This document shows positions 1 to 64,000 of a DNA stretch of 64,000 nt, in pieces. The notes below the pieces were generated by a model, which was not told the DNA's origin, did no database searches, and worked only from the letters and a program-made list of their open reading frames with translations. The translations under genes and the position numbers were made by a program. Positions within the stretch are counted from its first letter, which is position 1. Each line of letters starts with the position of its first letter. The stretch comes from Leisingera sp. ANG-M1 (GTDB taxonomy: Bacteria > Pseudomonadota > Alphaproteobacteria > Rhodobacterales > Rhodobacteraceae): contig NZ_JWLC01000015.1 in assembly GCF_000813745.1 (NCBI RefSeq), forward strand, positions 62,001 to 126,000. The letters are read 5' to 3'.

Positions 1-2
1 CG

Positions 3-596
3 CGCACGGCAAACGGTGATATAAACGGGTATCTTTCCAATGAGCAGTTGGATCTACTCAAGAGTTGTTTGTTGGAACAATATACGCCAGTGGATGCAGC
101 AGACGACGAGGGTGGTGAGGATCCGACTTGTTCCGAGAGAATAATGAGCGGGGAAAGGTTGGCGATAGTCGATGTTTTTGTGCCTGCTAATCGCTTAGAG
201 CGTGACCGCGCTTACTTAGCTAAACTGGAAGCTGAAGTGGTCAAGATAGGTTCTCGAGTAAGCCTCCTTGAGAATGGCACTTTGGAACGCAAGGCAGGCG
301 ATAATGAGTACAATTTCATGAGAGAGTTTAGAGATCTAGCTCGCCAGCGTAAGGATGCGGGTGAAGAGTTCATAGCCCTACTTCGAGGCAATGACGCTAA
401 ACTGAGGAGCTTAGTAGGTATCAGACTTTCCCCACAGATGTTGAACGATGCGTACGAAAAGTGGCTCAATGACGGTGAAACAAGAGAGTTCTACTATAAA
501 ATGCCTGAGGTTGATGACGATCCAAATAAATGGCGTTTCAACATGAATGGTTTCGATAGCAGAGCCGACTTTGAACCGTCACTGATTGAGTACTAG
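3..596 (+). CDS. Hypothetical protein, 5' end outside the window
   Basis: The reading frame is open from the first bases of the window to a TAG at 594-596, so the true start lies to the left; about 197 C-terminal residues are visible. The sequence is acidic and helical, with a charged stretch around EFRDLARQRKDAGEEF that could form a coiled coil. I see no signal peptide, membrane segment or catalytic motif in this part, and I do not recognise the family. It ends directly before the start region of the papain-like peptidase gene, so the two are probably co-transcribed and may act together. Codon use is A+T-richer than in the chromosomal genes further right, as in the other cargo of this element. 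Confidence 0.6.
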   Translation, partial: RTANGDINGYLSNEQLDLLKSCLLEQYTPVDAADDEGGEDPTCSERIMSGERLAIVDVFVPANRLERDRAYLAKLEAEVVKIGSRVSLLENGTLERKAGDNEYNFMREFRDLARQRKDAGEEFIALLRGNDAKLRSLVGIRLSPQMLNDAYEKWLNDGETREFYYKMPEVDDDPNKWRFNMNGFDSRADFEPSLIEY

Positions 597-605
597 GTGA
601 GTACC

Positions 606-1382
606 GTGGCTAAAGGACGAAACAGCGGCGCAAGTCAAGTCATTTGGATTGCATTCGCACTCGGCGTGTCTGTGACGGGCACTACTATAGCACAAGAGGA
701 AGATGGTTTCCGCCATCTTCCCCGTCAAATGAACGACTCTTCCTGTCAATCATACGCGCTTGGTCTCGCTGTGCACTATGAGGACCGTGGCGGTTTTTTT
801 TCCTTCGACCAGACGTCTGAAGAACAGTTTTTTGACGATATAAGAGGAGCAGAGGCAAAGATACGAACTCTTGTCGCGTTTGCCAAAGGGGAAGAGCATG
901 TATCGCATCGCGGTCATTGGAAGCAGGCGATCAGAGAGTATTCCGGGGTCAATGGGCAGCCGAAGTACCAAGTTAGAGAGAACATATCATCAGCAGCTCA
1001 AACGCTCCCACAATTTCAGAATGCCCTTCTGAAGCATTTTGCCAGCAAATGCACGAGGGATGACGAATGCCCAATTACGAGACGTGGCAATACAGAGGGT
1101 GCGCCTCCCCGGCCATTGATCGCGAGCATAACTGGGGTTAATGGTCTACCGTACAAATCTTCACATGTCGTGTTAATCAAAGATGTTAGACCCAAAGGTG
1201 GGTTCGACGGAAGGTCGTCTCATTTGCCTTCTAGGATGGAGTACCTTTTGGAGAATAGTGCTTCGAGGCGCACAGGTATGACTTGCGGCAAATCTGGCTC
1301 GACGGAATGGGTAAGCAATATAGATTTTAACACTTTTGGTGGTTTAGGGTACGTTCTGACTTGGATTGAACCAAGAGAATAA
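606..1382 (+). CDS. Secreted papain-like (clan CA) cysteine peptidase
   Basis: The N-terminus has a few basic residues, then a hydrophobic stretch (IWIAFALGVSVTGTTIA) that looks like a Sec signal peptide cleaved before QEEDG. The mature part carries a papain-type triad in the right order: a Cys in DSSCQSYAL, a His in SSHVVLIKD, and an Asn in LLENSAS. The usual Trp after the catalytic Cys is replaced by Tyr. Extra Cys pairs (SKCTRDDEC) suggest an extracytoplasmic location. I chose the GTG at 606 because AGGTGAG lies just upstream; a GTG at 597, abutting the previous stop, is possible. It follows the partial gene at 3-596 without a gap. The fold call rests on motif order only; a transglutaminase-like or inactive relative is possible. 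Confidence 0.55.
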   Translation: MAKGRNSGASQVIWIAFALGVSVTGTTIAQEEDGFRHLPRQMNDSSCQSYALGLAVHYEDRGGFFSFDQTSEEQFFDDIRGAEAKIRTLVAFAKGEEHVSHRGHWKQAIREYSGVNGQPKYQVRENISSAAQTLPQFQNALLKHFASKCTRDDECPITRRGNTEGAPPRPLIASITGVNGLPYKSSHVVLIKDVRPKGGFDGRSSHLPSRMEYLLENSASRRTGMTCGKSGSTEWVSNIDFNTFGGLGYVLTWIEPRE

Positions 1383-1901
1383 ATTCAACACATACCGAAC
1401 ACTGCCTCGTTTCACCGGACACCAATGCGGTTTCCGTATTGATTCTGATGAATTCGCTGGGAAATTTTCCACTTTCGCCCATAATAAAAATGACTGGTTA
1501 CTGCAGTCGAGATATTGTTCGCGTTACGCGACAACATGATATTGAAGATTTCCACCTTCTCGCAACCAAATTGCCTGCTTTCGGATAGTTATTTCAATGA
1601 CTGGTTTGGAGGAAGGATAGCATTGCCGAGCAACTATCGCTGCGGCTGCAGGTGTTTTCTGCGTCTGCAATAGCTGCGTGAGCAAACGACGGCTTAGTCC
1701 CGTCTTCGCCTACAAGCGCGTCTGAATAGCACCAGTTCTATGTAGTGATTGACCGTTCCAAACAACCGAACGTTTCTGAAAAACCTACGGGTTTGGAGGA
1801 CGTCGGGAATTGCATGTTTTCAGTCACTTAGGGAAAAAATTTTCCAAAACAAAGCGAAAACAGCCATAGAACGTGGGAAACGGCACTTTTCTGCCCCGAT
1901 C
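1383..1901. other. Gene-less stretch between cargo genes and tail genes
   Basis: No convincing open frame, tRNA or long hairpin was seen. The two flanking genes converge here. The sequence looks like relict or non-coding DNA between the end of the phage tail operon and the peptidase gene pair. A small RNA cannot be excluded from sequence alone. Confidence 0.5.
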
Positions 1902-2909
1902 TCATTCTAGCGGCTCCAATTCGACCGACGTGCGGTAACCCCCGCTGTCTAGCGAATGCGTGGCCCTGGTTATCAGCCAGGGCCCGTCAATGAATGACCG
2001 GAAGCCCGCGGCCTGCAGCACCGCCTCTGCCTTGGCATCCGGGTCGCCCTTCATATCGATCGACAAAGAGCGGCCAGCGCGGTGCAACCGGCGCAGCTCG
2101 GTTTCGGCTGCCCGCTGTGCCGACGCCTGGTCTGGAAAGCGACGCTTTACGCGATGGATCGGCGCCCCATCACCGGCCTTGCACTCCTGCTGGCTGCCCC
2201 GCCCCAAGTCCTGATAGGACGCCACAACAGACCCCACTTTTTCGCGCAATGTATTGCGATAGCTCCACCGGCTGACGCCCCGCTCTGTGACAGGCAGCAC
2301 CGGCATCGGCTTGCCCGAAGCTGTGAGGCTTTCCCCGCGCTTGGCCATGATCAGGCGGCCGTTTCCGGGTTTGGCGATGGCATCGAGGTCGCGGGCCACC
2401 CGGGACAGGAGGTTAATGTCGCTCTCGTCGATCTGGTCGATATGCGGCAGCGCGATCTCTTTGAGGCTGTCCGCGACAGCGTGCTGCAAGCCGTGCTCTC
2501 CGGCGATCTTACCGACCATTGCGGCAACCGTGGTTCCCTGCGGCCAGCTGCGTTTTTTCTGGTCCGTAAGGGCGGTCTTGCCGCTGATTGTCTCCCCGTT
2601 CACCGACGCGCTGCCGGTGATCACTGCCTGGTCAGGCGGCCCCTGCAATTCGAAGCTGTCCGCAATAAACAGCCCCATGTACTTCATCTCGAAGGGGTGG
2701 CCCATCCAGACTTTGATTTCTGCCCCCTGGCGCGGTTCTTGGATCTTTCCAAGCAGCGCGGTATCCGCCAAGACAATCTGGACCTGATCCGACTGCACCC
2801 CGGCCGCATCGGTTACAGTCAGGCTGGAAAGGCGCGGAGCAAGGATGCCGCTGATATCCTGGCCATCCACCTCGACGCGCATCATGGGAAGGAAATCAAT
2901 CAATCCCAT
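1902..2909 (-). CDS. Phage late control protein D (tail hub)
   Basis: A 335-residue protein matching the P2 gpD family, which forms the hub joining tail tube and baseplate in contractile tails. Family features visible are the N-terminal strand (MRVEVDGQDISGIL), the segment KVWMGHPFEMKYMGLF and the hydrophobic C-terminal end GPWLITRATHSLDSGGY. Length is normal for the family. The start ATG overlaps the end of the preceding gene X by 10 bp, the usual U-X-D arrangement of P2-like tail operons. It is the last gene of the retained tail block. Nothing in it looks broken, but with no head, sheath or tube genes in the window it cannot build a phage alone. Confidence 0.88.
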   Translation of the reverse strand: MGLIDFLPMMRVEVDGQDISGILAPRLSSLTVTDAAGVQSDQVQIVLADTALLGKIQEPRQGAEIKVWMGHPFEMKYMGLFIADSFELQGPPDQAVITGSASVNGETISGKTALTDQKKRSWPQGTTVAAMVGKIAGEHGLQHAVADSLKEIALPHIDQIDESDINLLSRVARDLDAIAKPGNGRLIMAKRGESLTASGKPMPVLPVTERGVSRWSYRNTLREKVGSVVASYQDLGRGSQQECKAGDGAPIHRVKRRFPDQASAQRAAETELRRLHRAGRSLSIDMKGDPDAKAEAVLQAAGFRSFIDGPWLITRATHSLDSGGYRTSVELEPLE

Positions 2910-3121
2910 AGGCTCACGGTCTCCGCTTCTTTCGGCACTTCGATCTCAGGCAGCTGAACAAGCGTACCCAGCGGCAGGAACGGACCATGATCCGCCAGCC
3001 CCGGGTTTGCCTCGAGCACGGTTTCCAATGCTCCGGCCACGTGGCTGCCATAGTGGCGCCAGACGATCTCGTCGACCGTGTCGCCTTCCTTAGAACGGTA
3101 AGAGACTGCGGAGCCCGCCAT
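2900..3121 (-). CDS. Phage tail protein X
   Basis: A short LysM-like protein of about 73 residues, the P2 gpX family, with the typical pattern of a threonine-rich start (YRSKEGDTVDEIVWRHYG) and a C-terminal LPLGTLVQLPEI stretch. It probably helps to assemble the tail tip with gpD. The start is placed at the second of two adjacent ATG codons because GGAGG lies four bases further upstream of it; the first ATG at 3124 is equally possible. It overlaps the D gene by 10 bp and the end of the truncated U gene. Confidence 0.8.
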   Translation of the reverse strand: MAGSAVSYRSKEGDTVDEIVWRHYGSHVAGALETVLEANPGLADHGPFLPLGTLVQLPEIEVPKEAETVSLWD

Positions 3122-3301
3122 CATACCTCCTGATGCTGATCGTAAAATCCTGCCGCAGCGGGGCGCCATTCCCGGCAAAGGTGCGCTGCCCCTCCCCCAC
3201 GCGCTCGATCACCCAAAGGCCCATTACCTTGCCTGTGCCGGCCATCAGCGGCAGAGGGAACCCAAGGGAGGCAGAACGGCGCATCTTGTCGACCTGCCCT
3301 A
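3090..3301 (-). pseudogene. Phage tail protein U, 3' fragment cut by an IS
   Basis: The frame encodes the C-terminal part of a P2 gpU-type tail protein: GTGKVMGLWVIERV followed by GAPLRQDFTISIRRYDG, which matches the end of that family. Reading upstream, the frame enters the insertion sequence at 3302 and meets a stop at 3312-3314. The N-terminal two thirds of gpU were not found on the other side of the insertion, so the IS marks a deletion or rearrangement rather than a simple interruption. The end overlaps the start of gene X, as in intact tail operons. Confidence 0.75.
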
Positions 3302-3311
3302 GGCTCAGGAC

Positions 3312-3701
3312 TCATAACCAGTAGATGACGATAGCGGCGATTGCGATTGCTGACAGGAAAGCCTTCGGGCATCTGTCGTATCGCGTTGCAACTCGTCGCC
3401 AATCCTTGAGCCTGCCGAACATGATCTCAATGCGGTTGCGGCGTTTGTAGCGTCGCTTGTCGTATCGGATGGGCTTCTTTCGCTGCCTTCGGCCAGGGAT
3501 GCAGGCCTTTATCCCTTTGTCTTGCAACGCTTCTCTGAACCAATCTGCATCGTATCCACGATCTCCAAGCAGCCAATCCACGTCCGGCAGGCTGTTCAGC
3601 AGGGCCTTCGCACCGATATAATCACTGACCTGACCGGCAGTCACAAAGAAGTTCAACGGGCGCCCCTGGCTATCACAGATTGCATGTAGCTTCGTGTTCA
3701 T
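3312..3701 (-). CDS. IS5-family transposase, C-terminal frame (orfB)
   Basis: This frame carries the second and third catalytic acids of the DDE transposase: the Asp in WLLGDRGYDADW and the Glu in RNRIEIMFGRLK, each in its normal family context. It has no ribosome binding site of its own that I would trust; translation probably comes from a -1 slip on the A5G6 run at 3735-3745 (plus-strand C6T5), which joins it to orfA and gives the expected continuous sequence through IGRTKGGMNTK. The annotated ATG at 3701 is only the first in-frame methionine. Confidence 0.85.
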   Translation of the reverse strand: MNTKLHAICDSQGRPLNFFVTAGQVSDYIGAKALLNSLPDVDWLLGDRGYDADWFREALQDKGIKACIPGRRQRKKPIRYDKRRYKRRNRIEIMFGRLKDWRRVATRYDRCPKAFLSAIAIAAIVIYWL

Positions 3702-3721
3702 GCCGCCCTTGGTCCGGCCAA

Positions 3722-4069
3722 TCAGGCGTCCTCGCCCCCCTTTTTGACCCCAAGGCTAGACGCCGTGCGGTGCGCCTTCAGATAGGTCGCGTCGATCATA
3801 ATGGTCTTTACCTCGCCGTGATCGGCGGACAGTCCGATCATCATTTCAGCGAAGATGCCCTTATCACTCCATCGCTTCCAACGGTTGTACAAGGTCTTGT
3901 GCGGCCCGTACTCTTTGGGCGCATCACGCCACCGTAACCCGTTACGATTGATGAATATTATGCCGCTAAGGACACGCCTGTCATCAACGCGAGGCTTGCC
4001 ATGGGACTTCGGAAAATAGGGCGCTAGACGGGCCATTTGCTCGTCGCTCAACCAGAAAAGATCAGACAT
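3722..4069 (-). CDS. IS5-family transposase, N-terminal frame (orfA)
   Basis: It encodes the N-terminal helix-turn-helix part of the transposase (MSDLFWLSDEQMARL, then RWRDAPKEYGPHKTLYNRW) and the first catalytic Asp in TIMIDATYLKAHRT. The frame ends just after the A5G6 slippery run. The start at 4069 fits the family's usual beginning; an in-frame ATG at 4120 lies too close to the inverted repeat to be likely. A -1 shift fuses it to orfB to make the full DDE enzyme. Confidence 0.85.
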   Translation of the reverse strand: MSDLFWLSDEQMARLAPYFPKSHGKPRVDDRRVLSGIIFINRNGLRWRDAPKEYGPHKTLYNRWKRWSDKGIFAEMMIGLSADHGEVKTIMIDATYLKAHRTASSLGVKKGGEDA

Positions 4070-4398
4070 CGTCACCGCTTGTTTTGGGCGTGCTGAATCA
4101 CGCCATAAAACGGAAATCAATGGGTCCTGAGCCTAGGGGGCAAAGGACCAGACCGGGACCAACCGGACTTTCGCTACAGGCGCAGCATGGCCAGTTCCAC
4201 GCGTCTGCTTTGCGCATAAACCAAACTTCGCAAAGTCTGGAGGACAGCTCATTGTGGACATTGACAAAGAAGTTTGTGGCAGCACTGCAGCCCGCAGAAC
4301 GCCGACGTTCACTGTAAGCAAGTACTCGGCAGGGGTTACGGAAACACACTTAAACGGGTATATGCTGAAGTAGAATCGTCTAATGCAGGTTATTACCC

Positions 4399-6429
4399 TT
4401 GATCAAGATAGATTTTCACATCCATACAAAAAAGAGCATCCTAGATGCAGAATTCGACTTCTCCCTCGCGAAACTAAACGAATACATTGCGAGCGCAAAC
4501 CTAAATTGTATTGCGATTACTAATCACAACCTGTTCGACAGAGAGCAGTTTATTATGATTAGAGACTCTGTATCGGTGCCAGTATTTCCGGGCATTGAAG
4601 TTGATCTTTGCAAGGCTCAAATTCTTGTGTTTAGCGACGGGCAAGACCTCGATGGATTTGAATCCCAGTGCAGCCAAATCTCGTCTATTTGTGCAGAGGT
4701 AGGAGCATCGGTCTCCATTGAAGATTTCAAAGAAATTTTTGGAGATTTGGGCAAGTATATATTGATTCCTCACTATGACAAAAAGCCTGCCATAGATGAG
4801 GCTACGCTTGCCCAACTTGCTCCCCATGTGACGTCAGGAGAAGTAAGCAGCGCAAAGAAGTTCATGTACTGCATGAATAGTGCTGAGAGATTAGTCCCAG
4901 TGTACTTTAGTGATTGTCGTATTCGGGACGAACTTGATCCGTTGCCCACGCGTCAAACCTATCTAGATTGCAGCGAACCGACCTTTAGCGCGATCAAAGA
5001 GTGCCTTCGAGACAAAACCAAGGTTGCGCTTTCAAAAGCAGATGGCAACCGACTGTTTCAAGTGTTTGAGAACGGGCAACAACTTTCCACAGGTCTGAAC
5101 GTGGTCTTAGGAGAAAGGTCATCTGGAAAGTCATATACGCTTGAGGCGCTAAAGAAACGCTTTCCCGCAGCGCATCATATCCGACAGTTTGCTTTGGTTG
5201 CTAGAGATCCTGACGAAGATGAGAAGAAGTTCAACTCATACCTGACCCGCAAGCAAGGTCTCTTTTCGAAGGAATATCTCACTGCCCTGCAACAGGTCAT
5301 TGAGGACGTGCTTGAAATTGACCTGGAAGAAGATGAGCGTCAGGTCGATGGATATCTCTCTTCGCTGATGAGCTTTGCCCGCGAGCGGGAAAGACACGAT
5401 TCATTTTCGAAGGCCAGAATCTACAGTGAAGATCCATTTCCAGATCGGAACCTAAAGGGTCTCCAAGACCTGATCGCTTCAACCAAGAACCTTATCAGCA
5501 ATGTCGAGTTCAAGGAGACCATTACCAAGCATCTCGCTCGCGACGCCCTAATCGCTCTCTACGTTGATCTAATGCAACAATACGCGCGCCAAGAGGAGCT
5601 GCGACTGAAAAGGGTTTGGGTCAACGACCTTGTCCAAAACATAAAGTCTAAGCTTCAACTACGATCAGCAGCACCGAGGATATCTGACGTCGACTTGTAT
5701 GATGTCGCGTTGAACAAAAAGAAAATCGCCCGGTTCGAAGAAATCTCGAAGCTGGCTCGATTGCCAAAGACACCTCTGCGCAAGAGCATGCGTGGTTTCT
5801 CTGTTGTTGCCGAAGTTGGCCCTTACAACGGCACACAGGAGATGTGGAACGTATTGAGGCGGCGCTCGGCGTCATTCGCAAATGCTTTCAAGGTATATGA
5901 TGAGCCATATAAGTTCTTGAAGGAATTGAAAGCAATTGGTGGTGATGTGAAGCCTCCAGATTTCTCGAAATATTTCGTGAAAATCGACTATCGCATCCTG
6001 AATAAGGATGGGTTTGATGCTTCGGGCGGCGAAAGGTCCGAGTTTTTCCTGCTCGACGAGATCGAAGGTGCTTCGGAACACGAAATGCTATTGATCGATG
6101 AACCGGAATCATCATTTGACAACTCATTCCTAAAAGATGACGTAAACGCGCTTATCAAGGAGATGGCAAAGAAGATGCCGGTCGTCGTTGTCACTCATAA
6201 CAATACAGTCGGCATGACTATTAAACCAGACTATATGCTGTTTACTCAGAAAGCTATTGAGGATGGAGAAATCGTATGGCGTACATACTCTGGTTATCCT
6301 ACCAGTAAGAAGCTTACATCTCCGGACGGCGCGGAAGTAGATACTCTGGGTGTAGTGCTTGGAAGCCTCGAAGCTGGTTCAGAAGCATATGAAGAAAGAA
6401 GGCAGAGCTATGAAAATCTTAAAGATTGA
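4399..6429 (+). CDS. PHP-domain / ABC-type ATPase fusion, probable defence protein (Ppl-like)
   Basis: Residues 1-215 form a polymerase/histidinol-phosphatase (PHP) domain: metal-binding motifs DFHIHT (5-10), TNHN (41-44), EVD (67-69), PHY (124-126) and FSD (170-172). Residues 230-640 are an SMC/ABC-like ATPase: Walker A GERSSGKSY (238-246), a charged helical middle that may be coiled coil, signature ASGGERSEF (541-549), Walker B LLIDEPE (564-570) and switch VTHNN (598-602). All catalytic positions look intact. PHP-ATPase fusions were reported as anti-phage proteins (Ppl). Inferred role: ATPase senses infection, PHP hydrolyses nucleic acid or a nucleotide. No ATG is available; TTG 4399 follows an in-frame stop. 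Its end overlaps the next gene by 20 bp. No signal peptide; cytosolic. Confidence 0.8.
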   Translation: MIKIDFHIHTKKSILDAEFDFSLAKLNEYIASANLNCIAITNHNLFDREQFIMIRDSVSVPVFPGIEVDLCKAQILVFSDGQDLDGFESQCSQISSICAEVGASVSIEDFKEIFGDLGKYILIPHYDKKPAIDEATLAQLAPHVTSGEVSSAKKFMYCMNSAERLVPVYFSDCRIRDELDPLPTRQTYLDCSEPTFSAIKECLRDKTKVALSKADGNRLFQVFENGQQLSTGLNVVLGERSSGKSYTLEALKKRFPAAHHIRQFALVARDPDEDEKKFNSYLTRKQGLFSKEYLTALQQVIEDVLEIDLEEDERQVDGYLSSLMSFARERERHDSFSKARIYSEDPFPDRNLKGLQDLIASTKNLISNVEFKETITKHLARDALIALYVDLMQQYARQEELRLKRVWVNDLVQNIKSKLQLRSAAPRISDVDLYDVALNKKKIARFEEISKLARLPKTPLRKSMRGFSVVAEVGPYNGTQEMWNVLRRRSASFANAFKVYDEPYKFLKELKAIGGDVKPPDFSKYFVKIDYRILNKDGFDASGGERSEFFLLDEIEGASEHEMLLIDEPESSFDNSFLKDDVNALIKEMAKKMPVVVVTHNNTVGMTIKPDYMLFTQKAIEDGEIVWRTYSGYPTSKKLTSPDGAEVDTLGVVLGSLEAGSEAYEERRQSYENLKD

Positions 6430-6706
6430 AAACGAAAACGGATACTTCTGTCTTGAACAAGGCGGCGAGTGGCAGCCTATTGATGCAATTGACAAAACTG
6501 CATTGATTAAGCTCTTGGATCTGTATCTTGAAAGCGATGTTGAGATGGATTGCCCAGACGGGCATAGCGTCAGCAATCAGGCACACGCCATTATTTACCG
6601 GGGGATTTTCGATAAGTTGTCACAGCTCGCAGGCGAAAAGAGCAGATTTAAGGACGAGAGCGAAACGGTTTATCTTGATGAGATGCAGAAATACACAGGC
6701 CAGTGA
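6410..6706 (+). CDS. Small partner protein overlapping the PHP-ATPase gene
   Basis: A 98-residue acidic protein starting MKILKIENENGYF, with GEWQPIDAIDKTALIKLLDLYL and a C-terminal helix ending LDEMQKY. I do not know a named domain, although short proteins with this start are familiar as hypothetical neighbours of defence genes. The ATG at 6410 lies 20 bp inside the end of the PHP-ATPase gene, with GAAGG upstream, which argues for translational coupling and a shared function, such as a regulator, inhibitor or substrate adaptor. In-frame ATGs further upstream would enlarge the overlap and are less likely. Confidence 0.65.
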   Translation: MKILKIENENGYFCLEQGGEWQPIDAIDKTALIKLLDLYLESDVEMDCPDGHSVSNQAHAIIYRGIFDKLSQLAGEKSRFKDESETVYLDEMQKYTGQ

Positions 6707-6986
6707 ATAACCCGTCGTTGCGTCATTGCTCTCTGTCTTCTCCGCTATTTCGACGAATGTCAGCTTTGGCATTCCGTCCAACTTTCCATGCCACAGCAGT
6801 GAGATTCCGCTTTTCGGTTTCAGGTGCAGGAGATCAATGTCTGTTTGGGGCACAGACCAGTGCGTTTGTCGGCTACTCGCAAAGTAGACCTGTTCTGACG
6901 CTCGTTATCTAAGTCATATCGACATAGGTTGTCTGAAGCGATTGAAAGAGCTTGGGTAATGTATAGCTCAGAGATTTAGGATTTTG

Positions 6987-8180
6987 ATGTCATCAGCAAC
7001 TTTTTCTCCACCTGCCAGTTTCAATCCTCCGAAGGAGAGCTGCCTCTACCCTGAACTGTTCGTGCTTCATCGTGAGATTCATGGGTTGTCTCGAAGTTTG
7101 GACGATTTCCCACGCCTCCTGAATATCCAGAGGCGATTGATTAAAGCGATTTCAGAGGCCGAGAGAGAGATTAGAGCGGCAAAATTGTCCAACGATGATC
7201 CCCGAGGTTGGCAATACGTGCGGTACAACTTCCTGTGTCTTGGGGACTCCATAGCATTTCTTTACATGGACAGGTTTGCGCTGAAACTAACCTACTTCGA
7301 TGTCGATACGGAAAATCCAAAGCAAAGTGGTGGTTTTATCACAGATAAGGTTGGGCACGCCAACGAGGTATCATTTCTGGAAGATGCGCTATCGCACAAC
7401 GTACCCGCTGTGCTGTGCGACATTACTAATGTACTGCGCTACGGCGATATTTGCCTTCTGGGAGATAGCGATCCTGTTCCTATCGAAATTAAGTCGTCCA
7501 AGACGACAGACCGTCGAGGAAAGCGCCAAAAATCGAAACTGAAGACCCTCAATAGCTTTCTTACGTCGGACCGCGGTGATGGATTTCGGGGACTTCCGGG
7601 CACAACGTTCAGGACCGCATTTTCTGTTCCTCCAAGATCGTACTCGGACCAACTGCAAGAGGCTATTGCGCGAGCTAACTCAATCGGCTCTTCGAGTTTT
7701 GAGGTCGATGGCTGCCTGAAGGTCGCAGTCATAATGGAAGAAGATCCAGACTATGATGCGCTCTTCGGTGGATTTGGCTCATCCAGGGTTTTGGTGAATG
7801 CTGTTAATCAGATCAAAACCAACAAGTTATGGGGATGCTACTACCCGTTCCCCTTAACGCTTTCAGAACCAATGCATTTTGAAAGATTTGTTCGGGGTGA
7901 GATTCATATATTTACGCTTCTCGACTTGGATGCGTTTGAGGACAACTTGGCGCCAGAGGGGACGAGGCTATCCCTTGACGCTGATGAAAACCATATCCAG
8001 TGCAGTATCCATTTCTCGAATTTATTCGCAGACGACCAAGAAGCCTACTTCATTATTGGAGATCACATGATGTGCCGCATATGGACGGATTTCTTGTGTC
8101 CGAGTTGGATCGTTCAGAACTCGGTAAATTCAGTAACAAACAATGCGGAAACGATTTGGGAGGCAGCCGATCCGCCGTAA
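6987..8180 (+). CDS. PD-(D/E)xK nuclease-like protein
   Basis: About 397 residues. A restriction-endonuclease-like core is visible near residues 125-170: a helix with a Glu (HANEVSFLED), the Asp of YGDICLL, then PIEIKSSK with the E-x-K pair, in the spacing usual for PD-(D/E)xK enzymes. The basic segment right after it (TTDRRGKRQKSK) may bind nucleic acid. No helicase, methyltransferase or known specificity domain is present, so it is not an ordinary restriction enzyme. The start ATG at 6987 has AGG six bases upstream. It lies 280 bp after the PHP-ATPase pair on the same strand and could be a separate defence gene or the last gene of that set. Function otherwise unknown. Confidence 0.6.
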   Translation: MSSATFSPPASFNPPKESCLYPELFVLHREIHGLSRSLDDFPRLLNIQRRLIKAISEAEREIRAAKLSNDDPRGWQYVRYNFLCLGDSIAFLYMDRFALKLTYFDVDTENPKQSGGFITDKVGHANEVSFLEDALSHNVPAVLCDITNVLRYGDICLLGDSDPVPIEIKSSKTTDRRGKRQKSKLKTLNSFLTSDRGDGFRGLPGTTFRTAFSVPPRSYSDQLQEAIARANSIGSSSFEVDGCLKVAVIMEEDPDYDALFGGFGSSRVLVNAVNQIKTNKLWGCYYPFPLTLSEPMHFERFVRGEIHIFTLLDLDAFEDNLAPEGTRLSLDADENHIQCSIHFSNLFADDQEAYFIIGDHMMCRIWTDFLCPSWIVQNSVNSVTNNAETIWEAADPP

Positions 8181-8492
8181 AACAGGATAAACTATGGTCA
8201 TCAAGTAAGCTTGTCCGCAGGATATGCCACTTTCGCAAAGCGGCTGTTGGGGTGCTAGAGCGAGCGCCTGCTTCGTCCAGTCAGCCGTCTTTCTTGGCGC
8301 TGCTTAGCACCGGTAACGACGTACTGCGCATGCGAGAGGCAACCAGGGGCCGATGGCAGCTGTGGGCTCTGAGCCGCCCAATGAGGAAACCAGACTGTTT
8401 CGCGCTTTCAGCCATTTGCGGCCCTATTCCATCGGTTCCCCCCCCCAACACGCATTGAAAATTGGTAGGGTAGTCCGAGCCGTCCGCTTTTA
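8181..8492. other. Gene-less stretch between convergent cargo genes
   Basis: No believable gene in either strand; only short accidental frames. It contains a C9 run near 8440. No clear terminator hairpin with a T run was seen for either flanking gene. Confidence 0.45.
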
Positions 8493-9200
8493 TTAAGGAC
8501 TTGGGTCTTCGTTGTTGGCAGCAGGCTCAAGTTTGAGGTCTTGCGCACGCATGGTGATCGCCTCATAGGCTTCACTAATCTGGCGAGCATTAATCTGCAG
8601 ATCCCGAGCTACTTCTTCGTATGGCCGCTCATCACCATAACCATTTTCGCGGCGGCGAATCAGCATAAAATCGCTTCCAGGTTCGATAGCTCGCATTTCG
8701 AGACGGATTATTGAAACCAGGCGCTGCGCGGCGCTGACCAAGGATTTAAGCGCAAACTGCAAGTCAGGATCATGAAAGCGCGTTTCCGCGCTCCGCCATT
8801 CATCCGCCAACTCAATCGCTCCACTGATTCGCTCGAGACGGAAGCCATTTGCAAATTGATGATCTCGAATGAAGTCGACCGTGTCTCGTGGAAGTCTTTG
8901 ACGAAGTCGATTGAACATGAGCTGATCGGGAGATGGCGACCTTTTTGGCCAGATGTACTGACCGATGATCAGGCTGGTGCCGAACACAACCAAAAAAAGC
9001 CCAGTATAGATTTCGAGGGGGCCCAAAGCAGGATCGGAGATGCCAAGCCATTGAAACAGTGCCAGAAGCCAAGCGGGGACCGCCAGTATGCCCAACCCAG
9101 CGCTCAAGATCCAGAAGCCCGCTTTCCGAATTGGATTTCCGAACAGAAGGCGCTTCACCACGTCTGTCAAAAATTCAAACCATTTTCCTTCATTGAGCAT
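8493..9200 (-). CDS. Two-helix membrane protein of unknown function
   Basis: A 235-residue protein with two predicted membrane helices near residues 27-52 (AGFWILSAGLGILAVPAWLL) and 62-84 (LEIYTGLFLVVFGTSLIIG), followed by a soluble, helical, charged C-terminal domain of about 150 residues. Both ends should face the same side, probably the cytoplasm. I do not recognise the soluble domain. In a defence-type neighbourhood, proteins of this plan can be membrane-acting effectors, but nothing here proves it. The ATG at 9200 has only a weak ribosome binding site. Confidence 0.5.
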   Translation of the reverse strand: MLNEGKWFEFLTDVVKRLLFGNPIRKAGFWILSAGLGILAVPAWLLALFQWLGISDPALGPLEIYTGLFLVVFGTSLIIGQYIWPKRSPSPDQLMFNRLRQRLPRDTVDFIRDHQFANGFRLERISGAIELADEWRSAETRFHDPDLQFALKSLVSAAQRLVSIIRLEMRAIEPGSDFMLIRRRENGYGDERPYEEVARDLQINARQISEAYEAITMRAQDLKLEPAANNEDPSP

Positions 9201-9761
9201 TTCGATAACGCTGCCCCTTCCAGTGTCCTGTTGCGAGACAAGAAATATCCATTAATTCTAAATCTGCCTTTGCATTCGCGTCCATAGCTCGGGGCAAAAG
9301 GGAGCGCAACTTCTGGGAACGTGGTGAGGCACCATCCTGCCCTGGAGAACGTTCGAAAAGGCGCATCCAGCACAACCCCGTGCGCAAAGTAGGCCGACCT
9401 TTTCAAGATCGCTATCTGAGCATTTTTTCCACTCGAACGAACAGGCTGCCCCGAGCTTCATAAAAGTGTTGCAAAGGTTCGTATCCGCCTTGAGGTGTCA
9501 TGGCCGATCAGCACATCGGTCGGTGAGCTGCCTTGTGCGCCCGCATCATTCTACGATGACGGTTGTGGCCGCTAAGGGCTCAGACGGCCGCTCGAGGTGC
9601 AAAAACAGATGAAATGTTTTTGTCAAATGCTTCTTGCCTCTAACATCCGCAAGGCTCATGAGTGAGAGCTTTGTCAAGTACAGCTCTCAATTCTTGTGAA
9701 GAAAGCAAAGCAAACTCCAGTATTTACGACTAGCCTCATCTGCAGTGGAATTGGATTATCT
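9201..9761. other. Gene-less stretch in the cargo region
   Basis: Only short overlapping frames without family features were found. The composition resembles the flanking cargo. It may hold the promoter for the gene at 8493-9200 and the end of the transcript from 12873, but I cannot point to specific sites. Confidence 0.4.
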
Positions 9762-10424
9762 TCACCTCACGATCGGCGGCTCATCCAAAAGAATCCGCCC
9801 TGAGTTGAGATAATCCGGAATTTCGTAGTACGCACTTAATGCAATACCCAGAATTATCGAAAAAATGCCACCAAGTGCGAAAATAGCAAAAGTAATAGCC
9901 AATCCAACAATCGTGCCTCTCAACAACTCCACTTTAATGTTGTGAAGCTTCTCACCCGACTTCTCTTCTGGAATTTTATCGAGCACCACCCCAATAAACC
10001 GATAGACGCAAAGCTTCTTTTCGACCAATGAAACAAAAGTATATGCTATCGCCTTGAAAGCCAAGAGAACCCAAAACAGAGACAAAAAACCCGAAAAAAC
10101 CAACAACACTCCGCCATAGAAGGAGCCGTTGGAATACTCTTGACTACGCGAGTATATGAATGCTGCAAGTGTCGCCAGGAGACCCAATCTAACCAAGGCG
10201 CCTACAAAATCAGAAGTACGCTTCATACTATCGTATGTTTTTTTCTTCGCCTCGGCAAGCTCTTCATCATCTATATCAAAGCTAGCAGCATCGACAACAC
10301 TTGGCTCCTTAGCACCGTGGTCAGTTTTCGGCCTTGCAACCTTAGATCTCTCTGTCACTTCATCCCTCCCTCCGCTTAACCGCGAATTAAGCGGATACTC
10401 TTCATCTGTCAAAAGTTTCTTCAC
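9762..10424 (-). CDS. Multi-pass membrane protein downstream of the STAND NTPase
   Basis: About 220 residues. A charged N-terminal cytosolic part of about 80 residues is followed by three or four hydrophobic segments: FVGALVRLGLLATLAAFIY, VLLVFSGFLSLFWVLLAF and GLAITFAIFALGGIFSIILG. I chose the GTG start at 10424 because GAGGAGG sits five bases upstream; a GTG at 10451 is weaker. It begins 46 bp after the stop of the XRE-STAND gene on the same strand, so the two likely form an operon. Pairing of a sensor NTPase with a membrane protein fits a sensor-effector layout in which activation damages or depolarises the membrane. This is inferred from context; the family is unknown to me. Confidence 0.55.
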   Translation of the reverse strand: MKKLLTDEEYPLNSRLSGGRDEVTERSKVARPKTDHGAKEPSVVDAASFDIDDEELAEAKKKTYDSMKRTSDFVGALVRLGLLATLAAFIYSRSQEYSNGSFYGGVLLVFSGFLSLFWVLLAFKAIAYTFVSLVEKKLCVYRFIGVVLDKIPEEKSGEKLHNIKVELLRGTIVGLAITFAIFALGGIFSIILGIALSAYYEIPDYLNSGRILLDEPPIVR

Positions 10425-10470
10425 ACTTGCCTCCTCATTTACAATGAGCACAAATCAGTGAAGGGGCTGG

Positions 10471-12873
10471 CTACACAAATTGAGTCAAGGCGATTTTTTC
10501 CATTACAACACCATCATCGATCATTTTTCGCCTCGAAATTACAGTTGCCATTTCATGATCCAAGAAAGACTGTAAATTCGCCTCTTCCGAAACGACCTTA
10601 CTGTAAGCCACGCGAGCCTCTTCCAGTTTCCCCATACCCAGATAAGCGTCACCTAGAGTGCGGTAAGTGCTACTATATCCTTCCGCTGTTGTAGTTGAAG
10701 CGCCCAACGCTATGGCCTTGTGGGCGAACTCCAAGGCAGCAGAATAGTCCGTATCAAGTATGGCGGCTCTTGCCAGGTAACAATTGATGTCAGTACTGAT
10801 ACCAAGGTCTCTGCAAAGAGCCTCATATTCTCCAGCCAACTTTCTCGCCTCGCTGGGTAGTTTTTTCGCCATCGCGATTTCGAATTTTGCATGGATGAAG
10901 CTTGCAAAAAATCTGTTAAGGCGAGTTTTGTTAACAGATGGATCAGATTTTAACCTATCAAATACGCTTTCAATTTCCTTAAGCGTTGTCTGCGCTGTTT
11001 GCAGGTCGTTCAAATAAACGTGAGTTATGCTTTCAACTACCGCTGACATAGCCCCAAACAGTTCGCGTCCCTTTGTAGAAAGGTCGACAATCTTGCTCTG
11101 CTTCAAGTATGAGGTAGCTGCCGGGATATCTCCCGACAACATTTCAAGGTACCCAACTTCATATAAAACTCTCCCCCCAAGTTCCGTAATTTCATTCGTG
11201 TCTAAGCGCGACTTTTCTAGTTTCACCACCTCGTCCAACATAATTTGACATTGTTGGAGCAAATCCTGTCGTTGTTCATGGTCATCATTCTGCGCGCGAC
11301 GAATACTTGTAGCAATTTCCAGCATTAATTCTGAACGGTTTTCAATCGGCCCTTTGTAGGAAACTCCGCCTTCAATGAAGAAGCGCCCAGCGAGTGCAAA
11401 TTCTTCGTGCATGTGTCGACCGGTAGCCATGAACGAAAGGCGCTCAGTTGTTGAAATTTCGTGATACAGAAGACTATAAAAAAATGTTGTGAGCACGTCT
11501 TTGCGGATCTCGGCCTCAATATCCTCGACTGGTGCATTTGCGGCCTTAAGGCTTGAAATGGAACGTCGAACAATTCGATTTCGTATATTTTCGAAATATC
11601 GAATATCATAGTTTTGCAGTGCAGCCATTACCAGCTGGCCCCAAGCTGGATGGCGGAGGCAGCGGTACCTGTCTGTTGCCGTCTGCGCGACTTCTTGCAG
11701 CGCAACCAGTTTAGGGAGGGTCGTTTTGGCGTCGATTTCGTCTAGAAGTATGGCAAGCTCCGCCGCGCTGAACTCTACTTCCATCCCCCCCAGCATCCAG
11801 ACTAACAACAAGGAAACTTTGTCAGTGTCTTTAGTGTCATGGGAGGAGTTTGCGCCTCTTTGATCGAAGATACGGTCGATCTCAGCGCTTACTGCTTGAT
11901 ATGCTAAGTCAATATTGATCACGTTGGAGCTTTCCTTGATTGCGGTCGCTAAAGCTGCGGCCAACGCAACTAAGCTTTTGCCGCACTGATGGAAGAGATG
12001 TTCAAATTCCGAGAGCTGTTCGATGCTTGTTGTATTTTGCGCTATCAGGCGCGTTGCAATCTCGTTGCCGTGAACTTGGACTTCTGTAAATTTAGCACCT
12101 CTCCATCCAGATATAAGGGTTCGCACCTCTTCTAGTTGATCTGGGCGTGTGGTAACGATGATAGCGGAATTCTCCAGATCAATGCTCCGCAGAGCCTCAA
12201 AGGTGAACATCGCTCGATTTTCGAACACATACTCATGAATGTCTTCGATGATGAAAAGGTTGTTTCTCTTTAGTTGTTGTGAGCGTATCTCGACTTTGTC
12301 GAGAAACTCTCTATATGCCTCAGATCTAATCCAGTCTTCACCAGTAGAAAATTCGCCGGAGAGAGGGAGAAGTGTTACCTCCCACGTCCCAGGGTTTTCA
12401 TGTTTCCAATCTGCAATGAGAAGCTCTACTGTCGAGCTCTTTCCACTCGCGATAGGTCCTGTCAAAAGAACATGTCGGTGTGACTTAGAAAACAGTGCTT
12501 CCTTGGCACTCTCATAGCCAGGATGCTCCACCAAAGGTTGCAGCTTTTCGCTGTCAATTGCGTGGGGATGCAAGTGCTGTCGCCTTTGCTCTCGATACTC
12601 CTGCCAGCGCTCAGGGGTTAGGTCATAAACTTCCGGCCGTATGCCGCGAACCCTATCCATTTCCAGCTTTGAAATGCCTAAGGCACGATTAATCTTGGAG
12701 AGATTGTTTGGACTAACCGACTGTTTTAGTTTGGAAAATTTTGAAATTACACTCTTTCCACCACCGATACCGGCTTCCTCGGCTAGTTTCTCCTGAGACC
12801 AACCGCGAGCCTTGCGCCGCTCGGCGACAAGCTCCATGTAGAGCTCTTGCCATTCTTCTATTTTTACCACCAA
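10471..12873 (-). CDS. XRE-STAND-TPR NTPase, probable sensor
   Basis: An 800-residue protein in three parts. Residues 8-75 are an XRE-type helix-turn-helix (RRKARGWSQEKLAEEAG). Residues 115-340 are a P-loop NTPase of STAND/NACHT type: Walker A GPIASGKSS (139-147), Walker B LFIIED (206-211), sensor TTRP (241-244). The rest is helical and ends in tetratricopeptide-like repeats (for example ARAAILDTDYSAALEFAHKA and GDAYLGMGKLEEARVAYSKV). STAND proteins use C-terminal repeats to bind a trigger and then oligomerise. The N-terminal XRE domain is unusual for a defence NTPase and could mean autoregulation or DNA sensing. The TTG start at 12873 is supported by GAGGT six bases upstream; GTG 12870 is an alternative. 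The membrane-protein gene follows 46 bp downstream. Confidence 0.75.
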   Translation of the reverse strand: MVVKIEEWQELYMELVAERRKARGWSQEKLAEEAGIGGGKSVISKFSKLKQSVSPNNLSKINRALGISKLEMDRVRGIRPEVYDLTPERWQEYREQRRQHLHPHAIDSEKLQPLVEHPGYESAKEALFSKSHRHVLLTGPIASGKSSTVELLIADWKHENPGTWEVTLLPLSGEFSTGEDWIRSEAYREFLDKVEIRSQQLKRNNLFIIEDIHEYVFENRAMFTFEALRSIDLENSAIIVTTRPDQLEEVRTLISGWRGAKFTEVQVHGNEIATRLIAQNTTSIEQLSEFEHLFHQCGKSLVALAAALATAIKESSNVINIDLAYQAVSAEIDRIFDQRGANSSHDTKDTDKVSLLLVWMLGGMEVEFSAAELAILLDEIDAKTTLPKLVALQEVAQTATDRYRCLRHPAWGQLVMAALQNYDIRYFENIRNRIVRRSISSLKAANAPVEDIEAEIRKDVLTTFFYSLLYHEISTTERLSFMATGRHMHEEFALAGRFFIEGGVSYKGPIENRSELMLEIATSIRRAQNDDHEQRQDLLQQCQIMLDEVVKLEKSRLDTNEITELGGRVLYEVGYLEMLSGDIPAATSYLKQSKIVDLSTKGRELFGAMSAVVESITHVYLNDLQTAQTTLKEIESVFDRLKSDPSVNKTRLNRFFASFIHAKFEIAMAKKLPSEARKLAGEYEALCRDLGISTDINCYLARAAILDTDYSAALEFAHKAIALGASTTTAEGYSSTYRTLGDAYLGMGKLEEARVAYSKVVSEEANLQSFLDHEMATVISRRKMIDDGVVMEKIALTQFV

Positions 12874-12976
12874 TTTGCTACCTCGCCTCGATGATCTCCT
12901 TCAGGCGGAGCCCCATAGTTGTAGGCACGATCGAATTGCTCTTCTGGCCAGTGAGCTTCAAAAAAGGACATGCCTA

Positions 12977-13111
12977 ATGTTGAAGTTCGCACAAATCCAC
13001 GGTTACGCGCTTATCGCGATGATCTATGTCTCTGCACTGTATGGAGTCGACAAGATCCTTGTTAACTCATGCGCTGCAATAATCTATTCACTTATGTCCC
13101 GCTCACATTAA
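12977..13111 (+). CDS. Possible small hydrophobic protein
   Basis: A 44-codon frame beginning MLKFAQIHGYALIAMIYVSA, with AAGGA about ten bases before the ATG. Its middle is hydrophobic enough for one membrane helix. It lies in an otherwise gene-less 320-bp interval, divergent from the STAND gene. The evidence is only the frame, the ribosome binding site and the hydrophobicity, so this may be chance. Confidence 0.22.
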   Translation: MLKFAQIHGYALIAMIYVSALYGVDKILVNSCAAIIYSLMSRSH

Positions 13112-13141
13112 ACAACTTAAGCGTGGAGCTTCAAGTCACTA

Positions 13142-13182
13142 TGGGGAGGGGCTCAGTCTGGTGGTACCGTACGCCCTCCCCA
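13142..13182 (-). terminator. Hairpin at the end of the phage early operon
   Basis: The 9-base arms TGGGGAGGG and CCCTCCCCA are separated by 23 bases and lie just past the stop of the Mor-like gene (13194). There is no T run, so it may need Rho or simply protect the transcript end. Confidence 0.45.
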
Positions 13183-13193
13183 CGCGCCAAACG

Positions 13194-13769
13194 CTACTTA
13201 GGAGTAATCAAGCGAGAGAGCCAATAATCCGCAGCCTCTAGCAGGGTGGTCACGGTCTTTTTCTCCACGCAGATCTCCCTAGCGATCTCTGCCTCGTTGG
13301 CGCCCTGAAAGTGCAATCGCAGCACATGATCAGCCAGATAAGCTTTTTTCAGCGCATGACAGGATGGAAGCTCAAGGATGCAGTTCGCGTGACTGAAACT
13401 CAGTCTGCGGGCTGCCTTGATGCCGATTAGGGCGACGATACGGTGCTCTTCGGTCATCTCCGCTGGCACATAGAGCTGGCGCCGCCAGCGGCGGCGCCCG
13501 CTAGGACGTGTCCCCTCAACCAGCCGCACTGCCTTTTCTCGACCGACCACCTCGGCGATTTCCTCGACACTCTCCGGCAGTGGCACCCGTTGCCCCCTGC
13601 CAACTGCAAATTCCGCCAAGGGGTATCGCACCACCTCAGGCATTTCGAGCTGCCTGGCTATCGCTGCTGGCGCTGGACGTGACGGCGCTGAACGCCCAGC
13701 GCGTTTTGCCTGATCCAGAAGACTGCGCAGCTGCCGGTTCTCTTCCTTTAGATCCTCGAGCACCCCCAC
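13194..13769 (-). CDS. Mor-like phage transcription activator with a duplicated motif
   Basis: A 191-residue protein. Residues 1-25 look like a coiled coil (LEDLKEENRQLRSLLDQ). Two segments then share one pattern: AEVVGREKAVRLVEG ending in LYVPAEM, and IVALIGIKAARRLSF ending in ILELPSC. This is the pattern of the N-terminal dimer domain of Mu Mor/C activators. A C-terminal helix-turn-helix (NEAEIAREICVEKKTVTTLL) follows. In Mu-like phages such a protein turns on middle or late genes. Here it is the last gene of the leftward early operon, four bases after DUF1064, and the late genes it would control have been lost. Confidence 0.55.
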   Translation of the reverse strand: MGVLEDLKEENRQLRSLLDQAKRAGRSAPSRPAPAAIARQLEMPEVVRYPLAEFAVGRGQRVPLPESVEEIAEVVGREKAVRLVEGTRPSGRRRWRRQLYVPAEMTEEHRIVALIGIKAARRLSFSHANCILELPSCHALKKAYLADHVLRLHFQGANEAEIAREICVEKKTVTTLLEAADYWLSRLITPK

Positions 13770-13772
13770 AGA

Positions 13773-14186
13773 TCAGCCCTTCGCCTTTGTGACAAGGATC
13801 TCCATGCCCTGGGCGAGCAGGATGGCGCGCTTGAGCTTGAACACATCGGTTTCATGCCCCTTTCGGTCCTCGATCACCGCGCAACCGAGGCGCTTGTCGA
13901 CGTAGGTGAAGTCCGCACGGTAAACGCGCTGTTGGTTCCCTCCGTCGGTCATTATGGGACCATCCCTACCATGCAGCGGGATTTCCACCTGGCGACGCAA
14001 ACCACAAATTTCACCCGCTTCCTGCAGGAGAAGCAATTCCGCCCAGCGCTGGGCCTCTGTCTTGCTGTCATGGGTGATACCGTCTGGGGTAGTAGTGCGC
14101 TTGGTTCCCCGCACACGACGCTTATCCTGCCCCTGTGTGCCTTCCAGTTCATTGCGGTACTGCTTTGCCGTCAATCGTTCTGTCAT
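13773..14186 (-). CDS. DUF1064 phage nuclease-like protein
   Basis: 137 residues with the family pattern of DUF1064: FDSK-type start of the core (THDSKTEAQRWAELLLLQ), AGEICGLRRQVEIPL, then YRADFTYVD and AVIEDRKGHETDVFKLK. The D-(x)n-E-x-K arrangement suggests a restriction-like fold, perhaps a Holliday-junction resolvase in phage replication. The basic N-terminal part (DKRRVRGTKRTTT) may contact DNA. It lies between the GapR-like and Mor-like genes in one leftward operon, with gaps of 7 and 3 bp. Confidence 0.75.
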   Translation of the reverse strand: MTERLTAKQYRNELEGTQGQDKRRVRGTKRTTTPDGITHDSKTEAQRWAELLLLQEAGEICGLRRQVEIPLHGRDGPIMTDGGNQQRVYRADFTYVDKRLGCAVIEDRKGHETDVFKLKRAILLAQGMEILVTKAKG

Positions 14187-14193
14187 GGCGCCC

Positions 14194-14463
14194 TCACATG
14201 CCCAGCGCTTCTTTGTACATCTCGAGGACAGCCTCTTCCTCGGAGATATCGTCCTGATCGCGTTTCCGCAGGGCGATGATCTTGCGCATCACCTTTGTGT
14301 CGTATCCGCGTGCCTTTGCCTCTGCCTTCACCTCTTTCTGCTGTTCGGCGATGGTCTTCTTTTCCTCGTCCAGGCGTTCGAAGCGCTCAATGAACTGACG
14401 CAGTTCGCCAGCAGTAACACGGTAATTTTCACTCTTCTCGCTGTCTGTCATTTCCACTGTCAT
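14194..14463 (-). CDS. DUF2312 (GapR-like) DNA-binding protein
   Basis: 89 residues matching the DUF2312/GapR family of alphaproteobacteria: AGELRQFIERFERLDEEKK, then a long helix and KARGYDTKVMRKIIALRKRD. Chromosomal GapR clamps overtwisted DNA ahead of forks; phage copies are common and may serve phage replication. The ATG at 14463 has AGGAGG seven bases upstream and overlaps the previous stop (a GTG at 14466 is also possible). Confidence 0.85.
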   Translation of the reverse strand: MTVEMTDSEKSENYRVTAGELRQFIERFERLDEEKKTIAEQQKEVKAEAKARGYDTKVMRKIIALRKRDQDDISEEEAVLEMYKEALGM

Positions 14464-14753
14464 CACACTGCCTCCTGATTTTGCTTCAATTGTTGGCCTG
14501 CAAACTTGAGCGCGTTAGCCATGTCCCGGGCATTCGGGTGTTTGCCCGAACAGGCTGCAAGCTGGCACTGTGTGCGGTATGCGCCGACGATCTCGTCGAG
14601 GCTGTTGAACCGCTTCCGGCTGGGTATCTCCTGGCCGACCAGACCTTTGCCCGGGGCGATGATGATGCAATCGCCGCGCTCCAGATCGACGGTTACGATG
14701 ACCTTTCCGAAGTTGGTGCCGTGTGTATCCGGGTCGAGGTGAGGGCTGCTCAT
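14463..14753 (-). CDS. Hypothetical phage protein
   Basis: 96 residues, start MSSPHLDPDTHG. The ATG overlaps the stop of the replication gene as ATGA, and its own stop touches the start of the DUF2312 gene, so it is translated as part of the early operon. The visible pattern is a beta-rich first half (KVIVTVDLERGDCIIIAP) and a helical second half. I do not recognise the family. Confidence 0.6.
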   Translation of the reverse strand: MSSPHLDPDTHGTNFGKVIVTVDLERGDCIIIAPGKGLVGQEIPSRKRFNSLDEIVGAYRTQCQLAACSGKHPNARDMANALKFAGQQLKQNQEAV

Positions 14754-15646
14754 ACGTGGATCCCCGCAGCTTCGCATTCTGCCGCAGTGATCAGCCCGGC
14801 CGCGATGCACTCGCCCGCCTGGCTGGGCTTGATGGTCCGCGCCCAGGGCTTGCGAGCCCGGATATCTTGGGCCCGCGTTTCGAGCACCTTACGCGGATCA
14901 GCACTTGCCAGAGGCGCGGTCACATGCTGGCGCCAGCGTTTCTCGTCGACCCAGTTCTCGGAATACTTGATGTACCGCGGACTGTTGCCGACCTGCTCGA
15001 CTGCATAGGCACGGGCTCCTGCCAGGATCTCCCGCGGATCCGCACCGGCGCCCAGCGCTTCTCTCAGCGATTCCTCAGTTGCCTCAAGGTCGCCTATCCG
15101 GGGATAGGCAGAGACAAATTCACCAAAGAACCCTCCAAAATCAAAACCTGTCTGTTGCGGGGCGTCAGCCGCGCAATAGGTTCTATTTGGTTTATTTTGG
15201 TTTGGGTGACACTCTGTCGGGGGTTCCCCTGACACTGTGTCGGGGGTTGGGTGACACTCTGTCAGGGGTGACACTGTGTCGGGGGCTAGATGTTGTGTCC
15301 CCTGCCCTACATCCTGTGCCGAGTGGTGACGCTGTGTCGGGGGTACAGGCCGCAGATCTTCGCACAATTCGATACGCTCAACGATGATCCGGTATTCATA
15401 GGTGTAGCCGTTGCGGTGCTTCCGCTTGCCTACTTCGGACACAAATCCTGCGTCGATCAGATCTTTGATTGTCCGCTGAACTGTACGCTCTGACGTCTCC
15501 AGCTCGCTCGCCATCGTGGGCTTGGACGCCCAGATGCCCGAGCCGTCATCGCTTGCGAGATCGCCCATAAGCAGGATCAGAGCTTTGCCGGTTAGGCCAA
15601 CGCCCAACCGCCTGCGGCGCAGTAGTGACGTCACATGGTTACTCAT
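14750..15646 (-). CDS. Phage replication protein with winged-helix N-terminus
   Basis: 298 residues. The first 95 form a winged helix typical of phage replication initiators: LTGKALILLMGDLASDD, then SKPTMASELETSERTVQRTIKDLIDAGFV. The middle (110-165) is a Pro/Thr-rich linker made of repeats such as PDTVS and TECHP, encoded by the iteron-like DNA repeats at 15207-15343. The C-terminal half contains a DnaD/DnaT-like helical region (WVDEKRWRQHVTAPL). A gene carrying its own origin repeats recalls the lambda O gene. It is the first large gene of the leftward early operon and ends with an ATGA overlap. Confidence 0.65.
   Translation of the reverse strand: MSNHVTSLLRRRRLGVGLTGKALILLMGDLASDDGSGIWASKPTMASELETSERTVQRTIKDLIDAGFVSEVGKRKHRNGYTYEYRIIVERIELCEDLRPVPPTQRHHSAQDVGQGTQHLAPDTVSPLTECHPTPDTVSGEPPTECHPNQNKPNRTYCAADAPQQTGFDFGGFFGEFVSAYPRIGDLEATEESLREALGAGADPREILAGARAYAVEQVGNSPRYIKYSENWVDEKRWRQHVTAPLASADPRKVLETRAQDIRARKPWARTIKPSQAGECIAAGLITAAECEAAGIHV
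15207..15343. repeat. Five 17-bp iteron-like repeats inside the replication gene
   Basis: Copies of TGACRCTSTGTCRGGGG start at 15207, 15230, 15252, 15269 and 15327. Intervals are 23, 22, 17 and 58 bases. The core GACACTGTGTC is a perfect 5+1+5 palindrome in two copies. Placement within the replication protein gene makes them candidate origin iterons for that protein. Confidence 0.7.
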
Positions 15647-15718
15647 GCTGTGTTCCCTCTGCTCGATATTCCCGCCCAGCGCTGGGCGGCTCTTTCCGGG
15701 GCTGTGGCGCCTTTCCGG

Positions 15719-16042
15719 TCATGCCGCCTGCCCCAACGCCTGGCCGAAGAATTCCGGCGCTTCTGGATCGGTCAGCATGACCAGCAAGGCGATATGGCTG
15801 GCCGGGGCGGTTACTGCGCCCCACCAGTTCAACGCGGTCTGGAAGCTCACATCACAGAAAAGAGCCACCTCCCGCGGGCTATGAAACCGCGCACGGAAAT
15901 AGCTAGACCAAAGGTCAGGCGCCCCAGCCTTAAGTGCGTATGGGTCAAACTTATTTGACCAAGACTTTTGGCTGGCAGAGACGCCATGCTCAGGGCATGG
16001 CGCATCATTGTTCACTATCAGAGTCAGGCTGGGCCGGTTCAT
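15719..16042 (-). CDS. Small phage protein with possible HTH
   Basis: 107 residues. The second half, FHSPREVALFCDVSFQTALNWW, reads like a helix-turn-helix in which FQTALNWW is the recognition helix; the first 50 residues have no recognisable feature. Its ATG overlaps the stop of the Cro-like gene by four bases (ATGA). It is the second gene of the leftward early operon, so a role in the lysis-lysogeny switch or early control is likely but unproven. Confidence 0.55.
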   Translation of the reverse strand: MNRPSLTLIVNNDAPCPEHGVSASQKSWSNKFDPYALKAGAPDLWSSYFRARFHSPREVALFCDVSFQTALNWWGAVTAPASHIALLVMLTDPEAPEFFGQALGQAA

Positions 16043-16272
16043 TCAGCCCCTCCAGTGTCGCTGTCTTCCCGCTCGACCGAGAGGAAGGAGAAAAGGGTCC
16101 GGGATGGTTCAGCCATCCCCTTCTCACGCGCCAGGGTACAAATCGCGTCATACCAAGCTGCGGGCAAAGCCCCGGCCTGCATATGCGTGTGTACCGTTGT
16201 TGGCTTCTTACCCAGGCGCTTCGCTACGGATCGGTAGCCGCCCAGAGCTAGGATCAAATCACGTATGGTCAT
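16039..16272 (-). CDS. Cro/CII-like phage regulator
   Basis: 77 residues with an N-terminal helix-turn-helix: MTIRDLILALGGYRSVAKRLGKKPTTVHTHMQ, of the YdaS/Cro-like type. It is the first gene of the leftward early operon and is divergent from the repressor-like gene at 16360, with operator-like sites in between. Probable function: an early regulator opposing the lysogenic repressor. Confidence 0.65.
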   Translation of the reverse strand: MTIRDLILALGGYRSVAKRLGKKPTTVHTHMQAGALPAAWYDAICTLAREKGMAEPSRTLFSFLSVEREDSDTGGAE

Positions 16273-16284
16273 GCCTTAGCGTTA

Positions 16285-16340
16285 GTCCGAAAAATTTGAA
16301 CCCGCAAGATCCGACAGTCAGAAAGTTCACTTTATTCGGA
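16285..16340. promoter_or_regulatory. Divergent phage promoter region with two operator-like sites
   Basis: Between the Cro-like and repressor-like genes lie GTCCGAAAAATTTGAAC at 16285-16301 and, on the other strand, TCCGAATAAAGTGAAC at 16325-16340. A third, close copy is found at 16810-16826. The shared form TCCGA-N6/7-TGAAC suggests sites for one regulator, probably the protein at 16360-16662. Confidence 0.6.
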
Positions 16341-16359
16341 TTTGAGTTAGGCAGAAATT

Positions 16360-16662
16360 ATGGACATCGATGCAAAAGAACGCCTGGCACAGACGGGCGA
16401 CATTAGCCCGGACGCAATTCGAACTCGCCTTCTGGCAGCTCGAAAATCGATAGGCATGCAGCAACTCGATGTAGCCAAGGAACTCGGGCTGAAGAAAACA
16501 ACCTTCCACTCACAAGAGAGTAGAGGTGCTCCGGGACTGAAGACTATGCGCTATTATTATCGACAACACCGCATAGACTTTAACTTCATCTTACACGGCG
16601 ATTTCGCGCAACTCCCTCAAGACGTTCAGGATCGCCTCTTCGCTGCCTTGCAAAGCGAATAG
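16360..16662 (+). CDS. Short XRE-type repressor-like protein
   Basis: 100 residues. The helix-turn-helix spans about residues 18-60 (IRTRLLAARKSIGMQQLDVA, then GLKKTTFHSQESRG). The C-terminal 40 residues may serve for dimerisation; there is no LexA-type peptidase domain, so induction by RecA cleavage is not expected. It is divergent from the Cro-like gene, the normal place of an immunity repressor. Confidence 0.65.
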   Translation: MDIDAKERLAQTGDISPDAIRTRLLAARKSIGMQQLDVAKELGLKKTTFHSQESRGAPGLKTMRYYYRQHRIDFNFILHGDFAQLPQDVQDRLFAALQSE

Positions 16663-16809
16663 CTCCAACCGGATCGAACACCCAGTTTAAGTCCAGTCCA
16701 GCTCGCCTCAAGCGAGCTGCAATCCATACGATCATTCTCTCTCGATTCTCAAATGTTCCCCTTCTGTTCTCATTTTTTCGTACGCACTTGCAAGAGGCCG
16801 GAACTGTCA

Positions 16810-16857
16810 GTCCGATATTTTTGAACTTCAGGATTGACTGGTACGCTTTTTTCGGAC
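16810..16857. promoter_or_regulatory. Operator-like sites before the integrase-side genes
   Basis: GTCCGATATTTTTGAAC at 16810-16826 matches the site at 16285-16301 in 14 of 17 bases. A half-site, CTTTTTTCGGAC (GTCCGAAAAAAG on the minus strand), follows at 16846-16857. Both lie within 80 bp upstream of the gene at 16890, so the same repressor may control the rightward int operon. Confidence 0.5.
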
Positions 16858-16889
16858 TACAACTCCCCCATCAACCGATGGAGGATTGA

Positions 16890-17153
16890 ATGAAAGATAT
16901 TGCTAAAGCCGCCCAGCGCATCGCCGGATCCCCTGAAGATTACCTGGAAGATCCCGCCGCCTTTACCGCCGCCTGGGCACTACTGAAGGCCGCGCGCGGT
17001 CAGCGGTTTGACCCCGCACGCTTGCACCCACAGCATTTGATCGACCGCCCGGCACCCGCGCCGGAACCGACAGCACAAACGCTAGACCGCATTTCACAGA
17101 AGACCCGGGAAATCATGACGGCCAAGGGCTATCAGCCCCACCAGGCAGCCTGA
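16890..17153 (+). CDS. Hypothetical small phage protein
   Basis: 87 residues, starting MKDIAKAAQRIAGSPEDYLE, with GGAGG six bases before the ATG. Mostly helical with an Ala/Pro-rich middle (DRPAPAPEPTAQ). First gene of the rightward operon leading to the integrase, and just behind the operator-like sites. Function unknown. Confidence 0.6.
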   Translation: MKDIAKAAQRIAGSPEDYLEDPAAFTAAWALLKAARGQRFDPARLHPQHLIDRPAPAPEPTAQTLDRISQKTREIMTAKGYQPHQAA

Positions 17154-17290
17154 CCTGAAAAGCGGCGCGCGGCGGAGGATTGGCGCGCCCTTTGATTTCC
17201 AGTTTCGCGCCTTTGACCTTTGGCGTGAACCAGCGCGGGCGGTGCAATCCTCCAAATTCCTTCCGCCCGCGCCCCTTCCCGGAGATAACC

Positions 17291-17623
17291 ATGGCAAATG
17301 CCCAAACGACGGCAACGAAACAGGAAATCTACGCCGTCGCCCAGCGCCTGAAGCATGCCAGCCCTGTTTGGCGCGCCGCGCTGCTTCGTATCAACGGCGC
17401 AAAGATCACCAAGGGCAGCAATCTGGACGGTGACAAGCTCGACTTAGACGCTCAGCGTTGGCACATCACCATGCTCGGCATCACCGGTGACGGTTGGAGC
17501 TTGAAAGAAATGCTCGACAACTGGATCTGGTGGGCGGAGCTGCATCACAAGTTCGACGCAGCCCGGCGGGCGACAGACGGACGGACCGACTGTCCCTACA
17601 ATGGCCAGCCCCCTGCCCCTTGA
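17291..17623 (+). CDS. Hypothetical phage protein
   Basis: 110 residues starting MANAQTTATKQEIYAVAQRL; GGAGA seven bases before the ATG supports this start over one further upstream. The middle, WSLKEMLDNWIWWAELHHKFD, is Trp-rich and helical. No family recognised. It is co-oriented with the excisionase-like and integrase genes. Confidence 0.6.
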   Translation: MANAQTTATKQEIYAVAQRLKHASPVWRAALLRINGAKITKGSNLDGDKLDLDAQRWHITMLGITGDGWSLKEMLDNWIWWAELHHKFDAARRATDGRTDCPYNGQPPAP

Positions 17624-17649
17624 AGCACCCCGCCCTAAGGAGACCAATC

Positions 17650-17856
17650 ATGGGCCGCATGACACCTATTGCTGTGGCGGAGAAAGGCGCGGCGCAGCTT
17701 CTTGATATGAAGCCAGCGGAGTTCCGCGAGCTGGTCGCTCAAGGCGTGCTCCCGCGGCCGCGTAAGGTTGGCCCCTTCGAACGCTGGGACGCGGAAGAAC
17801 TGCGGGCAGTGATGCGCGGCGATTTTGTCGATGGCTTCGAGGACGTGAAATGGTGA
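17650..17856 (+). CDS. Excisionase/AlpA-like DNA-binding protein
   Basis: 68 residues. The pattern EKGAAQLLDMKPAEFRELVA, then GVLPRPRKVGPFERWDAEEL is that of a MerR/AlpA-type winged helix in which the domain begins with an entry helix and ends with a wing and a W-x-x-x-E-L helix. Small proteins of this type next to integrases act as excisionases. AAGGAGACC lies just upstream of the ATG. The gene overlaps the integrase start by 7 bp. Confidence 0.65.
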   Translation: MGRMTPIAVAEKGAAQLLDMKPAEFRELVAQGVLPRPRKVGPFERWDAEELRAVMRGDFVDGFEDVKW

Positions 17857-18848
17857 AGAAGAAATTCACAACGACAAAGAAGGTCAAAGGGCGGCTTTAT
17901 CAGTACTTCCGCAAGGACGGCCGCTATGTGCGACTGCCCGACGACCCAAACAGCGAAGAGTATGATCGGGAATATTGGCGGCTGATGCGCGGCGGCGGTG
18001 CGCTGTCTCAGCGCTTCACCTTCGAGAAGCTGATCAAGAGCTACAAGCAGTCGCCCAAGTGGGACCGCTTGGCCCCGCGGACCAAGGCCGACTATTCGAA
18101 GGTTCTGGAATACATTTCCGACAAGCTGGGCAGTAAAGATCCGACCAAGATGCGCCGCTCCACAATCATCGAGGCGCAAATGGCAAACCGCCACCGGGCG
18201 CGCTTTGCCAACTACCTCCCCCACATGCTGTCCATCCTGTTCGAGCACGCAATTGACTTGGACTGGCAAAGGGACAACCCGGCCAAGGGGATCCCTAAGA
18301 TCAAAACAGGTGAGGGCCACAAGCCTTGGCCCGCCTCTGCAGTCACCGTGTTTCGCAAGCATGCGGACGGGCTGGCCCTGCTGATTTTCGAGCTGGCCCT
18401 CGGAACGGGACAGCGCGCCTCAGACCTGACCCGGATGGAATGGGAACACATCGAGGACGGCGGCATCTGGGTCACCCAGGGCAAAACAAAAGCCCGCCTC
18501 TGGATACCCTTCACTGCTCGCCTCGCCGCAGTCCTGGCAGCGACCAAACGGACCAGCCTGCGCTATATCCTGGCCGATGAGTTCGGCCGGGCGCTGAACT
18601 ATGACCAGCTTCAAAAGAAAGTGATGGCAGTGCGTAAGACTGCCGGGCTCACAGCATATTCGCTGCACGGCCTGCGCTACAGCGCTGCCGGTGAGCTGGC
18701 AGAGGCAGGCTGCACTGATCAGCAAATCGCAGCTATCACCGGCCACAAGAGCCTTTCTATGGTCCAGAAATATTCGAAAGGCGCGAGTCAAAAACGCCTG
18801 GCGAAGGAGGCTCAAAGCCTCAGGGAACAGAACAAAAACGGATCATGA
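17850..18848 (+). CDS. Tyrosine recombinase / phage integrase
   Basis: 332 residues. An N-terminal arm-binding part (KKVKGRLYQYFRKDGRYVRL) and a SAM-like core-binding domain (70-160) precede the catalytic domain. Catalytic residues visible: Arg in GTGQRASDL, the HxLR box as SLHGLRYSA, His in ITGHKS and the nucleophile Tyr in VQKYSKGA. Everything needed for activity is present. The stop is 79 bp from the 3' end of tRNA-Ser, so that gene is the likely attachment site. The start overlaps the excisionase-like gene, suggesting a common transcript. Confidence 0.92.
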   Translation: MVKKKFTTTKKVKGRLYQYFRKDGRYVRLPDDPNSEEYDREYWRLMRGGGALSQRFTFEKLIKSYKQSPKWDRLAPRTKADYSKVLEYISDKLGSKDPTKMRRSTIIEAQMANRHRARFANYLPHMLSILFEHAIDLDWQRDNPAKGIPKIKTGEGHKPWPASAVTVFRKHADGLALLIFELALGTGQRASDLTRMEWEHIEDGGIWVTQGKTKARLWIPFTARLAAVLAATKRTSLRYILADEFGRALNYDQLQKKVMAVRKTAGLTAYSLHGLRYSAAGELAEAGCTDQQIAAITGHKSLSMVQKYSKGASQKRLAKEAQSLREQNKNGS

Positions 18849-18927
18849 ACCTGGGAAAAATTTTGGGAAACCAAAAATCACCCCTTCGGGGCGGCTTCAT
18901 CAGGTGGCAGCTAAGTATTTGATTTAG

Positions 18928-18955
18928 TGGCGGGGAGACAGGGATTCGAACCCTG
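18928..18955. other. Probable attachment site of the element (tRNA-Ser 3' end)
   Basis: The 3' end and T arm of the tRNA gene point at the integrase 79 bp away, the classical layout of a tRNA-targeting tyrosine recombinase. I did not find a second copy of this sequence in 1-18900, so the other end probably lies left of the window. The exact core cannot be set from one end. Confidence 0.5.
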
Positions 18956-19017
18956 GGAACGCTCTCACGTTCAACGGTTTTCAAGACCGCCGCATTCGAC
19001 CACTCTGCCACCTCCCC
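18928..19017 (-). tRNA. tRNA-Ser (anticodon UGA)
   Basis: The minus strand folds as a class II tRNA: acceptor arms GGGGAGG and TCTCCCC with discriminator G and encoded CCA, a long variable arm, the T arm (CAGGGTTCGAATCCCTG) and an anticodon loop with TGA. The foreign element lies directly on its 3' side. Confidence 0.95.
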
Positions 19018-19258
19018 GGTCCGTTTTGCGGTTTAGGACGCAAAACCGGGCGAGGCAAGAGGAAATCAGTGGTGCAAGAGAAAACCGCGGCCAGCAGCCC
19101 GCCGCGCGGAATTCTGCCGTCCCTGCCGCATTCCGGAATGCCGCGGCGTGTCAGGGTTTTCATGTTCGGAAGTGCAGGCTATCATGCCGCCAAATCAAGA
19201 AGACCGGGCACTCCGGCGGGGGCGCACAAGCGCTGCGGGCACAGGCAAGGATGAGAGC

Positions 19259-20188
19259 ATGAAGAACACCATGTCGAGAGCAATAACGGCCCCGCGGATC
19301 GCCGCGGCGGCCGCAGCGCTGCTGGTTCTGGCCGGCTGTGCGGAAGGCCCCAAACTGGCCTTTCTGCAACCCAAGGCCAAGGCTGAAGGCGAAGTGCAAA
19401 CCTCCAGCAGAACCAAGCTGGTCGAACGCGACGTGGAAGCGCCCGAAGTGTTCCAGGTGACCGAAGCGGGCCTGTGGGACGGCCGCCCTTCGATCGGCGG
19501 CGTTTGGGTGGCGCATCCTGACACCAACGAACCGGAGCGGGTGATCATCCGCAACAATGCCAACGGCCAGTTCGTGATCGGTGCCCTGTTCCGGCGCGAG
19601 CGCGAGATTCCGGGACCGCGGCTGCAGGTCTCTTCGGACGCATCAGCAGCCCTTGGCATGCTGGCCGGCGCGCCGGTGGAGCTGAATGTCACTGCGCTGC
19701 GCCGCGAGGAAGTGCAAAACGAACTGCCGGCGGCAGAAGAGCAGACGGCTGAGCCCGCCGCGGATGAGGCTGATACGGATGCAGCCCAGCTGCTGGCCTC
19801 CGCAGTCGGCCCGGAGATCTCCGAAACCGCGCTGGACCCGATTGTCGGCGCCGCCGCTGCCATTGATGCCTCGGCCCCGTCCGGCACCGCGGCCGAAGCT
19901 CCAGCCAAGCCTGAGCCAGCCGCTGCCCCTGCTCCGAAACCGCAGAAATCCGCATTGTCCAAACCCTTTATTCAGATCGGCATTTTCAGCGTCGAAGCCA
20001 ATGCCAAGCGCACTGCAGGCATGATGCGCAGTGCAGGCATGGTGCCGACGGTGCGGGAGCAATCCTCCAGCGGCAAAACATTCTGGCGGGTGCTGGTCGG
20101 GCCGGCGCAGAACAAGACCGAACGCGGTGAACTGTTGAAAAGCGTGAAGGAAACCGGATTTGCGGATGCCTATGCTGTCACCAATTGA
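19259..20188 (+). CDS. SPOR-domain lipoprotein, RlpA-like
   Basis: 309 residues. A signal peptide ends in the lipobox LAGC, so it is a lipoprotein. A degenerate double-psi barrel of RlpA type follows (GGVWVAHPDTNEPERV and ALGMLAGAPVELNVTALR), then an Ala/Glu/Pro-rich linker, then a C-terminal SPOR domain (KPFIQIGIFSVEANAKRTA to TFWRVLVGPA), which binds denuded glycan at the septum. The ATG at 19259 has AAGGATGAGAG upstream; earlier in-frame starts would bury the lipobox. It overlaps the carboxypeptidase gene and is likely its operon partner in septal wall work. Confidence 0.8.
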   Translation: MKNTMSRAITAPRIAAAAAALLVLAGCAEGPKLAFLQPKAKAEGEVQTSSRTKLVERDVEAPEVFQVTEAGLWDGRPSIGGVWVAHPDTNEPERVIIRNNANGQFVIGALFRREREIPGPRLQVSSDASAALGMLAGAPVELNVTALRREEVQNELPAAEEQTAEPAADEADTDAAQLLASAVGPEISETALDPIVGAAAAIDASAPSGTAAEAPAKPEPAAAPAPKPQKSALSKPFIQIGIFSVEANAKRTAGMMRSAGMVPTVREQSSSGKTFWRVLVGPAQNKTERGELLKSVKETGFADAYAVTN

Positions 20189-21368
20189 TCCTGCCGCCCT
20201 GAAAGCTTCGCTGCGGCTGGCATTGGCTGCAGGCCTGATGGTCAGCCTTTCGGCTCTGTCGGCCGCCGCGTTTGATACCAAGGCGCGCGCGGCCTATGTG
20301 CTGGACGCGGGCACTGACACGGTTCTGCTGTCGAAGAACGCCGACGTGCCTCTGCCGCCCGCCTCGATGTCCAAGCTGATGACGCTCTATGTGGCGTTTG
20401 AGGCGCTGCGCGACGGGCGGCTGACCCTGGACGAGCGGCTGCCGGTGAGCGAACATGCGATGAGTTACAAGGGCTCCACCATGTTCCTGGACACTCAGGA
20501 CCGGGTGAGGGTCGAGGATTTGCTGCGCGGCATCATCGTGCTGTCCGGCAATGACGCCTGCGCAGTGATCGCCGAGGCGCTAAGCCCGGACGGCACCGAG
20601 GCAGGCTTTGCCCGCTACATGACCAAGCGCGGCCAGGAACTGGGCATGACTGCCTCGACCTTCGCCAATTCCAACGGCTGGCCTGCCGCCGGCCACCGGA
20701 TGTCGGTGCATGACCTGGCGATCCTGGCAGAACGGCTGATCGAGGACTTCCCCGAATACTATCCGCTGTTTGCGGAAACCGAATTCGCATTCGATGGCCG
20801 TGCGCCCTCGAATACCCGCAACCGCAACCCGCTCTTGAAGCTGGGGATTGGCGCAGACGGTCTGAAAACCGGCCATACCGAGGAAGCGGGTTACGGCCTT
20901 GTCGGCTCGGCCCAACAGGGCGACCGGCGGGTGATTTTTGTGGTTTCCGGCCTGGCCAGCGAGCGCAGCCGCGCAGAGGAGGCAGAAGCCCTCGTTAACT
21001 GGTCGTTTCGCCAATTTACCAAGAAAACCGTTGCCAAAGAAGGCGTCGCCATCGCGCAAGCGGAGATCTGGCGGGGGGCCGAGCGATCGGTAGGGCTGGT
21101 GCCTGCCAAGGATCTGGAGATCCTGCTGCCTTCGCTGTCGGCCAAGACCATCCAGGGCGAGGTTGTCTATAGCGGCCCGATCGAGGCGCCGGTGAAAAAA
21201 GGCCAGCGCCTTGCGGAACTGGTGCTGCAGCCCGAGGAACTGCCCGAGGTGCGGCTGCCTCTGGTGGCTGAGAGCGACGTTCCCGCGGGCGGTTTTGTGG
21301 TGCGGGTGCAGACCGCGGCGCAGGTGCTGATCAAGCAATTTCTGCAAGGGCCCGAGGGGGCGCTGTGA
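20166..21368 (+). CDS. D-alanyl-D-alanine carboxypeptidase (PBP5/6 type)
   Basis: About 400 residues, peptidase family S11. Signal peptide LALAAGLMVSLSALSAAA, then active-site motifs SMSKLM (SxxK), SGND (SxN) and LKTGHT (KTG), and a C-terminal PBP5-type beta domain. It trims pentapeptide side chains of peptidoglycan in the periplasm. The C-terminus lacks an obvious amphipathic anchor but ends in VLIKQFLQGP, which may associate with the membrane. The start is uncertain: ATG at 20166 or 20172, both inside the end of the SPOR gene. The stop overlaps tmk (GTGA). Confidence 0.9.
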   Translation: MPMLSPIDPAALKASLRLALAAGLMVSLSALSAAAFDTKARAAYVLDAGTDTVLLSKNADVPLPPASMSKLMTLYVAFEALRDGRLTLDERLPVSEHAMSYKGSTMFLDTQDRVRVEDLLRGIIVLSGNDACAVIAEALSPDGTEAGFARYMTKRGQELGMTASTFANSNGWPAAGHRMSVHDLAILAERLIEDFPEYYPLFAETEFAFDGRAPSNTRNRNPLLKLGIGADGLKTGHTEEAGYGLVGSAQQGDRRVIFVVSGLASERSRAEEAEALVNWSFRQFTKKTVAKEGVAIAQAEIWRGAERSVGLVPAKDLEILLPSLSAKTIQGEVVYSGPIEAPVKKGQRLAELVLQPEELPEVRLPLVAESDVPAGGFVVRVQTAAQVLIKQFLQGPEGAL

Positions 21369-22012
21369 CGACAGACGAAAAGCGCGGCCTGTTCATCACC
21401 TTTGAAGGTATCGACGGCTCCGGAAAATCAACGCAATGCCGCCTGCTGGCGGAAGCCTTGCGCGATGCGGGCCGCGACGTGGTCCTGACGCGCGAGCCCG
21501 GCGGCTCGCCCGGCGCCGAGGAAATCCGCCGCCTGGTGCTGGAGGGCGACCCGGACCGCTGGTCGGCAGAGACTGAGCTTTTGCTGTTCATGGCGGCGCG
21601 GCGCGATCACCTGGAGCGCACCATTGAGCCCTCCTTGGCGGCGGGCAAGGTGGTGATCTGCGACCGCTTTGCCGACAGCACCCGGATGTATCAGGGCCTG
21701 TCGCGCGGCGACCTGCGTGCCGCCGTTGACCAGATGCACAAGCTGATGATCGGGCGTGAGCCGGATCTGACCCTGCTCATCGACATGGACCCGGCCGAGG
21801 GGCTGGCCCGTGCGAAGGGGCGCCAGGGCAAGGAAGAACGGTTCGAGGATTTCGGTGTCGGTCTGCAAGAGAAGATGCGCGCAGGCTTTCTGGCGCTGGC
21901 ACAGGAGTTTTCCTTCCGTTTCCGCGTGGTCGACGGCGCCAGGCCGCTGGAGGACGTGGCCGCCGACGTGCGCAAGCTGGCAGATGAAGCCCTGAAAGGA
22001 CCGGGGGCATGA
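21365..22012 (+). CDS. tmk: Thymidylate kinase
   Basis: 215 residues. P-loop FEGIDGSGKSTQ, the DR(F/Y)-type motif CDRFADSTRMYQG, and a lid region with GRQGKEERFED. It phosphorylates dTMP to dTDP. A GTG start overlaps the carboxypeptidase stop, and the end overlaps holB by four bases (ATGA), so translation of the three is probably coupled. Confidence 0.95.
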   Translation: MTTDEKRGLFITFEGIDGSGKSTQCRLLAEALRDAGRDVVLTREPGGSPGAEEIRRLVLEGDPDRWSAETELLLFMAARRDHLERTIEPSLAAGKVVICDRFADSTRMYQGLSRGDLRAAVDQMHKLMIGREPDLTLLIDMDPAEGLARAKGRQGKEERFEDFGVGLQEKMRAGFLALAQEFSFRFRVVDGARPLEDVAADVRKLADEALKGPGA

Positions 22013-23127
22013 GCGCTGACGACGAGTTGCCGCGCGCCGACCAGGCCGAGGGTGCCCCGCACCCGCGCGAGACCCTGCGGCTGATCGGCCAGGAGGCGGC
22101 AGAACAGGACTTCCTGACCGCCTTTAACTCCGACCGGCTGCACCATGGCTGGCTGCTGACCGGCCCGCAAGGGGTCGGCAAGGCAACGCTTGCCTGGCGG
22201 ATCGCGCGGTTTCTGCTGGCCACGCCGCCGGCTGAGGACGGGCTGTTCGGCGCCCCGCCGCCGCCGCAGTCGCTGGACATTGATCCGGAGCACCCCGTTT
22301 CCCATCGCATTCAGGCGCTGGCAGAGCCAGGGCTTGCGCCGATCACCCGGTCTTATGACGACAAGGGCAAGCTGCGCAGCCAGATCGTGGTTGACGACGT
22401 CCGCAAGCTGAACCGTTTCTTTGGGCTGTCGGCCACTGACGGCGGCCGCCGGGTGGTGATTGTGGATGCTGCCGACGACATGAATGTGAGTGCGGCCAAT
22501 GCGCTCCTGAAGATGCTGGAGGAGCCGCCCGCGCGCACCACGATCTTTTTGATCTCGCATCAGCCCTCGCGGCTTTTGCCGACCATCCGCTCCCGCTGCC
22601 GTACTCTGCGGCTGGGGCCGCTGTCCGCACCGGACATGGAGGCGGCTCTGGCGCAGTCCGGGGTGGAGCTGCCTTCGAACATGGAGAACCTCGCAGCCCT
22701 CGCAGGCGGCTCGGTCGGCGCGGCGCTGCGGCTGATCAATCTGGGCGGGCTCAAAATCTATGCTGAACTGGTGCAGATCCTCGATTCGATGCCGCGGCTG
22801 GACCGGCAGCGTGCCATGGCCTTGGCCGAAGCCGCCGCCCAGCGCGGTGCCGCGGAACGGTTTGAACTGCTCCTGTCGCTGACCGAGATGGCGCTGGCCC
22901 GGCTGGCCCGCACAGGCGCCACCGGCGCGCCGCCAGCGCGGGAAGCGGCACCGCAGGAGGCTGCGATGCTCCAGCGCCTGTCGCCCGATCCCCGCAAGGC
23001 CCGGGCCTGGGCGGACCTGGCGGCGGAAGTGACGGCGCGTGCGCGCCACGGCCAGGCGGTGAACCTTGACCCCGCCGCGCTTGTCCTAGATACGGTTTTC
23101 AAGATGCAGGAAACCGCGTCGCGCTGA
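22009..23127 (+). CDS. holB: DNA polymerase III subunit delta'
   Basis: 372 residues. AAA+ fold with LLTGPQGVGKATLA, VVIVDAADDMNVSAANALLK, LEEPPARTTIFLISHQPSRLLPTIRSRC, and a helical C-terminal collar. It is part of the clamp loader that sets the beta clamp on DNA. An insert rich in Pro around residues 75-90 and the lack of the zinc Cys cluster are common in alphaproteobacteria. Gene order tmk-holB is widely conserved. Confidence 0.93.
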   Translation: MSADDELPRADQAEGAPHPRETLRLIGQEAAEQDFLTAFNSDRLHHGWLLTGPQGVGKATLAWRIARFLLATPPAEDGLFGAPPPPQSLDIDPEHPVSHRIQALAEPGLAPITRSYDDKGKLRSQIVVDDVRKLNRFFGLSATDGGRRVVIVDAADDMNVSAANALLKMLEEPPARTTIFLISHQPSRLLPTIRSRCRTLRLGPLSAPDMEAALAQSGVELPSNMENLAALAGGSVGAALRLINLGGLKIYAELVQILDSMPRLDRQRAMALAEAAAQRGAAERFELLLSLTEMALARLARTGATGAPPAREAAPQEAAMLQRLSPDPRKARAWADLAAEVTARARHGQAVNLDPAALVLDTVFKMQETASR

Positions 23128-23168
23128 GGCCCCTTTGGCCCCGCGGCACATGTGGCGCCAGAGGATAT

Positions 23169-23978
23169 ATGACCGAGACGACTCCCCAAATCACGGACAG
23201 CCATTGCCACCTGGACTTCCCCGATTTCGAGGGGCGGCTGGACGAAGTGATGGCCAGTGCAGCCGAGGCCGGCGTTACCCGGATGGTGACCATCTGCACC
23301 AAGATGAAGAACGAGCCCGCCGTGCGCACCATTGCCGAAGCCCATGCTCCGGTGTTCTACGCTGCAGGCACCCACCCAATGAGCGCGGCAGACGAGCCCA
23401 TGATTTCAGCCGACGAGCTGATTGCTTTGGCCAAGCACCCCAAGTTTGTCGGCATTGGTGAGACCGGGCTGGACTATCACTACACCGCGGACAGCGCCGC
23501 CGTGCAGCAGGAGAGCCTGCGCATCCATATCGCTGCCGCCCGCGAAACCGGCCTGCCGCTGATCATCCACTCCCGTGCCGCGGACGACGACATGGCGCGT
23601 ATTCTGGGCGAGGAGATGAAGAACGGCGCGTACTCCTGCGTCATGCACTGCTTCTCCTCCTCAGCGGAACTTGCCAAGGCTGCGCTGGATCTGGGCTTTT
23701 ACCTGTCGATGTCCGGCATTGCCGCCTTCCCCAAGAGCCAGGAGCTGCGCGACATCTTTGCCGCCGCTCCGGTGGAACGCATTTTGGTCGAGACCGACGC
23801 CCCCTACCTGGCACCGCCGCCCTACCGCGGCAAGCGCAACGAGCCCGCTTATACTGCCTTCACCGCCAAAGTGGGCGCAGAGGTGTTTGGCATGGATTAC
23901 GCAGCCTTTGCCGCCCGGACCCAGGCCAATTTCGACCGGCTGTTCTGGAAGGCCGCAGCATATGAGGCCGCCGCCTGA
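23169..23978 (+). CDS. TatD-family metal-dependent DNase
   Basis: 269 residues, TIM-barrel amidohydrolase-like. Metal ligands are in place: DSHCHLDF, GETGLDYHY, HSRAADDD, MHCFSSS and ETDAPYLAP. Probable 3'-5' exonuclease or deoxyribonuclease in DNA repair. It lies 41 bp after holB and overlaps the next gene by one base (TGATG). The whole order holB-tatD-MBL hydrolase is typical of Rhodobacterales. Confidence 0.92.
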   Translation: MTETTPQITDSHCHLDFPDFEGRLDEVMASAAEAGVTRMVTICTKMKNEPAVRTIAEAHAPVFYAAGTHPMSAADEPMISADELIALAKHPKFVGIGETGLDYHYTADSAAVQQESLRIHIAAARETGLPLIIHSRAADDDMARILGEEMKNGAYSCVMHCFSSSAELAKAALDLGFYLSMSGIAAFPKSQELRDIFAAAPVERILVETDAPYLAPPPYRGKRNEPAYTAFTAKVGAEVFGMDYAAFAARTQANFDRLFWKAAAYEAAA

Positions 23979-24775
23979 TGGGAGAAATGCGCTTTACCAT
24001 TCTCGGCTCGGGGTCCTCCGGCGGGGTGCCGCGGATCGGCGGCCATTGGGGCGATTGCGACCCCAAGAACCCTAAGAACCGCCGCCGCCGCTGCTCGATG
24101 CTGGTGGAGCGCGACGGGCCGGACGGCACCACCTCGGTGCTGATCGATACCACGCCGGACATGCGCAGCCAGCTCTTGGATGCGGAGGTCAGCCGCCTGG
24201 ACGCGGTGGTCTACACCCATTCCCATGCCGATCACCTGCACGGCATCGACGACCTGCGCATGGTCTATTTCAACATGCGCCAGCGGATCCCGGTTTATGC
24301 CGACGGGGCGACCCAGAATGACCTGCTGAACCGCTTCGGCTATGCCTTTGCCCAGCCTGAGGGCTCGCCCTACCCGCCAATCCTGGAGCTGAAAACCATC
24401 GAAGGCCCCTTCAGCATTGATGGCCCCGGTGGCGGGATCACCTTCCGCCCGTTCCAGGTCAACCACGGCGCCATCGACGCGCTTGGCTTCCGCATTGACG
24501 GGCTGGCTTACCTGCCGGATGTCGCCAGGATCCCCGACAGCGCCTTGCCGGAACTGCAGGATCTCGACATCTGGATCCTGGACGGGTTGCGCCGCACTCC
24601 GCACCCGACCCACTTCAGCTATCAGGAAGCGCTGGAATGGTTTGAAAAACTTGCGCCCAAACGCGGCATCATCACCAACATGCATATCGACATGGACTAT
24701 GCGACGGTCGAGGCTGAGACGCCGGAGCACATCACTCCAGCCTATGACGGCATGGTTATTCGGGTGGAAATCTGA
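23978..24775 (+). CDS. MBL-fold hydrolase, PhnP-like
   Basis: 265 residues with the metallo-beta-lactamase metal motif THSHADHLHGIDD, a Ser/Gly-rich start (TILGSGSSGGVPRIGG) and further His ligands (PFQVNHGAID, ITNMHIDMD). The start and the CDPKNPKNRRRRCS segment match PhnP-type cyclic phosphodiesterases. The physiological substrate in this operon is unknown. Last gene of the envelope/replication operon; a terminator follows directly. Confidence 0.85.
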   Translation: MGEMRFTILGSGSSGGVPRIGGHWGDCDPKNPKNRRRRCSMLVERDGPDGTTSVLIDTTPDMRSQLLDAEVSRLDAVVYTHSHADHLHGIDDLRMVYFNMRQRIPVYADGATQNDLLNRFGYAFAQPEGSPYPPILELKTIEGPFSIDGPGGGITFRPFQVNHGAIDALGFRIDGLAYLPDVARIPDSALPELQDLDIWILDGLRRTPHPTHFSYQEALEWFEKLAPKRGIITNMHIDMDYATVEAETPEHITPAYDGMVIRVEI

Positions 24776-24777
24776 AG

Positions 24778-24800
24778 GGGCGCGGTTCAGCGCCCTTTTT
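24778..24800 (+). terminator. Rho-independent terminator
   Basis: GGGCGC/GCGCCC stem with a 6-base loop followed by TTTTT, two bases after the stop of the MBL hydrolase. It ends the operon that begins with the SPOR gene. Confidence 0.85.
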
Positions 24801-24825
24801 CAATTGCGCAATTTGAGGCGGCACA

Positions 24826-25758
24826 GTGTTTCAGAGCCTGATTGACGTCATCCTGCCAGTCTTCCTTGTTGTGGGTGCAGGCTATGCCGCGACCGCGAGA
24901 GGCGTGCTAAGCCAGGCGCATATCGAAGGGGTGATGAAGTTCGCGCAAGGCTTTGCCATCCCCTGCCTGCTTTTCAAGGCGATGGCGGAGCTGGACCTTT
25001 CCGCCAGCTTTGACCCTCGGCTGCTGGCAAGTTTCTATACCGGTGCATTCACCTGTTTCCTGATCGGCGTCTTTGGCGCCCGTATCCTGTTCAAACGGGA
25101 GTGGGAGGATTGCGTTGCAATCGGCTTTTGCTGCCTGTTTTCCAACTCGGTGCTGCTGGGCCTGCCGATCACCGAACGCGCCTTTGGGCCGGAGAACCTG
25201 ACCGGCAACTATGCGATCATCGCCTTCCATTCGCCGTTTTGCTACGGCGTCGGCATCACCGTGATGGAATTTGTGCGCAACCGTGGCGCCGGCCGGGTCA
25301 AGACCGCGGTCTCGGTGCTGAACGCGATGTTCCGAAATGTGCTGATCCTGGGGATTGCGCTGGGATTTGCCGTCAACCTTTCCGGTGTACCGATCCCACT
25401 GGTGGTGGATGAGGCGCTGTCGCTGATCATCCGCGCTGCCCTGCCCGGCGCACTGTTTGCGCTTGGCGGCGTGCTGGTGAAGTACCGGCCCGAAGGCGAC
25501 CTGCGCGCCATCCTGTTTGTCTGCTTCACCTCGCTGATGATCCACCCCGCGATCGTCTGGGTGCTGGGGTCTTCGCTGTCGCTGCCGCAGGACCTGTTCC
25601 GGTCGGGTGTACTGAACGCGGCAATGGCGACCGGGTTCAATGGCTACATTTTCGCAAACATGTACGGACGGGCCAAGCGAGTGGCGGCCTCTTCGGTACT
25701 GATCGCCACCGGAGCCAGTATCTTCACCGTCTGGTTCTGGCTGCTGCTGCTGAGTTAA
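24826..25758 (+). CDS. AEC-family transporter
   Basis: 310 residues with about ten hydrophobic helices in the two five-helix halves usual for auxin efflux carrier-type permeases (LIDVILPVFLVVGAGYAATARG at the start; LNAAMATGFNGYIFANMYGR near the end). Such carriers move organic or amino acids across the inner membrane. The start is a GTG at 24826, just behind the terminator, so it has its own promoter. Convergent with the racemase-like gene; substrate cannot be told from sequence. Confidence 0.85.
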   Translation: MFQSLIDVILPVFLVVGAGYAATARGVLSQAHIEGVMKFAQGFAIPCLLFKAMAELDLSASFDPRLLASFYTGAFTCFLIGVFGARILFKREWEDCVAIGFCCLFSNSVLLGLPITERAFGPENLTGNYAIIAFHSPFCYGVGITVMEFVRNRGAGRVKTAVSVLNAMFRNVLILGIALGFAVNLSGVPIPLVVDEALSLIIRAALPGALFALGGVLVKYRPEGDLRAILFVCFTSLMIHPAIVWVLGSSLSLPQDLFRSGVLNAAMATGFNGYIFANMYGRAKRVAASSVLIATGASIFTVWFWLLLLS

Positions 25759-25773
25759 CGATACCGGCGTCAA

Positions 25774-25799
25774 CTGCCCGGCTGAAAGCCGGGCAGCGC
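25774..25799. terminator. Hairpin between convergent genes
   Basis: CTGCCCGGC and GCCGGGCAG form a 9-bp stem with a 5-base loop between the AEC transporter and the racemase-like gene. No T run on either side, so the terminator role is probable rather than certain. Confidence 0.5.
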
Positions 25800-25839
25800 C
25801 CGACCGCCCCTATGGGCGGGCACAGCCCTCAGCTCTTTC

Positions 25840-26574
25840 TCACCACAGGGGATCGTCCAGTTCCAGCGGGAAGCCCTTGGGCAGCAGGCCGGCCTGGAAC
25901 CAGTTCACAAAGGAATGTATCGAAAACACCGGCAGGCCCGTGGCTTTGCGCACGTCGCGGGCGTAGGGCACCATATTGGTGCATTCCAGCACAATGGCGC
26001 CGAGGTCCGGGATATCCGCGACCATCGCCCTAGCAGCGTCGATCATGTCGAGACGGCAGGCTTCGAAATCGATCTCTACCGCATCGCCCAGGATGTCCCG
26101 GGTAAAGGCCCGGCCGCCGTCAGTGCCGGCGATGGGCGTGTCTGGCGCAACACCTGCGGCCTCCAGATGCGCAGGCGTCAGCGTCTCCTTTGAGATCGTC
26201 AGGATGCCGCAGCGCTTGCCCGCGGGCAGCAGGTTCTGCACCATCGGCACCTGCATTAGCGACGAAGTCGCCACCGGCACCCCCAGCGCCTGTTTCACAT
26301 CCTCCTGGATCAGCGCAAGGAAACCGCAGTTGGTTGTGATGCCATCAGCCCCCATGGCCACCAGATCGCGGCCCGCCTCGACGAAGAGATCAATCAGTTC
26401 CTTGGGATTGCCGCGCACCACATTCTCGGGGTTGGCGCCGCGCACCACTTTGTAATGCACCGGGAAGTCCCAGGTCATCGCATTGCCCATATCGCCATAA
26501 ATGCGAGGGAAGCGCGTTTCCAGCATCAGGATGCCAACTGCGGCCCCAAAGACCGTTTTTCCGCCTCTTTCCAT
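25840..26574 (-). CDS. Aspartate/glutamate racemase-family enzyme
   Basis: 244 residues. The two catalytic cysteines of this superfamily are visible as TTNCGF and LECTNM. The fold's repeated half structure fits (GADGITTNCG; LGAIVLECTN). Related enzymes act as racemases, maleate isomerases or hydantoin racemases, so the exact reaction is open. GGAAGG precedes the ATG. It follows the GntR gene by 24 bp on the same strand and is probably controlled by it. Together with the dehydratase/oxidase cluster nearby, it may process an amino-acid-like substrate. Confidence 0.75.
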   Translation of the reverse strand: MERGGKTVFGAAVGILMLETRFPRIYGDMGNAMTWDFPVHYKVVRGANPENVVRGNPKELIDLFVEAGRDLVAMGADGITTNCGFLALIQEDVKQALGVPVATSSLMQVPMVQNLLPAGKRCGILTISKETLTPAHLEAAGVAPDTPIAGTDGGRAFTRDILGDAVEIDFEACRLDMIDAARAMVADIPDLGAIVLECTNMVPYARDVRKATGLPVFSIHSFVNWFQAGLLPKGFPLELDDPLW

Positions 26575-26598
26575 CGGCTTGTCCTTCCAATTATCGGG

Positions 26599-27291
26599 CT
26601 ATTCGTCTGGCACGTAGAGCTGGGAAAAGGCGATGCGGACGGCTTCCGTCGCCTCCTCCCGGCGTTTTTCGATATGGCTGCGCATGGCTGCGGTCGCGGC
26701 CTCCGCGTTGCGGGCGGCGATGCCCTCGACGATCTGGCGGTGGGCCGAGATATCGCCCGGCGCCTTGCCCCCTGCCCGGTCGCGCATACGCTTGAGGTCA
26801 ATCAGCCGGATATAGCGGATTCGGCCGTTGAGGTTGTTCAGGATCCGCTGCAGCTCGCTGTTGCCGGAGAGCTGGGCGAGACGGGCGTGGAAGCTCTCGT
26901 CCATCGCCAGCAGTGCTTCCGGGTCGGTGGCGCTTTGATATTCCGGCTCCATCCGGTTGAGGTAATCCGCTAGTGCGGCGATATCCTCGTCCGAGGCGCG
27001 GGTGCAGGCCAGCCGTGTGGCTTCGCATTCCACCGCCACCCGGGCCTCGTAAAGGTCCATGATGTAGCTGGGCGTCAGCGGGCGGCAGAAGAAGCCGCGG
27101 TTGTTCTGGAAGGTCAGGAAGCCCTCGGCCACCAGCCGGTTCAATGCCTCTCGCAACGGCGTGCGGCTGGCCCCCAGCACCTCGGACAAAGCGCTTTCGT
27201 TGATCCGCTGGTCGGGCTTGAAGGCAAAATCCGCCGCCATCCGGCGCAGCGCCTCATAGACCCTATCCACATTGCTTTCGCGTTTGGCCAT
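26599..27291 (-). CDS. GntR-family regulator (FCD type)
   Basis: 230 residues: an N-terminal winged helix (INESALSEVLGASRTPLREALNRL) and a helical FCD ligand domain with metal-site residues (ECEATRLACTR, MDESFHARLAQ, HRQIVEGI). Such proteins respond to carboxylic or amino acids. It lies directly upstream of the racemase-like gene and has a palindrome in its own promoter, so autoregulation is likely. Confidence 0.9.
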   Translation of the reverse strand: MAKRESNVDRVYEALRRMAADFAFKPDQRINESALSEVLGASRTPLREALNRLVAEGFLTFQNNRGFFCRPLTPSYIMDLYEARVAVECEATRLACTRASDEDIAALADYLNRMEPEYQSATDPEALLAMDESFHARLAQLSGNSELQRILNNLNGRIRYIRLIDLKRMRDRAGGKAPGDISAHRQIVEGIAARNAEAATAAMRSHIEKRREEATEAVRIAFSQLYVPDE

Positions 27292-27351
27292 GGTTCCGCC
27301 ATTTGTTCATTCCGTGGTGCAGACTAGGGGAGCCGCCGGGCTTGCGCAATG

Positions 27352-27373
27352 TTGAATTCTAAACTGAATACAA
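27352..27373. promoter_or_regulatory. Operator-like palindrome upstream of the GntR gene
   Basis: TTGAATTC and GAATACAA are arms of an imperfect inverted repeat (7 of 8) spaced by six bases, in an A+T-rich patch 60 bp before the GntR start. Candidate site for autoregulation. Confidence 0.4.
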
Positions 27374-27485
27374 TTTTGACAAGCACTAAAGGCTGCGCCC
27401 GAGCCTGGGTGGGCGCATGAGCGCCCTCCCGTGGGGAGGGTCGGGCGCTGCCCGGTCTCTCGGCCGGGCGTGACCTGTCCGCAGG

Positions 27486-28388
27486 TCAAACGTCTCCCGC
27501 CGAGTACGGCGCCAATTCGTGCTTCAGCAGCGCCAGGAACTCCTGCCCTACCGCCGACAGCGGCCGCGACTTAGAGGTGATCACCGCCATCTCCATCATA
27601 ATCCGCGGCTGGAACGGGCGGGAGACAAAGCCGCCTCCGGCCTCAAAATCCAGCACAAAGGGATCAAGGATCGAGACCCCCATCCCCTCCTGCACAAAGC
27701 TGAGGAGGTTCTTGAACAGATGCGAATGCACCCGGGTTTTCAGCGGAATGCCCGCCTGCTGAAACACCTCGCGGGTGCGGCGGTGGGTCATGTGCTCCGG
27801 GCCCATGACGATGAAGGGCACACCTTCCAGCAATTCGGGAGTCAGCACCGCATGTTCGGCCAAGGGGCTGTCAGCCGGGATTGCCAGGCGGGTTTCGACG
27901 TTGATCGGATGCACTTCCAGCCCGTCATGAATCAGGGGCATCTCGCAGATACCGATCTCGAACAGGCCGGAGATCACCCACTCCTGGATCTTCAGCGAAT
28001 ACTGCGCCTGAAAGGAGATCGACAGATCCGGCCGGGTGCGGGCAAAGCGGGCGATCAGCGCGGGCATGAAGCCGAAGGACATGGAGTGCTGCGAGGCCAC
28101 CTGCAGCTGTCCTGCCTGCTTGTTCTGCAGGTCTGTCACCGCCTGCGCAACATGGTCAAGGCCGCGCACCACGGTATCGACCTCCTGGAACAGCACGCCT
28201 GCCTCAGGCGTCGGGATCAGGCGGCCCTTGCTGCGTTCGAACAGCTTGAGGCGGGTCTGGCGCTCCAGCTGGTAGAGTAGATTGGATATGCCGGGCTGGG
28301 AGATGCCCAGCTGTTCCGCCGCGCCGGTGACGGTGCCGGTTTCGACAATCGCATGGAACGCCTGCAGCTGGCGGAAGCGGAGGGACAT
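27486..28388 (-). CDS. LysR-family transcriptional regulator
   Basis: 300 residues. N-terminal helix-turn-helix (LQAFHAIVETGTVTGAAEQL, then SQPGISNLLYQLE) and a C-terminal periplasmic-binding-like effector domain. It is divergent from the mandelate-racemase-type gene at 28491 with about 100 bp between, the usual position of a LysR activator that controls its neighbour. The A+T-rich interval holds TTATGATA and, in the same block, TGATAA, which could be parts of its operator. Confidence 0.92.
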   Translation of the reverse strand: MSLRFRQLQAFHAIVETGTVTGAAEQLGISQPGISNLLYQLERQTRLKLFERSKGRLIPTPEAGVLFQEVDTVVRGLDHVAQAVTDLQNKQAGQLQVASQHSMSFGFMPALIARFARTRPDLSISFQAQYSLKIQEWVISGLFEIGICEMPLIHDGLEVHPINVETRLAIPADSPLAEHAVLTPELLEGVPFIVMGPEHMTHRRTREVFQQAGIPLKTRVHSHLFKNLLSFVQEGMGVSILDPFVLDFEAGGGFVSRPFQPRIMMEMAVITSKSRPLSAVGQEFLALLKHELAPYSAGDV

Positions 28389-28490
28389 CGGCAGGACATC
28401 ACTTTTTATGATACTCTATCGAATTCTTTGTATTTGTAATGATAACTAAGTCAAGGCACCCTTCAGCTCGCACCTGGGAGGACGTTGAAA

Positions 28491-29618
28491 GTGCTGGAAG
28501 AAAAGATTGCCGGGATGGATTTGTGGCATCTCGCGCTGCCCGTGATGTCGCGCCGCGACCATGGGATCGGGTCTGTTGAGGGCTCCTGTGAGGTCATCAT
28601 TGTGCGCCTGCGCAGCGAAAGCGGGGCGGAAGGATACGGCGAGGCCTCGACCTGGTCGGTGTTCACCGGCACGCCGGAAGCAAGCCTGGCCGCGCTCGAC
28701 CGCTACATCCGCCCACTGGTGGAAGGCCGCCGGGTGGCGGACCGCGCCGCGATCATGGAAGATGCCGCCAAGGCCGTCGCCCATTGCACCGAGGCCAAGG
28801 CGGCGCTGGAAAGCGCCCTGCTGGACCTGACCGGGCAGATCACCGGGGCGCCGGTCTGGGCTCTGCTTGGCGGCAAGTGCCGCGATACCATCCCGCTCAG
28901 CTGCTCGATTGCCGATCCAGATTTTGAGAAGGACATCGACCTGCTGCACCGGCTGCGCGCCGACAAGGTGGGGCTGATCAAGCTGAAGACCGGCTTCAAG
29001 GATCACGCCTTTGACGTCATGCGGCTGGAGCGGATTGCCAAGGATTTCCCCGAGTTCCGGGTGCGGGTGGACTATAATCAGGGTCTCAGCATTGAAGACG
29101 CGCCTGCGCAGGTGCGCGATGTGGCTGAGTTCAAGCCGGATTTCATCGAGCAGCCGGTGCGGTTCCATCACTTTGCCATGATGGCCAAACTGCGGGAGAT
29201 GATTGATGTGCCGCTGTTGGCGGACGAAAGCGTCTTTGGCCCTGAGGACATGGTGCGGGCGGCGCGTGAGGGCATCTGCGACGGTGTCTCGGTGAAGATC
29301 ATGAAGTCGGGCGGCCTTACCCGCGGTCAGACGGTGGCGCGGATTGCCGCGGCAAACGGGCTGTCGGCCTATGGCGGCGACATGTTCGAAGCGGGGCTGG
29401 CGCATCTGGCGGGCACCCACATGATTGCCGCCACGCCAGAGATCAAGCTGGGCTGCGAGTTCTACCAGGCGAGCTATTTCCTGAAAGAAGACATTCTGGA
29501 GACGCCTTTCCAGGTGGTGGACGGCCAGGTTGTGGTGCCGGATGGGCCCGGCCTGGGCGTCAAGCCGGATGTTGAAAAGCTGGACCGCTATGCGGTGTCC
29601 AAGAAGGTTGCGGCATGA
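28491..29618 (+). CDS. Mandelate racemase / muconate lactonizing family enzyme
   Basis: About 375 residues, enolase superfamily, MLE subgroup. Visible acid-base and metal residues: KLKTGF (KxK), RVDYNQG (Asp), FIEQPV (Glu), LADESV (Asp) and [10 protein letters not shown] (Lys). The capping domain is intact. Members of this subgroup next to FAD amine oxidases include cis-3-hydroxyproline dehydratase and hydroxyproline-betaine epimerase; muconate cycloisomerase is a further option. GGGAGGA lies eight bases before the GTG at 28491, so I prefer it to the TTG at 28485. The end overlaps the oxidase gene as ATGA. Confidence 0.85.
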
Positions 29619-30868
29619 GCGAAGCCAAGAAAACCGTTGCCATTATCGGCGCCGGCATTGTCGGCGTCTCGGCGGCGATTGAGCTGCAGCGCGACGGGCA
29701 TCAGGTGATCCTGATCGACGGCAAGGGGCCGGGTGAAGGCACCAGCCATGGCAACGGCGGCATTCTGGCTTCCTGCTCCATCGTGCCGGTCACCGGGCCG
29801 GGGCTGTGGAAGAAGGCGCCGAAGATGCTGCTGGACCCGAGCCAGCCGCTGTTCATGCGCTGGGGCTACCTGCCCAAGCTGGCACCCTGGCTGATGAAGT
29901 ACATGAGCCACGCCAATGCCGAGGATACCACGCGTATAGCCTCGGCCCTGGCGCCGGTTGTCGGGGATTCGCTGGCCGATCACCAGGCGCTGGCGGCGGG
30001 CACCGCAGCAGAGCGGCATCTGAAGCCCTCGGACTATCTCTTCATCTACAACGACCGGGCGCATTTCGGCGAGGACGCCTTTGGCTGGGGGCTGCGCAAG
30101 AAACACGGCTTCCGCTGGGATGAGCTGGAGGGCGCGGATTTCCGCGCCTATGACGGTATCTATTCCGAAGAGTTTGGCTTTGCCGCCAGGCTGAAGGATC
30201 ACGGGATCATCTCCGATCCCGGCCAATACGTGAAAGACTTGGCCGCGCATGTCACTGCGAACGGCGGCCAGCTGATCCAGGCCTTTGTCGAGGATGTGGC
30301 CCGAGAGAACGGCAAGGTGACAGGCGTCCGCGCGGGCGGCGAGACCATCGCTTGCGACGCCGTCGTGGTGGCCACCGGCGTCTGGTCCAAACCGCTGGCA
30401 GAGAAACTTGGAATTTCCGTACCACTGGAAGCAGAACGCGGCTATCATCTTGAATTGTGGGAGCCTTCGGCGATGCCCAAGGCCCCCGTCATGGTGGCAG
30501 CAGCCAAATGCGTGGTGACCCCGATGGAGGGACGGATCCGGATTGCGGGCGTTGTGGAATTCGGCGGGCTGGAGGCCGGGCCCTCCAAAGGCCCGCTGGA
30601 GCTGTTGCGCAAGAACGCGCGGCGCATCCTGCCGGGTGTCACCTGGAAGCACGAAGAGGAATGGCTGGGGTTCCGGCCCGCGCCTGCGGATTCCATTCCG
30701 GTGATCGGCGAGGTGCCGGGGCTTTCAGGTGCCTTTGTCGGCTTTGGCCACCATCACATCGGCCTCACTGGCGGGCCGAAGACCGGGCGCCTGCTGGCGC
30801 AGATGATTTCGGGCCGCACCCCGAACATGGATATGAGCGCCTACGACCCGGCGCGCTATGCGATTTGA
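29615..30868 (+). CDS. FAD-dependent D-amino-acid dehydrogenase-like oxidoreductase (DadA type)
   Basis: 417 residues. N-terminal dinucleotide-binding motif [17 protein letters not shown], then [11 protein letters not shown], and a C-terminal FAD contact [15 protein letters not shown]. The family oxidises D-amino acids or cyclic imino acids. Start overlaps the end of the MLE-type gene, so the two act on one pathway: the first enzyme probably changes stereochemistry or dehydrates, this one oxidises the amine. The TRAP genes follow in the same direction. Confidence 0.88.
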
Positions 30869-30918
30869 ACTTGAACCAGTGCCCCATAAGGGGCCGTGAA
30901 TAACACAGGGAGAAGACC

Positions 30919-31893
30919 ATGAAGAAACTGACCAAACTGCTGGCCGCCACCGCGCTGACCGCGGCTGCCGCCCTGCCCGCTGCGGCCGAGGTCTGGGACA
31001 TGCCGATGGCCTATTCGGCGTCCAACTTCCACTCGGCCACCGGCGCCGAGTTTGCCGAATGCGTGACCACCGGCACCGGCGGCGAGATCGAGATCAAGAC
31101 CCACCCGTCAGGCTCGCTGTTCAAGGGCGCTGACATCAAGCGCGCAATCCAGACCGGCCAGGCCCCCATCGGCGAGCGGCTGCTGTCCGGCCACCAGAAC
31201 GAAAACGCTCTGTTCGGCTTTGACTCAATCCCGTTCCTGGCGACCTCGTTCGATGACAGTGACAAGCTGTGGAAAGCCGCCAAACCGGCGCTGGAAAAAC
31301 TGCTGGCCGAGCAGAACCTGACCCTGCTTTATGCTGTGCCGTGGCCGCCGCAGGGCCTCTACTTCAAGAACGAGGTGAACTCGGTCGCCGAGATGAAGGG
31401 CATCAAGTTCCGCTCTTACAACAACGCCACCTCGCGCCTGGCCGAGCTGACCGGCATGCTGCCGGTGACCATTGAAGCAGCTGAAATCAGCCAGGCCTTT
31501 GCCACCGGCGTGGCGGACTCGATGGTGTCGTCGGGCTCCACCGGCTATGATCGCAAGGTCTGGGAAAGCCTGAACTACTTCTACGAAGTGGACGCCTGGC
31601 TGCCGCGCAACTATGTGATGGTGAACTCGGACGTCTGGAACGGCACCTCGGACGCCAATAAGAACGTGATCCAGGGCTGCGCCAAGCTGGCCGAATACGC
31701 GGGCAACTGGCGCGCCAAGGAATACACCGGCTTCACCCTGCAGGGGCTGCGCGACGGCGGCATGACTGTGGGCCCGGCATCGGATCAGATGACGGCCGAG
31801 CTGAAGGAAATCGGCGTCACCATGACCAACGAATGGCTGGAAGCCGCAGGTGACGAAGGCAAGGCCATCGTCGACGCGTTCCACGCCGAATAA
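30919..31893 (+). CDS. dctP: TRAP transporter substrate-binding protein (DctP)
   Basis: 324 residues with a Sec signal peptide (LLAATALTAAAALPAAA, mature from EVWDMP). DctP/SBP_bac_7 fold; the conserved Arg region is GIKFRSYNNAT and the ligand part SMVSSGSTGY. It captures the substrate in the periplasm for DctQM. Good ribosome binding site (GGGAGAAG). A strong hairpin follows its stop. Confidence 0.92.
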   Translation: MKKLTKLLAATALTAAAALPAAAEVWDMPMAYSASNFHSATGAEFAECVTTGTGGEIEIKTHPSGSLFKGADIKRAIQTGQAPIGERLLSGHQNENALFGFDSIPFLATSFDDSDKLWKAAKPALEKLLAEQNLTLLYAVPWPPQGLYFKNEVNSVAEMKGIKFRSYNNATSRLAELTGMLPVTIEAAEISQAFATGVADSMVSSGSTGYDRKVWESLNYFYEVDAWLPRNYVMVNSDVWNGTSDANKNVIQGCAKLAEYAGNWRAKEYTGFTLQGLRDGGMTVGPASDQMTAELKEIGVTMTNEWLEAAGDEGKAIVDAFHAE

Positions 31894-31905
31894 TCACCTT
31901 GAATG

Positions 31906-31936
31906 ATACGGGCGGCACGGCAGGTGCCGCCCGTAT
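31906..31936. promoter_or_regulatory. Strong hairpin between dctP and dctQ
   Basis: Perfect 13-bp stem ATACGGGCGGCAC / GTGCCGCCCGTAT with a 5-base loop, no T run. Placed after the binding-protein gene, it probably protects the dctP part of the mRNA or partly stops transcription, so that binding protein exceeds permease. Confidence 0.7.
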
Positions 31937-31966
31937 TCTCATAAAAAATATGCCGATGGGGATGAT

Positions 31967-32500
31967 ATGACTGTGCTCAGGGGACTGCGCTCCGGACTGG
32001 ATTTTCTCTACCTTGCGGCGGGGGTGCTGGCCGCCCTCTGCCTGATTGCAATTCTGGGACTGATCGTGGTCCAGATGCTGGCCCGCTGGACCGGTGAGGT
32101 CTTCCCCGGCGCACCGGATTACGCAGGCTACGCGATGGCCGCGGCCTCCTTCCTGGCCTTTGCCAATGCGCTGAACCGCGGCAGCCATATCCGGGTGTCG
32201 ATCCTGCTGAATGCGGTGCCCGAAAGCTTCCGCCGGGTGCTGGAAATCTGGTGTTTCGGCATCGGCACCGCAGTGATGTGGTACTTCTGCTATTACGCCT
32301 ACCGCTTTGTCTACTGGAGCTGGAAGTTCCACGATGTGAGCCAGGGCCAGGACCGCACACCGCTGTGGATGCCGCAAAGTGCGATGCTGATCGGCGCCGT
32401 CATCCTCGCCATCGCCCTCACCGACCATCTGATCCATGTGATTTTCCGCGGCGATCACCGCATCACCCAGGATCTGGCTGACCAGAGCCACGCGGAGTAA
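31967..32500 (+). CDS. dctQ: TRAP transporter small permease (DctQ)
   Basis: 177 residues with four membrane helices (FLYLAAGVLAALCLIAILGLIV; YAMAAASFLAFANALN; VMWYFCYYAYRFVYWSW; SAMLIGAVILAIALTDHL) and the family's conserved RGSHIRV-type segment (NRGSHIRVSIL). It forms the membrane complex with the large subunit, five bases downstream. Confidence 0.9.
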   Translation: MTVLRGLRSGLDFLYLAAGVLAALCLIAILGLIVVQMLARWTGEVFPGAPDYAGYAMAAASFLAFANALNRGSHIRVSILLNAVPESFRRVLEIWCFGIGTAVMWYFCYYAYRFVYWSWKFHDVSQGQDRTPLWMPQSAMLIGAVILAIALTDHLIHVIFRGDHRITQDLADQSHAE

Positions 32501-32505
32501 ACCAC

Positions 32506-33816
32506 ATGGAAAATATCTCTGTCATCATTCTGTTTCTCTTCGTGCTGTTCACCCTGCTGGGCACCGGCGTCTGGGTCGGCCTTGCGCTGATGGGCGTGGC
32601 CTGGGTCGGCATGGAGCTGTTCACCACAAGGCCGGTGGGAGACGTCATGCTGACCACCATCTGGTCAGCGTCGTCGAGCTGGACGCTGACGGCGCTGCCG
32701 ATGTTCATCTGGATGGGCGAAATCCTCTACCGGACGCGATTATCGGAGGACATGTTCAAGGGGCTCTCCCCCTGGATGGCGCCCCTGCCGGGAGGGCTGG
32801 TGCATACCAATATCGTCGGCTGCACGGTGTTTGCTGCGGTATCCGGCTCCTCCGCCGCGACGCTGACCACCGTGGGCAAGATGTCGATCCCGGAACTCCG
32901 CAAGCGCAACTACCCGGAGCGCATGGTGATCGGCACCCTGACCGGCGCGGCAACCCTGGGCCTGATGATCCCGCCGTCGCTGACGCTGATCGTCTATGGT
33001 GTCACCATCAATGAATCGATCACCAAGCTGTTCTTTGCCGGCATCCTGCCCGGCCTGGTGCTGGCGGCGATGTTCATGGGCTACGTGGCGATCTATTCCA
33101 AGGTCGGCAAGGACTGGAACCCGGATCAGGAAAGCAAGCTGACCTTCGCCCAGAAGATTCACAACTCCCGTTTCTTGGCGCCGGTGATTGCGCTGATCGT
33201 GGTGGTGATTGGGTCGATGTACCTGGGCTTTGCCACCGCAACCGAGGCGGCGGCGTTCGGCGTCATCGGCTCGCTGCTGCTGGCGCTGGGTCAGGGCTCG
33301 CTGAACTGGAAGACCTTCACCGAGAGCCTGATGGGCGCCACCCGCACCAGCGCGATGATTGCGCTGATCCTGGCAGGTGCAGCCTTCCTGTCGCTGTCGA
33401 TGGGCTTTACCGGACTGCCTCGCGGGCTGGCCGACCTGATTGCCGGCTGGGAGCTTACCCGCCTGGAACTCCTGATGGTGCTTCTGGTCTTCTACATCAT
33501 CCTGGGTTGCTTCCTCGATGGCATTTCATCTGTGGTGCTGACTATGGCCGTGGTGGAGCCGATGATCCGCCAGGCGGGCATTGACCTCATTTGGTTCGGC
33601 ATCTTCATCGTGGTGGTTGTGGAAATGGCGCAGATCACTCCGCCGATCGGCTTCAACCTGTTTGTGATGCAGGGCATGACCCACCACGAGATGAGCTATA
33701 TCGCCCGTGCTGCGATCCCGATGTTCCTGATCATGGTGCTGATGGTTTTTGTGCTGATCGCCTTCCCGGAGCTGGCGACCTACCTGCCCAACAACCTCAG
33801 GCCGGGACCAGTCTAG
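32506..33816 (+). CDS. dctM: TRAP transporter large permease (DctM)
   Basis: 436 residues, about 12 helices, DctM/YedZ-type. Family segments include TALPMFIWMGEILY, GCTVFAAVSGSSAATLTTVGK, TLGLMIPPSLTLIVYGV and ITPPIGFNLFVMQG. It drives sodium-coupled uptake with DctP and DctQ. The cluster context suggests the substrate is the one processed by the MLE-type enzyme and oxidase. Confidence 0.92.
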   Translation: MENISVIILFLFVLFTLLGTGVWVGLALMGVAWVGMELFTTRPVGDVMLTTIWSASSSWTLTALPMFIWMGEILYRTRLSEDMFKGLSPWMAPLPGGLVHTNIVGCTVFAAVSGSSAATLTTVGKMSIPELRKRNYPERMVIGTLTGAATLGLMIPPSLTLIVYGVTINESITKLFFAGILPGLVLAAMFMGYVAIYSKVGKDWNPDQESKLTFAQKIHNSRFLAPVIALIVVVIGSMYLGFATATEAAAFGVIGSLLLALGQGSLNWKTFTESLMGATRTSAMIALILAGAAFLSLSMGFTGLPRGLADLIAGWELTRLELLMVLLVFYIILGCFLDGISSVVLTMAVVEPMIRQAGIDLIWFGIFIVVVVEMAQITPPIGFNLFVMQGMTHHEMSYIARAAIPMFLIMVLMVFVLIAFPELATYLPNNLRPGPV

Positions 33817-33820
33817 ACAG

Positions 33821-34768
33821 ATGATGCGCGCGCTCGCCTTTGCCGCCCGGCACGGGCGGGCCGCTTTGGTCCTGGGGCTGCTGGCCGGGCTGTTGCTGCC
33901 CGGCCTCGCCGCCTCCCTTCAGCCCTGGCTGCCGGAAATGGTGGCCGGGCTTTTGTTTTTGAATGCCTACCGGATCGGTTTCCGCAAGGCGGCAGGCGGG
34001 CTGGCCGATGGTATCAGCACCCTCAAGGCCATTGCCCTGTTGCAGGTCGCACTGCCGCTGCTGGCGCTGGGGTTGGCCGCGCTGTTCGGCGTCGCGCAGA
34101 CGCCAGCCGCCGTGGCGCTGATCCTGATGCTGAGCGCCCCGTCCGTGACCGGCAGCCCCAATATCACCGCGCTGATGGGCCACGCGCCGGAGTCGGCGTT
34201 CCGCTTGCTGATCCTCGGCACCGCCCTGATGCCATTGACGGTGATACCGGTGTTCCTGCTGGCGCCCAGCCTTGGCGATCTTGCGGAAGTACTGCGTGCT
34301 GCAGGGCGGCTGATCGGAGTGATCGGCCTCACCGTTGCAGCGGCTTTCTTGCTGCGGCGGCTCACCCTGTTCCGCCTGAGCGATGCTCAGGGCAAGGCGA
34401 TCGACGGGCTGACCGTGATCGCCCTGGCAGTGATCGTGGTGGGATTGATGGCCGCCCTTGGCCCTGCGCTGCACGCAGATCCGCTGCTGGTGCTGCGATG
34501 GCTCGGCTTTGCCCTGGCTGCCAATCTGGGCCTGCAAGTGCTGACCTTTGCAGTGATGCGCCGCCGCGCGAGCAGCGGCGCCGTGCCAGTCTCCGTTGTG
34601 GCCGGCAACCGGAACTTCGCTCTCTTTCTGATCGCCCTGCCCGCAGCCACCACCGATCCGCTCCTGATCTTTCTCGGCTGCTACCAGATCCCGATGTATC
34701 TGACCGCCATCCTGATGCAGCGGTTTTACGGCAGGCCCGCAGGCCCCGGTCCCGCAGCTGCGCCCTAG
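33821..34768 (+). CDS. BASS-like (bile acid:sodium symporter fold) transporter
   Basis: 315 residues with nine to ten hydrophobic helices. The start (HGRAALVLGLLAGLLLPGLA) and segments such as MLSAPSVTGSPNITALMGH and VVAGNRNFALFLIAL match the BASS superfamily, in which a crossover region binds sodium. It begins five bases after dctM and ends overlapping the converging gene at 34765, so it is the last gene of the catabolic transcript. Its substrate may be a product exported or a second substrate imported; unknown. ATG 33824 is an alternative start. Confidence 0.7.
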   Translation: MMRALAFAARHGRAALVLGLLAGLLLPGLAASLQPWLPEMVAGLLFLNAYRIGFRKAAGGLADGISTLKAIALLQVALPLLALGLAALFGVAQTPAAVALILMLSAPSVTGSPNITALMGHAPESAFRLLILGTALMPLTVIPVFLLAPSLGDLAEVLRAAGRLIGVIGLTVAAAFLLRRLTLFRLSDAQGKAIDGLTVIALAVIVVGLMAALGPALHADPLLVLRWLGFALAANLGLQVLTFAVMRRRASSGAVPVSVVAGNRNFALFLIALPAATTDPLLIFLGCYQIPMYLTAILMQRFYGRPAGPGPAAAP

Positions 34769-35667
34769 GACAGGAACGTCACCCCGGGCATGTGCCGGAT
34801 CAGGTTGGTGTCCTGCTGGTAGACCTCAGTCATCTCATCCACCAGATCCTGCGACCAGCCTGGCAGGTCGATCTCTTCTTCCACCGCCTCTTCCGAATGA
34901 AAGTAGCTCAGGAAAAGCGAGCGCACCCGCTCCCGTTGATCTTCCGACAGCCCCGACCGCCCTTCCAGATAAGCCTCCAGCCGCTCATATCCCGATTCCG
35001 AAATGATGCCGCGGGTGATGTCCAGCTCGCCGCTGAACCGGAAACCGCTCCCAAGCCCGGTTACCTGGCCCAGGATATTGGGCCAGATCACCGGTGTTTC
35101 CTCATTGCACCACACCGTCACAGGACAGCCTGGGTTGCGGTACAGGATATCCTCCACCACATGCGACCAGCGCAGGCTGAGAAAATCCGCGCCCGCGGAG
35201 AATTGCCCCCAGCTCCTGCTGGACTGGGAGTTGTACACCGGTCCGATCAAGGTTGCCGGATTGCGCAGGCCCAGAAAAAACGCGCAGGGGTTGCCCGGGA
35301 ACACGCTGCGCAGCGCAGCCGCGTTCTTGCCGGCATTGCGGTAGAGCTGCCCCTGGCTCAGCATCCAGCCGGGCACCCCAAGAAAACCGGAGCTGGTCAG
35401 GATAACCCGCGACACCTCTTGATCCTTGACGATGCCCGCCAGCAGCGCCTCGCGCTCCTGGCTGGTCACGAAGTCCTGGTCCTGCTTGCGCAGCATCTGG
35501 CCGATCGCCTTCATATAGGTGCCGGGCCGGCGGACCATGACTCCGCGTTCGAGCAGCCGCTGCGCGTCCTTGCGCAGCGACCAGGTCAACTGGCCATTGT
35601 CGGTATTGGGCGCCCCAAGGTGCAGGGCCAGGGTTATCTCCTGCATGCTGGTGTCTGCTTCGCTCAT
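34765..35667 (-). CDS. Sulfotransferase-like protein with an altered P-loop
   Basis: 300 residues. The beginning ITLALHLGAPNTDNGQLTW sits where bacterial sulfotransferase-like proteins have HLGxHKTGTT, so the basic residue that contacts the 3'-phosphosulfate donor is missing. Later, FFLGLRNPATLIGPVYNS resembles the 3'-phosphate-binding RxP..S region. No signal peptide. The likely fold is sulfotransferase-like but activity is doubtful. It is on the same strand as the glycosyltransferase genes that follow upstream in transcription, and it overlaps the BASS-like gene tail to tail by four bases. Confidence 0.5.
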   Translation of the reverse strand: MSEADTSMQEITLALHLGAPNTDNGQLTWSLRKDAQRLLERGVMVRRPGTYMKAIGQMLRKQDQDFVTSQEREALLAGIVKDQEVSRVILTSSGFLGVPGWMLSQGQLYRNAGKNAAALRSVFPGNPCAFFLGLRNPATLIGPVYNSQSSRSWGQFSAGADFLSLRWSHVVEDILYRNPGCPVTVWCNEETPVIWPNILGQVTGLGSGFRFSGELDITRGIISESGYERLEAYLEGRSGLSEDQRERVRSLFLSYFHSEEAVEEEIDLPGWSQDLVDEMTEVYQQDTNLIRHMPGVTFLS

Positions 35668-35731
35668 CGTCTTGCCCGGCCTCTCCCCCGGCTGCGCGCT
35701 GCGTTGCTGATGCGGATGGTGCCTGCCCGTC

Positions 35732-37105
35732 TCACAGCCGGTCCCTCATACGGCGGAAAAACCGGTCGTCGCGCTGCCGCAGAATATAGCTGCAGACTTG
35801 TTTCGCAAGGCGCGGATGGCCTCGGTCGAGCGCCAGGTTGGCGAGCTCCCGCTGAAACCGGGGAAAGCTATGCCGCTTGCGCAGCAACTGATGGAACTGA
35901 TGCGGTGTCAGCCCGCCCGAAATGGCGCCGCGGGCAATCTCCTGCAGCACTCCCATCTGCTGCAGGGACGAGCCCAGCCTGTGCCCCAGCAGCGGGCAGC
36001 GCCACAGGGTCACGTTCGGCCCGGTGAACCGGGCGGCATGCGCCGCATCCGGCGCCACATAGGGGTCATACATGATATGCACATCGCCTGCCCCCTGGCT
36101 GGCCAGTGCGGCATCGCCGAAGGAGCCGGAGAAATCGCGGCCCCAGACTTTCTTGTACCGCATCTCCCAGGGCACCAGGGTTTTGTCGAGCGTTGACTGC
36201 GGGCTGATTGCAAACACCGTCGAGCCCGGCGCCGCTGCGGCAAAGGCCGCCGCCGCATAGCCGCCCATCGATGCGCCGTAGAACACCACCCGCTTGAACT
36301 GCGCAAAAAAGCCGCTGTCGCGCAGCGCTTCGAACTTGGCGGCCACCTCGGCATGGCGGAACCAGGTCCAGCCGTTGGCCATCACCCCCAGCATCGACCA
36401 GCCCTGCGCCTCGATAAAGCTGAACCCCCAGGGACGGCGGTCATCCCGCTTGGTCATCGCGATGTCGAGATTGTCGAAGGTCACCACCAGCGTATCGCCG
36501 CGCGGCATGAACAGGAAGGAATGCTCTTCCAACTCGTCGAAGAACCCTTCCTTTCCGGCCAGCTGGCGGGCGACCTTGGACCACTCACCGGACGGCTGAG
36601 GCTCTTCCTGGGGCTCTACCGAGAGCACAGCAAGGCCATTGCTGTCCGCCCCCGGCTGCACCAGCGTATTGCAGCTGCCGTAGGATTTAAGGAACGGATA
36701 GCTGCCCGATCCCTTGCGGATCTCGATCACCACCCGGCTCAGCGGATGCAGGGACTGGTCCAGCACCGGTTTGAAATTCTGAATCTTGTGGCGGACGCCA
36801 AAGCTGTTGAGCGCCAGGATCACGTCGTAGCTGCTGCCGGCAGCGCCGCTGTCCACAACCCGGATTGCGTCCCGGTCTACGCCGCTGCGGTCCAGCATAG
36901 CCAGCCAGTCCCGCAGCTGTTGGGCATCGGCTGGCACCAGCTGCCCCTTGCGGTTCACACTGACAAAATCAATGCTGCAGCCAAAACGCTGGTGCAGCAG
37001 AACCGACAGTTCCGGAGCCTGGCCGTTGATGTCCGCGGCCCTGGCAACGTCGTCCACGTCCAGCGCCGGAAGCACCATTGCGGCAAAAAAAGCTTCACTC
37101 AGCAT
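35732..37105 (-). CDS. Degenerate methyltransferase module fused to an alpha/beta-hydrolase-like domain
   Basis: 457 residues. Residues 1-150 follow the same order as the methyltransferase domain at the end of the gene at 37242 (compare AADINGQAPELSVLLHQRFGC with AADIGCGYAFASLLLHRRYGC, and VIEIRKGSGSYPFLKSYG with VLDIRKGSGGIGAMKSFG), but the SAM-binding glycine motif is lost. Residues 190-400 look like an alpha/beta hydrolase: DTLVVTFDNLD and a nucleophile elbow FYGASMGGYAAAAF with Ser; a C-terminal His (PLLGHRLGSS) is in a plausible place. Tail region is helical and basic. Role unknown; perhaps an esterase acting on a surface glycan made by the neighbouring enzymes. Confidence 0.6.
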   Translation of the reverse strand: MLSEAFFAAMVLPALDVDDVARAADINGQAPELSVLLHQRFGCSIDFVSVNRKGQLVPADAQQLRDWLAMLDRSGVDRDAIRVVDSGAAGSSYDVILALNSFGVRHKIQNFKPVLDQSLHPLSRVVIEIRKGSGSYPFLKSYGSCNTLVQPGADSNGLAVLSVEPQEEPQPSGEWSKVARQLAGKEGFFDELEEHSFLFMPRGDTLVVTFDNLDIAMTKRDDRRPWGFSFIEAQGWSMLGVMANGWTWFRHAEVAAKFEALRDSGFFAQFKRVVFYGASMGGYAAAAFAAAAPGSTVFAISPQSTLDKTLVPWEMRYKKVWGRDFSGSFGDAALASQGAGDVHIMYDPYVAPDAAHAARFTGPNVTLWRCPLLGHRLGSSLQQMGVLQEIARGAISGGLTPHQFHQLLRKRHSFPRFQRELANLALDRGHPRLAKQVCSYILRQRDDRFFRRMRDRL

Positions 37106-37241
37106 AGGTCTTCAACACCCCCTGGGGATGCGCCAGAGCCCGGCCAGCCCCATTCAGGCTGTCCGCTGGCGCCCCGCCCTTTCCTCTGTACTATCCGAAA
37201 AGGGTTAAGGATCTGATTACCCCCAATTGTTCCGGCGCCGG

Positions 37242-38807
37242 TCACGCCTGCTGGCCGGCGCGGGTCAGGACCGTGGAGTATTTTCCGTGCTTGGCCAGCA
37301 CCTCGACAGCCCCGAAGCTTTTCATGGCGCCGATCCCGCCTGACCCTTTGCGGATATCCAGAACAATGCCGCCGCCGGTGCTGATCTGGTTGCGGAACAG
37401 ATGCTCGTATGTGCCGACAGGATAGTGGAAACCGCAGGAGGCCAAGCTGATGACAAGGTCGAAATCGCCCAGCGCCGCGGTGTCTTCCGTCTTGGGGTTC
37501 ACGGTGGTGATCTTCTCCGGCGGCACGCCGTTTTTCTCCAGGAAGGCCCGGGCGGTTTCGAGACTGGTGTAGCCCGCCCCCTCCCCTTGAAAGCCAAAGT
37601 GGCGCCCGTTGCCCTCTTCGATATCGATCAGCACGATACCGCAGCCATAGCGGCGGTGCAGCAGCAGGCTGGCAAACGCATAGCCACAGCCGATATCGGC
37701 GGCCCGCTTCGGAGCAATGGTGTCGGTGGACTGCAGGAAGAAATCGCACTCCCGCCCGGCAATCCGGATCGACTCGTGCAAAATGCGGTCCCGCTGTGCC
37801 CGGGCGTCTTCCATCAAAGGTTCCGCATCGCCATCGGTCCAGGCCTTGATAACCTGGCCGGAGCTGGCCAGCTCGGACCGCTGCAGCAGGATATTGGCGA
37901 CATCCTCGTCACTGAACATGGAGAAATCCAGCGTGGCTGGGTCAATTTGCACCGGTGTATCCTCTTCCGTTACGGGCGCTGGCAGCAGGTGGCGGGTCTG
38001 ATCCGGGTTGATCCCGTGCTTGGCCAACAGATCATGCACATAGCAGCCCTTGGCCGGAACACCGCCGTATTTTCCCGCGATATTGCGGAAGCGGCGGCCC
38101 CAGAAGTGGATCGAAAGCGTATCGCTGCGGATATAGCTTCGAGCCTGATCGGGGCGGTTCGGGTTAAGCACGACCCCTGCCCGCTTGAACGGCACCGGAT
38201 AGATCACATGGCCGGGGCGGGAATTGGAGACCTCGCCGGTTTCCTGCAGGAACCAGGTCAGCGCGTCGGGCCCCCAGACGCCCCAAGGCAGCAGCGAGAC
38301 ATGCACGCCTTCGCCGCGGTCCTTGAGCGCCTGCAGCTCGGCCTGTTTCTCAGCGCTGTACCAGGGCGGAATGGGGTATTCGTCGCTGGTGAAGCGCAGC
38401 ATTTCCTTCAGCGTCTTGGAAGTCTTGGGCAGACGCAGCACGCCATTGTTGACCATCGGCTTGTCGTCCGAGATCCAGCCGTGGAAATGCTTGCCCTTGA
38501 TATCCCAGGGCTGGCAGCAATAGGCATCGGTATCGGCCCAGATGTAATCGGTCTGGCGCAGCAGATGCAGCCGGAAGACGTCGGCATGATAGGCCGGACT
38601 GCCGGTGCGGGCATGGCGGATGATGTGCTCTGCGGGCAGGATCTCATTGGCATCGGCCAAGCGCACCCCATCGGGCACCCCCTTGACCTCATCATAGGTG
38701 AACAGGACTGTTTCGTGCCCGTTGTCCACAAAGGACTGCAGGCAAAGCTGCTCAAGCCAGCTGAGCTCCGGGCCTACCCAAAGTGACGCAATGGCTGGAA
38801 GTGCCAT
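37242..38807 (-). CDS. Glycosyltransferase (DXD, GT32-like) fused to a methyltransferase
   Basis: 521 residues. The N-terminal half resembles sugar-transferring enzymes of the GT32/capsular type: ASLWVGPELSWLEQLCLQSF, RHARTGSPAYHADVFRLHLL and the DXD motif WADTDAYC. From about residue 365 a class I methyltransferase follows with AADIGCGYAFASLLL and an acidic strand end VLIDIEEGNG. The C-terminus is the module also found, degenerate, in the next gene downstream. The protein probably adds a sugar and a methyl group to a polysaccharide or glycoprotein. No signal peptide; cytoplasmic. Confidence 0.7.
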   Translation of the reverse strand: MALPAIASLWVGPELSWLEQLCLQSFVDNGHETVLFTYDEVKGVPDGVRLADANEILPAEHIIRHARTGSPAYHADVFRLHLLRQTDYIWADTDAYCCQPWDIKGKHFHGWISDDKPMVNNGVLRLPKTSKTLKEMLRFTSDEYPIPPWYSAEKQAELQALKDRGEGVHVSLLPWGVWGPDALTWFLQETGEVSNSRPGHVIYPVPFKRAGVVLNPNRPDQARSYIRSDTLSIHFWGRRFRNIAGKYGGVPAKGCYVHDLLAKHGINPDQTRHLLPAPVTEEDTPVQIDPATLDFSMFSDEDVANILLQRSELASSGQVIKAWTDGDAEPLMEDARAQRDRILHESIRIAGRECDFFLQSTDTIAPKRAADIGCGYAFASLLLHRRYGCGIVLIDIEEGNGRHFGFQGEGAGYTSLETARAFLEKNGVPPEKITTVNPKTEDTAALGDFDLVISLASCGFHYPVGTYEHLFRNQISTGGGIVLDIRKGSGGIGAMKSFGAVEVLAKHGKYSTVLTRAGQQA

Positions 38808-38914
38808 GATTTCTGCCCCTCAAATACCCAATCAATGCAGCTGTTTATCTGCGTTATTATTAACCAAATTTAACCCGCAGCCCGGATTCCTGTCAATGTG
38901 CCGGGCGGCCTGGG

Positions 38915-41179
38915 TCAGTGCGTGGTCTCGCCGCGCTCCACCGTGAACCAGAAGTCGCTGCCCGGCTCGTTTTCCGCGATCTCGTCCGGGATCACGCCGG
39001 GGCCGCTCAGGAAGACGTTGGCGCCGAAATGCGCGTGCATCCGCGACAGCTTGCACAGCTTGCCGCCGGTCAGTTCGCGGAACAGCTCGATCATGTCGTG
39101 CCGCAGCTTCAGCTCCTCGATCTTCTCCCGGTGCTTGCGGCAGGAATACTCATGCGCAGCAGCAATATCCGGATCCGCCAGCAGCCGTGCCATCTCTGCC
39201 TCCAGCGCCGGGATCATCCGCTGGATCGAGCGCTCCTCCTCGGCGTTGTTGTTCATCCGGAACCAGTAGGACAGGCCCTGATCGCGGTCGACATGGTTCA
39301 CCCGGCCGCGGTCGCGCTTTACCAGGAAACTTTCGGCGCTGCGCACGGCGTAGTGGTTCAGCTGCACCAGGTCATAGCCATAGGTGCTCATCGACGACCG
39401 CCAGCCGTTGCGGAACATCTCGCGCGGCATGTCCTGGCCTGAGCCGTTGACCCAGCGGATATCCTCCCACAGCTGCGGCTTCAGCCCCTTGGGCCGGTGC
39501 ACGCCCAGCTTCTTGAAGATGCCGGTGTTGCGGAACAGGGTCTTGAAGCCCCAGGCCTGATGCGGCTTGCGGGTAACCTCAAAGGCGCAGCGGGTGAATT
39601 CGCGAGTGATCAGATCACCGGTGAAGTCGCGCACGTCATTGTTGCCGAACAGCCGCCAGGTGATGGAGATCATATTGGCCTCCCCCACTGCCTCGAACAG
39701 ATCCGGCAGCCGCCCCCCACCGCATTTGATGTTGATGAACTCGTCCACATCCATGCAGATCAGCCAGTCGGCCCCGGTGATCACCGGCTCCTCTTCGGCG
39801 GCCTGAAGCGCCGCGTGCTGCGGCTTCAGATCGGTGCCGCGGAACGGGTTTTCACGGTGCTGCACGATGCCCTTCTCCTGCAGCATCTGCAGCATAGTGT
39901 CGGTGCCGTCGGAGCAGTCATTGGTGTAGACCAGAAAGTCATCCACCCCGATTGCCCGGTGATAGGCCAGCCATTCAAGGATAAAGGGGCCTTCGTTCTT
40001 CATCGTGGTGACGATGGTGGTCTTGGGCTTGCCGCTGCCTTTGCGAATGGCGTCTTCGGGCGGGATGCGCACCGGCTTGGCTGCAAAACAGCGGGTGGCT
40101 AGGTCCAGCAGCTCCGGGGTTTCGACCAGGCTGGTTTTCGGCACGATCTTGGACACTGTATCAGTCGGATGCCGCAGCGCCATGCAGCGGTAGAAGCGGC
40201 CATCGGCATCCGGCGCAGGCTCTGCCCCCACAACCCGGATCAGCCGCCAGATGCAGGCCTCCCCAGACACAGCCGGGGCCAGGCACCAGCGCGGCCGCAC
40301 CCCGGCGGCGTCGAATTGGGTGCAGATGTGATCGCCAAAGGAAGCGTCGTCCCCCTTGCGCACCCGCCAGGGGTAGGCTTGCACCCCGCCCAGCCGGACA
40401 CACCCCGACGGCGCTGCCGCGGCCTGGTCAAAAACAATCGGGCCGCCGGAAGGAGCCAGCAGATCGAACAAATCAATATTGGCAACCGCGCGGGCGCGGG
40501 CCAGAAACCGGGCGCGCAGGATTTCGTAGATCAGAAACTCGCCCAGCGGTGCCCGCCAAGGATCGACGGGCGGTATCTCCATCCGGTCCTTTCCGGGTGC
40601 GCCCGGAACGTTAAAGGGATGCGCTTCCTCCGGCAGCCCTTCCTTGCCCAGCGGCAGTTTGGAATGCACCACCACCAGCCGCTCAAGCCCTTCAATGCCC
40701 TCGGCCAGGCTGCGGAGTTCAGCGGTAAAACGGCGGCTGTCCTGCGGCTGCGCCCGGTCAAGGATGACAGCGCCCTGCAGGCCGTGCTGCGAGACATGAT
40801 AGCGCAGCCATGCCACCGCCGTTTCTGCGGTTTCGCCGTTGCGGACGGCAGCCAACACATTGAGCCCGGCAAACAGATCCGTTTCCTCGGGATGCAGGGG
40901 CACATTGTAATGTTCGCCATGGACAGAAACTGCAGCCTCTCCAGCAGCAGACGGCGTCTCCAACACAGGCGCGCCGCCGAAATTGTGCAGGGTTGCCAAG
41001 TCCGAAGCGGACGGAACCGCCACGGCATCGCGCGGCGTCTGTGTTTTGAAGAACAAGCGGGCTGTGCGGCCGCCGTGCATCGCGACCGCATCCAGCAGAG
41101 TTTCCCCGGCCAGGGAGAGTGCGCTTAGCTCGCGTTCAAGAATCTTGCCGGCGCTGGCTCCGGTGGCTGGATTGGACAT
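38915..41179 (-). CDS. Large glycosyltransferase family 2-like protein
   Basis: 754 residues. The C-terminal half (from about 385) is a GT2/GT92-type transferase: TTIVTTMKNEGPFILEWLAY, FLVYTNDCSDGTDTML, the metal motif ICMDVDEF and WGFKTLFRN. The N-terminal 380 residues have no clear family; LFVFDLLAP-type segments suggest a second, Rossmann-like domain. Large two-part proteins of this kind are common in Roseobacter genomes with unknown acceptors. It is on the same strand as the GT32-like and hydrolase-fusion genes, so a joint role in surface glycan assembly is inferred. Confidence 0.7.
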   Translation of the reverse strand: MSNPATGASAGKILERELSALSLAGETLLDAVAMHGGRTARLFFKTQTPRDAVAVPSASDLATLHNFGGAPVLETPSAAGEAAVSVHGEHYNVPLHPEETDLFAGLNVLAAVRNGETAETAVAWLRYHVSQHGLQGAVILDRAQPQDSRRFTAELRSLAEGIEGLERLVVVHSKLPLGKEGLPEEAHPFNVPGAPGKDRMEIPPVDPWRAPLGEFLIYEILRARFLARARAVANIDLFDLLAPSGGPIVFDQAAAAPSGCVRLGGVQAYPWRVRKGDDASFGDHICTQFDAAGVRPRWCLAPAVSGEACIWRLIRVVGAEPAPDADGRFYRCMALRHPTDTVSKIVPKTSLVETPELLDLATRCFAAKPVRIPPEDAIRKGSGKPKTTIVTTMKNEGPFILEWLAYHRAIGVDDFLVYTNDCSDGTDTMLQMLQEKGIVQHRENPFRGTDLKPQHAALQAAEEEPVITGADWLICMDVDEFINIKCGGGRLPDLFEAVGEANMISITWRLFGNNDVRDFTGDLITREFTRCAFEVTRKPHQAWGFKTLFRNTGIFKKLGVHRPKGLKPQLWEDIRWVNGSGQDMPREMFRNGWRSSMSTYGYDLVQLNHYAVRSAESFLVKRDRGRVNHVDRDQGLSYWFRMNNNAEEERSIQRMIPALEAEMARLLADPDIAAAHEYSCRKHREKIEELKLRHDMIELFRELTGGKLCKLSRMHAHFGANVFLSGPGVIPDEIAENEPGSDFWFTVERGETTH

Positions 41180-41329
41180 ACTGCTGCATCATTTGGTGGC
41201 GTTGTTGGCCCCGGATGCCGCGCACCAGAAGCAGGTGCTTTTATAGCCGAACCCCATAGACGCTGGAACGGTGAAAGCAAACGCAGGGCGGGAAAGCCGG
41301 GCGCCGCTGATATTCCCGCAACAGCACAT

Positions 41330-41371
41330 AAAAAAAAACCCCCGCCCCCTGCCCGCCATACCAGCGGCGGG
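41330..41371 (-). terminator. Terminator-like hairpin for the gene at 41471
   Basis: On the minus strand CCCGCC and GGCGGG form a stem, followed by a G-rich spacer and a run of nine T (plus-strand A9 at 41330-41338). Lies about 100 bp after the stop of the cell-wall-hydrolase-like gene. Confidence 0.55.
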
Positions 41372-41470
41372 AGAACAGAACACAAGGGGCGGGATATGCA
41401 AGCGCGTGTGGAGTGCTCTTGCATTAAGGGCCGCAGGCGGGCGGAAGGCACACCTGCGGGCAGAGACTGA

Positions 41471-42922
41471 TCAGGCGCGCCGTATGGCGCGCAGTTTGTA
41501 TTCGGTGCCGCCCATCCGGCCGTCTTTCGGATAGGAAGAAATTCGCACCCGGTTGTTCTGGTTGCCGCCCAGAACCGAGATATAGTCACCCTGGTCTTCG
41601 ATCAGGAACCCGACATGGCCGCCTTTGCCAACCCGTTCGAACACCACAATGTCGCCCTCGCGCGGGGCATCAAAGGCGTCAATCCCCCAATCTGCCCAGT
41701 TCAAAGCGCGCTGGCTTCCGGTGCCGGAATAACCGCCCTGCTCCACGCAGTAGTTCACGAAGGAGGAACACCAGGCCACGGAATCGTCGGTGCCGGACCA
41801 GGCATTGGTGGTGGAGTGGTACATGACGATCCGCGGATTGCTGCCCGGCCCGGGCACTTCGCGCACGTCCAGCGCCAGTTCCGCCCGGGCGATGTCATAA
41901 GGCGACTGCGGATCCCAATTGGCCGCATCCATGCTGTACATGGCAGAGGCCGGCTGCGCCGCAGCCCGATGTTCTGCCAGCGCCTCCGGTTTGGGCGGCA
42001 CGCCTGCCGCGATATGGGCAACCGAGGCCGGGAAACCGCCGGAAACCGTCTGCAGATAGGCGCCATGCATGAAGCCGTCTGAATAGCCGTCACCATCCAA
42101 ATCGACATTCACCCAATCGCCGTGGCGGCCCAGCGCCTGAACGATTGCGCCCTGCACCAGCGCTTTTTCCACTGCATAGCCAGATCCCGGCCCGCGCCGC
42201 AGGTTCAATCCGTTGCGGGCGATCACCTGCATCATCGCAAACGGCTGCCCCCACGGGCCGAAACCAGCGGCCTCTGCAGGTCCGGCCTCCCCGCCGGGAG
42301 TGAACTGTCCGAAGTTCTGCCAGGCTGGCGACAGGATGTTGCCGTCGTGCGGCAGCGGTGCGGATTTAGCCGGCCAGATCTGCCGCAACGCCCAGCCACC
42401 GGTCTGCAGCATGGCCCGGGTGCCGGCCCAGCCGGTTGCCGCTGCGAGCCAGATCAGATCGGCATAGCCGGCATCCCGCACGGTTTTTCCAACCAGGCCG
42501 GAGCCATAGACTCCGATGCGGTATGCCCCGCCTGTCTGTGCCGCTACGGCCGCAAAGTAATCGCGGATCGAAGCCAAGTGCGAGGATTTGTAAAAATCGT
42601 GATCCACGGCGAAGTAAATCGCGGAGCCCTCGGGTTGGCCAATGCGCTCTGCCAGTTCCAAAGCCCGCATCGCATCCGCCCGGCCGCTGGCGGCATCCAG
42701 ATCGGCAATGTTGCCCTTGGCGCCGCCGCGCTGCTGAAACACAACAGCCAGGGAGAGGCCCGCCTCTGCGATGGCTTTAGCTTCACTTTTCTCCACCCGT
42801 TTCTCATTCAGCGATGAGGAGTTCTGATGGTTGTAGTAGCGGATAATTGTCTCCACACCGCCGCGGCGCAGCGCCTTCAGGTGCCGTGTGGTGTTCCAAG
42901 GGGTGTCGATGACTCTGTGCAT
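41471..42922 (-). CDS. Three-domain cell-wall-hydrolase-like protein (DUF1906 - SH3 - TIGR02594)
   Basis: 483 residues. Residues 1-210 match DUF1906, a glycoside-hydrolase-like TIM barrel (VIDTPWNTTRHLKALRRGG, YFAVDHDFY). Residues 237-300 are a bacterial SH3 domain (VIARNGLNLRRGPGSGYAVE). Residues 345-483 match the TIGR02594/CHAP-NlpC-like family, with Cys in VAWCSSFVNYC and His in GGHVGFLIE. All three types act on or bind peptidoglycan. No signal peptide is visible, so export would need another route (type I or VI secretion, or cell lysis). Belongs to a minus-strand run with the next two genes. Confidence 0.75.
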   Translation of the reverse strand: MHRVIDTPWNTTRHLKALRRGGVETIIRYYNHQNSSSLNEKRVEKSEAKAIAEAGLSLAVVFQQRGGAKGNIADLDAASGRADAMRALELAERIGQPEGSAIYFAVDHDFYKSSHLASIRDYFAAVAAQTGGAYRIGVYGSGLVGKTVRDAGYADLIWLAAATGWAGTRAMLQTGGWALRQIWPAKSAPLPHDGNILSPAWQNFGQFTPGGEAGPAEAAGFGPWGQPFAMMQVIARNGLNLRRGPGSGYAVEKALVQGAIVQALGRHGDWVNVDLDGDGYSDGFMHGAYLQTVSGGFPASVAHIAAGVPPKPEALAEHRAAAQPASAMYSMDAANWDPQSPYDIARAELALDVREVPGPGSNPRIVMYHSTTNAWSGTDDSVAWCSSFVNYCVEQGGYSGTGSQRALNWADWGIDAFDAPREGDIVVFERVGKGGHVGFLIEDQGDYISVLGGNQNNRVRISSYPKDGRMGGTEYKLRAIRRA

Positions 42923-43146
42923 GGCCTTTAACTCCAGGCTCTCCCGGGGGCGGCGTGCAGGGCTGACGCCCTGCGGAACGGTCCGGGCTCTTAGTTTGTC
43001 GTGTGCGGCGGACAGCCAGGCCGCGGCCAGTTGCAGGCCTCTCCGCGGCCTTTGCCGCCGGGCCGGAGCAGGCAGGCGCGACGCAGAAGCACTCTTAAAC
43101 CTGCCTCTCCCGCCTGCCCCGGCGGCCCGGCACCGCAGTCTCAGCT

Positions 43147-44148
43147 TCAGCCTTCCGTCGGGGCCGGCCTGCCCTCTGCCGCCAGAGCCAGCTGAGCGTC
43201 CAGGTAGCTCTTGGCGGTCTGCAGGGCCTCATACTTGCCGAACTCGTCGCAGATGACCTTGTACAGCGTGCTCTTGGAGGTGATCGCATCAATGATCAGC
43301 GGCTGGACGATCTCCGGGCGCTTGAACAGTTTGCCGCCCAGATGCACCGCGTTGACCCAGGAAGCGATGTTGTCAGTCGGGTAGTGGACCCCGCCAAACA
43401 CCCGCCGGTCGCCGAAATCCACCGCATATTGCATCAGCGCATCCATATCGATCTGACCGGGATCGCAGGTATCCAGCAGGTCGTCGATGATGCCGCCGCA
43501 AATCAGCAGCCCCTGCACGCAATGCCCGCTTGGGAAGGCCGGATGCATGCCGGTGTGGGTATAGCGCGTGGCGGTGTGGTGTTTGAAATCCTTCATGCCG
43601 AACAGAGTGGCATCGGCATAAGGGCGGGGCCGCAGGAACTGCAGCTTGAACCGGAAGGTGCCGTCAGCCTTGCGCTTGGACAGGTCGACAAAGCGGGTCC
43701 AGATCGTTTCGTTGTTCTGCGCCGGGTCGTAGTAGACGATGTTGCTGAACGGGAACCGCGAGGCGGCTTTCTCAAACGCATTGTCGCCGTGGCTCTCGCC
43801 GGCAAAGTCTTCGACCCGGTAGTGCCACATATGGGTGCGGCGCATGGAGACCATCGCATCGAACCGGGGCGTGTCGGGATACTGGTCCAGAATGTTACCG
43901 CGCTGGAACCGCTCGAGGCAGATCTGCAATTCGGCCTTGGTGGCCTCATCCGCAAATGCAGCCGTCTTGCCGGCCCAGTTGCCGGTCTCCCAGTCGAAAC
44001 GGGGCCAGAGGTTGTCGGCAAACTCCTGCACTTTGGTATCGAAATAGTCTGACCAGGCTGCCAGGCCGTCCGGCCAGTCTGTCATCACCTCCGGTCCGGC
44101 CGAAGCTTCGCGTTCAACGGAAATATTTCCCCATGGCTGAAGACGCAT
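43147..44148 (-). CDS. PAP2 / vanadium-haloperoxidase-like protein
   Basis: 333 residues, mostly helical. The phosphate/vanadate pocket motifs are present in order: KLQFLRPRPY, FPSGHCVQG and DRRVFGGVHYPTDNI. These residues bind phosphate in PAP2 phosphatases or vanadate in haloperoxidases. There are no membrane helices and no signal peptide, which favours the haloperoxidase-like branch over lipid phosphatases. Reaction not certain. It lies 15 bp after the metalloprotease gene, so the two are probably co-transcribed. Confidence 0.7.
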   Translation of the reverse strand: MRLQPWGNISVEREASAGPEVMTDWPDGLAAWSDYFDTKVQEFADNLWPRFDWETGNWAGKTAAFADEATKAELQICLERFQRGNILDQYPDTPRFDAMVSMRRTHMWHYRVEDFAGESHGDNAFEKAASRFPFSNIVYYDPAQNNETIWTRFVDLSKRKADGTFRFKLQFLRPRPYADATLFGMKDFKHHTATRYTHTGMHPAFPSGHCVQGLLICGGIIDDLLDTCDPGQIDMDALMQYAVDFGDRRVFGGVHYPTDNIASWVNAVHLGGKLFKRPEIVQPLIIDAITSKSTLYKVICDEFGKYEALQTAKSYLDAQLALAAEGRPAPTEG

Positions 44149-44163
44149 TTTCTTTCTCCTCCC

Positions 44164-46149
44164 TCAGGTCCTGTCCGCAAAAGCGGTATTTTTGAAATTC
44201 AGGGTTTTCTGGCGCGTGACACTGTCCAGGCAACGCAGCGCAGTCTCATCCAAGTGTTTGAAATGCTCTGCTGCACGCTCGCGGTCCGCTTCCCGGCGGC
44301 GGAAGCCGCCATCTCGGAAGCGCAGGAACGGGCGGTTGGCGTTGAAGCCCATGCTGCGGTGGATATGTGCGGCAACAGGGTCAAGGACATCGCCGCCGCT
44401 GATCCCGCTGCGCTCTTCCGCGATCTTGAGCAGCACCGGCTCGAAATCTTCCAGCCGGTCGGTACCGCCCAGCGCCAGGTACTGCCCGGCCCGGGGATCG
44501 AACAGATCGTAGGCATGCCGCTCTTCGGCACGGCTATGCGGGGCTGAGACGCGGATGCGGACATCGTTTGAGAAGGTGACCCGCTGGAAATCCGTTTCAC
44601 CGCTTTCGCCGCCAAGCGACAGCACCGCCCGGATGCGGTAGTTGCCCGGTTCGGCAAAGGGGAAGCCGCTGGAGCCGAATACCAGGCTGGCATTGTCTAC
44701 CATGGCCTCGCCATGCAGCAGCTGCATCAGCGTGCTCTCCTGCGCCAGGTCGCAGCACCGGTGCACCAAGGGGTGGAAATGCTGCGGTTTGCCGCCTTCC
44801 CGTTCGATGGTGATCTCAAGGAAACCCGACTTCTGATCCAGCAGGAACTTGGGAACGATGAACTTCCGGCCCGTCAGGTTGGTCAGCTTCACCCCTACCA
44901 CAACGGGCTGGCCGAACAGGTAGACCGGGTCGTCCGGCAGCAGCAGCTCAAGCTTCCAGCCCGGAAGCGGGAATTGCGGCACATAGGGCGCATAGCCACC
45001 GTCGCCATCCGCCCAATAGCGGACCGAATGAAAGGCCGAACCGCCCGGCGCCACATCGCCAAAGGCGCCGTGCCGCAGGAAGTGCAGCTCGTCCGGGTCG
45101 AACTTGAAACGGAAATCGCGCCAGAAACTTTCGGCATGGCCGCCGCCCTTGTATTTCCAGTCATAGGACATCGGAGACAGGCTGTCGGCCCGCCCGACCT
45201 CTCTTTCGAAGCGGTGCGCCAGATTGAGCGCATGCCCGGCCTCATGAACCGCGGTCTGCAGGGATTTTGCGGGGCGGCGCGCATCCGGGATGTCCTCGCG
45301 GTTGCGCAGAACGGTATCGCAAACCGCAAAGCCCTGGCGCTGCATTTCTCCCTTGATGTCAAACATCACCCCCAGAACCCCTGCGCGGTTGGTCCGGGAG
45401 ATCCACAGCATCCGCAGATCAAAACCAGGCTGGCCGGTGTCGCTTTGCGCAAAATGGTGCATGGCCGCCTCGAGCTCTTTTTCGCTCCAGCCATTGTCCA
45501 GGGCGGGCGGCAGCACCGACAGGCTGCCGGTCTGACGGACCTCGAAGCCGGCGTCGGTCATGACGCTGGCAAAAGTGTATTCTACACCGTCAATGGTGGC
45601 GGGCTGCGGCGGCTCCACCCCGTATTCGATCTCAAACTCGATGCCCAGCCGGCGCATCTGCGCGCCTTCGAAATCAACAAAGAAGCCAAATTCGCGATTG
45701 AACGGCAGCCCGTCCAGCGGACTCTCGAACTGCAAGGCCGCCGTCAGGCTGCCGGCGCCGGCAGACAGTGACAGCCGTCCCAGTGCTGCCTTGCCATGCC
45801 GGTCCTCGCCCATGATTTTCAACGGGCGCCCGGTTGCGGGCGCATCCCCCTTAACAGTCCGGAACGAGGCCACCCAGGTGCGCTGGCCCTGATCCCTGCG
45901 GAACAGATCGCCGCTGACCACGCTAAGTTCGAGGTCAGCCCGCAGATCAAGGTCAGCGAACCGGTCGCCGCCGGAGTAACGCCCGTGGCGCAGAGCCCCT
46001 TCGCCGCTGACCGCGTCAATGTGAGCTGCAGGCTCTCTGTGCCCGCCTTCAGCCCCGCCGGTCAGGCTGTATCCCAGAACACCGGCTTCCTCCCCGCAGC
46101 GCATTTCCGCGTCTGCTTCATAAGCCTGCGGCAGTCTCTCCATATTCAT
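44164..46149 (-). CDS. Metzincin-type zinc metalloprotease
   Basis: About 661 residues. A full metzincin zinc site is visible, HEAGHALNLAH (His302, His306, His312 with Glu303, counted from MNMERL), and a Met-turn SPMSYDW some 15 residues later. The N-terminal 240 residues are beta-rich with no known family; the C-terminal 300 look like beta-sandwich domains (YRIRAVLSLGGESGETDFQ). No signal peptide. The start at 46149 is inferred; an ATG 63 bp upstream is possible but gives an unlikely N-terminus. It is transcribed away from the SARP-like regulator gene, with about 170 bp between. Confidence 0.75.
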   Translation of the reverse strand: MNMERLPQAYEADAEMRCGEEAGVLGYSLTGGAEGGHREPAAHIDAVSGEGALRHGRYSGGDRFADLDLRADLELSVVSGDLFRRDQGQRTWVASFRTVKGDAPATGRPLKIMGEDRHGKAALGRLSLSAGAGSLTAALQFESPLDGLPFNREFGFFVDFEGAQMRRLGIEFEIEYGVEPPQPATIDGVEYTFASVMTDAGFEVRQTGSLSVLPPALDNGWSEKELEAAMHHFAQSDTGQPGFDLRMLWISRTNRAGVLGVMFDIKGEMQRQGFAVCDTVLRNREDIPDARRPAKSLQTAVHEAGHALNLAHRFEREVGRADSLSPMSYDWKYKGGGHAESFWRDFRFKFDPDELHFLRHGAFGDVAPGGSAFHSVRYWADGDGGYAPYVPQFPLPGWKLELLLPDDPVYLFGQPVVVGVKLTNLTGRKFIVPKFLLDQKSGFLEITIEREGGKPQHFHPLVHRCCDLAQESTLMQLLHGEAMVDNASLVFGSSGFPFAEPGNYRIRAVLSLGGESGETDFQRVTFSNDVRIRVSAPHSRAEERHAYDLFDPRAGQYLALGGTDRLEDFEPVLLKIAEERSGISGGDVLDPVAAHIHRSMGFNANRPFLRFRDGGFRRREADRERAAEHFKHLDETALRCLDSVTRQKTLNFKNTAFADRT

Positions 46150-46318
46150 TTGCACCCCGCCTCCCCGGTAAGAGTTATGCCCACAATGGGAGTAAAAAGC
46201 CGGGCACGGCACAACTGGAGCCCCATTACTCTTCCATTAACTGTTCGTTAATCGGCCTGCGCCAGTTAATGTTTGCTGCGTAATTGCCGCCGAATCGCTG
46301 GAAACGCAGGATGTTCCA

Positions 46319-48049
46319 ATGACCCGCTCCGACATTGCGCCGACTTTGCAAGTCCGGATGACCGGCGGCTTTTGCACGTGGGACGGCAGCGGCGCCCGCA
46401 TTCAAATTAAAAGCCAGAAATCCCAGGCCATTCTGGCCATCCTCCTTCTGTCCCCGGACGGGATTACCACGCGCCGAAAACTGGAGACCCTGCTGTGGAC
46501 GTCGCGCTCCAAACAGCAGGCGCAAAACAGCCTCCGCCGCGAGCTGCATGGCCTGAAAGCTGCGCTGGGCGATGCCGGCAGCGGCCTTTTCACCATCGAC
46601 CGGATCAACGTTGAACTTGACCTGACGCGCATCAAAGTGGTCGGGACCGAGGCCGCAAGCGATGCCAATGGCCAGCTGCTGGACGGGATGACCCTGTTCG
46701 ACGCAGCAGGATTTGACGCTTGGCTGTCTGAGCTTAGAGCCGCCACCGCCCAGCCTGCTTCCGCAACAACTCTGCCGGTGCAAGCGCCCGAAGCTGCCAG
46801 CCAGCCTCCGGCTGCAGAGCCGGAGCTGCTGCCGCCGCTGGAACAGCCCGGCTTGCCAGGCAGCCGCGGGCTGGCAGCTGACAGGATACCGGTCAGCATT
46901 CTCGCGCCGCAGCTTGCCGCACAGGATCCCTCTGCAATCAGCTGCGACTTTGCGTCCTTCAGCCTCAGCTATCTGGCCGACCAGCTTATCAAGACAATCT
47001 ACCCGAACCGCCGGTATGAGGTCGTCGACCTGCGGGAATTGCGCGCAGATATTCCAAACACGGAACAGGTGCAAAACCACGCGGTCGCGATCAGAGGGTT
47101 CCTGATCGGTGAAACGATCGACATTACCGCCGACTTCAAAAGCCCGGATGGAACCATTCTTTGGTCATCGCGGGCAACAGCCGAAACTGTGACCTCGCGG
47201 GAAATCTTTTCGGGAATTGAAAGAATATGCACCCGGCTGTTCGAATTTCTGATCACCTATGCCGATGGGCCGCACAACCACCATCCCCGCAAGGATCCGC
47301 TGGATGTCGGCAAGGTGCTGGACGGGCTTTACATCCCGGGATCGCTCAGCATTTCGGAAATGAGCAGCAGCATCGGCCGCGCCATAGAATACGACAGCTC
47401 CGGCGCGCATATAGCGATCCGGAACTGTGTCCGCATGCTGCAATTCGGGGAGCGGCTGAACGGCTATGACTGCGTCACCGAGGAACTGGTGCGCCATGAC
47501 CTCAGGAAGTCGCTGGAGCGGGCACCGCACAGCGGCCTTGCGCATTGCGTGGCATCGCATGCCTTCAGCCTGTTCCTGGGCGATGACAACCGCGCCATCG
47601 AGCACGCTGCCTGGTCAGTTGCCCGTTTCCCGTCCAACGAGATCTACCACGCCTTCCTGGCCCTTGCCCTGCTGCGGGCCGGCCAGACCTCCAATGCCGT
47701 CCGCAGCGCCGAGCAGGCGCGCTCCCTGGGCGGCCGGGGCAAATATGCCGCCTTCCTGGATGCTGTTTCCTGCGCCTGCCAAGTGATAGCCGGGAATTTC
47801 GCCCATGCGATTGAAACGGGCAACCGGGCCCTAGCCCGCAACCCGAACTTCAATGCCGCACGGAAATACCTGTTTGCGGCTTATGCGCATCTCGGCCAGT
47901 TTTCCAGCGCGTATCAGATCGTGGAAAAGGTCAAATCGTTTGATCGCGCCTTTGGCTATGAAGGCCTGACCACCGGTGAATCGGCAGTGAACATCCGGCA
48001 AGCCCTGCCAATCATGCAGAGTGCAACCCGAATCCTGGGCGTCAGATAA
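46319..48049 (+). CDS. SARP-like transcriptional activator with TPR region
   Basis: 576 residues. Residues 10-105 are an OmpR/SARP-type winged helix (QAILAILLLSPDGITTRRKL, LLWTSRSKQQAQNSLRRELH). A Pro/Ala-rich linker follows, then a domain like the TolB/adenylate-cyclase-associated type (AVAIRGFLIGETIDITADFK), and C-terminal tetratricopeptide-like repeats from about 350. It is divergent from the metalloprotease gene and so probably activates the hydrolase run at 41471-46149. There is no receiver domain; the signal it senses is unknown. Confidence 0.7.
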   Translation: MTRSDIAPTLQVRMTGGFCTWDGSGARIQIKSQKSQAILAILLLSPDGITTRRKLETLLWTSRSKQQAQNSLRRELHGLKAALGDAGSGLFTIDRINVELDLTRIKVVGTEAASDANGQLLDGMTLFDAAGFDAWLSELRAATAQPASATTLPVQAPEAASQPPAAEPELLPPLEQPGLPGSRGLAADRIPVSILAPQLAAQDPSAISCDFASFSLSYLADQLIKTIYPNRRYEVVDLRELRADIPNTEQVQNHAVAIRGFLIGETIDITADFKSPDGTILWSSRATAETVTSREIFSGIERICTRLFEFLITYADGPHNHHPRKDPLDVGKVLDGLYIPGSLSISEMSSSIGRAIEYDSSGAHIAIRNCVRMLQFGERLNGYDCVTEELVRHDLRKSLERAPHSGLAHCVASHAFSLFLGDDNRAIEHAAWSVARFPSNEIYHAFLALALLRAGQTSNAVRSAEQARSLGGRGKYAAFLDAVSCACQVIAGNFAHAIETGNRALARNPNFNAARKYLFAAYAHLGQFSSAYQIVEKVKSFDRAFGYEGLTTGESAVNIRQALPIMQSATRILGVR

Positions 48050-48315
48050 CCGCCTTTGATGGCCCTCTCTCAGCGCCTTTTCCCCGCTGCGCAGGAGCGC
48101 AAGCAGCGGTAAAAGATTCTCAATGCGCTGAAGGATGGCGAATAGTTTGTTTGGACCGAACGCCCTGACGGAACCGGAAGCGGATTACTGCCTTCTTGCT
48201 GAACAAAGTGCTTTCAGCACGCAAACACATTACATGCGAAAGAGTGTACCCATCGGGGTAATATCCGCACCGCACTTCCAGCAAGCGCTGAAAATCATAT
48301 GATATTCGGGAAAGT

Positions 48316-48402
48316 TGGTGCGGTCGAGAAGACTCGAACTTCCACTCCGGTTAAGGAACAGCGACCTCAACGCTGCGCGTCTACCAATTCCGCCACGACC
48401 GC
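48316..48402 (-). tRNA. tRNA-Leu (anticodon GAG)
   Basis: Minus strand: acceptor arms GCGGTCG and CGACCGC with discriminator A and encoded CCA, a D arm with GGTAGACGC, anticodon loop TTGAGGT, a long variable arm and T arm GTTCGAGTC. No integrase adjoins it. Confidence 0.95.
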
Positions 48403-48575
48403 ACTGTCTTAGGCTTGGTGTAGGGGCGTATAGACCAGCCCGGATGTGATGTGAAGCCGAAAATCACCTTTTTTGAACAGAATGTTTGCAGCCTTGGCAC
48501 GGGCCGCCGAAGCGTAAAAAAACAGCCGGATAGTCCAGCTGTTTTCCAATACGTACTCTACTGCAGCCGTGCCGC

Positions 48576-50195
48576 TCAGTTGCCTTGAGCTGCGACCTGG
48601 CGGCGCAAGACCATGTCACCCGACATCTGGTCGTAATAGGCAGGGAACTGATCGTGGTTCACCGAGGCCGCCAGGTCCTGGACGTCGCGGCGCACTTGCT
48701 TGGCCAGCTGATGCAAGGTCATGCCCGGCTCCTGCAGCCGCGACAGCAGCGCCCGGGTGAAAACCGAGTTCGGATTGGCGTCCACATCCGACAACCGGTC
48801 CAGCGCCGTCTGGCCGGCACCCGCCGAATAGAGGATGAAAGCGCCTTCTGGCGGCTCCATCCGCACCAGGCCGCGGGTGCCGCCGACCGAGCGCTGGCCG
48901 TCCTGCGGGAAGGGGTTGTTGCGGCAGGCGTCCAGGATCATGATGGTGGAGCGCGCGCCCTTGCGCTGGAAGGTGTCCAGCACCCGCGCTGCCGGTATGC
49001 TCTCGCCGGTCAGATAGCTCTCGTCGCCGAAGTTCACCATCGGCACATCCGAGGGCAGCAGGTAATTGCGTCCGTCAACCTCGACCCCGTGGCCGGCGAA
49101 GTAAAACAGCACCTCATCGCCCGGCTTGATCTGGTTGGCAAAGGTTGAAACCGCGCCGTTGATGTCGCGGCGGCTGGCGTCATAGAGAGTGGTCACCTCG
49201 AAACCCAGCCCCGCCAGGGTATTGCTGACGGCCTGTGCATCATTGCGGGCCTTTTGCAGCGCTGCAAGGTTCTGGTAGCCGTCCACCCCGATCACCAGCG
49301 CCCGGCGGCTGATCAGCGGCGCAGCGGCATCATTCTGCTGCAGCAGTACCGGTGTGGCGGCCGCGGCCGTGCCGTTTTGCAAGATAACCGCCCCGTTTTG
49401 CATTTGCCCCTGCCCCTGCACGGACGCCATCACCTGGCCTTGCGGAACGAATTGCCCTTGCTGCGGCACCTGAACCTGCTGCCCATACTGGCCTTGCGGC
49501 AGGTACTGCCCTTGCTGGCCCTGCTGCACATACTGGCCCTGATACTGCGGCTGCTGCGGAATGCCATAGGTCTGGGTAGTCGCGGCAAAACCCAGCTGCT
49601 GCTGGCCGTACTGCGGCTGCTGAACGTTTTGCCCGTATTGCTGCGGCACGCCGTAGGTGCCGGCGTTGGCACCGGCCATCGTTGTATTGGGCAGCGGATA
49701 CTGCGGCTGCTGCGGCTGGGGCGCCAGCCGTTCGGCCAGGTAGATCTTCAACAGCCCCCGCGGTCCGTCGGGATGCGCCATCGCCTGCTGGGTAGCCAGA
49801 TAGCCGCTGGCCTGGGCCCGCTGGAAAGAACCGATCAGCAGATCCCGTTCGAAGTCATTGAGCTGGCCGGTCACCGGATACCCCAAATAGGCCTGATAGC
49901 CGGAAATCGCCTGGCGCGATTTGCGGCCCAACTGGCCATCCACCGTTCCTGCCGGGAACCCGAAATAATTCAGGGACTGCTGGATCTGGCGGCCTTCCTG
50001 AGTGGAGGGCAGCCGGGACCGGCGGGTCGATTTTTTTCCTGAGCGACGCTGCTGGTTCTTGCCGATGGCCCCGCCGATAATCCCGCCAATGATAGCGCCC
50101 GCAGCGAAATCGCCCGCATCCGCTGCAACGCGGGAAGCCGGCGTCAGCGCCACAGATAGGCTGATGGCGAATGTTGAAAGCAGCTTGAACCGCAT
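48576..50195 (-). CDS. Exported metacaspase-like peptidase with Gln/Tyr-rich linker
   Basis: 539 residues. Signal peptide (1-25), a glycine zipper (AIIGGIIGGAIGK), then a peptidoglycan-binding-like helical domain (70-120; QQSLNYFGFPAGTVDGQLGR). Residues 158-276 are low-complexity, rich in Gln, Tyr, Pro and Gly (repeats like QYGQQ, PQGQ). A caspase-like C14 domain starts near 296: SRRALVIGVDGYQNL, catalytic His369 in YFAGHG and Cys424 in ILDACRNN. The His-Cys dyad is intact. A basic-residue-specific periplasmic peptidase is inferred. The N-terminal plan is shared with the next gene at 50415, so the two are paralogues in their first part. Confidence 0.85.
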   Translation of the reverse strand: MRFKLLSTFAISLSVALTPASRVAADAGDFAAGAIIGGIIGGAIGKNQQRRSGKKSTRRSRLPSTQEGRQIQQSLNYFGFPAGTVDGQLGRKSRQAISGYQAYLGYPVTGQLNDFERDLLIGSFQRAQASGYLATQQAMAHPDGPRGLLKIYLAERLAPQPQQPQYPLPNTTMAGANAGTYGVPQQYGQNVQQPQYGQQQLGFAATTQTYGIPQQPQYQGQYVQQGQQGQYLPQGQYGQQVQVPQQGQFVPQGQVMASVQGQGQMQNGAVILQNGTAAAATPVLLQQNDAAAPLISRRALVIGVDGYQNLAALQKARNDAQAVSNTLAGLGFEVTTLYDASRRDINGAVSTFANQIKPGDEVLFYFAGHGVEVDGRNYLLPSDVPMVNFGDESYLTGESIPAARVLDTFQRKGARSTIMILDACRNNPFPQDGQRSVGGTRGLVRMEPPEGAFILYSAGAGQTALDRLSDVDANPNSVFTRALLSRLQEPGMTLHQLAKQVRRDVQDLAASVNHDQFPAYYDQMSGDMVLRRQVAAQGN

Positions 50196-50361
50196 ATGAA
50201 CCCCCTAAAAATGCACTTCTTGATTGCATTGAGTGTAGCCAGGAAAACATCCCGTCAAATACCGGAATCCAGCACCAAAACGTAAAAAATCAGCCAAAGC
50301 TGCCAGCCTGCATCACAATTTTAACGACTTCTCCGGGCTAGGGACGAAGGCGGACAAAGAA

Positions 50362-50385
50362 ATGGCCGGCAACGCTGCCGGCCAT
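50362..50385 (-). terminator. Hairpin after the gene at 50415
   Basis: ATGGCCGGC and GCCGGCCAT form a 9-bp stem with a 6-base loop, 30 bases past the stop of the minus-strand gene. No clear T run. Confidence 0.5.
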
Positions 50386-50414
50386 ACCCCTTGGTTCAAG
50401 TTAAAGATCAAGCC

Positions 50415-52025
50415 TCAGTCTGACCCGAAGGAAGGCAGCGCAAAGCCGCCGCCGGAAGCTTGCACCGGCTGCACCCGGCCGCCCGCCAGTTTGGCAGAAG
50501 CGGCCTTGATCAGCTGTGCACGCCCGGGCTGACCGGGAGCAAAGACGGGCGGCGTGCCGCTGTCTAGCGAGATCATCGCCATGCCGTACCAGTCCTGCGC
50601 CTTTTCAGCCGTAACCGGCACCCCGTAGCCGAGCGCCAGGTGATGGCCGATCAGCTCGGCATAGGGGCGCTTGCCGGTGCCGGTCAGGATCAACGCCGCG
50701 CCCAGCGCCACATCCATGTCATCGCGGCGGTAGCCGGAGAACAGGCAGATCCCGGCAGTGTTGGAGAGCTGCTCCAGCGACATGCCGGATTGCAGCACGA
50801 ACTTCTGCACATCGCCCATGACTTCGCCGCTGCCCGCAGTGCTGAGCTTGGCCAGGAAGGGCTGCACGGCCGGTCCGAAGGCATCGCACTGGCTGTCGAT
50901 CTGCGCCTGGGAGACTCCTTGGATCCTGCCGGCCCGGGTCTCGCCTGAATTGATTGCATAGCTGCGCGCCAGGCAGAACTGTTCACCCAGGGCCAGTTCG
51001 GGATCGGTCATGTTCTCGGCAGTCATATAGCCGCCGTTAGAGCTGGTTAGCAGGCTCACCTTGCTGCAGTAACTGGTGAGCGACGCGTTCTGCGCGGGCT
51101 GGTCGAACAGGGTGATACCGCCAAGCCCGGCGCTTTCCTGCCCGGCAAAGGCCGTCACCGTGCTGCGGTTCTGCTGCGCGGCCTGCACCGGCGCAGTGCC
51201 AGTGTCCACCATCCGGCAGGTGCCCTGATGGCAGGCAAAGCTGGCAGGTGTCACGCCGTGCGCCAGAAAATCATTGCGCTGATAGCCCTGCGGGGTGGAG
51301 GCAAAAACCATTACCGAGCAGTTCGACGCCCCGCACCAGAACGAGCTGCCGGAAACCGAGGTATCCAGCACATAATCGTTGCGGCCGTCACCGTTCAGAT
51401 CCGCCAGCTGCATGAAACCGGTGCGCTGCAGCAGCTGCTCGCCGGTGGGTTCGGAACTGGCGGCGATTTCGTCCACCGCGTGGCTGACCTCGGGCGGCAG
51501 CCCGCCATAGCCTCCGCCAAGATAGCCGCCGCCGGCCGTCCGGACACCCGCGGCCTCATCCCGCCAGGTGTGCAGCAGGCCGCGCACCCCGTGCGGGCCC
51601 TGCATCGCCTTGATCACTTGCGGACCGCCGATCTGCGCCCTGTTGTAGGACGAGACCAGAAAATTGCGCTCGTAAGGCGCCAGATGGCCGGTGGCCGGGT
51701 AACCCATGTGGATCTGATACTGGGTGATCGCGGCGCGCGACCGCCGCCCCAGAACCCCGTCCGGCGAGCCGGCATTGAACCCGAAATAATTCAGCGCCAC
51801 CTGAGTCTCGCGGTTTTCCGCCCGGGTGGCGGAATAGACCGGCGCGCGGCGGTAGGTGGTGCCTGCGCGCTGGCGCTGCTTGTTCTTGTGGACTTCGTTG
51901 ACAATGACGCCGCCGATCACGGCGCCTGCGATTGCTGCTCCCAGTTCATCCGCGATGGCTGGACCGGTGGCCGAGGTGGCCAGGAATACAGCCGTGAAGG
52001 CTGGTTTGAGCGGCTTAGTAAACAT
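50415..52025 (-). CDS. Exported peptidoglycan-binding-like protein
   Basis: 536 residues. Signal peptide (FTAVFLATSATGPAIA), a glycine-rich stretch (AAIAGAVIGGVIVNEVHK) and a peptidoglycan-binding-like domain (QVALNYFGFNAGSPDGVLGR) as in the metacaspase gene beside it. The rest differs: a middle domain with paired Cys (FWCGASNCSV, FACHQGTCRM) and ADLNGDGRNDYVLD, which resembles a calcium-binding repeat, and a helical C-terminal region with LALGYGVPVTAEKAQDWYGM. No catalytic domain was recognised. Probably a periplasmic or envelope protein; the tandem arrangement implies duplication of the N-terminal half. Confidence 0.7.
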   Translation of the reverse strand: MFTKPLKPAFTAVFLATSATGPAIADELGAAIAGAVIGGVIVNEVHKNKQRQRAGTTYRRAPVYSATRAENRETQVALNYFGFNAGSPDGVLGRRSRAAITQYQIHMGYPATGHLAPYERNFLVSSYNRAQIGGPQVIKAMQGPHGVRGLLHTWRDEAAGVRTAGGGYLGGGYGGLPPEVSHAVDEIAASSEPTGEQLLQRTGFMQLADLNGDGRNDYVLDTSVSGSSFWCGASNCSVMVFASTPQGYQRNDFLAHGVTPASFACHQGTCRMVDTGTAPVQAAQQNRSTVTAFAGQESAGLGGITLFDQPAQNASLTSYCSKVSLLTSSNGGYMTAENMTDPELALGEQFCLARSYAINSGETRAGRIQGVSQAQIDSQCDAFGPAVQPFLAKLSTAGSGEVMGDVQKFVLQSGMSLEQLSNTAGICLFSGYRRDDMDVALGAALILTGTGKRPYAELIGHHLALGYGVPVTAEKAQDWYGMAMISLDSGTPPVFAPGQPGRAQLIKAASAKLAGGRVQPVQASGGGFALPSFGSD

Positions 52026-52148
52026 GATACTCGCCCCCTATGGATACTCGCTACGGAATCAGGATACTCCACAGGCAGCGCTGGCACCTAGGGAATTTGC
52101 GGAAGTTTTCCCCGCAAAGACCCCGCAAAAGGATTGAAAAGGACAACA

Positions 52149-52805
52149 ATGGCCATGGTTGAGTGGATCACATCGGACGGTCTTGTTGAGTATGATCAAG
52201 CGGTTGCTTTCATGGAAGAGCGCGCGGCGGCAATTGCAGCGGGCACCGCAGAGGAGTGTATCTGGCTGTGCGAACATCCGCCGCTGTACACCGCCGGAAC
52301 CTCCGCCAAGCGCGAAGACCTGACGGATCCGGACCGGTTTCCGGTTTACGAGAGCAAGCGCGGCGGCCAGTACACCTATCACGGTCCGGGCCAGCGGGTG
52401 GTCTATGTGATGCTGAATGTGGGCCAGCGCGGCCATGATGTACGCCGGTTCGTGCAGCAGCTGGAAGCCTGGGTGATCGCAGCCCTGGAGGAGTTCAACG
52501 TGCAGGGCCATATCCGCGACGGCCGCGTCGGTGTCTGGGTCGAACGCCCGGACAAGCCGCGCACCGTCTCAGGCGGGACTGCCGAGGATAAGATTGCCGC
52601 CATCGGCATCCGCCTGCGCAAATGGGTGAGCTTCCACGGCATTTCGATCAACGTCGAGCCGGAGCTGGATCATTTCACCGGCATTGTTCCCTGCGGCATC
52701 ACTGAGCACGGGGTCACCAGCCTTGTAGATCTGGGCTTGCCGGTGGCCATGCCGGATGTGGATGTGGCCTTGAAGCGCAGCTTTGAACAGGTGTTCGAGG
52801 GCTAG
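52149..52805 (+). CDS. lipB: Lipoyl(octanoyl) transferase
   Basis: 218 residues. LipB moves octanoate from acyl carrier protein to the lipoyl domains of 2-oxoacid dehydrogenases. Visible motifs: [16 protein letters not shown], the acyl-lysine region with [18 protein letters not shown], and catalytic Cys in [27 protein letters not shown] before the ATG at 52149 supports this start over the TTG at 52134. Converges with the pseudo-hydrolase gene. Confidence 0.95.
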
Positions 52806-52806
52806 C

Positions 52807-54495
52807 TCAGCGCTGCGAAGCGGCTGCGCAATCCTGCAGCGCCGTCAGCACCAGTTCCGGGAAAGTGTAAAACAACAGCGCGCCGGCCTCCTGGCTGACG
52901 CAAAGCTGGGCGTTGCGGATGCCGTTCAGTGCCTCGCGCACCACCGCCAGCGGCGCCACATGGTCTTCTCCGCCATGCACGAACACCGCCCGCGTTTCCC
53001 GGGCCAAAGCGATCTTCTGAAAACCCTGGCGCAGCATCTGCACATCCGCGACAAAGCCGGCCCCGCCCTGCTGCAGAAACACGCTCTGGCTGTGCTTCAA
53101 AAGCGGCAGCAGATCCAGCCCCTGCAGCATTTCCCGCTCTCTGCCGCCGCGTGCTGACTGGATTTTAAGCAGTTTCTCGTGACCGTACCACCGCAGCGCT
53201 GCCGACCAGCCTTTCATCAGTGCGGGCAGCATCCACCTGGCATGGGAAGCGCAAAAAGCAACCAGCCAAGCATAGCCGCTGAGGCTGGAAAACTGCCTGG
53301 TCGAAGTGATCGCGCAGTTCGACGCCACCGCCACCAGCCCTGCCACCCGGCTGTGCAGCCGGTTCGCAGCCAGACAGCCATAAAGCGCACCGCCGCGATG
53401 GCTGAGCAGCACCGGCCGCAGCAGATTTTCCCGGGTGATCAGCGCGTCCAGCTGCTGCACAAAGGCATCCGCCGGATCCTGGCCGCGCCGCAGCGGTGAA
53501 GTGCCGCCATACCCCGCCCGCATCGGCGCATATATCCGGAACCCCAAAGTCCTGAGCTGCGGCTGCAAGCGCTGCAGCGGTGCGATCCCGTCCAACAGGC
53601 CATGCAGATAGATCACCGGCTGGCCAGTGTCGGCCCCGAGCCGGAAGAACTGGATCCGCTGGCCGCTGCTGTCCTGAAACTCCTCCGAAGGCGGCAGCAT
53701 CGCGCCTTGCGCAATCTTCAAGTCCCTGGTCCGTTCCTCCATCAAAAAGGCTGCAAGCCGGATCAGCTCTGCTGCACCTGGCGCACCAGCCCTGGCCGCA
53801 ATCGGCCCCAGCGCAGCCGCCGCACCGCGGCCGGTTCCGGTCAGGATGGCCTTCAGCGGTTCCATATCCGCAGTTTGCAGCCCCAGGGCCGCAGCCAGCG
53901 GCCTGGCGGCGGCGCAGCTCCACTCCACCTCCAGCCGTTCCGCCATCACCGCCGCTGCCGCCCCCTCTGCCCGGCCCGTCCAAACCGGACGGCAGAGGAT
54001 TTTTTCGCCCGGCCAGCATGTGTCCAGCACCAAGACATCCTGCCGAGAAACAAGGCCCTGGCGCACCTGCTCCAGGAAATTGCGCCAGCGCCCGGCTGCG
54101 GCAGCCGTCAGCCCCATACCTGCAGCCAGGTCTGCGCCCGCGCTCAGCTGCCGCGCGGCCCGCTGCGACGCATTCAGCAGGCCTTCCTCTGGCACAGCTG
54201 CGGCCAGCAGCCAGAACCGCGGGCAATCTCCGGAATAACCGCAGGGATGCGGGCGCCCCGCCCGCTGCCACTCCTGCTCATGAATCTCCGCCGCCCGGGC
54301 AAAATGCGCCTTCAGCACCGGCGCAGCCCTGACCTGCCCCATCGGCCAGCGGCTGTCCGGCGCTTCCGCGAACCCTTGCCCCGGCTCCTCCCCGGCGGAA
54401 AACCGGTCGAACTGCTCCGCCCGGATCATCGTCTCGTATATTGCAGCAACGACCTGGTCTTGCGACAAGGCCTGCGCACGGCACAAGAGCGTCAC
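52807..54495 (-). CDS. Alpha/beta-hydrolase-fold protein lacking catalytic residues
   Basis: 562 residues. The N-terminal 280 residues begin like the sensor parts of LuxR-type regulators (ALSQDQVVAAIYETMIRAEQ), but no HTH follows. From 285 an alpha/beta hydrolase fold is clear (PVIYLHGLLDGI, YAPMRAGYGGT). At the nucleophile elbow the usual GHSxGG reads SHRGGA, so Ser is replaced by Arg; at the His position, normally AGHxxxY, it reads AGALLFY. The Asp site (GGEDHVAP) is present. It is thus probably a ligand-binding or regulatory pseudo-enzyme. A strong palindrome lies upstream. Confidence 0.65.
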   Translation of the reverse strand: MTLLCRAQALSQDQVVAAIYETMIRAEQFDRFSAGEEPGQGFAEAPDSRWPMGQVRAAPVLKAHFARAAEIHEQEWQRAGRPHPCGYSGDCPRFWLLAAAVPEEGLLNASQRAARQLSAGADLAAGMGLTAAAAGRWRNFLEQVRQGLVSRQDVLVLDTCWPGEKILCRPVWTGRAEGAAAAVMAERLEVEWSCAAARPLAAALGLQTADMEPLKAILTGTGRGAAAALGPIAARAGAPGAAELIRLAAFLMEERTRDLKIAQGAMLPPSEEFQDSSGQRIQFFRLGADTGQPVIYLHGLLDGIAPLQRLQPQLRTLGFRIYAPMRAGYGGTSPLRRGQDPADAFVQQLDALITRENLLRPVLLSHRGGALYGCLAANRLHSRVAGLVAVASNCAITSTRQFSSLSGYAWLVAFCASHARWMLPALMKGWSAALRWYGHEKLLKIQSARGGREREMLQGLDLLPLLKHSQSVFLQQGGAGFVADVQMLRQGFQKIALARETRAVFVHGGEDHVAPLAVVREALNGIRNAQLCVSQEAGALLFYTFPELVLTALQDCAAASQR

Positions 54496-54717
54496 TCCTG
54501 CCCCCCCAATATTGCTTCCGACATCAGGAAGACCGCACGCCTTGCAAGCATAGGTACAGGAGCGGGCCCTTAAGCCCGCCCGTTTCAGGCAATCAGCCCG
54601 TCAACTGAAAAAACCCGGCTGGTTCAGCCCCCGTCAGAGCTGCTGTTCCATCCCGGACCAGCCCACTTCTTGGGCTCCCATACGCTTGGGCGCGCACGCC
54701 CTCTCCGAACTACAACC

Positions 54718-54744
54718 AATTTGAGAACCAGCTATTCTCAAATT
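54718..54744. promoter_or_regulatory. Perfect 10-bp inverted repeat upstream of the pseudo-hydrolase gene
   Basis: AATTTGAGAA and TTCTCAAATT are exact inverted arms around CCAGCTA. They lie in the 372-bp gene-less interval between the pseudo-hydrolase start (54495) and the HIT gene end (54868). Three AATTCAA words follow at 54742-54770. Candidate regulator site; apart from this and the HIT terminator I see nothing else in the interval. Confidence 0.55.
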
Positions 54745-54784
54745 CAACTAAAATTCAACATCTAATTCAAAGGCGCAATTTTAC

Positions 54785-54813
54785 AGTAAAAATGCGCCGC
54801 CTTTCCAGGCGGC
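54785..54813 (-). terminator. Rho-independent terminator of the HIT gene
   Basis: On the minus strand GCCGCCT and AGGCGGC form a stem with a 4-base loop, followed by GCATTTTT. It lies 55 bp after the stop. Confidence 0.8.
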
Positions 54814-54867
54814 ACCATGTCTTCGGGCCAGACGGCGCCAGATCAGCCCCGGCGCAGCCCCGGCAGG

Positions 54868-55293
54868 TCAGCCGTCGCCCAGTGCGGCGCGGATCTGTGC
54901 GGCCTGCTCCTGAATCAGCTCCTGGTCCCCCATTTGGCCGGGCGGGCGCAGCCGGTCCCCCTCGCGTCGCGGCAGCACGTGGAAATGCAAATGGAACACC
55001 TCCTGGCCGCCTGCAGCCTCGTTGAACTGCTGCACAGTGACGCCATCGGCGCCAAACGCTTTGATTGCAGCCTGCGACAGCCTCTGCACGGTCTGCATCA
55101 CCACAGCCAGCTGCGCCGGGGTGGCATCCAGCAGATTGCGGCAGGGGGTCTTGGGAATCACCAGCAGATGCCCGTCGGCGCGCGGCATGATGTCCATGAA
55201 GGCCAGGGTGTCATCATCTTCATAGACCCGGGTTGAGGGAATCTCGCCACGCAACAGTTTGGCAAAGATATTGTCTGGATCGTAAGCGGGCAT
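54868..55293 (-). CDS. HIT-family nucleotide-binding protein
   Basis: 141 residues with the histidine triad as HLHFHVLPR and the N-terminal strand IFAKLLRGEIPSTRVYEDD. The family hydrolyses adenosine-phosphoramidate-type nucleotides. Standard length and all key histidines present. Divergent from ctaD with about 230 bp between, and followed by its own terminator. Confidence 0.92.
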   Translation of the reverse strand: MPAYDPDNIFAKLLRGEIPSTRVYEDDDTLAFMDIMPRADGHLLVIPKTPCRNLLDATPAQLAVVMQTVQRLSQAAIKAFGADGVTVQQFNEAAGGQEVFHLHFHVLPRREGDRLRPPGQMGDQELIQEQAAQIRAALGDG

Positions 55294-55406
55294 GCTTCTG
55301 GCCTCCTCTCAAGGTGTTTTCCCGGTTTTGCGCCTGCCATTTAGCCAGGTCAAGCGCCCTCGGCCGGCGCCGGCGGATGGCATTCAAGCCCCTGCGGCAA
55401 TAAATC

Positions 55407-55420
55407 TTGATTCAGATCAA
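55407..55420. promoter_or_regulatory. Perfect FNR/FnrL-type box upstream of ctaD
   Basis: TTGATTCAGATCAA fits the FNR consensus TTGAT-N4-ATCAA in every position, 108 bp before the ctaD start. Implies oxygen-dependent control of the aa3 oxidase gene by an FnrL-like protein; also 114 bp from the divergent HIT gene start. Confidence 0.7.
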
Positions 55421-55471
55421 ACTCCGCCATTGAAGGCCCCGGCGGGCCACTCTAATACTCCGAAGGAATCC

Positions 55472-55501
55472 AGGCCGCCCGGAGTCCGTCTCCGGGGGCC
55501 T
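55472..55501 (+). promoter_or_regulatory. Terminator-like hairpin in the ctaD leader
   Basis: AGGCC-g-CCCGGA pairs with TCCGGGGGCCT (11 bp, one bulge), followed by TTTCGTT, between the FNR box and the ctaD ribosome binding site (AGGAGGC). No gene upstream on this strand needs it, so it may attenuate ctaD or stop stray transcription. Confidence 0.5.
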
Positions 55502-55527
55502 TTCGTTATGCAGCAGGAGGCACCTAA

Positions 55528-57201
55528 ATGGCAGACGCAGCCATTCATGGTCACGGCCACGAGGACGAGCGGAGCTTTTTCACCCGCTGGTTCATGAGCA
55601 CGAACCATAAGGATATCGGCATTCTTTACCTGATCGTTTCGGCGATTGCAGGTCTCATCTCCGTCATCTTCACCGTCTATATGCGGCTGGAGCTGATGGA
55701 TCCGGGCGTTCAGTACATGTGCCTGGAAGGCGCGCGCCTGTTCGCAGACGCCGCTGCGGAATGTACTCCGAACGGCCACCTGTGGAACGTGATGATCACC
55801 GCCCACGGCATCCTGATGATGTTCTTCGTGGTGATTCCGGCGCTGTTCGGCGGTTTCGGCAACTACTTCATGCCGCTGCAGATCGGTGCGCCGGACATGG
55901 CGTTCCCGCGGATGAACAACCTGTCGTTCTGGATGTATGTCGCAGGCACCTCGCTGGCAGTTCTCTCGGTTGTCTCCCCGGGCGGCAATGACCAGCTGGG
56001 CTCCGGCGTTGGCTGGGTTCTGTACCCGCCGCTGTCTGTGAACGAAGGCGGCTACTCGATGGACCTGGCAATCTTTGCCGTGCACGTCTCGGGCGCGTCG
56101 TCGATCCTGGGTGCGATCAACATGATCACCACCTTCCTGAACATGCGCGCCCCGGGCATGACCCTGTTCAAGGTGCCGCTGTTCTCCTGGTCGATCTTCG
56201 TCACCTCCTGGCTGATCCTGCTGTCCCTGCCGGTTCTGGCCGGCGCCATCACCATGCTGCTGATGGACCGCAACTTCGGCTTCACTTTCTTTGATGCAGC
56301 CGGCGGCGGCGACCCGATCCTGTACCAGCACATCCTGTGGTTCTTCGGCCACCCGGAAGTCTACATCGTGATCCTTCCCGGCTTCGGCATCATCTCGCAC
56401 GTCATCGCGACTTTCGCGCGCAAGCCGGTCTTCGGCTACCTGCCGATGGTCTGGGCGATCATCGCGATTGGTGTTCTGGGCTTCGTCGTGTGGGCGCACC
56501 ACATGTACACTGTCGGCATGTCGCTGAACCAGCAGGCCTACTTCATGCTGGCCACCATGGTGATCGCGGTTCCGACCGGGGTTAAGGTGTTCTCCTGGAT
56601 CGCCACCATGTGGGGCGGCTCCATCGAGTTCAAAGCTCCGATGATGTTTGCCTTCGGCTTCCTGTTCCTGTTCACCGTCGGCGGTGTGACCGGCGTGGTT
56701 CTGTCGCAGGCCTCCGTGGACCGTGCCTATCACGACACTTACTATGTGGTTGCCCACTTCCACTACGTGATGTCGCTGGGCGCCGTCTTCGCGATCTTCG
56801 CAGGCATCTACTTCTACTTCGGCAAGATGACCGGCCGCCAGTACAACGAGCTGGGCGCACAGATCCACTTCTGGCTGTTCTTCATCGGCGCCAACCTCAC
56901 CTTCTTCCCGCAGCACTTCCTGGGCCGCCAGGGCATGCCGCGCCGTTACATCGACTATCCGGAAGGCTTCGCCTACTGGAACAAGATCTCCTCCTACGGC
57001 GCGTTCATCTCCTTTGCCTCGTTCCTGCTGTTCTTCGGCGTAGTGATCTATTCGCTGCTGCGCGGCGCCCGCGTCACCCAGAACAACTACTGGAACGAAT
57101 ACGCAGACACCCTGGAGTGGACCCTGCCCTCTCCGCCGCCCGAGCACACCTTCGAAATCCTGCCCAAGCAGGAAGAGTGGGATCGCTCGCACTCGCACTA
57201 A
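55528..57201 (+). CDS. ctaD: Cytochrome c oxidase subunit I (aa3 type)
   Basis: 557 residues with 12 membrane helices. Haem and copper ligands are in place: the helix II His in [11 protein letters not shown], the Cu-B/Tyr motif [14 protein letters not shown], the His pair in [11 protein letters not shown] and the helix X His pair in [14 protein letters not shown]. The proton-channel residues of A-type oxidases ([10 protein letters not shown] start, HPEVY) are present. It stands alone here, without the coxB/coxC genes, as is common in Rhodobacteraceae, and has its own FNR-type box and terminator. Confidence 0.97.
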
Positions 57202-57224
57202 GCGGCTGAGTTCCTGAACAAGAA

Positions 57225-57257
57225 AAGGCCCCGGCGCAGATGCTCCGGGGCCTTTTT
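57225..57257 (+). terminator. Rho-independent terminator of ctaD
   Basis: AGGCCCCGG and CCGGGGCCT stem with a 10-base loop and TTTTT. It also rules out a DUF2244 start at 57240. Confidence 0.92.
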
Positions 57258-57314
57258 CATGCTCCTGCGATAATCCCCCGCAGTGGAAATTCTGCCGTTC
57301 CGGCACATCTTTTA

Positions 57315-57830
57315 ATGTATACTCTTGACCGCAACAGGCCCCACGCCATGCCCTACAACTGGATCCGTCCGCACAATGGCGCCGAGCGCGAACTGCACCT
57401 CTGGCCGCATCAATCGCTGCCGGCCAAAGGCTATGCGCGTTTCCTCGGACTGACCGCGGCTTTGATCTGCGTGCCGCTAGTGCCGCTGCTGGGTTCGTTC
57501 CTGCTCTGGGGGCTGCTGCCCTTCCTGCTGCTCGCCCTGTTCGGCATGAAATGGGCACTGGACCGAAGCCGCCGCGACCACCAGATCCTGGAGGTCCTGA
57601 CCATCGGGCCCGAAGACGCCAGGCTGGAGCGGATCAATCCCGACGGCCACCGCCAAAGCTGGCGCTGCAACCGTTACTGGACCCGCGTCGAGATGCACGA
57701 CCAGGACGGTCCAGTCCCCCATTACGTCACCCTGCAGGGCGGCGGCCGCGAAGTGGAAATCGGCGCCTTCCTGTCCGAGGATGAACGGGTGGCGCTCTAC
57801 GGCGACCTCAAAACCGCTTTCGCCCGCTGA
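57315..57830 (+). CDS. DUF2244 membrane protein
   Basis: 171 residues (or 160 from the ATG at 57348, where the family consensus MPYNW begins). Two close membrane helices (FLGLTAALICVPLVPLLGSFLLWGLLP...) are followed by a soluble domain with DRSRRDHQILEVL and SWRCNRYWTRVEM, which matches DUF2244. Members occur near oxidase genes in alphaproteobacteria, but no function is known. It starts after the ctaD terminator and must have its own promoter. Confidence 0.75.
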   Translation: MYTLDRNRPHAMPYNWIRPHNGAERELHLWPHQSLPAKGYARFLGLTAALICVPLVPLLGSFLLWGLLPFLLLALFGMKWALDRSRRDHQILEVLTIGPEDARLERINPDGHRQSWRCNRYWTRVEMHDQDGPVPHYVTLQGGGREVEIGAFLSEDERVALYGDLKTAFAR

Positions 57831-57839
57831 ACGGCAAAG

Positions 57840-57861
57840 AAAAAGGCCCGCAGTGCGGACC
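57840..57861 (-). terminator. Terminator of the YqeY-like gene
   Basis: Minus strand: GGTCCGC and GCGGGCC stem with a 3-base loop and one mismatch, followed by TTTTTCTT. About 80 bp after the stop. Confidence 0.7.
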
Positions 57862-57940
57862 TCCAAGCTTCTTTCTGGTCACAAATACCCGCGCCGCAGG
57901 CATCGTCCTTCAGCGCGGTATCAGCCGCGGCAGCGGCAGA

Positions 57941-58414
57941 TCAGCAATCGCCTTTGTTGCAGAGCTGATCCTTTACCATCGGCCCGGCTTTGCCGAAATC
58001 CATCTGGCCGGTGTATTTCGCCTTCAGCGCGCCCATCACCTTGCCCATGTCGCGAATCGATTCGGCGCCGGTTTCCGCCACCGCTGCCTTGATCGCCTCG
58101 GCCACCTCTTCACTGCTCAGCTGCTGCGGCAGGAATTCCTCGATGACGGCGATCTCGCCCAGTTCCCGCTCCGCCAGATCCAGCCGCCCGCCTTCCTCAT
58201 AGGCGCGGGCGCTTTCGTTGCGCTGCTTGGTCATCTTGCCAAGAATGGCGAGGATTTCACCGTCCCCGATGCTGCTTTCCTCGCCATCGGCGCGGGCTGC
58301 AATCTCGCGGTCCTTGATGGCGGCATTGATCAGCCGCAATGTGGCCAGCCGATCGGCCGCCTTGTCTTTCATCGCTTGCTTCAGGGCCTGGTTGACCCGG
58401 GTGCGCGTATCCAT
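57941..58414 (-). CDS. GatB/YqeY-family protein
   Basis: 157 residues of the YqeY family, which share a helical domain with the tail of GatB: VNQALKQAMKDKAADRLATLRLINAAI, RELGEIAVIEEFLPQQLS and MGKVMGALKAKYTGQMDF. Such proteins may touch tRNA, but no reaction is proven. The start at 58414 (MDTRTRV) is preferred over one at 58426. It is divergent from carA. Confidence 0.88.
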   Translation of the reverse strand: MDTRTRVNQALKQAMKDKAADRLATLRLINAAIKDREIAARADGEESSIGDGEILAILGKMTKQRNESARAYEEGGRLDLAERELGEIAVIEEFLPQQLSSEEVAEAIKAAVAETGAESIRDMGKVMGALKAKYTGQMDFGKAGPMVKDQLCNKGDC

Positions 58415-58596
58415 GTGCAAAAGCATCCTCGTGGTTGCCGGACACCGATGGTTATCCAATCCGGGGCCCTAGCGCAAGTTTACTGTAATTTTCCGGAACC
58501 CGGCCCGGCAGCGCTCCGCCGCACCCTTGCAGGCTTGACCCGCATGGGCGAGCCCCTTACAAGCCCATGAATTTATCCCGCATGGAGACTCGCGCA

Positions 58597-59757
<1,161 letters not shown>

Positions 59758-59764
59758 AAAAGCT

Positions 59765-59795
59765 GTTAACCATGCCGCCCGGCGGCATGGTTAAC
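59765..59795. terminator. 31-bp perfect palindrome after carA
   Basis: Two 15-base arms (GTTAACCATGCCGCC and its complement) around a single C. It may act as a transcript end or as an operator; there is no T run. Confidence 0.5.
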
Positions 59796-59866
59796 GCGAC
59801 GTTTACCTATTCTTAAGCCGCCTCCGCCAGCCTGAGATCCTCATAGCTCAATCTGGCGGGACGGCG

Positions 59867-61789
59867 ATGCTTCCTGCGTTTCAAAATCTGCACGGCCTCA
59901 GGCGGAGGCCGCCCCGAGGCAGCTCACCTCTGACGCCACCGCCAGTGGACGGCAGCGGCATGATGAAGGCGCTTGTCCTGCGTCAGCACCAGAAAGCCGC
60001 GCTGGGACGGATTCTGGTGGCCGAGGGATTGGCCAGCGAAGACCAAGTGCAGGACACGCTTGCCCAGCAATACCAGATGCCGCGGGCCGATTTGACCGGC
60101 CAGGTTGCAGCCCCCCGGCTGCTGGCGCGTAAGCCAGCACAGTTCTGGCTCCGCCATTGCGCGCTGCCGTGGATGCAGCTGGGCCAGACAGTCACGGTTG
60201 CCATCGCCCACCCCGACCGCTTCAGCGAGCTGCAGCAGGAACTGGAGGGCACGTTTCCCGGCATCACCCCGGTGCTGGCCAGCGAAGAGCAGATCACGTC
60301 TTTGCTCACCGCGCATTTCAGCCCGGCCCTGGTCCGCCAGGCCAGCAGCAGCGTTATCCCGCGGCTGAGCTGCCGCACGCTGCAGCCGGCAAGGGCCCGG
60401 GCCTTGCTAACGGCCTGCGCCCTGCCCGCGCTTTGGCTCACGTGGAGCGCTCCGGCTGCTATCTTCACGGGCCTGTGCCTGCTGGCGCTGCTTTCTGTGC
60501 TGCTCTTCACAATGCTGAAGCTCTGCGGCCTGGCGGCGTATTGGTCTGTCCGCGCCAGGCGCCGTCCCGCTCCGCCGCCATGCGCGCCCGCACTGCTTAA
60601 ACGGCCCGTCATCTCTGTGCTGGTGCCGCTTTACAAGGAAGCCGAAATCAGCCGGGCGCTGCTGGCGCGCATCCGCAAACTCAGCTACCCGCGCGCGCTG
60701 ACCGACGTGATCCTTGTGCTGGAAGAACATGACAGCGTCACCCGTACCGCATTGGCCGCCGCCAAACTGCCAGCCTGGATCCGCGTGGTGGAAGTGCCGG
60801 CCTTTGGCGGGCTGACCACCAAGCCACGGGCAATGAACTATGCGCTGAACTTCTGCCGCGGCGAGATCATCGGGGTCTGGGACGCTGAGGACGCGCCGCA
60901 GGAAGACCAGCTGGACAGGGTTGCGCAAGCCTTTGCACGCGCCGGACCCAAGACCGCCTGTTTCCAAGGCGTGCTCGACTATTACAACCCGCGCACCAAC
61001 TGGATTTCCCGCTGTTTCACCCTGGAATACGGCAGCTGGTTCCGCATCGTGCTGCAGGGCATTGCCCGGCTGGGCCTGGTGGTGCCACTAGGCGGCACCA
61101 CGATGTTCATCCGGCGCCAGGTACTGGAGGAACTGGGCGGCTGGGACGCCCACAACGTGACCGAAGACGCCGATCTAGGTGTCCGCCTTTACCGCGCGGG
61201 CTACCGCACCACGATGCTGCCCAGCACCACCTTCGAGGAGGCCAATTGCCGCCCTTGGCCCTGGGTCAAGCAGCGTTCGCGCTGGCTCAAGGGCTTCATG
61301 GTGACCTATCTGGTGCATATGCGTCAGCCGCTGCGGCTGCTGGGGGATCTTGGCTGGAAGCGCTTTCTGGGCTACCAGGCCTTCTTTCTAGGCACGATCG
61401 GACAGTTTCTGTTCGCCCCGCTCTTGTGGAGCTTCTGGCTCGTCGCCCTTGGGCTGCCGCATCCCAGCACCGGAATGGTGACGCCGCAGCTGCTGAACCT
61501 GGCGGCTGCGGCGCTGGTGTTTTTTGAAGGCCTGGGCCTGGTGATAAGCGCCACCGCGGCCTTTGCCATGGGCCGTCCCTGGCTGGCCGCCTGGGCGCCT
61601 GCAATGATCCTTTATTTCCCGATGGGAGCGCTGGCGGTTGCCAAGGCCGCGCATGAGCTGCTTGCCCGCCCGTTTTTCTGGGACAAGACCGCGCATGGCG
61701 TCAAAACCGCCGCCAAGAGCACCCGCACAGGCCGCAAGTGCCGGCGGCTTATCCCCGGCCGCTGGCGTCCTCTTTCAGGCGGGTCATGA
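59867..61789 (+). CDS. MshEN-glycosyltransferase family 2 fusion protein
   Basis: 640 residues. Residues 40-165 resemble the N-terminal MshEN/GspE_N domain, which binds cyclic di-GMP in some secretion ATPases (ALGRILVAEGLASEDQVQDT). Two helices near 185-225 follow. From 240 a processive GT2 is seen: ISVLVPLYKEAEISRALL, VWDAEDAP (DxD), NVTEDADLG (TED) and KQRSRWLKGF (QxxRW), then four helices. It likely makes an exopolysaccharide under c-di-GMP control. The start is ATG 59867 or the ATG pair at 59960. The end overlaps the GntR gene by 41 bp, tail to tail. Confidence 0.8.
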   Translation: MLPAFQNLHGLRRRPPRGSSPLTPPPVDGSGMMKALVLRQHQKAALGRILVAEGLASEDQVQDTLAQQYQMPRADLTGQVAAPRLLARKPAQFWLRHCALPWMQLGQTVTVAIAHPDRFSELQQELEGTFPGITPVLASEEQITSLLTAHFSPALVRQASSSVIPRLSCRTLQPARARALLTACALPALWLTWSAPAAIFTGLCLLALLSVLLFTMLKLCGLAAYWSVRARRRPAPPPCAPALLKRPVISVLVPLYKEAEISRALLARIRKLSYPRALTDVILVLEEHDSVTRTALAAAKLPAWIRVVEVPAFGGLTTKPRAMNYALNFCRGEIIGVWDAEDAPQEDQLDRVAQAFARAGPKTACFQGVLDYYNPRTNWISRCFTLEYGSWFRIVLQGIARLGLVVPLGGTTMFIRRQVLEELGGWDAHNVTEDADLGVRLYRAGYRTTMLPSTTFEEANCRPWPWVKQRSRWLKGFMVTYLVHMRQPLRLLGDLGWKRFLGYQAFFLGTIGQFLFAPLLWSFWLVALGLPHPSTGMVTPQLLNLAAAALVFFEGLGLVISATAAFAMGRPWLAAWAPAMILYFPMGALAVAKAAHELLARPFFWDKTAHGVKTAAKSTRTGRKCRRLIPGRWRPLSGGS

Positions 61790-62387
61790 ACGCCACCGAG
61801 ATATGCTCTTTCAGGGCTGCACCCGCTGCATCCTCGTCGCGGCGGCTGATCGCATCGACAATGCCCTTATGCTCGGACTGGGCGATTTCGCTGCGCCCCT
61901 CGGCCGCCAGCGAGGTAGTGGCCATCAGCGCCATGGTCCGGTGCACCAGGTCCAGCTGCTGCACCAGGTAGCGGTTGTGCGAGGCCAGATGGATCTGCTC
62001 GTGAAAGCGGCGGTTGGCCTTGGACAGTTCTGTCGGATTATCGATGAGCGCGTCATCCGCCTCAACCATATCTTTCAGCACCTTGATCTCTTCCTCGGTG
62101 GCATGGCGCGCCGCCAGCCGTGCCGCCAGCCCCTCCAGCTCGCGCCGCACCACATAGAGTTCAGCCATCTGGTTGTGGTCCAGCGAGGCCACAATCAAGG
62201 AACGTCCGTCCCGCTCCAATAGCGATTGCGTCTCCAGCCGCTGCAGCGCCTCGCGGATCGGCGTACGCGAGACGCCAAAGCGCTCCGCCAGATCGCTTTC
62301 CACCAGCCTGTCGCCGGGCTTGTACACGCCGACGTCAATCGCCTCGAGGATCAGCGCATAGGCATCTTTCTGGTTGCTGCGGCTCAT
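61749..62387 (-). CDS. GntR-family regulator (FCD type)
   Basis: 212 residues: winged helix (VESDLAERFGVSRTPIREALQRL) and FCD domain (VRRELEGLAARLAARHATEE, NRRFHEQIHLASHNRY, EHKGIVDAISRRDED). Target genes are not evident; the nearest, a nucleotidase at 62530, is divergent. Its last 41 bp lie inside the 3' end of the glycosyltransferase gene on the other strand. Confidence 0.9.
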   Translation of the reverse strand: MSRSNQKDAYALILEAIDVGVYKPGDRLVESDLAERFGVSRTPIREALQRLETQSLLERDGRSLIVASLDHNQMAELYVVRRELEGLAARLAARHATEEEIKVLKDMVEADDALIDNPTELSKANRRFHEQIHLASHNRYLVQQLDLVHRTMALMATTSLAAEGRSEIAQSEHKGIVDAISRRDEDAAGAALKEHISVAFMTRLKEDASGRG

Positions 62388-62529
62388 GGTCTTTCCTGTC
62401 TTGCTGGATCAGACCATCTCTACAGCCCGCGCGGCGGCATTCAACCCTGATGGCGCCAACGTGCTGAAAACCCGCAGGCAAAATGCGCTTTTGATTGCGA
62501 ATCCGCCGCCTGCGCCCTACTGCGGGCAC

Positions 62530-63174
62530 ATGCCCAAGCAATCCTTCTCCCATGTCACCCAATGGGTGTTCGACCTCGACAACACGCTGTACCACCCGTC
62601 GGCGCGGCTGTTCGACCAGATAGAGGTCAAGATGACGGCCTACGTGATGGACGCCCTGGGGGTGGAAAAGGCCGAAGCCGACCGCCTGCGCGGCCATTAC
62701 TGGCGCGAGCACGGCACCACTCTCGCAGGGCTGATGCGAGAGCATGATCTGGATCCCGATCCCTATCTGGTCGCAGTGCACGACATCTCGATGGACCACC
62801 TGGAAAAGGATGCGCCCCTGGCCGATGCTATCCGCAACCTGCCGGGCAAGAAGATCGTCTACACCAACGGCTCCGCGCCTTATGCCGAGCGGGTGCTGGC
62901 CGCCCGCGGGCTGTCCGGCCTGTTTGACGGCGTCTTTGGTGTCGAAAACGCGGACTACCACCCCAAGCCGGAGCGCCGCGCCTTTGACAAGGTGTTTGCC
63001 CTGGCCGGTGTGGTGCCAAGCCAGGCGGCGATGTTCGAGGACGACCCCCGCAACCTGGCCGCGCCCCATGAAATGGGCATGCGCACAGTGCATGTGGCGC
63101 CTGAGCCTGTGGCCGCGGAGCACATCCACCATCACTCAGATGATCTGGCCGGTTTCCTGGCAAAACTGATCTGA
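62530..63174 (+). CDS. Pyrimidine 5'-nucleotidase (HAD superfamily)
   Basis: 214 residues. HAD motifs: WVFDLDNTLYHP (I), VYTNGSAPYAE (II), NADYHPKPERRAF (III) and FEDDPRNLAAP (IV). The set matches the SDT1/pyrimidine nucleotidase branch, which dephosphorylates UMP/CMP-like substrates. The start at ATG 62530 agrees with motif I near residue 14; earlier frames extend into the GntR promoter and are unlikely. Confidence 0.88.
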   Translation: MPKQSFSHVTQWVFDLDNTLYHPSARLFDQIEVKMTAYVMDALGVEKAEADRLRGHYWREHGTTLAGLMREHDLDPDPYLVAVHDISMDHLEKDAPLADAIRNLPGKKIVYTNGSAPYAERVLAARGLSGLFDGVFGVENADYHPKPERRAFDKVFALAGVVPSQAAMFEDDPRNLAAPHEMGMRTVHVAPEPVAAEHIHHHSDDLAGFLAKLI

Positions 63175-63336
63175 TCAATCCGCCTTCCCGGGCCGCATTC
63201 CGATGCCGGTTGCCGCATTCCGGATTGTGCACAAAGGCATGCCGGCATTTCTTCGCACCTGCGGCGAAATGCACCTGTTTGCTGCATCTTTTCCTCCCTA
63301 TATGCGCCGCGGAAACCGACGAATTGGAGCCTCGAC

Positions 63337-63585
63337 ATGGCCGCATATGCCCTCCCCGCACAGCTGACGATCTGGCAGCGCATCCTCTTTGCCATCCCCG
63401 TCCTGGGCCGGGTCATGAAAGAGGTCGCCTACGGCCCCGAGGAGAACCTCTATTACGCGCTGGCCACCTTGGTCAGCGCCTGGGGTTGTTCGATCCTGCT
63501 GTTCGGCATTCCCGGCCTTTACATCCCGGCGCTCTGCCTGGTGCCGGTGATGTTCATCCTGCTGATCACCATCACCCGCGGCTAA
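63337..63585 (+). CDS. Small membrane protein
   Basis: 82 residues with two membrane helices (NLYYALATLVSAWGCSILLFG and LYIPALCLVPVMFILLITI) after a short amphipathic start (LTIWQRILFAIPVLGRVMKE). Conserved-looking small Roseobacter protein with no known function. It has GGAGC before the ATG and stands between the nucleotidase and the UbiH-like gene. Confidence 0.65.
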   Translation: MAAYALPAQLTIWQRILFAIPVLGRVMKEVAYGPEENLYYALATLVSAWGCSILLFGIPGLYIPALCLVPVMFILLITITRG

Positions 63586-63664
63586 AGGCCGTATCTGCCG
63601 GTATCGGCTTGTCTTCCCCCCGCTCGCAGGCCTATCTCTGGGCCAAGAGACGGAGGGCTGAGAT

Positions 63665-64000
63665 ATGGCCGAAACCTGCGACATCCTGATTTCCGGCGGC
63701 GGCATTGCGGGACTGACCGCAGCCGCCGCTTTTGCGTCCCAAGGCTTCAGCGTAATCTGCGCTGACCCGGCCCCGCCGGTGACCGAGCGCGACGCCGAAG
63801 GCTCCGACCTGCGCACGACTGCCTTTCTGCAGCCTGCACAGGCCCTGCTGGAGCGCTGCGGCATCTGGGCCCGGCTGGCGGACCACGCCGCCCCCTTGCA
63901 GATCATGCGCATTGTCGACGCCGGCGGCGTCCGCCCCGAGCCGCGCGTGGTCAAGGACTTCAACGCCGCCGATATCTCGGACCAGCCCTTTGGCTGGAAC
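63665..64000 (+). CDS. UbiH-family FAD monooxygenase, 3' end outside the window
   Basis: The first 112 residues are visible. They begin with the FAD-binding motif LISGGGIAGLTAAAAFASQG, then EGSDLRTTAFLQPAQALLE, which matches ubiquinone-ring hydroxylases UbiH/UbiF/VisC; the DLRT segment is typical. Probable role: a hydroxylation in ubiquinone synthesis. The frame runs off the right edge without a stop. Confidence 0.85.
   Translation, partial: MAETCDILISGGGIAGLTAAAAFASQGFSVICADPAPPVTERDAEGSDLRTTAFLQPAQALLERCGIWARLADHAAPLQIMRIVDAGGVRPEPRVVKDFNAADISDQPFGWN

What the first reader, a model, noticed from the sequence alone, without database searches (positions are those of the whole stretch)
9762..12873. 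XRE-STAND-TPR NTPase with a downstream multi-pass membrane protein
The order DNA-binding domain, NTPase, TPR in one protein, followed within 46 bp by a membrane protein, looks like a complete sensor-effector pair. Most described STAND defence proteins carry their effector domain at the N-terminus. Here that place is taken by an XRE domain, and the effector may be a separate membrane protein. This is my best candidate for an undescribed system in the window.
Basis: partly seen in the sequence, partly recalled or inferred. Interest (0 to 1): 0.75.

Follow-up and report, generated by a model that had tools for sequence, protein, structure and literature searches.

The report
Prophage NLR-like sensor with membrane partner
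A leftover virus in a marine bacterium carries two neighbouring genes, an NLR-like switch protein that can probably bind DNA and a membrane protein, in a spot where related viruses often keep anti-virus genes, so the pair may well be a defence system, although no relatives have been found to confirm it.

Summary
An 800-aa protein (10471-12873, minus strand) has an N-terminal XRE/HTH_3 domain, a P-loop NTPase matching Pfam nSTAND3 only at threshold level, and C-terminal TPRs. After 46 bp follows a 220-aa protein with three, possibly four, membrane helices.

Indirect evidence supports defence. The pair starts behind the late activator of a tRNA-Ser prophage remnant. Of 20 distinct related prophages, 19 have a measurable 2.1-8.7 kb variable slot there, lower in G+C than its locus, and 14 of 20 hold a known or candidate defence gene in it (IetAS, DRT, Shedu, type III R-M and others). 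Ten control phage genes gave none. The window's cargo also holds PDC-M49A/B.

Best reading: a two-gene prophage defence, STAND sensor plus separate membrane effector, working like RexAB. Main rival: a ligand-responsive transcription regulator, since DNA-binding-STAND-TPR is the known order of AfsR. New variant of a known kind; function untested.

The parts
10471..12873 (-). CDS of the XRE-STAND-TPR protein, 800 aa, TTG start behind GAGGCGAGG
12670..12825 (-). XRE/HTH_3 domain, residues 17-68
   Evidence: Pfam PF01381 E 4e-7, above cut-off
12121..12531 (-). P-loop NTPase, nSTAND3-like, residues 115-251
   Evidence: PF20720, 26.6 bits vs cut-off 27.2; 28.3 bits in the six-frame search
12436..12459 (-). 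Walker A GPIASGKS, residues 139-146
12241..12258 (-). Walker B-like LFIIED, residues 206-211
10588..10779 (-). TPR region recognised by Pfam, residues about 699-762; helical repeats may begin earlier
   Evidence: PF13424, PF07719; helices in a low-confidence model
9762..10424 (-). CDS of the membrane protein, 220 aa from GTG 10424 (open frame from 10451); charged N-terminus without predicted structure, three or four membrane helices
10149..10211 (-). membrane helix 1
   Evidence: hydropathy, helix in model
10041..10124 (-). membrane helix 2
   Evidence: hydropathy, helix in model
9825..9932 (-). membrane helix 3, 36 hydrophobic residues, possibly a hairpin
   Evidence: hydropathy, helix in model
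12874..13193 (-). 320-bp leader between the late activator and the STAND gene; 9-nt perfect inverted repeat at 13142-13150/13174-13182
   Evidence: promoter and terminator scans no better than shuffles
13194..13769 (-). phage late transcriptional activator, PHROG 836; fixed right edge of the cargo slot
4399..12873 (.). low-G+C cargo block (45-52% per gene against 58-62% for the five flanking phage genes listed)
4399..6429 (+). PHP-ATPase, PADLOC candidate PDC-M49A; second defence candidate in the cargo
6410..6706 (+). PDC-M49B partner of the PHP-ATPase
   Evidence: scanned from 6416
6984..8180 (+). 398-aa cargo gene of unknown function, PHROG 14906
   Evidence: one phage relative, 56% identical
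8493..9200 (-). 235-aa cargo gene with two predicted membrane helices, no family match
3312..4120 (-). IS4/5-type transposase in two frames; left edge of the cargo
17850..18848 (+). tyrosine integrase of the host prophage, beside tRNA-Ser 18928-19017

Best explanation
The two genes form a prophage-borne anti-phage (superinfection-exclusion or abortive-infection) module. The TPR end of the XRE-STAND-TPR protein recognises a product of an incoming phage. ATP-dependent opening and oligomerisation of the NTPase then activates the separate membrane protein encoded behind it, which disturbs the inner membrane and stops the infected cell. The XRE domain most likely docks the protein on DNA, for auto-regulation of the operon or for sensing at DNA, and does not kill. 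Shown: gene order, domains, membrane helices and location in a slot that often carries defence genes in related prophages. Inferred: the trigger, the switch, the coupling of the two proteins and the membrane effect.
For: Order HTH-NTPase-TPR with an intact Walker A. Same strand, 46-bp gap, own strong ribosome site for the second gene. The pair begins 320 bp behind the late activator; nucleotide homology to the two closest relatives (L049, L050) stops 15-26 bp before the end of that gene. The slot between the late activator and the next conserved gene could be measured in 24 loci, 19 distinct prophages: 2.1-8.7 kb, G+C below that of the locus in 24 of 24, by 0.5 to 8 points. In 14 of 20 distinct prophages the slot holds at least one PADLOC match at E <= 1e-5, among them IetA/IetS, Drt6, SduA, type III R-M and dGTPase; 0 of 10 conserved phage genes tested as control matched. 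PDC-M49A (E 6e-270) and PDC-M49B lie in the same cargo in the window. Precedents: STAND-TPR proteins in satellite hotspots (PMC9122126, passages), Avs5 with nSTAND3 and C-terminal repeats (PMC12931631, passages), prophage sensor plus membrane effector in RexAB (PMC12894663, passages).
Against: No homolog of either protein was found, so the pairing has no comparative support and the two genes may be neighbours by chance within a cargo block. No family model reaches its cut-off for the membrane protein (weak DUF2663, E 0.19). The nSTAND3 match is at threshold and such matches occur in every genome searched. An XRE domain at the N-terminus points to transcription control, as in AfsR. PADLOC models include candidates and methyltransferases that may serve phages in other ways; six of 20 slots gave no match (five tested in part, one not tested). 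The prophage is incomplete, so the cargo could be decaying.
Confidence: 0.45

Rival explanations
1. The large protein is a ligand-responsive transcription regulator of the AfsR/MalT logic: inducer and ATP release the XRE domain, which then controls the cargo promoter. The membrane protein is the regulated product, either a defence effector or a lysogenic-conversion protein, with no direct protein contact.
For: DNA-binding, STAND and TPR stand in the same order in AfsR, where NOD and TPR inhibit the DNA-binding domain and ATP relieves this (PMC10936776, passages). HTH_3 is the best-scoring domain of the protein. Defence operons may be under XRE control, as lypABC is under CdxB (PMC13236601, passages).
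Against: No match to a metabolic or antibiotic regulator family in Pfam or NCBIfam, no BTAD or GerE among the matches. The gap between the genes (46 bp) leaves little room for a second promoter, so the target would be the protein's own promoter.
Confidence: 0.3
2. Two independent cargo genes: a one-protein defence or regulator (XRE-STAND-TPR) beside an unrelated superinfection-exclusion membrane protein.
For: No conserved pairing is seen, because neither protein was found elsewhere. Cargo slots mix unrelated genes: the window block alone holds PDC-M49, a PHROG 14906 gene and a second membrane protein.
Against: Same strand, 46-bp spacing, no terminator-like site or inverted repeat between the two genes, while 561 bp separate the membrane gene from the 235-aa cargo gene.
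Confidence: 0.15
3. Control of the prophage itself or of a host gene (lysis-lysogeny or a host-beneficial trait), or a decaying orphan, with no role against other phages.
For: The XRE domain resembles phage repressors (PHROG 8, 1373). The terminase region conserved in related prophages is missing here.
Against: A separate XRE-like gene sits in the control region (16360-16662, HTH_3 below cut-off). The reading frames are intact and the block is foreign in G+C. The slot often holds defence models.
Confidence: 0.1

Closest known systems
AfsR and MalT-type STAND transcription activators
   Same: AfsR: order DNA-binding domain, NTPase, TPR-type sensor in one chain (PMC10936776, passages). MalT: a STAND activator (same paper).
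   Different: HTH is XRE/HTH_3, not SARP or LuxR type. No BTAD, GerE or MalT model among the Pfam or NCBIfam matches. Prophage cargo with a membrane-protein neighbour.
Avs5 and other AVAST / bacterial NLR-like defence proteins
   Same: nSTAND3-type NTPase followed by TPR-type repeats (Avs5, PMC12931631, passages); STAND-TPR proteins in mobile-element hotspots (PMC9122126, passages).
   Different: No N-terminal enzyme (SIR2, TIR, nuclease) found in the chain; the effector, if any, is a separate membrane protein. No Avs model among the PADLOC matches.
RexAB and RexAB-type prophage systems
   Same: Prophage-borne two-gene set of a DNA-binding cytosolic protein and a membrane protein (PMC12894663, passages).
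   Different: RexA is described in those passages as a DNA-binding protein, with no NTPase or TPR mentioned. No RexA or RexB model among the matches of either protein. A works-like resemblance only.
LypABC, CARD-NLR-like system of Caulobacter
   Same: ATPase-TPR protein (LypB) in an alphaproteobacterial immune operon under XRE control (PMC13236601, passages).
   Different: There the XRE regulator CdxB is a separate protein; here XRE is fused to the NTPase. No CARD domain among the matches here.
PF20720 nSTAND3 proteins of the same bacterial family (L009, L010)
   Same: nSTAND3 NTPase in 762-aa proteins.
   Different: They score 160.5 and 137.5 bits and show no XRE domain to the eye; their N-termini look like restriction-type nucleases, also by eye (no family search made).

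Membership tests
STAND NTPase (nSTAND3 clade) | Match to the PF20720 profile over its cut-off | tested here: inconclusive
   26.6 bits vs 27.2 in the whole-protein scan, 28.3 in the six-frame search; matches at E <= 0.001 occur in 248 of 248 genomes, over cut-off in 22
STAND NTPase (nSTAND3 clade) | Walker A and Walker B motifs | tested here: met
   GPIASGKS at 139, LFIIED at 206
STAND NTPase (nSTAND3 clade) | C-terminal superstructure-forming repeats | tested here: met
   TPR_12, TPR_2, both at cut-off
STAND NTPase (nSTAND3 clade) | Winged-helix/arm domains after the NTPase | tested here: inconclusive
   model of pLDDT 44 only
AVAST (Avs) defence proteins | N-terminal effector enzyme in the same chain | tested here: not met
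   only HTH families at the N-terminus; no Avs model among the PADLOC matches
AfsR/MalT-type STAND activators | DNA-binding domain plus STAND plus sensor repeats | tested here: met
   with XRE in place of SARP or LuxR HTH and a threshold-level STAND match
AfsR/MalT-type STAND activators | Match to their family models (BTAD, GerE, MalT) | tested here: not met
   absent from the Pfam and NCBIfam results; the model names are recalled
AfsR/MalT-type STAND activators | Inducer-dependent promoter activation | not testable with these tools
   needs DNA-binding and reporter assays
RexAB-type system | Homology of the sensor to RexA or of the membrane protein to RexB | tested here: inconclusive
   no such match in Pfam, PADLOC, PHROGs, but I did not check which of these libraries hold RexA and RexB models and made no direct comparison
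RexAB-type system | Two-gene prophage set of DNA-binding protein plus membrane protein | tested here: met
RexAB-type system | Membrane damage on activation | not testable with these tools
   needs membrane-potential or dye assays
Conserved two-gene defence system | The pair recurs in unrelated genomes | tested here: inconclusive
   no homolog of either protein found, so recurrence could be neither shown nor excluded
Prophage defence hotspot | Variable cargo between two fixed phage genes, rich in defence genes | tested here: met
   for the related prophages; in the window only the late-activator edge is preserved, the other edge is an IS element

The most novel reading that the evidence does not exclude
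An NLR-like RexAB: a STAND receptor held on DNA by its own XRE domain, which senses phage at the DNA or through its TPRs and, instead of carrying an effector, triggers a separately encoded membrane pore. This would make the DNA-bound STAND sensor with a detachable membrane effector a new layout of bacterial immunity.
Probability: 0.17. Interest if true: 0.75.

Novelty: new variant of a known kind. Interest (0 to 1): 0.4.

Why it matters
If the pair works as proposed, bacterial NLR-like receptors can hand their signal to a separate membrane protein while keeping a DNA-binding head, which would link STAND regulators such as AfsR and MalT to STAND immune receptors. More generally, the slot behind the late activator in these Rhodobacterales prophages is a source of testable defence systems; at least two of its cargo proteins (in L049 and L065) match neither PADLOC nor Pfam at the limits used.

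Tried and rejected
Homolog searches for the large protein found nothing beyond itself: own genome 2 matches, itself and an HTH-only match at E 9.9e-4; family 1 of 295 genomes, itself; genus 1 of 21, itself; phylum sample 1 of 398, itself; order sample with residues 75-800, 3 of 390, itself plus two matches at E 0.004 and 0.008 that cover only 58 and 133 residues (their loci were not read further); class sample 2 of 367, itself plus one match at E 9.9e-4. That last one lies in a protein that begins with TPRs and shows no XRE-NTPase start, and a tblastn of the large protein against its 8.1-kb surroundings gave nothing at E <= 1, so it is a TPR-only match. These genome samples overlap. Plasmids and phages by tblastn: none at 1e-5; at E up to 10 only HTH or TPR stretches and one 142-residue match to a minor tail protein at E 6. 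DNA search of plasmids with 9700-13200: none. Pattern scans of genome contigs and viral contigs found none; these see close relatives only. Membrane protein: plasmids none at E up to 10, viral contigs none, family 1 of 198, itself, genus 1 of 21, itself. Phages were not searched with it by tblastn. Positive control for sensitivity: the PHP-ATPase neighbour found 57 plasmid records with the same tblastn.

The Pfam nSTAND3 search of 248 genomes (match list cut by the tool) was tried as a bridge to relatives. Apart from two strong members (L009, L010), whose architecture differs, the listed matches score about 31 bits or less and most are short P-loop-sized stretches. PDB sequence search gave nothing but HTH and TPR matches and one designed or unnamed protein, with E 0.06 to 0.7. 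Both AlphaFold models, made without relatives, are too weak for fold searches, so none was run. Promoter and terminator scans did not exceed shuffles. Two ORFs shared with L054 looked at first like phage genes bounding the slot; they are an IS4/5-type transposase. Another rep-bearing locus in the same genome (L083) has no late activator, so it could not inform on the slot. L071 is likewise taken as the prophage of L050/L073. I considered and rejected making a pseudo-alignment of altered copies of the protein to widen the pattern search.
Full report
What is there. The 800-aa protein at 10471-12873 (minus strand) and the membrane protein at 9762-10424 are intact reading frames. The large one carries HTH_3, a P-loop NTPase region and TPRs, in that order. 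Its match to nSTAND3 sits at the threshold: 26.6 bits against a cut-off of 27.2 in one search and 28.3 bits in another, and matches to this profile at E <= 0.001 occur in 248 of 248 genomes, over the cut-off in 22. The Walker motifs are in place. The small one has a charged N-terminus and three or four hydrophobic helices. No family model reached its cut-off for the membrane protein; DUF2663 matched weakly, E 0.19.

Where it lies. The window lies in a genome of 91 contigs. Its genus probably is Leisingera: two genomes of the same genus, G303 and G297, have contigs whose lengths equal those of Leisingera sp. ANG-Vp (49,558 bases) and L. aquimarina DSM 24565 (4,250,010 bases) records that hold the related prophage. 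The genes belong to a prophage remnant: integrase beside tRNA-Ser, replication gene, Holliday-junction resolvase and a late transcriptional activator, PHROG 836. The six genes of the block 4399-12873 have 45-52% G+C, whereas the five phage genes listed around it have 58-62% and three chromosomal genes 64%. On its left lies an IS4/5-type transposase, then tail genes X and D. The terminase region conserved in related prophages was not found in the stretch of contig examined; a terminase of another type lies further left. The prophage is probably defective.

The slot. RusA and the late activator were used to fetch related prophages: 19 loci from viral contigs and 9 from genome contigs, 28 in all. 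Two (L055, L058) gave no late-activator match and one (L080) has only a third of it. Five of the others are second copies of the same prophage, judged by equal slot length and gene positions (L072, L073, L075, L076, L078). That leaves 20 distinct prophages. Nucleotide homology to the window stops 15-26 bp before the end of the late activator in L049 and L050, and earlier in the gene in most others. Downstream comes a stretch whose larger ORFs are mostly found in one prophage only (some smaller ORFs recur in 3 to 7), then a conserved set that leads to the terminase. Its length could be measured in 24 loci, that is 19 distinct prophages: 2.1-8.7 kb, with G+C below that of the whole locus in 24 of 24, though by under one point in L049, L072 and L077. 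In L057 the conserved set was not found.

What the slot carries. I chose 30 larger ORFs from 19 of the 20 prophages; not every slot ORF was tested, and L067 had none of 150 aa or more before its conserved genes. Twenty of 30 matched a PADLOC model at E <= 1e-5: 7 of 10, 6 of 10 and 7 of 10. Two of the ten misses, both in L057, are terminase and portal, so no cargo was tested there. By prophage, 14 of 20 have a match: L050 methyltransferase and CARF protein, L051 IetA/IetS, L052 a MADS2-like match, L053 PDC-S20, L056 dGTPase, L059 PDC-M31A/B, L060 Drt6, L061 SduA, L062 a DUF4238 protein, L064 weak PDC matches with an Mrr domain, L066 methyltransferase and a PDC-M38A-like match, L074 PDC-S28, L077 type III methyltransferase and restriction enzyme, L079 PDC-M68B. 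Five (L049, L054, L057, L063, L065) have none among the ORFs tested. A control of ten conserved phage genes that I picked from five of the loci gave 0 of 10. Caveats: PDC models are candidates, methyltransferases may serve the phage in other ways, and I chose both the slot ORFs and the controls by hand. In the window the same cargo holds PDC-M49A and PDC-M49B.

Relatives. None were found for either protein (details in Tried and rejected). In the 28 prophage loci a tblastn at E <= 1 gave for the large protein only one HTH-sized match, in two copies of one prophage, and one P-loop-sized match, and none for the membrane protein. The same kind of plasmid search found 57 records for the PHP-ATPase neighbour, so the method works and these two proteins are rare or very diverged.

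How it probably works. The protein is built like a STAND switch: a repeat sensor, an ATP-driven switch and an N-terminal output or anchor. In Avs5 and in STAND proteins of satellite hotspots the N-terminal part is an enzyme (PMC12931631, PMC9122126, passages). In AfsR it is a DNA-binding activator, held back by the NTPase and TPR parts and released by ATP (PMC10936776, passages). Here it is an XRE domain and no enzyme is recognised in the chain, while a membrane protein follows directly. Given the defence slot, I judge a sensor with a separate membrane effector most likely (0.45), by analogy with RexAB-type prophage systems (PMC12894663, passages). A regulator of its own operon, with the membrane protein as regulated product, is the main rival (0.3). 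The two are not exclusive: a STAND protein that represses its operon through XRE and releases it on sensing phage would show features of both.

Papers. PMC8195603, PMC12931631, PMC13236601, PMC12169576, PMC13092281, PMC12894663, PMC10936776, PMC8224337 and PMC9122126 were seen as passages found by term search; other papers only in search listings. A search for papers with at least three of 'STAND NTPase', 'XRE', 'phage defense' and 'membrane effector' found none. A search for Leisingera/Phaeobacter prophage defence hotspots listed five papers whose titles and abstract openings do not describe this slot, and a survey of Rhodobacteraceae prophages has no occurrence of 'defense' or 'defence' in its main text (PMC8224337). 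The library is partial, so this does not prove absence.

Verdict. Real and probably defensive by location, with an unproven pairing and a known type of domain order. New variant of a known kind; interest 0.4.

Noticed in passing
L049-L067, L072-L079, directly downstream of the PHROG 836 late activator: A variable cargo slot in Leisingera/Phaeobacter-type prophages with known or candidate defence genes in 14 of 20 distinct prophages; tested cargo ORFs of L049, L063 and L065 match no PADLOC model and could be new systems.
   Followed up: yes
window 4399-6706: PHP-ATPase with a small partner (PADLOC PDC-M49A/B); relatives of the PHP-ATPase in 57 plasmid records, 54 of them Enterococcus or Staphylococcus, 41-54% identical in the ten rows shown.
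   Followed up: partly
window 6984-8180: 398-aa protein of PHROG 14906 with a 56% identical relative in one viral contig (L081); unknown function, in the same cargo. The other cargo genes have no convincing match around it.
   Followed up: partly
window 8493-9200: Second membrane protein of the cargo, two predicted helices and a soluble C-terminal part, no family match; could belong with the pair or stand alone.
   Followed up: no
L003 10949-17011: A terminase of another type (PHROG 38), a ParB-methyltransferase-like protein and a large serine recombinase left of the window: a second or chimeric mobile element next to the prophage remnant.
   Followed up: no
L050:8264-13673: CARF-type protein (PADLOC CARF6) beside a 745-aa protein without PADLOC match and a type II-like methyltransferase: possible signalling-linked defence cluster.
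   Followed up: no
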